Part shown: positions 1 through 22,199 of the stretch, piece by piece
Position numbering within the stretch: the first letter of the stretch is position 1
Layout of the letters: each line of letters opens with the position of its first letter
Source of the DNA: a virus
Length of the DNA: 22,199 nucleotides
Strand: one strand, 5' to 3'
IMG/VR virus record: IMGVR_UViG_3300028844_002685
Location: 1-22,199 of that record
Program-made: the position numbers and the translations under genes
The notes under the pieces: model-generated
Database searches by the model: none
What the model was told of the DNA's origin: nothing
What the model saw: the letters and a program-made list of their open reading frames with translations, nothing else

Positions 1-3000
1 AAGCAGCGCAGGTGCTCGGCAACCTGATTGCGTCTTCAGATGAAAACCCAGGCAAGGTCACCATTGCAGGTAATAAGGGCAAATCAAAAGTAATTGACCT
101 TACCGACAACGACTTTCAGCAAGCGAAGAAAGGCGATGAAGGCGCAGGTGCCATTGGGCACGGTGTTCTTCAGGAGCACGCTAAGGAATTCTTTGATGGC
201 GATGACGACGACGTTATTGACTCTTTTCGTCTTGGCGACGAGGGTCCAGAAGTAGACCCAGATAACTTCAATCAGTTGTCTTGGAGTACAAAGGATAAGA
301 CAGACCCAAACAAAAAGAATGAGCACACATTAAACATTCCTAAAGCGCCTAAGATGGAATCGCCGCTGACTGATCCGACCGCTTCGGGTACTTCACGCAA
401 CATGGCTCGCATGGGGCAAGCGTCTCGTGTTATCGATGAATCTGGCGCTAAGAACTTAGTAACAGGCGCTCTGAAAGCGGGTGGGCCTAAAGGCCAAGCC
501 GTGGCAACAGGCATAGACGGTAGTTTGGCCGCAGCGCAGTTCGTTGGTGATTACGGACCAATGGCTGACAAGGTTATGGGACCAGGCGTTAGGCGCGCTT
601 TCTATCGTTACAGCGGTAAAGAAAAGACGCCTGAAAAGGCAATGGTCAACACCATGCGCGCTGACGTTCGGGGAACGGAGTCACCTCAAGAAGCGCGCGA
701 TGCCATCTTTGTGCCACGCATGGAGACCAAAGTTACGTCTGAGGGTTACGAAGACGTACCTGTGCCTAGCAAGACGATGCGGTATTGGCAGAAGAAACTG
801 CCAGATGTTGAACTACTGAATCTGCACACTTCCTCTGGCGCTACACCTCCTAGCGAGGGTGTCATTCTGGACAAAAACGGCAAAGCAGTAGCGATGTCAG
901 TGGGTAGCCACGATGACCATTACCTGCCTTTCAACCTCAAGAGAATGAACCGGGCCAAGGGCGGAGAGTACATTCGTACTCGTTCCTTGGGTGGTTTGAC
1001 TAGCGAGGATATTGATGGCGGCATCATTGGCGGTACCAAAGGTGTAACCGTTGTGTCGCACAGTGGCGTTTTCACCATGCAGTTCTCGCCAAGTGGCAAA
1101 GGTTCGCTATCTAAAGCGCGTCGCATGAAAATGCGTAAGCGTTACGAGCAATTGGTTGATTCGCTTGCATCCAAGAAGGTCAACGTCGGTCAGGTGCCTA
1201 AAGACCGTAGAGATGAGTTGCAGGCACAAGTTGAGCGTCAGATGCCTGGTACTACCGCTGGTGTTGTTAGGCAGCGTAAAGCAAGGATGCACGATCTGCT
1301 GAAACAAGAGCAAGAGACACCACAGCCCAGCACAGAGCGTAAGGCCGAGTGGACTGAGGAATTCTTGCGTCAGCAGGGCGAAGAGTGGACTGACAAGGGC
1401 GGGGAAGAACTTGGCGCAGATCAACTACGCGAGGAAGTACGCGCTCAGGCTCGTAGGAGAAAAGATAAGACCCTACGCAGCGATGAAGAGATCATCACCG
1501 AAATGGGTGCGTCTGACAAATACGAGAAGTTCATGCGCCAAAAAGAAGGTGAATACAGCACCGCTCTTGGACCGCTACGCACTAATGGCGCTGGTTACTA
1601 CAAAGCGATGCAGGCTCTTAAAGAGCAGTTCCCTTACGACATTGCTGAAGTCAACTGGACACCGCCGGATTCGACTAGCGTTGGCTCTGGCGCTACCGAT
1701 CCTGGCTATGTGAAGGCTAAGCACAATCGGCCTGACAAAGTTCTGACTGGTTTCTGGGATTCAGAGATTGAGGGCCAGAAGAACACCAAGGGCAAACTCA
1801 AGGGAACAGGCAAGCGCAAGGCTTCTGCTGATAACTACGCCAACTCTTTCAACAGAGAACGCTTACGCAACATCAAGGATGAAGGGGCTGATGCTGGCCC
1901 AAAAGGTGAGGGCGGCAGCGCCGCCAGCGCCAGTTCAAGCGTTAGCGACGACGATGTAAGTTACGGCGGTGGGGGCGAGGGTTACGAGGGTTACACCTCG
2001 TCAGGTATTACTTCAGGCAGGCTAGGGCCGAAATACAGCCAGTTCCGGCCAATGGAGAGTGCCAAAAATATCCAAATGACTGAGTACCAGAAGGTAGATC
2101 AGTTGATGAAGATTCGGCGTGCCCTAAAGAACGTCGGAACTATCACTTACATTCAGACTACTGGGAATGGAAAAGAGAAGGTAACTTTCGATCCCTGGGA
2201 TACCGATAGCGATTCTAACCAGACAGCAAACGACAACTACCCGAACCTGTTTGCTCCCATGAGCAATGGCGACTTCGATGAAAAACTGCAAACCGATGAG
2301 GAATTTGCAAACAAAGTTCAAGAAGAAGTCCAAAGCCTTTACCAAAACAGTCAGAAGAGTGATCGCGGTATTGCACAACCTCTTGCTCGTAAGTTGTCAG
2401 AAAGACAACTCTTTGATGGTCTTGTTGTTGTAGACGGCAAGGCAGTAGGTGCTGCCAAGAACCCAACTACCGCTTTGAGTCTGGTCAATTCGCTGCAAAG
2501 CGGAGAACCTTCTAACTGGGACTTCACTTCAGGCGACTTGGACGGAAGCCTGTACTTGCCTGGACTAGCCCAACGTGAGCACAGAGCAGCATGGCACGCT
2601 GATTCGGACATTGAAACTTTCGCCGCACAGTCGCAGCGACGCTTTGGCATTGAGATTACCGACAAGACCGACCCGCGCACTATTCGTCGCATGTCAGTGA
2701 AGTTCGGTGACGCAATGCGCGAGGGCTTGGATTCGGTAGCCAAGTGGAAGAAGCAGATCGCTGAGGCAGGTGGGCGCGCTGAAGAGGTCAGTGACCAGTC
2801 TCTAGTCAAGTACGGCGGTGAGACATACTCCATGTTTGCCGCTAAAGAACTTGAAAACCAGATTGCTCAAGACGCTTTGGGCATGGCGAAGATCAAGCAG
2901 TTGCGCCAGGTCATTCGTGAGTCTAGTGAGAAGGAATACGAAGACAACGAAGAGATGAAAGAAATCTCTATCGAGGACATCAAGGAGATGCGATACGAGG

Positions 3001-3929
3001 ATCATCAGCGCGATCCACGGCTCGTTGGCTCGCTCAAGACACCTAAGCGCGGTACTAACCAGAAGAAACTGGACTCTGCCAAGCAGAACTTGGACAAACT
3101 TGTTGGCTTGGGTGAGGTGAAGGGCGAACTAGACTCTCTTATCTCTGACGCTAAAGTGAGCGCTCAGCGTAAAGATCAGGGCTTGAAGAGCAGCAACAAG
3201 ACGATGCACTTGGTCTTCACTGGCAATCCCGGTACTGGTAAGACCACCGTTGCTAACGAACTAGCGCGCGCATACAACGCTCTTGGCCTGATTCCTAGTG
3301 ACAAGGTAGTAGTGGCTAGCCGAGCCGATCTCGTTGGTCAGTACGCCGGTCACACCGCTACCAAGACGCGGAGTAAGTTCAACGAAGCCAAGGGTGGCGT
3401 TCTGTTCATTGACGAGGCGTACTCACTGGTAAACAGCAACGACGACACTTTCGGCTTTGAGGCTGTGGATGAGTTGGTTGCTCAGTCTGAGAACAACCGT
3501 GACAACACTGTGGTCATTATGGCTGGCTACAAAGACGACATGGGGCGCTTGATGGGTGCCAACCCAGGCTTGAAGTCACGCTTCCCACGCACTATCGACT
3601 TCCCTGACTACAAAGCAGGTGATCTGAAAGAGATTCAGGCTCGTGGTGTTAAAGAGGCTGATTACGAGTACTCAGGTGGCGTAGAAAGCAAACTAGAATC
3701 CATAACGCGCAAGATGGTGAATCAGCCCAATTACTCCAACGCGCGTGATGCTAGGAACTTCCGCGAGATGATGTTCAGCGCGCAAGCACAGCGCGTCAAC
3801 CGTGACTTTGGTGACAATGCCACCAGGGAACAACTCATCACTATTACCCCAGAAGACGTAGACATCGCTGAGAAAATGTACTTCAAGCAACGCACAGGCG
3901 GCATTACTAAACGTTTGGAACGAATATGA
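1..3929 (+). CDS. Giant phage head-module protein with C-terminal CbxX/EccA-type AAA+ ATPase (5' partial)
   Basis: The frame is open to the window edge and codes Ala-Ala-Gln before the first internal GTG (12), so the true start is probably upstream. Numbering from that GTG gives 1305 residues. Residues 1060-1220 form a full CbxX/CfxQ AAA+ domain: Walker A GNPGTGKT (1071-1078, Lys1077), pore loop GQYAGHT (Tyr1111), Walker B VLFIDEAYSL (Asp1134, Glu1135), sensor 1 VVIMAGY (1167-1173), and NPGLKSRFPR with the likely Arg finger at 1190. The family includes EccA of type VII secretion and Rubisco activase CbbX, ring ATPases that remodel proteins. Residues about 265-375 (SEGVILDKNG, DDHYLPFNLK, RTRSLGGLTSEDI) look like a conserved phage region of unknown role. 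A Gly/Ser-rich linker lies near 633-670. It overlaps the next gene by ATGA. The role in the virion is unknown; an injected or assembly-related remodelling ATPase is inferred. ATPase domain very sure; function uncertain. Confidence 0.85.
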   Translation, partial: AAQVLGNLIASSDENPGKVTIAGNKGKSKVIDLTDNDFQQAKKGDEGAGAIGHGVLQEHAKEFFDGDDDDVIDSFRLGDEGPEVDPDNFNQLSWSTKDKTDPNKKNEHTLNIPKAPKMESPLTDPTASGTSRNMARMGQASRVIDESGAKNLVTGALKAGGPKGQAVATGIDGSLAAAQFVGDYGPMADKVMGPGVRRAFYRYSGKEKTPEKAMVNTMRADVRGTESPQEARDAIFVPRMETKVTSEGYEDVPVPSKTMRYWQKKLPDVELLNLHTSSGATPPSEGVILDKNGKAVAMSVGSHDDHYLPFNLKRMNRAKGGEYIRTRSLGGLTSEDIDGGIIGGTKGVTVVSHSGVFTMQFSPSGKGSLSKARRMKMRKRYEQLVDSLASKKVNVGQVPKDRRDELQAQVERQMPGTTAGVVRQRKARMHDLLKQEQETPQPSTERKAEWTEEFLRQQGEEWTDKGGEELGADQLREEVRAQARRRKDKTLRSDEEIITEMGASDKYEKFMRQKEGEYSTALGPLRTNGAGYYKAMQALKEQFPYDIAEVNWTPPDSTSVGSGATDPGYVKAKHNRPDKVLTGFWDSEIEGQKNTKGKLKGTGKRKASADNYANSFNRERLRNIKDEGADAGPKGEGGSAASASSSVSDDDVSYGGGGEGYEGYTSSGITSGRLGPKYSQFRPMESAKNIQMTEYQKVDQLMKIRRALKNVGTITYIQTTGNGKEKVTFDPWDTDSDSNQTANDNYPNLFAPMSNGDFDEKLQTDEEFANKVQEEVQSLYQNSQKSDRGIAQPLARKLSERQLFDGLVVVDGKAVGAAKNPTTALSLVNSLQSGEPSNWDFTSGDLDGSLYLPGLAQREHRAAWHADSDIETFAAQSQRRFGIEITDKTDPRTIRRMSVKFGDAMREGLDSVAKWKKQIAEAGGRAEEVSDQSLVKYGGETYSMFAAKELENQIAQDALGMAKIKQLRQVIRESSEKEYEDNEEMKEISIEDIKEMRYEDHQRDPRLVGSLKTPKRGTNQKKLDSAKQNLDKLVGLGEVKGELDSLISDAKVSAQRKDQGLKSSNKTMHLVFTGNPGTGKTTVANELARAYNALGLIPSDKVVVASRADLVGQYAGHTATKTRSKFNEAKGGVLFIDEAYSLVNSNDDTFGFEAVDELVAQSENNRDNTVVIMAGYKDDMGRLMGANPGLKSRFPRTIDFPDYKAGDLKEIQARGVKEADYEYSGGVESKLESITRKMVNQPNYSNARDARNFREMMFSAQAQRVNRDFGDNATREQLITITPEDVDIAEKMYFKQRTGGITKRLERI

Positions 3930-4720
3930 TTTCCGCATTCGGAGTAGAGCACGGAGATTCTATCTCCAAAGCGGCTCTCTACGAAAACTACACAGAGGGT
4001 TTGCGTCGTCAGGGCGGCGTGCTTAATGAGGCAGCCATTCATAACATTCCGAGGAACAAATACAAGCGCGCTGGTAACAACGTGTACGCAAAAGAACGTA
4101 AGTTAGTCGGAAGACGGAATTCCAAAGAATACGTTAAGCAGACTGTTGCCGACAATAAGGGCAGCAAGAACAAACTTTATGTCAAGACAGGTTACGCCGG
4201 TAACTTGGCTGGCCTAAGAGGTCTGACTACAGGCAGCCAGGAACACAAGACTGCAAAAATTGATGCTTACCCGGCCCTGATGCCCACTGCTAAGAATCGC
4301 CTCAAGACCAAATACATTGCTACTCACGAGCATCAGCACGCTAAGGATATGGCCGGTCAAAAACATTACGACAAAGACATTAAGAACGCCAAGGCTTATG
4401 GCAACAAGCAAGTCAAGCCGGGCAAGAACAAATTTACCGACACCTTAAAAGACTTTAAGCGCACGAAGCATTTCAACGAACAAATGCAGCGAAATCGTGC
4501 GGTGTTGGAAGGAAAGGCCGATAAATCGGCTTCCCAGAAGCACCAAATGCCTGCGTGGAAGGCTTCTGCCTACCCACACATGGCACGCAACGATAAGAAG
4601 ATATTCGGCGCTGGTTATGTCAAGGGCGGCGGTCAGCAAGTTCCAAAGAAGCGCGCAGAGAGAAAAGCAGGCAGGCAGAGTTTCAAGGAAGCGGTGCTTC
4701 GAGAAAAGGGCAATAGGTGA
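3926..4720 (+). CDS. Basic protein with HExxH zinc-metallopeptidase (zincin-like) motif
   Basis: 264 residues, strongly basic. Residues 134-138 read HEHQH within YIATHEHQHAKD, matching the HExxH zinc-binding and catalytic motif in a helix-like setting preceded by hydrophobic residues. A second motif, VLEGKAD (Glu195), lies 57 residues after the last His and resembles the 'EGxAD' element that supplies the third zinc ligand in gluzincin-type peptidases. The rest is Lys-rich and looks poorly ordered, especially residues 225-264. The start ATG overlaps the stop of the AAA+ gene (ATGA), and the stop overlaps the GTG of the MuF gene (GTGA), so the three genes are probably translationally coupled. 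Packaged zincins occur in phage polyvalent proteins; here a protease that is packaged, or that processes head or host proteins, is inferred. I do not recognise a named family, and a non-catalytic structural role remains possible. Confidence 0.72.
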   Translation: MISAFGVEHGDSISKAALYENYTEGLRRQGGVLNEAAIHNIPRNKYKRAGNNVYAKERKLVGRRNSKEYVKQTVADNKGSKNKLYVKTGYAGNLAGLRGLTTGSQEHKTAKIDAYPALMPTAKNRLKTKYIATHEHQHAKDMAGQKHYDKDIKNAKAYGNKQVKPGKNKFTDTLKDFKRTKHFNEQMQRNRAVLEGKADKSASQKHQMPAWKASAYPHMARNDKKIFGAGYVKGGGQQVPKKRAERKAGRQSFKEAVLREKGNR

Positions 4721-6558
4721 AGTTAGTAGCAGTTGCCAACCCCGACAAGATTGAAAGCGTTCCTTCAACATCTGGTCGGGTAACCAAACTTGCTAAACAA
4801 CTCAATATGGCCTTCCTCGTTTATCGAGGGCTGATGTCTGATGAACTCAAAAAGGTAGATGCACCAGTCGAATCTAAGTCGGCTGCCAAAGCATTGCTGG
4901 AAGCAGAAGACCGCATTAAGAACTACTGGTCGCATACCTTCTCACCTAATATCAAAGCCGGACTGAAAATACACGGGCTTGATAACGACACCGCTTCCGT
5001 CATGGCTGGTAAGTACGCCGGTAAGTTGGCGGAGACAATCAACGAAGTCTCAGACCGTGCATTCATTGAGGGCTACAACGCTGCCCTGAACAAGAATTGG
5101 GAAAAGGCAGTCGCTTGGAAGCGTATTGCTGATGCTTACGGTCTTGATCCTGCTCAGATGCGTAAGTGGATTACTTATTACCCGGAAGATGGCTACCACC
5201 CAGACGAGATACCAACCAAGTCAAAGGACTTGCTCGACACGCTACTTGGTGAGCGCGGAAAACGTATTTCGGAAAATGAAGCCTGGACTGTGAAGAACAT
5301 AGGCAAGCAGGCTGCGTGGGAAAAGAAAATTCGTAGCGGCAAGTTACCCACAGGTATTAAGAAAGTTTGGCGTACTGCTGAAGACGAGATGGTATGTGAC
5401 GTTTGCGGTCCTCTGAACGGAACGGTCGTTTCGGTAGAGAACGAGTACGACGTTTCTGAGGGAATGTCATTCTTTGTTCCGCCACTGCACGTTAATTGCC
5501 GCTGCGACATCGAACTAGAAGAGTTTGAGATCGTTACCAAGTTTGATAAATACAAGAGGGACAAGGGCGGTCAGTTCTCTAGCGTTGAGTCGCGCGGAGC
5601 CAAAACACCCGATACTCCCTTCACGCGGTCTAACAGCATTACCAGAACCGGACAAAGCCAACCCACCAAGGTCAGCGCCGGACAAACCAAAGTAGTCGTG
5701 CAGGAGCGTGAAAAGAAGAAACCCCCCTATCGATCAGAAATGGTTATCGGTACTAACCTCAACAAAGCACTCAATGATTTCAAGGTCGATGAGAAGCAGC
5801 AAAAGAAACTTTTAGTAGCAGCAAGGCAAAATCAAAAACCGCTGACTAAAGAGCAAAAAGCGGCAAAGGTTAACCACCAAAAAGCCCAAAATAAGATCGT
5901 GCATTTGCTCAAGGAAGAGCAGCAAGGCAAGGAAGTTCAGCAAGAACTAAATTTTGCTGTTGCTGAAGCAGTAGAGGCAAAGAAAGGCGTCAAGGAAGCA
6001 AAGGGTTTGGAACAGTCTATGGCTGTTCCGGCGAAAGGTTTTGAGCAATTAATTGGTGAACTTGGTCCTACCGAAACAGGCGACACTGTTGATCTGGGGC
6101 AGATAGACCCAGAGGCGCTAACGCATTTTAAGATGGGCGAAGAGTCTCGTTGGGAACACGAAGACCTTTTGCCTACGACTTTTGGCTGGAACGAAGACAT
6201 ACAACTAGCGGCAAAAGATGACGAAATAATTGCCTCAAAGCAGTACGAAGCGGGCCATTCGGTGTTGCAAGGAACCCATTCTGAATACATGGATGGCATT
6301 ACTGGGAGTGGAGTTGGTGTTGTGGTGATCGCAAGTGGCTCGCCTGTTGAAATGGTTGATGGTCAAATTGTCGGTTTTAGCGGCGAATACGAAATAGAAA
6401 AGTTTGTTGCCGAGCCTGGTGAAAACCTTCACAGAGACACAGACGTTGAATGGTACGACCCGAACAACGATTTTAATTACTCGGCAATTACCGAGCAAGT
6501 AAACGAAACGGATGAGGCTTTTACTCTGACTCTGTTACGGCCTTTTGGCACAGATTAG
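4717..6558 (+). CDS. MuF-type minor head protein with extended C-terminal domain
   Basis: 613 residues. GTG start overlaps the upstream stop; GAAAAGGG six bases before it is a good ribosome site. Residues about 1-270 match the phage Mu gpF (SPP1 gp7-like) minor head family: helical region, then the Cys/His signature CDVCGPLNG (Cys227, Cys230) and PPLHVNCRC (His258, Cys261, Cys263). These proteins sit inside the procapsid near the portal and help DNA entry or exit. After it comes KYKRDKGGQFSS (278-289), a phage linker motif of the 'RDxxGxF' kind, then a Lys/Gln/Glu-rich, probably coiled linker to about 420, and a distinct acidic C-terminal domain (about 425-613) with a hydrophobic strand (533-539) and SGEYEIEK (555-562). 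MuF proteins often carry C-terminal toxin or enzyme domains; this one weakly suggests an ADP-ribosyltransferase end, unproven. MuF assignment sure, extension uncertain. Confidence 0.88.
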   Translation: MKLVAVANPDKIESVPSTSGRVTKLAKQLNMAFLVYRGLMSDELKKVDAPVESKSAAKALLEAEDRIKNYWSHTFSPNIKAGLKIHGLDNDTASVMAGKYAGKLAETINEVSDRAFIEGYNAALNKNWEKAVAWKRIADAYGLDPAQMRKWITYYPEDGYHPDEIPTKSKDLLDTLLGERGKRISENEAWTVKNIGKQAAWEKKIRSGKLPTGIKKVWRTAEDEMVCDVCGPLNGTVVSVENEYDVSEGMSFFVPPLHVNCRCDIELEEFEIVTKFDKYKRDKGGQFSSVESRGAKTPDTPFTRSNSITRTGQSQPTKVSAGQTKVVVQEREKKKPPYRSEMVIGTNLNKALNDFKVDEKQQKKLLVAARQNQKPLTKEQKAAKVNHQKAQNKIVHLLKEEQQGKEVQQELNFAVAEAVEAKKGVKEAKGLEQSMAVPAKGFEQLIGELGPTETGDTVDLGQIDPEALTHFKMGEESRWEHEDLLPTTFGWNEDIQLAAKDDEIIASKQYEAGHSVLQGTHSEYMDGITGSGVGVVVIASGSPVEMVDGQIVGFSGEYEIEKFVAEPGENLHRDTDVEWYDPNNDFNYSAITEQVNETDEAFTLTLLRPFGTD

Positions 6559-6560
6559 GA
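6557..6560 (+). promoter_or_regulatory. Ribosome binding site deciding the start at 6569
   Basis: AGGA lies eight bases before ATG 6569. The frame is open a little further back to a TTG at 6545, but that codon lies inside the end of the MuF gene without a purine-rich site, so ATG 6569 is preferred. Confidence 0.6.
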
Positions 6561-6568
6561 TAAATACT

Positions 6569-7570
6569 ATGGACGATATTCTTCCCGAGGTAATTGATTA
6601 CCTTTTCGATGGGTATGCCACGGTCTCCAAGTCTTCCCCTGATAGTGCCGATACACACGTTCCAAAGCCAATGAAGATGAAGCAGTACAAAAGGAAGAAG
6701 CGTGAAGTCGAATTCGGCCTAGCAAACAACGCTTTTGGTGCTGCTGCGGGAGCAGGCGCTACTACTACTGCTTACAAAGTGGCGCGTGACAATTACAAAA
6801 AGGCCACAGCATCGGAAGCGTCGAAAAAGGCGGCAGCAGATAAGTTATATGCCAAAAAGTTAAAAATTCCTTTTACTGGCAGCAAAAAGTTGGGTAAACC
6901 TAACAAGGCAATTCCATACGGAAGAGCACTCAAGAAACTGAAGCCCCATCATGCTATCGCTGGTGCTGGCGCAATGGCTGTTGGTTCGCAGTTAGTCAAC
7001 GGCGGAATGGATGCTCAGTCAGGCGGATACTTCCTCAAAGAGCGTCTGAAAATGAGGAAACCTAAGCAGAACAAGATCAAGAAGACTCTAGATCAAAAAC
7101 TGCTGTACGAAGCCATCGTCAAGGACATCAACCCTGTTTTTGATAACGGTGAAGACGTTGAGTGGTCTGGCGAGTTCTCTAAGGTGGATACCGAGAAGCG
7201 TCAGGTATTCGGCTGGTGCTCGCTAAACAAAGTCAACGGCGAAGAGATTATCGACCGTCAGGGCGACTACATTCCCCTAGACGAGATTGAAAAGTCTGCC
7301 TACGACTACGTTATCCACTCCCGCAAAGGCGGGGACATGCACAAGCGGGATGGCGAAGAACCGCTCAAGACTTCTGACTTGATTGAGTCGTTTGTGGTTA
7401 CACCGGAGAAACTAGAACAATTGGGTCTGGAACAAGACGCTGTGCCGCATGGCTGGTGGGTTGGATTCAAGGTCAACGACGATGACCAGTGGGAAGCCGT
7501 CAAGAAAGGCGACCGTCGTCACTTCAGTATTCACGGTAAAGGCAAGCGCGTAGAGAAGAGGATGCGATGA
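6569..7570 (+). CDS. XkdF-like (S78-type) prohead protease with long Gly/Ala-containing N-terminal region
   Basis: 333 residues. Residues about 198-333 match the phage serine protease XkdF family (putative S78-like maturation proteases of PBSX-type phages): FSKVDTEKRQVFGWCS (203-218), DRQGDYI, an Arg-rich segment before MH (His258), LIESFVV (Ser274), PHGWWVGFKV and FSIHGKG. His258 and Ser274 are the likely catalytic pair. Such proteases trim scaffold and capsid during head maturation. The first ~195 residues are unusual: a basic region with two short Gly/Ala-rich hydrophobic segments (about 49-69, including GAAAGAGATTTA, and 128-146, including AIAGAGAMAVG) separated by about 60 basic residues. 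The same layout recurs in the products at 7567 and 13170. It may be an internal virion protein released by self-cleavage. It lies between MuF and scaffold, as expected for a protease. Protease assignment sure; role of the N-terminal part unknown. Confidence 0.88.
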   Translation: MDDILPEVIDYLFDGYATVSKSSPDSADTHVPKPMKMKQYKRKKREVEFGLANNAFGAAAGAGATTTAYKVARDNYKKATASEASKKAAADKLYAKKLKIPFTGSKKLGKPNKAIPYGRALKKLKPHHAIAGAGAMAVGSQLVNGGMDAQSGGYFLKERLKMRKPKQNKIKKTLDQKLLYEAIVKDINPVFDNGEDVEWSGEFSKVDTEKRQVFGWCSLNKVNGEEIIDRQGDYIPLDEIEKSAYDYVIHSRKGGDMHKRDGEEPLKTSDLIESFVVTPEKLEQLGLEQDAVPHGWWVGFKVNDDDQWEAVKKGDRRHFSIHGKGKRVEKRMR

Positions 7571-7965
7571 ACAAAAAACAACTGACTCTCACTGAACGAC
7601 GCGACATTGAGCGCACATTACCGAAAAGCAAAAAGCGTCAATCAACTTTGTCTCGTACCGCCGGAATAGGCGGGCTTACTGCCGCTGGTGGATTAGCAAC
7701 CGCCGCTATTATTCGCAGACCTGGGATGGTTAATCCTAAGAACCTTAGAAAAGTTCCTGGCGCGGTAAGGGGACTCAAGGGGAAGAAATTGAAAGCACCT
7801 GACCTTTCTACGCCAGAGAAGAGAGCAAAAGTCGCTGACAGTATTAAGGACAAGTCATTCATTCTCGGTAGTAGTGCTGCTGCTGTTGGCGGTTTTGGAA
7901 GTCTTAACTTTGCTTCTGTGCAAGGTAAGGAAGCAAAACTGGGCGCTTCTAAGAAAAAGCTCTGA
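7567..7965 (+). CDS. Small basic protein with two Gly/Ala-rich hydrophobic segments, function unknown
   Basis: 132 residues, very basic. ATG overlaps the protease stop (ATGA), with GAAGAGG just upstream as ribosome site. Two short apolar Gly/Ala segments are visible: residues 31-49 (GIGGLTAAGGLATAAII) and 97-118 (ILGSSAAAVGGFGSL), joined by about 48 basic residues. The GxxxG-like spacing suggests glycine-zipper helices that may pack together or insert in a membrane. There is no cleavable signal peptide: the N-terminus is charged (MNKKQLTLTERRDIER). The layout repeats that of the N-terminal part of the preceding protease and the C-terminal part of the protein at 13170. I recognise no family. 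A minor internal head protein or ejected protein is inferred from position and layout. Confidence 0.7.
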   Translation: MNKKQLTLTERRDIERTLPKSKKRQSTLSRTAGIGGLTAAGGLATAAIIRRPGMVNPKNLRKVPGAVRGLKGKKLKAPDLSTPEKRAKVADSIKDKSFILGSSAAAVGGFGSLNFASVQGKEAKLGASKKKL

Positions 7966-8027
7966 TTTTGACTCAAAATACTGTTGCCAGATAAGACAGA
8001 ATAAATACTGACCGGAAAGGTAAGGAC

Positions 8028-8891
8028 ATGCCGAAGCCTGTTAAAGAGTTGCGGGACATGGAAATTGACGAGATTTCTCTCGTTGATCGCCCTGCTGCTC
8101 AACATGCAGAGGTAGTTATTACCAAGCGGGCTACCGAGGAGGATATTGTGCCCGAAGATATTTATAACGAGGAAGGCGAACTACTAGACGTAGATTTGCT
8201 TGATACGGGCGATGTCGTCTTTGACGAAGATGGTGATGCCTTCCTCGTAGTTGATGACGAGATGGAAGATGAGTACGAGGTGGTCGGTAAGGCCGCTGCG
8301 GCTCCTGACTACCCCGAAGAAGAGGGTGCAAGCAAAAAGGAAATCCTTCGCGCTAAGTTGCTCGCTCAGAAGAAGAAGCAGATGGAGGAAGAGGGCGTGA
8401 AGAAGTCATTTTCAGACGAACTCCGCGAGGAATTGTCCAAGTCCTACAGCGACGCTGACCGTGACGAGGTAATCGCTAAGGCGCTTGCCGAGGTTGACGA
8501 GATGGCTTCCTTCGCTGCTGAGGCTGAGGAAGTTGCCAAGTCAGAGCGCGATCTTCGACTGTCCCGCGAGTACGAAGACGTTGCTAAGTCTTACAACCTC
8601 CCCGTAGATGAGGAAGAACTCGCGCCGGTCCTGATGGCGATTGCCGAAGAACTTCCTTACGAGTACGGAGCAGTTATCCACAAGGCTCTCTCCGCCGCTG
8701 GCGAGATCATCTTCGATGAGATCGGCACCGAGGGATATGCCACTAACAACGACGTTCTCAATGCCGTCGATTACTACATCAACGAGAACATCTCAAAGGC
8801 TGACATCTCCAAGGCTGAGGCCGTAGAAGCAGTGTTTGATGAAAACCCAGGAGCGTATGACGAGTACATGGCTACTCGGTACGGCTACTAA
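8028..8891 (+). CDS. Capsid scaffolding-like protein
   Basis: 287 residues, acidic. ATG 8028 follows GGAAAGGTAAGGA, a good ribosome site. The N-terminus (ELRDMEIDEISLVDRPA at about 7-23, then VVITKR) is the typical opening of proteins encoded next to XkdF-type proteases. Then comes a very Asp/Glu-rich stretch (about 35-90), and a helical, charged region with KSFSDELREEL, DVAKSYNLPVDEEELAPVL and a C-terminal segment rich in short helices ending in PGAYDEYMATRYGY. This pattern matches the putative scaffolds found between protease and capsid genes in many siphophages. Scaffolds direct capsid assembly from the inside and are removed or cleaved by the protease encoded upstream. The position, just before decoration and capsid genes, agrees. 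An alternative is a second protease-family protein, but I see no His/Ser pair like that of the upstream gene. Confidence 0.75.
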   Translation: MPKPVKELRDMEIDEISLVDRPAAQHAEVVITKRATEEDIVPEDIYNEEGELLDVDLLDTGDVVFDEDGDAFLVVDDEMEDEYEVVGKAAAAPDYPEEEGASKKEILRAKLLAQKKKQMEEEGVKKSFSDELREELSKSYSDADRDEVIAKALAEVDEMASFAAEAEEVAKSERDLRLSREYEDVAKSYNLPVDEEELAPVLMAIAEELPYEYGAVIHKALSAAGEIIFDEIGTEGYATNNDVLNAVDYYINENISKADISKAEAVEAVFDENPGAYDEYMATRYGY

Positions 8892-8910
8892 AAGAAAGGA
8901 TTGAGTAGTC

Positions 8911-9318
8911 ATGGCATATGAAGAAGGATTGCGGTCTATCACGCTAGTAGCGGATTCGACCCTAGCCGCTTACACCGGAGTACCGGGTCTGCCCGGCTCA
9001 CCGTCGCCGCATGGCGCTAACCAGTATTGCTTCGTGCGAGTCACTGGTGCCAAGCAGGTTGGGCTGGCTGATGAGTCAACTCCGACCGTTGGTGTGTTGC
9101 AGAACAAGCCGCAGACTAATGGCTCTGCTGCAACTGTAGCCATTCGTGGTGTGTCTAAGTGTGTTGCTGGCGGTGCTGTTAACGCTGGTGATTCGGTCAA
9201 GGTCAACGCCGCTGACGGCAAGGCCGTTACCGGAACGGGCACTGACACAATTGTTGGAATCGCTCTTACAAGTGGCTCGGCAGATGAGATTATCTCCGTG
9301 CTCCTGAGTGTGAACTGA
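8911..9318 (+). CDS. Capsid decoration (DUF2190-like) protein
   Basis: 135 residues, small, beta-rich and Gly/Ala/Val-rich. The internal pattern (VGVLQNKPQTNGSAATVAI, then GGAVNAGDSVKVNAADGKA, then a final VGIAL and SVLLSVN) is that of the DUF2190 / phage cement protein group, which binds the outside of the mature capsid and stabilises it against internal DNA pressure. The ribosome site AAGAAAGGA lies about ten bases upstream of ATG 8911. The gene sits directly before the major capsid gene, the usual place for decoration proteins. No signal peptide or membrane segment is seen. Confidence 0.78.
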   Translation: MAYEEGLRSITLVADSTLAAYTGVPGLPGSPSPHGANQYCFVRVTGAKQVGLADESTPTVGVLQNKPQTNGSAATVAIRGVSKCVAGGAVNAGDSVKVNAADGKAVTGTGTDTIVGIALTSGSADEIISVLLSVN

Positions 9319-9334
9319 GAATAGGAGATAGAAA

Positions 9335-10333
9335 ATGCCAAGTCCGGCACAGAGCGATCTTCATGTCAACGCGCCGTTGACCAATGTATCGGTCGCTTAT
9401 ATCCAGAATACGGCTGACTTTATTAGCAGCAAGGTATTCCCGAAGGTGCCAGTAAAGAAGCAGTCTGATCTTTACTGGAAGTACAGCAAGTCCGACTGGC
9501 GACGTACCGACGTTGCGAAGCGTGCTCCATCAACCGAGACCCCAGGTGTCGGCTGGAAAATGGATACCGACACGTACTTCGCGCATGTGTACGGCGTTCA
9601 CAAAGACATTGACGATCAGGTTAGGAGCAATGCGGATTCCAACTTCCGGGTTGATTCCGATGCGACCAAGTTCGTCACCAACCAGTTGTTGCTGAAGCGC
9701 GACATTGACTGGACTGACCGTTTCTTCCAGACTGGCGTTTGGGATACGGAATTTGCTGGTGTGGCTAGTGCGCCCGCTGGTCCTCAGTTCCTACAGTGGA
9801 GCGACGATGCTAGCGACCCCATCAACGATGTGTCGAAGTGGGTAATGGATTTCCGTCAGTTGACGGGCTACACCCCCAACACCATCGTTGCGGGAGCGCA
9901 GGTGATTCGGGAACTCAAGAACCATCCCGACATCATCGACCGGATCAAGTACACCCAGCGCGGCATTGTGTCGGAAGACCTGATCGCCACGCTGTTCGGT
10001 GTAGATAAGATTCACACCGCTCTTGCTACCAAGGCTGTCACTCCTGAGACCACCGACGCACGGACTCAGGATGCAGCGGCAACTTACGAGTTCATCGCTG
10101 ATGAGCGTTCGATGTTGCTGTGCTACTCCGCACCGTCGCCGAGCCTGATGACTCCGACTGCGGGTTACACCTTCACTTGGGACGGTTACGCTGGCGGCAA
10201 CGCTGAAGGTATCCGTATCAAGAACTTCCGCCAGGAGCACATTGCTTCTGACCGGATCGAGGGTGAGATGACCTACGACATGAAGGTTGTCGCCCCCGAC
10301 ATGGGGATTTTTGCTACCTCGGTAGTTTCATAA
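9335..10333 (+). CDS. Major capsid protein
   Basis: 332 residues. The N-terminus (LHVNAPLTNVSVAYIQ), then FISSKVFPKVPVKKQSDLY and KRDIDWTDRFFQTG, match a widespread phage major capsid group presumed to have the HK97 fold. It forms the hexamer and pentamer shell of the head. AGGAG about seven bases before ATG 9335 is a strong ribosome site, and the strong terminator just after the stop suggests a highly expressed message end. Neighbours agree: scaffold and decoration genes before, head-tail connector genes after. No N-terminal delta domain of the fused HK97 kind is apparent, consistent with a separate scaffold gene. Confidence 0.93.
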   Translation: MPSPAQSDLHVNAPLTNVSVAYIQNTADFISSKVFPKVPVKKQSDLYWKYSKSDWRRTDVAKRAPSTETPGVGWKMDTDTYFAHVYGVHKDIDDQVRSNADSNFRVDSDATKFVTNQLLLKRDIDWTDRFFQTGVWDTEFAGVASAPAGPQFLQWSDDASDPINDVSKWVMDFRQLTGYTPNTIVAGAQVIRELKNHPDIIDRIKYTQRGIVSEDLIATLFGVDKIHTALATKAVTPETTDARTQDAAATYEFIADERSMLLCYSAPSPSLMTPTAGYTFTWDGYAGGNAEGIRIKNFRQEHIASDRIEGEMTYDMKVVAPDMGIFATSVVS

Positions 10334-10341
10334 CTGAATAG

Positions 10342-10378
10342 GGGAGGCTGGCTCGTTTGGGTCAGCCTCCCTTTGTTA
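10342..10378 (+). terminator. Rho-independent terminator after the capsid gene
   Basis: GGGAGGCTG (10342-10350) pairs perfectly with CAGCCTCCC (10363-10371). Four further pairs, two of them G-U type, extend the stem to 13 with a GTTT loop (10355-10358). TTTGTTAT follows directly. The next ribosome site begins only six bases after the T-rich run, leaving no room for a promoter, so downstream genes probably depend on readthrough. Confidence 0.85.
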
Positions 10379-10383
10379 TATCT

Positions 10384-10389
10384 AGGAGG
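10384..10389 (+). promoter_or_regulatory. Perfect AGGAGG ribosome binding site
   Basis: AGGAGG ends five bases before ATG 10395, the strongest Shine-Dalgarno match in the window. It fixes the start of the small protein downstream of the terminator. Confidence 0.75.
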
Positions 10390-10394
10390 CACAC

Positions 10395-10766
10395 ATGGCA
10401 CGCAAGCAACCTGTTGGATATGTCGTTAGACGACCGATGACGCTGTGGGGAAAGAAGCGCGAGATCGGTGACATTATCAAAGTCGAAGACAACAAGCGTT
10501 CACGCTCACGCTTTGATACCTTGGTCCGTGCCGGTCGCCTCAGTGAGATTTTTGACGAGACCGATAAGGGTCTAGTCGTTAAGGGACGTACCCGCCAAGA
10601 AGGTGAAGTCTTCTCACTCGACGAGAAGCCGAAGGCCAAGGCTAAGGCCAAGCCCAAGGCTGCGCCGAAGGCCAAGGACAAGGCTAAGGCTGCACCGAAG
10701 GCCAAGGATGAACCGAAGGCCGAGGAGTCCACCGAGAAAGCCACTCGTGGTCGTCGTTGGGCGTAG
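10395..10766 (+). CDS. Small virion-associated protein with Lys/Ala/Pro-rich tail
   Basis: 123 residues. Residues 1-52 form a compact domain (MARKQPVGYVV, LW at 17-18, IGDII at 24-28, AGRLSEI near 46-52). The same domain opens the 770-residue protein encoded next, so the two genes share an ancestor. The C-terminal half (about 77-120) is a low-complexity Lys/Ala/Pro tail encoded by degenerate AAGGCC and AAGGCT triplet repeats, including a 24-base near-identical repeat. Such tails are flexible and can bind nucleic acid or acidic surfaces. The gene begins straight after the terminator following the capsid gene. The stop is TAG, and the frame continues for 21 sense codons to TAA at 10832 (see separate entry). 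No named family recognised; a minor head or neck protein is inferred. Confidence 0.75.
   Translation: MARKQPVGYVVRRPMTLWGKKREIGDIIKVEDNKRSRSRFDTLVRAGRLSEIFDETDKGLVVKGRTRQEGEVFSLDEKPKAKAKAKPKAAPKAKDKAKAAPKAKDEPKAEESTEKATRGRRWA
10656..10709 (+). repeat. Tandem repeat coding the Lys/Ala/Pro tail
   Basis: A 24-base unit at 10656-10679 recurs at 10686-10709 with one difference inside and one at its end (30-base period). Shorter AAGGCC/AAGGCT units flank it. This is the kind of repeat that changes length by slippage, so tail length may vary between relatives. Confidence 0.7.
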
Positions 10767-10832
10767 TGGTGGTCGGAACTGAAGGTGGCTAAGAAGCCAG
10801 TCAAAAAGACTGAGGACGAAAAGACTGAGTAA
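10767..10832 (+). other. In-frame Lys/Glu-rich extension after a TAG stop (possible readthrough tail or tiny ORF)
   Basis: Directly after TAG (10764-10766) the same frame stays open for 21 codons and ends at TAA 10830-10832. It would add a tail ending VAKKPVKKTEDEKTE, similar in composition to the tail of the upstream protein. A GTG at 10785 could also start a 15-residue peptide, with GGAACTGAAG weakly resembling a ribosome site. It may be leaky readthrough, a decayed longer C-terminus or chance. Low certainty. Confidence 0.25.
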
Positions 10833-10834
10833 CT

Positions 10835-13147
10835 ATGGCTAGACGAATCCCGTTAGGGTACATAGTCGTCCAGCCTTTTCATCTGTGGGATACCAATTTT
10901 GGTATTGGCGACATCATCGCGTTTGATGAAATCAGGTCGCAAGAGCGCCTGCAAATTCTGTTCAATGCTGGCGCGCTAGAGATTGCCTATAAAGAAGCAG
11001 ACAAGGTATCTGTCTTCTACAACCGTGAATCGCGGCGAGACGAAGACAAAGACGGTACTTTCCCGCTCGGCTCTCTCACCAGTATCAAATCTACGTCTCG
11101 CGTATCAGACGTAGAAGTAATACAGCCCATGATTGTTGATCTGAACAGTTTCTTTAGGTTTTATTACCGGCAAGGTGCTGTTGTTGCCGACATCACAGTT
11201 GTTGTAGTGCCAGTCATCAAGCCTGAGTCCATTGAGTCCGCGAGTACCGTCTCAGACATCAGTTTCGGCACAACGTCCTACGTCGATGTACCGTCAATCA
11301 CCACTACAGCGCGCGTCAGTGGAATCACTGTAAAAGCGGGCATTGGCGTTGATGTCACATCAGTGCCTATGAGTTGGTGGGTAAATAACGTCGAAATTGC
11401 TAAGCGCGTGAATGTTGACAGCATTGCGCCTTTGAGTGCAGTCAGCGACATTAAGCGCACCAAGGAGATCACGCTTGAGTCAATACCGTCTACCGCTGCT
11501 GTATCTAGCATCACCTTTGGTATTACTCAGATCGTTGTGACCGTTAGTATCCCTAGCGCGCACTATGTCAACGATGCGTCCTTCATCAAGCAGGTTGAGC
11601 CTGACTCCATCGCTGCTCGCTCGTCAGTGTCGAGCATTGTTGCCGCACTTGCTCAGCAGATCACACTGTCGTCTGTGATACCTGTGACGACGATTTCAGA
11701 CATAGGAATCGACAAATTCAGAACGGTAACCAGCATCAGCGGAACCTCTAGAGTCTCTAGCGTCAGTTCAATGAGTTCTGTCGTTGCTGACCTGCACAGC
11801 ATCACCAGTACCGCAGTGGTCTTAGACATCACTACTGTGCTGAGCAAGCAGGTCTTTGCTATCTCTGTATCTAGCGAGGTGAGGGTTTCTGATGTCAGTT
11901 ATGCCACCAGTATTGTCGTTGCTGCTACGAGCGTTCCTCGCGTTGCAGACGGTGTAGAAAATGTTTCCATCACCAAGATCGCTGATGTTGATTCAGTACC
12001 TTCTGTATCGTCAGTCAGTAACGTCGTAGGACTAACGAGCGTTATTGCCGATCTGACGAGCATAGGTTCAACTGCATCTGTGTCAGGGATATTCATTGCA
12101 GGCGCAGCGATCATTACCCCAGTGGGCATACCGAGCACTTCAACAGTCTCGTCTGTCACTGTCGCAGTACCGACAGCAGTAGATGTAACGTCCGTGTCGA
12201 CCACAGCAAGTGTGGCAGACGTTACCTACAACAAGTCCAAGATCGTACAGACAACATCAGCCGTCAACGCAGCCATAGTGTCAGATGTTGTCATCATCCA
12301 GCCCATTCTAGTTGTACTACAGCCACGAGCACCTACGTCAACGGTCACGGATATTGCCGTGACCAAAATTGCGCTTCAAGTTTCACTGTCTTCAACTGCG
12401 TCAGTATCAAATGTATTTGTAGTAGTAGCACCCATAATCAATGCAGTCAGCATTCCTAGCACCGCTAGCGCGTCATCCGTCTTCGTAGTGAAAGCGCCAA
12501 GGGCCTATCTCACCTCGATTGCCAGCACCGCAACAGTGGCAGATGTGTCTTGGGAGAAGAGTCAAAGCCAGATAGAAGTAGATGCGACTTCAGCAGCAAC
12601 CACAATGTCCTTGTCTGACCCGTCATGGGAAGGGACTGAATTGGTGAGCGTTTCGTTGTACCCCACAGGACACACTGGTAGTCCGACTGCGACTACTCCG
12701 CTTGAAAATTCTTATGGCCCGCCCAATGACTTGTGGACTTCAAGTCCAACTAGCAACTGGCGTGTTCGTTGGACATTTACTATTCCTATGGGTGATCGTC
12801 CTGGCACAGTATTTGAGACAACTGATGACATTCAGACTGTGACGATGCTTGCGAGAAAAGCCGCTAGTGGCGCAAATAATCCGCGCCTTAGATACATGAG
12901 ATATTTCCAGGGCAACAGTTCTAAATACCAAGACGGAACCGTAACGAATCTTACTGATGCCAACTCTATTCCAGACGGATTAGAAATCGTGAGGACGTTT
13001 TCTACCGCCAATGGAACCCTGAATGACTTCTCCGACCTTGGTATCGACACCCAATACAATAAGCGCGGTAGGAATGCCAACCTGCGTGTTGCTGAGATGG
13101 ATTGGATCAGATGGGACGCGGTTTACAGGTTACGCTGGCCTCTGTAG
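10835..13147 (+). CDS. Large repeat-containing virion fibre protein, probably head-anchored
   Basis: 770 residues in three parts. Residues 1-52 (MARRIPLGYIV, LW at 17-18, GIGDII at 23-28, AGALEIA near 45-51) are homologous to the start of the preceding 123-residue protein. Residues about 80-583 hold roughly 23 copies of a ~22-residue repeat with the pattern S-[IV]-x-S-T-A-x-V-S-x-[VI]-x-[VFI], for example SIPSTASASSVFVV and SIGSTASVSGIFIA. The alternating apolar/polar pattern suggests short beta strands building an elongated shaft. Residues about 584-770 are a different domain rich in Trp, Tyr and Asn (LYPTGHTGSP, WRVRWTFTIP, RYMRYFQG), possibly a receptor- or glycan-binding tip. It lies between the capsid and head-tail connector genes, away from the tail-tip genes, so a capsid fibre is inferred; a tail fibre cannot be excluded. 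Confidence 0.75.
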   Translation: MARRIPLGYIVVQPFHLWDTNFGIGDIIAFDEIRSQERLQILFNAGALEIAYKEADKVSVFYNRESRRDEDKDGTFPLGSLTSIKSTSRVSDVEVIQPMIVDLNSFFRFYYRQGAVVADITVVVVPVIKPESIESASTVSDISFGTTSYVDVPSITTTARVSGITVKAGIGVDVTSVPMSWWVNNVEIAKRVNVDSIAPLSAVSDIKRTKEITLESIPSTAAVSSITFGITQIVVTVSIPSAHYVNDASFIKQVEPDSIAARSSVSSIVAALAQQITLSSVIPVTTISDIGIDKFRTVTSISGTSRVSSVSSMSSVVADLHSITSTAVVLDITTVLSKQVFAISVSSEVRVSDVSYATSIVVAATSVPRVADGVENVSITKIADVDSVPSVSSVSNVVGLTSVIADLTSIGSTASVSGIFIAGAAIITPVGIPSTSTVSSVTVAVPTAVDVTSVSTTASVADVTYNKSKIVQTTSAVNAAIVSDVVIIQPILVVLQPRAPTSTVTDIAVTKIALQVSLSSTASVSNVFVVVAPIINAVSIPSTASASSVFVVKAPRAYLTSIASTATVADVSWEKSQSQIEVDATSAATTMSLSDPSWEGTELVSVSLYPTGHTGSPTATTPLENSYGPPNDLWTSSPTSNWRVRWTFTIPMGDRPGTVFETTDDIQTVTMLARKAASGANNPRLRYMRYFQGNSSKYQDGTVTNLTDANSIPDGLEIVRTFSTANGTLNDFSDLGIDTQYNKRGRNANLRVAEMDWIRWDAVYRLRWPL
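11072..12583 (+). repeat. About 23 diverged ~66-base repeats coding the fibre shaft
   Basis: At protein level the unit starts with Ser-Ile/Val and ends 20-22 residues later in an aliphatic-rich stretch. The DNA copies are well diverged, so this is an old expansion under protein-level constraint rather than a recent duplication. The second unit is longer (about 30 residues) and atypical. Confidence 0.75.
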
Positions 13148-13169
13148 ACATAAGACGTATCTTTGATAC

Positions 13170-14105
13170 ATGGGACATAGGCTCGTCTTCTACGAAGATC
13201 GCAGCACGCCACAGGTCGTGGGCGAAAAAGGTAGCGCCAAGTCTAAAGAAGGATATGGAAAAGTCAGCCATAGTCGTCCTGCTAATGCCGAGGAAGAGAA
13301 AACTATCGCTCGCGGTGGCTGGGTAAGAGTGGACTCTAAAGGCAATAAGCCTTCATCTGCTTCATATAAAGCCTCTTCGTACAGGCCACAATTAGGTGCC
13401 AAGCGTCGTGCAACCAATGCAAAAATCGCCAAAATGTTTGGCATGGGCAAAATTATGCGTCCCGCTACTAGCGCACCTAAACCACCAGCATCTCCTAAAC
13501 CAATGGCGAAACCAAACGGTTTTCAGAAGCCAAAAGCGTTGCTGCCAATGAATGCACAGCCAAAACAAATGGCTCAGCAAATGAAAAACCAAACTCAAAA
13601 ACTAAACTCTGCACCTAAAGAAAGTACTTTAGATACTGGCGTGAAGACTTTTCGACAAGCCCAGGCTGGTTACGGAAAGAAGAAGCAAGGCGACACCCTA
13701 AAGACAGGGATTCAGACTTCTTTTTCTAAGACAGAAAAAATGCCAGAAAAGTACGCCGCAGCATTACCTAGCGCCACAGTGAAGGCTTACGACAAGTCAA
13801 CAAAGAACAGGAAAGAGGCTGCCGCTAGTACTTTGGCAGCAAAAGTAGGTGGTGGCGCGCTAGGTGCAGTAGCGGGTTACGGAATTTACCGCGCTGGCAA
13901 GGGAAAGACGAAGACGTTGCATAACGCATCTGTTATCAAAATCCCTGGCAAAAAGCGCCTAGTTCATGTCTCTGCTGATAAAAAACAGGGAATGGCTTCA
14001 TCAACAGCAACTTCATTAGGGGGTAGCATTGGTGGGTACATTGGTAGTAGAAAATCGTTAGACAAAGTGAAGTCTGACCGCAAATACGGTTACCGTGATA
14101 ACTAG
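13170..14105 (+). CDS. Basic low-complexity protein with C-terminal paired Gly/Ala segments, function unknown
   Basis: 311 residues, very basic. ATG 13170 comes right after an in-frame TGA and has no clear ribosome site; a GTG at 13218 in the same frame is an alternative. The first ~215 residues are rich in Lys, Pro, Gln, Ala and Ser (SAPKPPASPKPMAKP near 93-108) and look disordered. Residues 219-240 (AAKVGGGALGAVAGYGIY) and 275-292 (ASSTATSLGGSIGGYIG) are two glycine-zipper-like apolar segments separated by about 35 basic residues. The same layout occurs in the products at 6569 and 7567. A minor virion or ejected internal protein is inferred. A lysine-rich DNA-binding role is also possible. 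No family recognised. Confidence 0.65.
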   Translation: MGHRLVFYEDRSTPQVVGEKGSAKSKEGYGKVSHSRPANAEEEKTIARGGWVRVDSKGNKPSSASYKASSYRPQLGAKRRATNAKIAKMFGMGKIMRPATSAPKPPASPKPMAKPNGFQKPKALLPMNAQPKQMAQQMKNQTQKLNSAPKESTLDTGVKTFRQAQAGYGKKKQGDTLKTGIQTSFSKTEKMPEKYAAALPSATVKAYDKSTKNRKEAAASTLAAKVGGGALGAVAGYGIYRAGKGKTKTLHNASVIKIPGKKRLVHVSADKKQGMASSTATSLGGSIGGYIGSRKSLDKVKSDRKYGYRDN

Positions 14106-14113
14106 GAGAGGTA

Positions 14114-14515
14114 ATGGCTAACTTCCTGTACCCAGCCGCCAAGGAAGCCTTGCTGACTGGGCAAATCGACTGGGCGACTGACGACATTCGTTGCTCGTTG
14201 ATCCGCAGTTACACCTACGACAACACCGATGCAACTATTGCAGACGTAACTGGTGGTGGCGGTGAGGTCGTTCAGGGTAGCGCCGCGTTCACTACCAAGA
14301 CCACCACGCTTGGCGTTGCTGACGCTGACGACGTTACTTTCGACACCGTTGGTGCTGGCGCAGACATCACTAGCGTCGTCATCTATGTCGAGGGTGCTAC
14401 TGATGCTGACCGCAAGGTTATCGCCTACATTGACGGTGGACTGCCAGTAACCCCTGATGGCACCGACATCGTGATTCGTTGGAGCGACGGGGCAGATAAG
14501 ATTTTCGCTCTGTGA
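14114..14515 (+). CDS. Small beta-rich virion structural protein
   Basis: 133 residues. AGGAGAGG just before ATG 14114 is a strong ribosome site. The sequence opens MANFLYPAAKEALLTGQIDW, then DDIRCSLIRSYTY, the pattern of a common phage structural protein group found between capsid and connector genes ('FLYPKGKEAFLxGxID...DDIRVAL'). The later part alternates apolar and polar residues (ITSVVIYVEGA, VIAYIDGGLPV, DIVIRW), as expected for a beta sandwich. The exact place in the virion is not known to me; decoration, neck or tail minor protein are all possible. Confidence 0.72.
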   Translation: MANFLYPAAKEALLTGQIDWATDDIRCSLIRSYTYDNTDATIADVTGGGGEVVQGSAAFTTKTTTLGVADADDVTFDTVGAGADITSVVIYVEGATDADRKVIAYIDGGLPVTPDGTDIVIRWSDGADKIFAL

Positions 14516-14524
14516 TGGTGTGCG

Positions 14525-15013
14525 ATGGCATTTACTTATTCCAACGACCCAGCATCGTCTACACGGGATGCCATTCGCTTTTACTGTCAGGACACAAATG
14601 TAGACGACCCGCTGCTGCAAGACGAGGAAATCGACTTCCTCTCTGTTCAGTGGGTGCATGTGACCGAACACCCTATGTATCTTGCTGCGGTGGCTTGTGA
14701 GGCCATTGCAGCCAGGTTTGCTCGTGAGATTTCATACTCTGCTGATGGAATCAGCGTAGGGGCATCAGAACTACAGAATAAGTACAACCAACTTGCTACT
14801 GATCTGCGTGAGCAGCACAAGGCATCCGTCATTGGTAACGGGCCAGACATCAGCGGTATTTTGGTTGGCGCTGAACTAGACGACACCATCAAGCCGCTTG
14901 TTTGGGGTAAGGGGATGCACGACAACCCCGAAGCCGGTCGACAAGATTACGGTGGCGATAACTGGACCGACGACTGGTATCCAGAGCGCGACGGTACTTG
15001 GCCTTCGCGGTGA
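14525..15013 (+). CDS. Head-tail connector (adaptor, HK97 gp6-like)
   Basis: 162 residues. It opens MAFTYSNDPASSTRDAIRFY with DPLLQDEEIDFL near 28-39, a hallmark of the phage adaptor family, followed by a helical region with AAVACEAIAARFA and a Leu-rich helix (NQLATDLREQHKA). Adaptors form the ring that attaches below the portal and receives the stopper. The gene is followed after four bases by the stopper-like gene, the usual order of the neck module. The start ATG 14525 lacks a strong ribosome site and follows the previous stop by nine bases, suggesting coupling. Confidence 0.82.
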   Translation: MAFTYSNDPASSTRDAIRFYCQDTNVDDPLLQDEEIDFLSVQWVHVTEHPMYLAAVACEAIAARFAREISYSADGISVGASELQNKYNQLATDLREQHKASVIGNGPDISGILVGAELDDTIKPLVWGKGMHDNPEAGRQDYGGDNWTDDWYPERDGTWPSR

Positions 15014-15017
15014 TTCT

Positions 15018-15458
15018 ATGTATGGAGTCACACAGAGATCGCGTGAATATGTAAGGAACCGTGCTCAGCAGCACATGGAGGCCACCGTCAAGGTCTACAA
15101 GAGCGGTGATGTTGGCTTTGACCCAACTACCGGCATCTCTGTTTTCCCTGACCGTGAGCCGTATTACGAGGGGAAAGCGCGCGTCTGGCAGGTCAACGAG
15201 GGCGACATGGTTCTGTCTGGCGAGGCACAGATCACTCAGTTGACTACCAACATCTCAATACCGTGGGATGCACCAAGCCCTCGTAAAGACGACATCGTGG
15301 TTGTTGTATCCAATCCACCTGACACCAGGCTTGCAGACTGGGTGTTCCGCTGCGTCTATGTAGATGGTGGTGGCTACATTGGCGGTACGCGCCGGATGCG
15401 TACTACTGCTCTTACTGACTCCGCTAACTGGACTAACCGAGTTGAGGCTGGACCATGA
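15018..15458 (+). CDS. Head-closure / stopper-like protein (DUF6093-like)
   Basis: 146 residues from ATG 15018, four bases after the adaptor stop. The frame is open upstream to about 14898, but that part is only the shadow of the adaptor gene, so the short start is chosen. Features: MYGVTQRSREYVRNRAQQHM, then ATVKVYKSG, EGKARVWQVN, and a beta-rich C-terminal part with DDIVVVVSNPPD and WVFRCVYVD. This fits DUF6093-type neck proteins of phages of Gram-positive hosts, which occupy the stopper position and close the head channel after packaging. Stop overlaps the next start (ATGA). Confidence 0.75.
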   Translation: MYGVTQRSREYVRNRAQQHMEATVKVYKSGDVGFDPTTGISVFPDREPYYEGKARVWQVNEGDMVLSGEAQITQLTTNISIPWDAPSPRKDDIVVVVSNPPDTRLADWVFRCVYVDGGGYIGGTRRMRTTALTDSANWTNRVEAGP

Positions 15459-15973
15459 GCGGAGTAAATGTAAGCAGGGATAGAAACGATCCCATTGTGT
15501 ATTTTGAGGTCGATGATCTCGTCAAAGACCTAGCAACAATCTCAGATTTGCCACCAGAACAGATTACCGAAAATATCTTTGAGGACTTAGGCCAGCAGAT
15601 TGCTACCAAAGCCCAGCAACTAGCACCGCGCAAAACAGGCGCATTGGCTCAATCTATTAAACACACAGTTGTTAAAGGCGTTCAATTAGAAGTTGGCAGT
15701 GATCTTGAGTACGCAATGTTTCAGGAGTTTGGTACTGCGACTCGTGGTGAGTTCCCAGGTCAGCCGTACAAGATTCGCCCTAAGAAACCAGGGGGAAAAT
15801 TAGTCTTCAAGATTGGTAATAAGACCATCAGGACCAAGGAAGTAAACCACCCTGGTATTCCTGCCCGACCCTACATACGACCAGCGGCTTTAGAGGTAAT
15901 GGAACCAATGCTTGAAAAATTGTCAGAAAGAGGCCAAGCGTTTATCGTCAAAGGACCAAAGGCTAATTTCTGA
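15455..15973 (+). CDS. HK97 gp10-like neck / tail completion protein
   Basis: 172 residues. The core reads QLAPRKTGALAQSIKH (about 58-73), VGSDLEYAMFQEFGTATR, and PARPYIRPAALEVMEPML near the C-terminus. This is the standard HK97 gp10-like pattern: 'aPvxTGxLrxSI', 'Ya..vEfGT', 'PFlrPA'. The family occurs at the head-tail joint and supports tail attachment or completion. It overlaps both neighbours by 1 to 4 bases, in the usual adaptor, stopper, gp10, terminator order. Confidence 0.9.
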   Translation: MSGVNVSRDRNDPIVYFEVDDLVKDLATISDLPPEQITENIFEDLGQQIATKAQQLAPRKTGALAQSIKHTVVKGVQLEVGSDLEYAMFQEFGTATRGEFPGQPYKIRPKKPGGKLVFKIGNKTIRTKEVNHPGIPARPYIRPAALEVMEPMLEKLSERGQAFIVKGPKANF

Positions 15974-16431
15974 TGCTATCTCGTAGGAATCTCACCGCTA
16001 TGCTGGTGAGTGCGCTAGCGGCAGATACTACCTTCGCTGTAGGTGATGCTCATGTGCCGGAAGCAGGAACGTATGGCTGGTCAGGAACGCCAGGAGCAAT
16101 TGGGTCTACATATCACCCTTACAGCATTATCACTCCTATGTCGGCTTCTCGTCCTAGTGGGCCTTTGGCGGATAGCCATGCGGATTGGCAAATCCCTTAT
16201 ACGATCAGTTCGTTTGGAACTACGCGGGAACAAGCCGAATGGATTGCCGATCTCGCCAGGGGAGCACTCATAGACCAACGCGGTCTTACCTTTGACGGTG
16301 GTGATGGTACTTACACGATTCAGCAAGTAAGAGTTGAATCAATTGGTGGGATGCAACGATCCGACCAGTTAGAGCCACCCACTTTTGGTCAAACTGACCA
16401 AATCGCTATATGGATAACGAAAGGAATCTGA
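15973..16431 (+). CDS. Tail terminator protein
   Basis: 152 residues. ATG shares one base with the preceding stop. The protein has a helical start (LSRRNLTAMLVSALA), the central WQIPYTISSFGTTREQAEWIA pattern with strand, turn and helix, and a final strand (DQIAIWITKG). That is the architecture of tail terminators (lambda gpU-like fold), which cap the growing tail tube and join it to the neck. Position between gp10-like and tube genes agrees. Sequence alone gives only moderate support. Confidence 0.7.
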   Translation: MLSRRNLTAMLVSALAADTTFAVGDAHVPEAGTYGWSGTPGAIGSTYHPYSIITPMSASRPSGPLADSHADWQIPYTISSFGTTREQAEWIADLARGALIDQRGLTFDGGDGTYTIQQVRVESIGGMQRSDQLEPPTFGQTDQIAIWITKGI

Positions 16432-16619
16432 TGGCTACAATCACCATTAAAAATCCTCAGAACGGTGAAATCAGAGAGATTTCTCGCTCGGGTCTAGGCC
16501 CGTGGCGGCGTAAAGGCTGGATTTTGCTAGAAGAAGAGAAAAAGGGCTTGAACCCTTTGGCAAACTTAGTTACAGAGGCAAACGCTTCTGAAGATGACTT
16601 GGAAGGTGAGGAGCAGTAA
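16431..16619 (+). CDS. Small protein before the tail tube gene, function unknown
   Basis: 62 residues. An in-frame ATG at 16410 exists, but ATG 16431 is preceded by AAGGAATCTG and overlaps the previous stop (TGATG), so it is preferred. The sequence has an N-terminal strand-like part (MATITIKNPQNGEIREI), then GPWRRKGWILL, and an acidic C-terminus (ASEDDLEGEEQ). Small genes with a 'KGW' element are frequent in front of tube genes in siphophages, but no function is established that I can name. GAGGAG near its end serves as the ribosome site for the tube gene. Confidence 0.65.
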   Translation: MATITIKNPQNGEIREISRSGLGPWRRKGWILLEEEKKGLNPLANLVTEANASEDDLEGEEQ

Positions 16620-17098
16620 TGGCTCGCTTGATCCCCAATGAAAGCACATGGGTTGGCTGGGTCGCCAGCATTGCTGACACTACCGGCCTAACCACTACCG
16701 CTAGTGAGGTATCAGGAGCAACCGTGGTAACGCCGTGGTTGATTAGCCTGAACGCGACTTCGCAGGGAAACACTGTTCCTACGCCGTCGTTTGACACGCT
16801 GTTTGAGACCACCATTCCCGGTACCGTCTCAGCGCAGTTCTCGGCTGACTTCTACCGCGATGACGAGAATGATCTGGCATGGGACACGCTGCCGCGTGGT
16901 GTCACTGGATACTTCTTGATCTCACGCTTTGGCGGTAGCGGTACTGATAACTTGCCTCTTGCTGCTGATGAGGTTGAGGTATGGCCGGTCTCGGTGACCA
17001 GCCGCACCATGCAGAACATGGCATCCAATCAGGTGCTTATGTTCTCTGTGACCTGCTCGGTGCCAATGGAGCCTAACGAAGCGGCTACCATTTCCTAG
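16619..17098 (+). CDS. Major tail (tube) protein
   Basis: 159 residues, beta-rich. ATG shares one base with the preceding stop. The pattern of a tube protein is clear: N-terminal MARLIPNESTWVGWVASIAD, central TPSFDTLFETTIPGTVSAQFSADFYRDD, then GYFLISRFGG and VEVWPVSVTSRT, and a final strand LMFSVTCSVPMEP. It polymerises into hexameric rings that form the tail tube around the tape measure protein. Placement between tail terminator and tail assembly chaperone genes is diagnostic. Confidence 0.88.
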   Translation: MARLIPNESTWVGWVASIADTTGLTTTASEVSGATVVTPWLISLNATSQGNTVPTPSFDTLFETTIPGTVSAQFSADFYRDDENDLAWDTLPRGVTGYFLISRFGGSGTDNLPLAADEVEVWPVSVTSRTMQNMASNQVLMFSVTCSVPMEPNEAATIS

Positions 17099-17117
17099 TT
17101 AAGAAAGGTGCCTGTAA

Positions 17118-17555
17118 ATGCCCAAACAGGACGCTGAAGAAAGAGAACGCCGGACACAGCAGAGTGATTCTGCCAAGCGTGCGACGTTCGACATGCTCAA
17201 GAGCAAGCCGCGCGCAGAGCGCGAAGTGCTCCTGCGGTTACCAAGTGGTGACGGGTTTGAGGAACTTACAATGCTCTTCAGGTCCATCGGTTCACAGGAT
17301 TACGACAAGTTGTTGACTAAGAATCCACCGTCGCAGGAGCAAAAAGCCGAGGGTGGTTCATACAACGTGAACACCTTTGGTCCAGGCTTGCTTTCCCGTG
17401 TGTGCGTTGAACCAGATATGTCAGTCAAAGAATGGTCTGAAATCTGGAACAGCCCAGACTGGAACCGTGGCGAGATGATGCAACTGTTCCTCGTTGCCGT
17501 TGAACTCTGCAATAAGGGGCTGGACATCCCTTTATCAGAGAGCGGCTTAGAGTAG
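17118..17555 (+). CDS. Tail assembly chaperone, short (G-type) product
   Basis: 145 residues. AGAAAGGTG precedes ATG 17118. The protein is acidic and helical with EVLLRLPSGDGFEEL, LFRSIGSQDYDKLL, SPDWNRGEMMQLFLVAVELCN and a short end (PLSESGLE). It lies between tube and tape measure genes. Such proteins bind the tape measure during tail assembly and are absent from the finished virion. CCCTTTA in the slipping phase occurs eight codons before the stop, so a fraction of ribosomes should move to the -1 frame and make a longer product (see next entries). Confidence 0.88.
   Translation: MPKQDAEERERRTQQSDSAKRATFDMLKSKPRAEREVLLRLPSGDGFEELTMLFRSIGSQDYDKLLTKNPPSQEQKAEGGSYNVNTFGPGLLSRVCVEPDMSVKEWSEIWNSPDWNRGEMMQLFLVAVELCNKGLDIPLSESGLE
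17528..17534 (+). other. Programmed -1 ribosomal frameshift site CCCTTTA
   Basis: The heptamer reads C CCT TTA in the zero frame, the canonical X XXY YYZ form, so both tRNAs can re-pair on CCC and TTT after slipping. A weak stem (TAGAGT 17548-17553 with ACTCTA 17563-17568, 9-base loop) lies 13 bases downstream. The -1 frame is open from 17516 to 17902. Confidence 0.85.
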
Positions 17556-17902
17556 ATCACCAACTCTACGCAGAACTAAACCTGTGCAATGAATGGGGAA
17601 TACCTCATTCAGAATTCCTAGATTGGCTGCCGGAAGACAAAGCCAAGGCTCTAGCGTTCGCTATGGAGAAGAACGCTCGTTGCGACTTGTGCGGTACGGC
17701 AGAATGGGAATGGGACGAAAACAATCGCGCCTATGCTCCGACAGAGCATTTCTGTATGGGTTGTTATATGAAGACTGTGTACGGCGAGGGTGAAGCCAAC
17801 ACCCCCGGATCAACAATTAAGTTGGTCCGTACCGATTCAGTCGAGCACGCCAAAAACGTCGTGAAGCAGCGCAAGAGGGCGGCGATGTCTCGTGATGAAT
17901 AA
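17534..17902 (+). CDS. -1 frame extension of the tail assembly chaperone (T part of the GT-type product)
   Basis: This part is expressed as a fusion: 17118-17534 in frame zero, then -1, giving about 261 residues in all. It continues IRERLRVDHQLYAELNLCNE, then GIPHSEFLDWLPEDKAKALA, then two CxxC pairs (CDLCG and FCMGC, about 20 residues apart) likely to bind zinc, and a basic end. LYAEL, SEFLDW, DKAKAL and Cys-pair elements are typical of the long chaperone form of actinobacterial siphophages. The long product recruits tube protein to the tape measure. An ATG at 17663 could in principle start a 79-residue protein, but the conserved sequence begins well before it and it has no clear ribosome site, so frameshifting is the better explanation. 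Confidence 0.85.
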   Translation: MRERLRVDHQLYAELNLCNEWGIPHSEFLDWLPEDKAKALAFAMEKNARCDLCGTAEWEWDENNRAYAPTEHFCMGCYMKTVYGEGEANTPGSTIKLVRTDSVEHAKNVVKQRKRAAMSRDE

Positions 17903-20900
17903 CGAGCGCGAAGCCAAAGTTGTAATTACAGCGGATACAAAGCAGTACAACGAAAACATCAAGACTGCTCACGCAGAAACAGAAAAACTTAATAAGGGTC
18001 TTGGCACTGTTACCGAGAAGATGGACGGTCTTCTCAAGCGAACCGGCAAGAAGATGGTCCTGATTGGATCAGGAACGCTTGCCAGTCTTGCTGCTGCCAG
18101 TACAGCCACCACGCTACTTAATAAGCAAATGAGCGGGCTGGAAGCCACTGCTGTCAATGCTGGCAAGTCAATGGAACGCAGCATGGGTGAAATCACCCAG
18201 AGCATCCGTGATCTGTCTCGTGAAGTACCTATCGCTCGTGGACAACTCATCGGTCTGACCACAACTATTGGTGATTCTGGTATTAGGAATCCACAACAAG
18301 TCATGGACATGACGCGAGAGTTCACTGCTCTTGGTGCTGCTACCGGAGAAGACTCAAACGCTCTTGCAGCCAATACCATTGCGCTGTCGCGTCAGATGGG
18401 CATTGCTAACCGCTCCAACTTAAATCTACAGCGCGCAAATGACGCAACTACAGTGTTGTCGGCAAAGTCTGGCGTAAGTGCCAATCAGATATTGGGATTC
18501 TCACAGAACCTAGCCCCTACCGCTTCGATTGCTGGTCTTTCTGAAAACGAAGTCAAAGGCGTCTCTACAGCGTTTGCACGCGCCGGAGAAGACGGTTCGC
18601 GTTCAGCCAACATCTTCAACAAATTGGCTAACGACATTACTTACATGCAGCAATCTGGTTCGCCAGACTTAGATAAGTACGCTGCCGTTCTTGGTACTAC
18701 CAGAAAACAAATCGATAAAATGTCTCCCGTAGACATTTTGGACAAATTAACTAATCAAGTTGCAATGGATGGCAAGAACGGCCAAGACACGTTGCGGTAC
18801 TTGGGCTTTGACTCTATTCGTGCTCAAAAGGCTTTGCAGGGACTCGCCAACGAAGGTGGAGTCAGAAAGTGGATTAATACTGCCAATAGAGCGTCTGACA
18901 GTGAAGAAAACGAAACGCAAATGGCAGCGGACGTAGCCTTCAGCGGTCTTAGCGACTCGATGGAGGTAATGCGTAATAAGTTCACGGACCTCACCACCAC
19001 TGTTGGTACTCCGATGATGAACATTCTGAAGAGTCTTACAGACGCATTCAACAAACTTCTGACTATCGTGGAGCCAATTGCAGATGCTTTTGCCAAAGTC
19101 TTAGGAGTATTAGGTTCTCTCGGTGGTGCTGGCTTAGTTGCCGGTGGTCTGGCATTGAAATCGTGGGCAGGAATCTCTACACCCGCAATTGCTAAGAGAG
19201 TGGTGTCTTCCACTCCTGTTCAATCTATGCGCTTTGGCTTTGCACATGGCAGGTTTGATGCCGCAGGGATGTCTCGACCCAATGATGCTATGTCGCGTAG
19301 TTTGGCTCAGCCAGCGGGAGCAAACGGCGTAGGAAGAGTCAACCGTGGCTTGTACACCATGATGACTGGACTGGGCCGCGTAGCAGGGCCAGGAACAGCC
19401 CAGGGTGGCCCTGGTGGTTTGGGTGGCTTCTTTAGAACCGGCACCAACATGGCTCTCATGGGTGCTGGTGCAGCGATTAATAACCCAGGCGGATTGCTCT
19501 CAATGAAAGCCATTGAGCAGCACTACGACAAAGTGCGTAACCCCAATGGTCTTGGTCGTATTGGTGACCAAAGACAGCCAGGTGCGTTCCGTAACTTCTG
19601 GGGCGCTTTAACAAAGGGCGGCACACAACAAATTCTTGGTGATAAGCCAAAAACACCAGCGGATATTAAAGCCGCAAAGCGCGCAAAGATGTCACCGTCT
19701 GAACGCTTCCTAGACAAAATGTTTGCGAAAATCCGCGCCCAGATCACCAAGATTCTCAGTTGGCTAGAGACTGCCTGGAAGAAGGCGACTCAGACAATGG
19801 TTGCCGGTATTTCTGCCGCGACTAAAGCAGTATCTACAGCGTTCATGTCAGCCAGTGTCGCAACGTATGAGTTTGTTAAAGCAATGGCTATTGCTACTGG
19901 TAATCACACAAGAGCCGCAGCAGCCAGTACTGCAATAGCCGGATCAATGGCTGGCTTTGCCACTTTGGGCAAGAAGTTGAATGAAGGTTTTACCGACGCA
20001 GCCAACACCACTGTAACGAAAGTAAAGCAAACAGCAGGCGGGGCAGCAGCCGGAGCGGAAGCGGCAGCAAGAAAAGCGAATGCTTCAGCAGCAGGAGCAG
20101 AAGCCAAAGCCAGAGTTGCCAACGTAAGGCAAATTGCCGCAACTACTCCTGTGCTTACCATGCTACGAACTCAACTTGGTAATACCACTAAGAGTTTTGC
20201 AAAATTAGTTCTTGCCACGACAAGAGCATCTGCTTCAATGGCCGCTATCGGTCTTGGCGCAGGCGCAAGAATGGGCGTTAAGGGCGTAGCGGCTGGCGCA
20301 AAAGGGCTTGCTGGTATGGCCGGTGGACTTATAGGTATGGGGCCAGTAGCGGGTGGCGCTTTGCTGGCTGGCGGCGCAATTGCTTATGGGGCTTACAAAT
20401 CTACACAGGCAGAAGACAAGGCTTATGACAAACTCAACGAGTTCAATGAAACAATCCCAGCGTCAACATCAGGTCTGAAAGCCTACAACGACGCTTTAGG
20501 TGTATCGACACAAGCGCTTATTGGCTGGGCAGGCAGATTTGAGAAATCCGCTGAGACTACTGAAGAAGCAACCGAAATGGACCGCGCTAAGTACAACGCG
20601 GATCAACAAGAGGGTTACACCGACCCCAAAGTAGAAAAGGCTGACGAGCAGGCACTGATGAATCTCATCGCTACGATGGGGAACGCCAGCGTCAAAAATA
20701 TGGAGCAGATGTCGGCAGACATCGTAAAGAGGTTCGGACACAACACCGAAGCGTCCAGAAGGCTGCTGGACGCAATATCCCAGACTGGTAATCAAGGCGA
20801 TTTCGTTCCGGTGGACTACGGATCGGGCATTCCAGACACTTTCGGTATCGCAACAGGTTATGAAGGCGTTGGCTGGTGGAACAACTTTCAGGCAAAAGTA

Positions 20901-22199
20901 GGGTGGGACGACAGCGCATATTACGGGGAAAACTCGCCGCTTCTTGCTAATGCAGCAATGGTTTCAATGACTGCTGCTCAAAATGCCAGCAATAAAAAAG
21001 AAAAATTCTGGTCACTTGATCCAGAAGTCGATAAAGAAATGTCAGCGAGGATTGACCTTACTGAGTCCACTCAAGCCATTACCGGCGCGTTCCAGAATTT
21101 GTCGAGTGAAGCAGACCATCAAACTGAAGGCTTAGGCCAGTGGTGGGGCAACGCGCTCGACAGTATTGGTTATGACGGTGACGCTGAATCCACAGCACAA
21201 GCAAACGCCGTAGTCTTCTCAGAGGCGCAACGTCTTGGTATAGATACCGAATCTGATGAATTCAGAGACTTTATGAAGAAGCAGGACTTAGCCAATCCTA
21301 CGACTTTCAGCAGACAAAGAATGGAAGCACTGGCGGCTCAAGGCTTCAGCGAAGAAGATCAGGTCTGGGAATTCTTCTTGAAGCCAATGATGTTGGAGAC
21401 AGGCAACCTGCCTGAAGGTATGGATATGGAGACTTTCAACAGTCTCTCCAATCTTGATGAATTCGAGGCGAAAACAACTTCAAGAGAAACAGCCGTAGCC
21501 GCTCAAGAGATGAAAGAACTTGGCACTATTGCCGGTACTTACGGTAACGACGAACTTAATACTCAACTGAATCAAGTCGCTGATGGCATGAGCGATTTGA
21601 TGAAGACTGATGGCACTACTGCTGGCGTTATTCAAGACGCCATTAACAACCGTGAAGACCCAGTAAAGGCAATCAAAGCGCGTGATGCAGCAATCGGGAT
21701 GCTTGAAGGCATTGAAGGCGCAACAATGTCTACCGCCGATCAAATCACTATGCTGACCACGCTTGAGTCCAAGAATCCTAAAGCGGCTGAGATATTCCAG
21801 GCAGCAAAAGCAAAAATTATTGAACAAGAGCAACGCTCGCTGCAAGGTACTAATCAAGCAGTGCAGTTCGCTTCAGTGCAGGAAAGATTCACGGAAGCAG
21901 CCGAAAATATCCAAATCGGTAACACTACGCCAGAGATGATTCAGCAGGCAGAAGACTCAAAGAAAGCATTGGAAGACACCTACGCTTCGCTGTATGTGAT
22001 GATAAAAAATTACGAGAAGGGCCGTGCGCGCGAAGAAGAGGACCACAGACGTAATCGCGCATACCAAGAAGAAGATTACAGCCGAAGTGTCATGCACTCT
22101 AAGGAAGACTTCTACCGCGCCCGTCGTCATCAGACCGCAGACTTCCACAGAAACATGGAGCGCCAGGAAGAGGCGTACCAGATTCGTCTGCAACGGATG
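17895..22199 (+). CDS. Tail tape measure protein (3' partial)
   Basis: At least 1435 residues; the frame stays open to the window end. ATG 17895 overlaps the end of the chaperone frame (stop at 17900-17902). Residues about 90-330 match the TP901-type tape measure core (EVPIARGQLIGLTTTIGDSG, MTREFTALGAATG, TRKQIDKMSPVDIL). Hydrophobic segments lie at 54-76, 402-421 (VLGVLGSLGGAGLVAGGLAL) and 804-834 (Gly/Ala-rich); tape measure membrane segments often help form the DNA-entry channel. An Ala-rich helical stretch (AAAGAEAAARKANASAAGAE) lies near 715-735. From residue 1382 an 11-residue repeat with regularly spaced aromatic residues begins. No lysozyme or peptidase domain was found in the visible part. 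It sets tail length and is ejected or forms a channel at infection. Confidence 0.95.
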   Translation, partial: MNNEREAKVVITADTKQYNENIKTAHAETEKLNKGLGTVTEKMDGLLKRTGKKMVLIGSGTLASLAAASTATTLLNKQMSGLEATAVNAGKSMERSMGEITQSIRDLSREVPIARGQLIGLTTTIGDSGIRNPQQVMDMTREFTALGAATGEDSNALAANTIALSRQMGIANRSNLNLQRANDATTVLSAKSGVSANQILGFSQNLAPTASIAGLSENEVKGVSTAFARAGEDGSRSANIFNKLANDITYMQQSGSPDLDKYAAVLGTTRKQIDKMSPVDILDKLTNQVAMDGKNGQDTLRYLGFDSIRAQKALQGLANEGGVRKWINTANRASDSEENETQMAADVAFSGLSDSMEVMRNKFTDLTTTVGTPMMNILKSLTDAFNKLLTIVEPIADAFAKVLGVLGSLGGAGLVAGGLALKSWAGISTPAIAKRVVSSTPVQSMRFGFAHGRFDAAGMSRPNDAMSRSLAQPAGANGVGRVNRGLYTMMTGLGRVAGPGTAQGGPGGLGGFFRTGTNMALMGAGAAINNPGGLLSMKAIEQHYDKVRNPNGLGRIGDQRQPGAFRNFWGALTKGGTQQILGDKPKTPADIKAAKRAKMSPSERFLDKMFAKIRAQITKILSWLETAWKKATQTMVAGISAATKAVSTAFMSASVATYEFVKAMAIATGNHTRAAAASTAIAGSMAGFATLGKKLNEGFTDAANTTVTKVKQTAGGAAAGAEAAARKANASAAGAEAKARVANVRQIAATTPVLTMLRTQLGNTTKSFAKLVLATTRASASMAAIGLGAGARMGVKGVAAGAKGLAGMAGGLIGMGPVAGGALLAGGAIAYGAYKSTQAEDKAYDKLNEFNETIPASTSGLKAYNDALGVSTQALIGWAGRFEKSAETTEEATEMDRAKYNADQQEGYTDPKVEKADEQALMNLIATMGNASVKNMEQMSADIVKRFGHNTEASRRLLDAISQTGNQGDFVPVDYGSGIPDTFGIATGYEGVGWWNNFQAKVGWDDSAYYGENSPLLANAAMVSMTAAQNASNKKEKFWSLDPEVDKEMSARIDLTESTQAITGAFQNLSSEADHQTEGLGQWWGNALDSIGYDGDAESTAQANAVVFSEAQRLGIDTESDEFRDFMKKQDLANPTTFSRQRMEALAAQGFSEEDQVWEFFLKPMMLETGNLPEGMDMETFNSLSNLDEFEAKTTSRETAVAAQEMKELGTIAGTYGNDELNTQLNQVADGMSDLMKTDGTTAGVIQDAINNREDPVKAIKARDAAIGMLEGIEGATMSTADQITMLTTLESKNPKAAEIFQAAKAKIIEQEQRSLQGTNQAVQFASVQERFTEAAENIQIGNTTPEMIQQAEDSKKALEDTYASLYVMIKNYEKGRAREEEDHRRNRAYQEEDYSRSVMHSKEDFYRARRHQTADFHRNMERQEEAYQIRLQRM
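22038..22199 (+). repeat. 11-residue (33-base) repeats in the tape measure protein, continuing past the window
   Basis: From residue 1382 successive 11-residue units start EDH, EDY, EDF, ADF and EAY, each followed by basic and polar residues, with the aromatic or His residue always in third place. At least four full units and the beginning of a fifth are visible. Regular 11-residue repeats are known from tape measure proteins and fit a right-handed or straight coiled coil along the tail lumen. Confidence 0.75.

Follow-up and report, generated by a model that had tools for sequence, protein, structure and literature searches.

Encapsulin cargo-loading peptides are short terminal peptides that sort cargo into an HK97-fold shell, a role like the one suggested here for a peptide tag at the ends of many phage head proteins. 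Among phages, T4 has variable basic internal proteins with 10–19-residue N-terminal capsid targeting sequences, which the prohead protease removes before the proteins are delivered to the host (PMC9026906). Capsid targeting peptides have been detailed only for T4 and inferred for giant myophages; of the latter, SPN3US processes numerous inner-head proteins, and a transmembrane segment is predicted in one of them (PMC5694885). Head-internal proteins that exit with the DNA are also described for phage P1 (DarA, which is trimmed by the prohead protease, and Hdf; PMC12810830), and the ejection proteins of P22 and T7 (review PMC8954989) combine an internal location with a host-envelope role, both of which had been proposed for products of the locus analysed below.

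The window, that is, the whole 22.2-kb stretch of DNA that was analysed, a viral sequence of IMG/VR type from an uncultivated bacterial virus, has its genes co-oriented through a head module, as read from its open reading frames together with Pfam and PHROGs. Their order is 12–3929, 3926–4720, 4717–6558, 6569–7570, 7567–7965, 8028–8891, 8911–9318 and 9335–10333, all on the plus strand; the module includes a MuF-type minor head protein (4717–6558; Pfam PF04233, E=3.5e-7), a scaffold-like acidic protein (8028–8891), a small head protein (8911–9318) and the major capsid protein (MCP; 9335–10333; phrog_1005, E=2e-82). Adaptor and tail genes lie 3' of the MCP gene, the series closing with a long open frame interpreted as a tape measure protein. 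Directly upstream of the head genes, 12–3929 encodes a 1305-residue protein with a C-terminal AAA ATPase and AAA_lid_6 (CbbX/EccA type); in some relatives (L011, L013) the AAA ATPase is encoded by a separate gene. The 770-residue product of 10835–13147 contains many degenerate repeats of the kind SIPSTAxVSxVxV and has neither a Pfam or PHROG match nor a homologue among the related loci.

A preliminary description of this DNA had singled out three basic products, starting at 6569, 7567 and 13170, each with two Gly/Ala-rich apolar segments joined by basic residues. The coordinates and translations of the three products and the positions of all six segments agree with that account, which had recognized neither the protease identity of the 6569 product nor the end tag reported below. 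As single queries, the three proteins gave no match in IMG/VR and, among cultured phages, either none or one to the protease domain only; relatives were instead gathered with the MCP, yielding 80 IMG/VR loci at 63–70% identity. Genes were called as simple open reading frames, and the loci overlap and include near-copies, so that the counts below are not those of independent events. The contigs of L025/L032 (105,652 bp) and L027/L030 (135,953 bp) each carry two near-identical MCP loci, reflecting either genomes joined in assembly or a duplicated head module. By MCP, the nearest cultured phages (Arthrobacter, Microbacterium, Pseudomonas) are about 43% identical, and a host scan of genomes matched only unplaced MAG contigs from scattered phyla (Acidobacteria, Bacteroidetes, Bacillota, Nanopelagicales).

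Composition-keeping shuffles identify the basic-linked Gly/Ala pair as non-random in the protease extension of the 6569 product and in the 7567 product (P<0.001). The 13170 pair misses a strict requirement for charge-free segments because a lysine interrupts the first of them, yet for the C-terminal domain the lengths of its two longest charge-free runs remain unusual (P about 0.003). The feature recurs among about 80 IMG/VR contigs that encode a related capsid protein: of 959 plus-strand genes of related loci, 74 contain a basic-linked pair against 5.4 expected from shuffling; it is present in 43 of the 86 genes that start 2–4 kb upstream of the MCP gene, in 0.5% of those more than 4 kb downstream, and in none of the 161 genes of six loci from cultured phages that share this capsid lineage.

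The first pair, here called type A, belongs to an XkdF-like prohead protease of 333 residues (6569–7570, plus strand), whose Peptidase_S78_2 domain spans residues about 202–330 (Pfam PF14550, E=7.7e-18, 65.1 bits against a curated cut-off of 24) and which also matches PHROG head maturation proteases; Foldseek returned nothing significant for the protease model. The candidate catalytic His and Ser are H258 and S320, both unchanged throughout an alignment of 23 homologues. The pair sits in an N-terminal basic extension, where segment 1 (6713–6775, residues 49–69; FGLANNAFGAAAGAGAT at 49–65) and segment 2 (6950–7006, residues 128–146; AIAGAGAMAVGSQLV at 129–143), both on the plus strand, coincide with AF2 helices predicted at low confidence for residues 37–95 and 126–161. 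It is conserved in at least 30 loci between an N-terminal stretch, FxEVAxLLFGxG...KxxPxQSD, and the protease domain. Moreover, the type A profile matches four non-protease proteins lying outside its training set, L019:7515-8636 (E 6e-18), L011:7864-8502 (5e-17), L013:7385-8494 (1.5e-14) and L054:6826-8286 (7e-11), the best reversed-sequence match being 0.23. At these four loci the protease has 232–269 residues and no pair, and the pair is carried by a separate head-module gene; type A is thus a separable unit.

The second pair stands alone in a 132-residue protein with a pI of 11.4 (7567–7965, plus strand), which among the 33 members of a family encoded in the head region (type B) is the shortest complete one; the family profile has no minus-strand match and reversed-sequence matches only at E values of at least 0.017. 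Segment 1 (7657–7713, residues 31–49; TAGIGGLTAAGGLATAAII), which is backed by the family alignment, lies within a predicted helix at residues 8–50, and segment 2 (7855–7920, residues 97–118; SFILGSSAAAVGGFGSLNFASV) within another at 83–130, both segments being on the plus strand; for the 7567 and 6569 products alike, AF2 yields two helices per protein at low confidence (pLDDT 64 and 61, respectively). The family follows the consensus MSDxEIRRRKKxQGxISxTTGTLGLTALG...K...GIGGVGxFNFASYTxAESRKR, with G36, G108, G109, N114 and A116 invariant and G106 nearly so. Most members exceed the 7567 product in length and have further Gly/Ala units or C-terminal portions; the segment count varies between two and about eight per protein. 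The notion that these are DNA-condensing, histone-like proteins, whose Gly/Ala stretches would separate basic DNA-binding parts or pack as helices between them, suits their pI of 10–11.4 and the occurrence of one to many tandem units, as in the 1145-residue protein of L043; in type B, however, conservation is highest in the Gly/Ala segments, unlike what spacers would show, and the basic linkers differ both in sequence and in length; we regard this role as improbable.

Some of the related proteins have features of their own. Residues about 170–290 of the L043 protein (L043:5269-8706), which has no Pfam match, appear by eye to include an ADP-ribosyltransferase-like stretch, LYRGLS...SSFTEN...REWV, that would parallel T4 Alt. 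A Cys-rich, possibly metal-binding N-terminal module, MCxSCxCGCKPGxPxKGCxCxCKxCxxAR, occurs on different hairpin or tag-bearing proteins (L011:12022, L014:3484, L037:4243).

The third pair ends a larger protein of 311 residues with a pI of 10.4 (13170–14105, plus strand), within a conserved domain (residues about 173–311) that defines a nine-member family, type C, formed by the 13170 C-terminus and eight relatives and marked by VPDxxxxxLPASTVRAYDxS ahead of the pair. Its segments map, on the plus strand, to 13824–13889 (residues 219–240; region 217–240 reads AAASTLAAKVGGGALGAVAGYGIY, with the lysine inside) and 13992–14045 (residues 275–292; MASSTATSLGGSIGGYIGS at 275–293), and in several loci the domain occupies an equivalent position behind the MCP. 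Residues 1–75 of the 13170 product (NAEEEKTIARGGWVRVDSKG...) are absent from the type C relatives and match no family. Searches of PHROGs and Pfam return no match for the 7567 or 13170 product and so show no sequence similarity to T4 internal proteins.

That all three pairs form one family, as had been put forward, finds partial support: types B and C look distantly related, and neither is convincingly linked to type A. In profile comparisons with hhalign, B and C align at 58–90% probability with a score of 30.4, against a column-shuffled null maximum of 17.2; the A–B score is 20.0 (probability 7.7%, over 18 columns only), and the A–C score falls within the shuffled null. A direct profile link between the 13170 product and type B was discarded, being drift in an iterative search with HMMER filters off and of compositional level with filters on and reversed-sequence controls; the B–C relation is accordingly drawn only from hhalign with column-shuffled nulls. 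The low complexity of Gly/Ala sequence, the moderate strength of the B–C link and a control in which type C matched its own reversal at 32% probability are what one would expect if the pairs were a compositional coincidence devoid of biological meaning, an explanation rendered extremely improbable by the excess of pairs over shuffled expectation, their concentration upstream of the MCP gene and absence from cultured relatives, and the specific conserved residues of the three families.

Dozens of different head-module proteins of the group, most of them basic, share a second feature: a heptapeptide, SAFG[VI][DE]H, placed at the very start or end of the chain. Scanned for strictly as SAFG[VI][EDN]H, it has 139 copies in 39 loci and none on the minus strand; 96 are N-terminal, with the Ser as residue 3 in 85, and 36 lie within 19 residues of the C-terminus. 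The tagged proteins fall into 64 clusters, most of them small and basic and many with a Gly/Ala segment near the opposite end; many of the small ones close with one apolar Gly/Ala segment and a basic tail behind it, and many type B proteins are tagged at the C-terminus. Because the tag is encoded by 106 different 21-mers that vary at synonymous positions, a DNA repeat or regulatory element is ruled out and the tag must be a protein signal whose amino acids are kept. Seven of ten large contigs hold 3–8 copies, all on one strand and for the most part no more than 15 kb from the MCP gene, two of them having one copy about 23 kb upstream; the opposite strand has no tag, and reversed-pattern controls gave none. 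When 2.9 million viral contigs were scanned by DNA pattern, without recourse to the capsid gene, 47 stretches matched, and 45 of these contain genes of this phage group. The tag is present in both main branches of the MCP tree, and other subclades have variants (SVWGVDHG; E[KQ]x[FY]LVSKA) in which the SK core is kept. Its sequence was not found in the literature searched, and the terminal heptapeptide tag is previously unreported.

Within the window, the tag occurs on the basic 264-residue product of 3926–4720 (plus strand), which begins MISAFGVEHGDSISKA: SAFGVEH is encoded at 3932–3952 (plus strand, residues 3–9) and followed by ISKA at residues 13–16. An HEHQH (HExxH) motif makes this protein a candidate metallopeptidase-like cargo, an enzyme reading made by eye only since no Pfam family matches. 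The 7567 and 13170 products are themselves untagged, the latter having only SFSK where its relatives have the tag plus SK. In L107, L037, L114 and others, the type C domain is preceded by an N-terminal SAFG tag; the 13170 counterpart of L107, the closest relative (MCP 75% identity), begins MQSAFGVEHGSISKAE.

These observations bear on the earlier proposal that the three products are internal ejection proteins with glycine-zipper hairpins that could enter the host membrane or form the wall of a DNA channel. The internal head location receives indirect support: the three genes belong to the head module; the prohead protease, an enzyme at work within the procapsid, has one of the pairs fused to it; proteins related to the 7567 and 13170 products bear the terminal tag common to many head-module proteins; and all three products are basic, as T4 internal proteins are. 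Membrane insertion or channel formation fares less well and appears unlikely. In its favor are the paired apolar segments with two long predicted helices, the resemblance of the small tagged proteins with one Gly/Ala segment and a basic tail to tail anchors, and SPN3US gp47, a processed inner-head protein with a predicted transmembrane segment (PMC5694885). Against it, the hydrophobicity of the segments is modest, and a re-implemented insertion-energy formula places all six between +1.5 and +5.2 kcal/mol, no better than poly-alanine; spontaneous insertion is not predicted, so that a pore would need cooperative insertion. The linker and flanks are all basic and provide no simple positive-inside topology, and in siphophages it is normally the tape measure protein that serves for the channel. 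Nor is the label of glycine zipper justified: GxxxG spacing does not exceed what composition predicts (180 observed versus 203 expected in 274 segments).

In at least 129 of 132 cases, [IVLMF]xK comes within 14 residues after the tag, and in 91 it takes the form VSK, ISK or FSK; behind an N-terminal tag this motif, mostly VSK or ISK, is almost never missing. With tag regions removed, the motif [IVLMF][SE]K[AGSML] exceeds expectation by a factor of 14 in the scaffold, 6 in the protease family and 3.7 in type B, and it does not occur in the MCP or the adaptor-like 14525 family. The 50 scaffold homologues contain 148 motifs against 10.3 expected, a count to which helix repeats could partly contribute; the scaffold-like protein of the window has [ILV]SK[AS] motifs at 136 (LSKS), 255 and 260 (both ISKA). 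In the 6569 protease, FSKV (within WSGEFSKVD; 7175–7186, plus strand) opens the protease domain, with K205 invariant in the 23-row alignment, and is a candidate self-processing site. This distribution is the pattern expected for a prohead protease site, for which [IV]SK is a candidate. The product of L060:6914-8704 has repeated Y[ATV]GE[VMI][SG]K between hairpin units, resembling the start of the protease domain, WxGE[FI][SA]KxD, and may be a polyprotein cut by the protease.

The shared enrichment of the SK motif in scaffold, protease and type B would also suit modules that aid assembly, as self-associating hairpins forming an inner core for shell and protease, later removed or retained and with no part in the host. 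Fusion to the protease N-terminus, a location between the protease and scaffold genes and the effect of T4 IPIII on head assembly (PMC9026906) agree with such a function; a protease of close relatives that does without the module, a segment number of two to about eight, unusual for an essential core part, and cultured relatives of the same capsid lineage without the module do not, and we consider an assembly aid possible though not the likely answer.

Taken together, the Gly/Ala pairs are best explained as helical-hairpin modules of roughly 90–140 residues, with a predicted hairpin fold, that move between genes; in the window, one lies on the protease N-terminus, another forms a protein by itself and the third closes a larger protein. 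Computation directly shows that these modules exist, are conserved and are mobile, that the tag occurs and sits at protein ends, and that the motif is enriched. The three products are probably clade-specific basic procapsid proteins, kept in the head or delivered with the DNA like T4 internal proteins, a location suggested by gene context and sequence; as readings of their function, internal cargo or core protein is the probable one and a membrane pore an unlikely one, these readings being overlapping so that their likelihoods need not sum to one. In such a scheme, the tag, or fusion to the protease, would bring a protein to the scaffold or inner shell; the XkdF-like protease would then cut [IV]SK sites beside the tag and in the scaffold, as motif enrichment suggests; the freed basic hairpin proteins would stay with the DNA and enter the host; the hairpins might associate with one another, with DNA or, several together, with the host membrane. 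More tentatively, and with somewhat less than even confidence, this widespread uncultivated phage group may have its own delivery system, in which a tag at either end sorts exchangeable proteins into the capsid, for release by the protease and injection along with the DNA; the cargo would comprise basic hairpin proteins and the metallopeptidase-like protein, the hairpins serving as fusion-ready modules, even on the protease. A tag that can be read from sequence allows candidate packaged cargo to be listed for a phage group without a cultured member, makes internal or ejection proteins of siphophage-like virions directly testable, and offers both a testable address peptide for loading HK97-fold shells and, in the tagged set, candidate injected proteins.

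Compared with known systems, the group is most like T4, where IPI–IPIII and Alt are likewise variable basic head proteins with a short conserved terminal peptide and a phage-encoded prohead protease (PMC9026906): a short terminal peptide is common to different proteins here too (139 tags in 64 clusters; in the window, on the 3926 product only), with a candidate protease site just behind it. It differs from T4 in its Phage_cap_E/phrog_1005 capsid lineage and XkdF-type protease, in a peptide, SAFGVDHG...ISKA, that is also found at C-termini, and in its Gly/Ala hairpins, packaging and cleavage being predicted here from sequence; moreover, T4 and SPN3US prohead proteases cut after Glu, in contrast to the candidate SK site. 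SPN3US has long propeptides, most over 100 residues, and the part of its description consulted mentions no common terminal heptapeptide (PMC5694885). The P22 and T7 proteins belong to short-tailed phages and show no PHROG or Pfam relation to those described here, for which the membrane step is unsupported; P1 is a myophage, and DarA and Hdf have no evident sequence relation to the present proteins (no PHROG match). Finally, the encapsulin cargo-loading peptides (PMC7355545) differ from the tag in sequence and do not belong to phages.

Follow-up and report, generated by a model that had tools for sequence, protein, structure and literature searches.

Two consecutive genes directly downstream of the major capsid protein gene, designated here as ORF a and ORF b, were found to begin with copies of the same small domain, which we incline, at little better than even confidence, to regard as a β-rich virion-docking module for accessory proteins, sited most likely on the capsid surface or the portal vertex and having a and b as its two users. 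The window, i.e., the whole stretch of DNA analyzed here, is a 22,199-bp virus record with a siphovirus-like order of head and tail genes, and its head region includes a gene for a Mu F-like minor head protein, recognized by Pfam and PHROG profile matches. The relevant features are as follows:

8911..9318, plus strand: cement/decoration protein gene, 5' of the capsid gene (Phage_cement_2 PF09956, E 2.7e-6; phrog_673, E 6e-19)
9335..10333, plus strand: major capsid protein gene (phrog_1005, major head protein, E 2e-82)
10340..10373, plus strand: 15-bp stem-loop, terminator- or attenuator-like (MFE -29.4 kcal/mol, z -4.5, 0 of 200 shuffles as stable)
10395..10766, plus strand: ORF a, 123 amino acids
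10395..10562, plus strand: putative docking domain, copy 1, ORF a residues 1-56 (pairwise and family alignments, BLASTP, AlphaFold2)
10605..10763, plus strand: Lys/Ala/Pro-rich tail of ORF a, 53 residues with 14 K, 13 A and 5 P
10767..10832, plus strand: in-frame Lys-rich stretch of 21 codons, 3' of the TAG stop of ORF a, its TAA end lying 2 nt 5' of the ORF b start
10835..13147, plus strand: ORF b, 770 amino acids
10835..10999, plus strand: putative docking domain, copy 2, ORF b residues 1-55 (pairwise and family alignments, BLASTP)
11249..12481, plus strand: repeat region of ORF b, with V-S-D-V-like anchors every 20-22 residues in an 18-anchor chain (residues 139-549)
12632..13144, plus strand: non-repeat C-terminal part of ORF b, approximately residues 600-770, without detected relatives
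14525..15013, plus strand: head-tail adaptor-like gene, closing the interval (phrog_1732, E 2.5e-14, an entry without a name in PHROGs)
15455..15973: tail-completion-type gene (PHROG match)
16619..17098: major tail protein gene (PHROG match)

The sequence-only reading had placed ORF a straight after the capsid gene, and it indeed starts 62 nt downstream of the capsid gene stop. Two more ORFs lie between ORF b and the adaptor-like gene, whose adaptor role is suggested by its position and family; the interval from capsid to adaptor gene spans 4192 nt, the longest among the 75 sources described below. A scan of the phage collection for near-identical relatives of the window found none. Separately, genome contigs scanned with the window capsid protein yielded one locus.

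That the two proteins share an N-terminal domain had been proposed from inspection of the window, and pairwise alignment bore this out, as 29 of 71 positions were identical by BLASTP, with one gap (E 3e-12). The motifs were also recovered as described, namely MAR(K/R)xPxGYxV at the start, LW at residues 17-18 and IGDII at 24-28 of both proteins, together with AG at 46-47 of ORF a and 45-46 of ORF b and L at 49 and 48, respectively. The proposed length of about 52 residues, however, proved too short for a domain that was otherwise real, since the likeness in BLASTP extended to about residue 70. The Smith-Waterman score of the pair was 114, and still 101 without the first four residues, while 5000 shuffles of the first 110 residues of ORF b gave a mean of 24.9 (sd 4.5) and a maximum of 52. 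With ORF a as query in the window's own record, the matches were ORF a itself and ORF b only, the latter at E 5e-10. Chance similarity is thus ruled out by the shuffles, the BLASTP E value and the profile test based on this pair alone, presented below. Recent duplication of the DNA is likewise ruled out; the duplication must be old, because the two copies share only 8 matching bases in a DNA alignment, which is the chance level. An AlphaFold2 model of ORF a residues 1-69, built with a 49-row alignment, had a mean pLDDT of 75, rising to 87-88 in three ten-residue blocks, and predicted four strands, a helix and a final strand (E-E-E-E-H-E).

The domain was then followed in relatives, comprising 80 IMG/VR loci with a capsid protein 63-70% identical to that of the window. 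When the 7426 ORFs of the loci and the window were searched at E<1e-3 with a profile made only from the window pair, 6 ORFs from outside the window matched, all of them sitting just 3' of the capsid gene. Relaxing the cutoff to E<=1 gave 13 matches, every one post-capsid, against a background of 924 post-capsid ORFs among 7275 non-window ORFs; 30 column-shuffled control profiles gave 10 matches in all, none of them post-capsid. Iteration of the profile, which was rebuilt from post-capsid matches only and is biased to that extent, collected 91 ORFs, 86 of which start no more than 4.5 kb past the capsid stop. The post-capsid docking-domain family was defined by a 31-row alignment of the approximately 45-residue domain, termed A2, which matched a at 1.1e-14 and b at 7e-11, both being themselves rows of A2. 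At E<=0.01, A2 matched 93 forward ORFs and no reversed ones. Among the ORFs read with A2, 74 of 75 sources carry the domain between the capsid and adaptor genes, and all 91 domain ORFs fall inside this interval. The inside count is partly circular, most A2 rows coming from the same loci, but this circularity affects neither the pair-only test nor the absence of domain ORFs outside the interval. It is to be noted that both the 74 of 75 and the 91 include near-identical loci and a few overlapping reading frames, the distinct domain ORFs being 72, and that the 75 sources are those with both a capsid and an adaptor gene, 6 of 81 having been excluded with the adaptor out of reach. Two or more copies of the domain occur in 11 of the 75.

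When whole records were searched, 31 of 33 matched A2 at E<=0.1, and 36 of 37 places in 25 IMG/VR records lay on the same strand as a capsid gene and at most 3 kb downstream of it. The exception, G012:30822-30950, forms the N-terminus of a 213-residue protein beside lysis-type genes, 25 kb from the capsid gene. Linkage of the domain to the capsid gene is therefore not universal, as this second copy of one relative documents. The neighbors of the G012 copy were read from sequence as endolysin-like and hydrolase-like ORFs. A more divergent form of the domain (probability 85.5%, E 5.7e-6) occupies the first post-capsid gene of loci L004, L005, L010, L012, L015 and L016.

The sequences attached to the domain are diverse. 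The 72 distinct domain ORFs include 13 with a short basic tail (ORF a among them), 14 that are almost tailless, 16 with a long C-terminus (including ORF b), 19 in which an acidic linker leads to a conserved K.RKGI-like motif at the C-terminus, and 10 others. In ten proteins scanned against Pfam, the cargo was CBM_4_9 in L023 (4e-18) and fn3 in L004 (5e-24), L015 and L016, and we read these as the cargo types of surface adhesins. Strands 2 and 3 seem to be separated by an inserted Ig/fn3-like stretch in L009 and L024, noticed by eye and without a Pfam match. The earlier suggestion of an attachment module, employed both by itself with a tail and as the anchor of a fiber, thus finds good support in relatives that bear the domain bare or with basic tails, acidic linkers, fn3 or CBM_4_9.

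ORF b itself is rich in Ser, Val and Thr, with β-type repeats that gave an autocorrelation peak at a lag of 22, two steps of the 18-anchor chain being of double spacing. Its cargo had no Pfam, PHROG or credible NCBIfam match, and a structure model of the C-terminal 271 residues was too low in confidence for use (pLDDT 34.9). No direct relative of a or b was detected at E<=1 among 50,697 phage records, and IMG/VR scans that are sensitive to close relatives only confirmed none for a or for either terminus of b; in these same phage records and close-relative scans, none was found for ORF b beyond its first domain. Regarding ORF a, candidate readings of the Lys-rich stretch of 21 codons are read-through of the TAG and a tail shortened by the stop. 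Recoding of TAG was considered and found without sign, other TAG-ended genes having only short open extensions.

Named phages offered a view of the domain against different tails. RHph_Y60, RDJL Phi 2, 9NA, Carvaje and KPP23 all carry the domain in the gene that follows the capsid gene, every copy being annotated as hypothetical, and hhalign of the window pair with these five copies gave a probability of 92% (E 6.3e-7). Their capsid proteins are 29-43% identical to that of the window, and their major tail proteins showed no similarity to the window's. Thus, it is the head genes that the domain accompanies, because across its carriers the capsid protein is shared and the tail-tube proteins are unrelated; and since it keeps its place by the capsid gene as the tail protein changes, a site at the tail tip is disfavored. 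On these sequence comparisons, a head or portal-vertex site is favored over the tail tip, although an association with head genes cannot separate the capsid surface from the portal vertex or neck. In three phages of related capsid, Ottawa, Salgado and ValentiniPuff, the domain was undetected in the post-capsid genes tested; the sole match in the whole Ottawa record was partial (E 0.006) and was treated as noise. The post-capsid slot of Salgado holds unrelated fiber-like genes annotated as minor tail proteins. Other candidate carriers were dropped: the genome of myophage E217, solved by cryo-EM, had no A2 match and its post-capsid gp26 scored nothing; YuA had no match, its gp58 being alike by eye and scoring nothing; and the VP882 fold-search match A2I2Y0, which has 51 residues, fits gp27 before the sheath gene rather than the 54-residue gp10 and was dropped as a post-capsid gene, an A2 search of VP882 having found nothing.

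Virion evidence for the domain proteins is mixed. Among the viral models matched by the domain in a fold search was a 64-residue protein of Geobacillus phage TP-84 (E 0.042), and this length fits the TP-84 gene directly after the capsid gene, which is annotated as a structural protein. In the TP-84 genome, the single match of A2 was TP84_13, adjoining the capsid gene (E 0.0048), and this protein is likely, by these profile and fold comparisons, a homologue of the domain. TP84_13 is listed among 14 proteins found by mass spectrometry in purified TP-84 particles with at least 2 peptides; it bears a time-course mark in Table 1 of that paper, while the text and the S5 legend assign it to particles (PMC5889276). 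Sequence profiles also placed the domain in ORF088 of KPP23 and gp75 of RDJL Phi1. In the available excerpts of the respective papers, ORF088 is not among the nine KPP23 virion proteins identified by mass spectrometry (PMC4031330), and gp75 is absent from the five RDJL Phi1 proteins assigned to gel bands (PMC3070671).

As to mechanism, the domain would attach to the assembled head or to the portal vertex, and its duplication would have provided the window phage with two users. ORF a may take the docking site as a small protein with a disordered Lys-rich tail, while in ORF b the domain would fix a fiber consisting of a stalk of 20-22-residue β-type repeats and a C-terminal tip, the latter touching a host or environmental surface and thereby holding the particle there. 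Physical binding to the head, the fiber function of ORF b and the role of the ORF a tail are what we infer in this scheme. The head site had also been proposed in the sequence-only reading, and is favored by the post-capsid position in 74 of 75 sources and by constancy with the capsid gene as the tail tube changes; the mixed proteomics and the distant G012 copy weigh against it. A broader version, offered tentatively as a possibility, is that the domain serves a large uncultivated group as a head-linked swappable socket, which would lie on or next to the capsid and could be duplicated time and again, extended at either end, or opened in its β2-β3 loop for glycan-binding, fn3, repeat-fiber, basic or acidic cargo, giving two or three kinds of appendage per particle, all on one type of site; the basic-tailed form may then compete with the fiber form or space it out.

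The main rival to a docking module is a protein that acts in assembly and is for the most part left out of the virion. Here, the short proteins would be assembly or packaging factors that touch the procapsid, and the domain would bring ORF b to that partner as the particle is assembled. Phage lambda offers a precedent in gpFI, a packaging accessory protein, the FI gene occupying the same slot right after the capsid gene. The missing ORF088 of KPP23 is in keeping with such a role, as are the domain, acidic linker and K.RKGI-like motif combined in 19 of the 72 ORFs, which fit an adaptor with two partners, and the basic tail of ORF a, which could contact DNA. Nonetheless, TP84_13 is on the list of particle proteins, carbohydrate-binding and fn3 cargo makes little sense on an assembly factor, and a repeat protein of 770 residues would be odd in this role; we consider the explanation unlikely.

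Two other locations were weighed against the capsid surface or portal vertex. Docking at the neck, i.e., on the adaptor, the stopper or the upper tail, would make ORF b a neck or side-tail fiber, and we judge this improbable. The genes lie between those for the capsid and the adaptor, such that either neighbor could be the partner, neck fibers do occur in other phages (PMC10966104), and the post-capsid hairpin could cut expression below that of the capsid, as would suit a low-copy site; however, the domain is retained where the tail-tube protein has been replaced, and a surface with many sites would account equally well for the multiple copies in a genome and the great variety of cargo. It appears far more improbable that the domain is the N-terminal anchor of tail-tip fibers and its gene position merely historical. 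The G012 copy, on its 213-residue protein beside the endolysin-like and hydrolase-like ORFs, would fit such an anchor, as would the minor tail protein annotation of the unrelated fiber-like genes in the same slot of Salgado, but 36 of 37 places are post-capsid and the tail tubes are unrelated across carriers.

Modular docking with cargo on phage heads is already known. The head decoration proteins T4 Hoc, T5 pb10 and N4 gp17 are elongated, carry Ig-like cargo, and are reported to contribute little to capsid stabilization and to aid adhesion (PMC7602432). The docking domain most likely works like Hoc, pb10 or gp8.5, by analogy, as a likeness of function with no homology found. Hoc has a separate capsid-binding domain, and the relatives of the window pair likewise join one small domain to fn3 or CBM cargo. 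The window differs in that its domain has no sequence match to solved structures, the cargo consists of 20-22-residue repeats that Pfam does not recognize as Ig-like, short and long copies stand in tandem, and capsid binding is putative. The phi29 head fiber gp8.5 is an α-helical coiled coil (PMC7602432), unlike the Ser/Val/Thr-rich β-type repeats of ORF b. Closest in form is TP84_13, in which the domain also carries a Lys-rich tail, in a 64-residue particle-listed protein encoded directly after the capsid gene; unlike the window pair, it is a single copy without a fiber partner, and the TP-84 capsid protein is not detectably similar.

Searches with known profiles and folds placed the domain further. 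By sequence, no credible solved relative was found for ORF a, A2, the Carvaje copy or TP84_13. Foldseek of the domain model against the PDB gave a best E of 0.39, and the best VIA hit was a GINS chain (Z 5.6; 52 residues aligned, 2.3 Å), with N-domains of ribosomal L9 at about 4; considering that these scores are too weak for a 50-residue domain and not above chance, no function was taken from them. DUF7210 (PF23843, gathering score 27 bits) had no match in a or b even at E<=1 and weakly matched 2 of 31 family members (best E 0.0044), two other relatives scoring 16.3 and 12.9 bits; models named DUF7210 also appeared among the viral fold matches (E 0.085 and 0.15). Neither a nor b matched the cement profiles PF09956 and PF22758 at E<=1, and the helical cement protein of Douge and the Ig-like vertex protein of Peru-2 were taken as unrelated by their available descriptions. 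Among open-licence PMC papers, none was found on DUF7210, and the titles and abstract beginnings of those on neck fibers, head fibers and Ig-like decoration describe nothing like this domain, which, with its tandem short and long use, looks undescribed so far. Genes just 3' of the capsid gene are usually left hypothetical. If the domain is indeed a general docking module of the head or portal, it would provide an annotation rule for many uncultivated phages, predict which proteins a particle displays and which glycans these may bind, and supply a natural anchor to which proteins could be fused for display on phages in the laboratory.

Finally, hairpins comparable to that behind the window's capsid gene (z -3.3 or lower) were found in 37 of 61 distinct 60-nt post-capsid segments, the other 24 having none. 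If this hairpin ends or slows transcription, a and b would be made at a level below that of the capsid protein.

A short tag, M-x-S-A-F-G-V-(D/E)-H-G-x-(I/V)-S-K, was found at the N-terminus of 56 ORFs in 34 of the 81 sources, i.e., the window and the IMG/VR loci whose capsid protein is 63-70% identical to its own. The tagged ORFs range from 62 to 486 amino acids, and the remainder of the proteins looks unrelated; the carriers include window ORF 3926-4720 and ORFs of loci L022, L042, L051 and L061, among others. When the 7426 ORFs were reversed, none (0/7426) bore the tag at its N-terminus. The tag may be a targeting signal for the virion or procapsid.

The tagged window ORF (3926-4720; 264 amino acids) contains the stretch ATHEHQH, which resembles HExxH, a motif of zinc metallopeptidases; a Pfam scan of this ORF returned no family above the cut-off. 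In the head region, the 1305-residue product of window ORF 12-3929 ends C-terminally in an AAA+ ATPase (E 3e-16) with AAA_lid_6 (E 9e-10), a fusion unusual for a phage head gene cluster.

Within the 60 nucleotides that follow the capsid gene, a very strong, GC-rich hairpin lies directly 3' of the stop codon in 37 of 61 distinct sources, and is mostly missing where the next gene begins immediately. Past the TAG of the 123-residue ORF a, 21 Lys-rich codons stay open in frame (window 10767-10832), stopping 2 nucleotides upstream of the 770-residue ORF b.

On a 106-kb and on a 136-kb contig, two differing capsid loci lie some 67-69 kb apart (L018/L025 and L020/L023); these contigs could be joined genomes, concatemers or two viruses. 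In the record holding locus L091, a second copy of the post-capsid docking domain is borne by a 213-residue protein (L091:6310-6951) distant from the capsid gene, and its neighbors are, as judged from sequence, putative endolysin-like and hydrolase-like ORFs.
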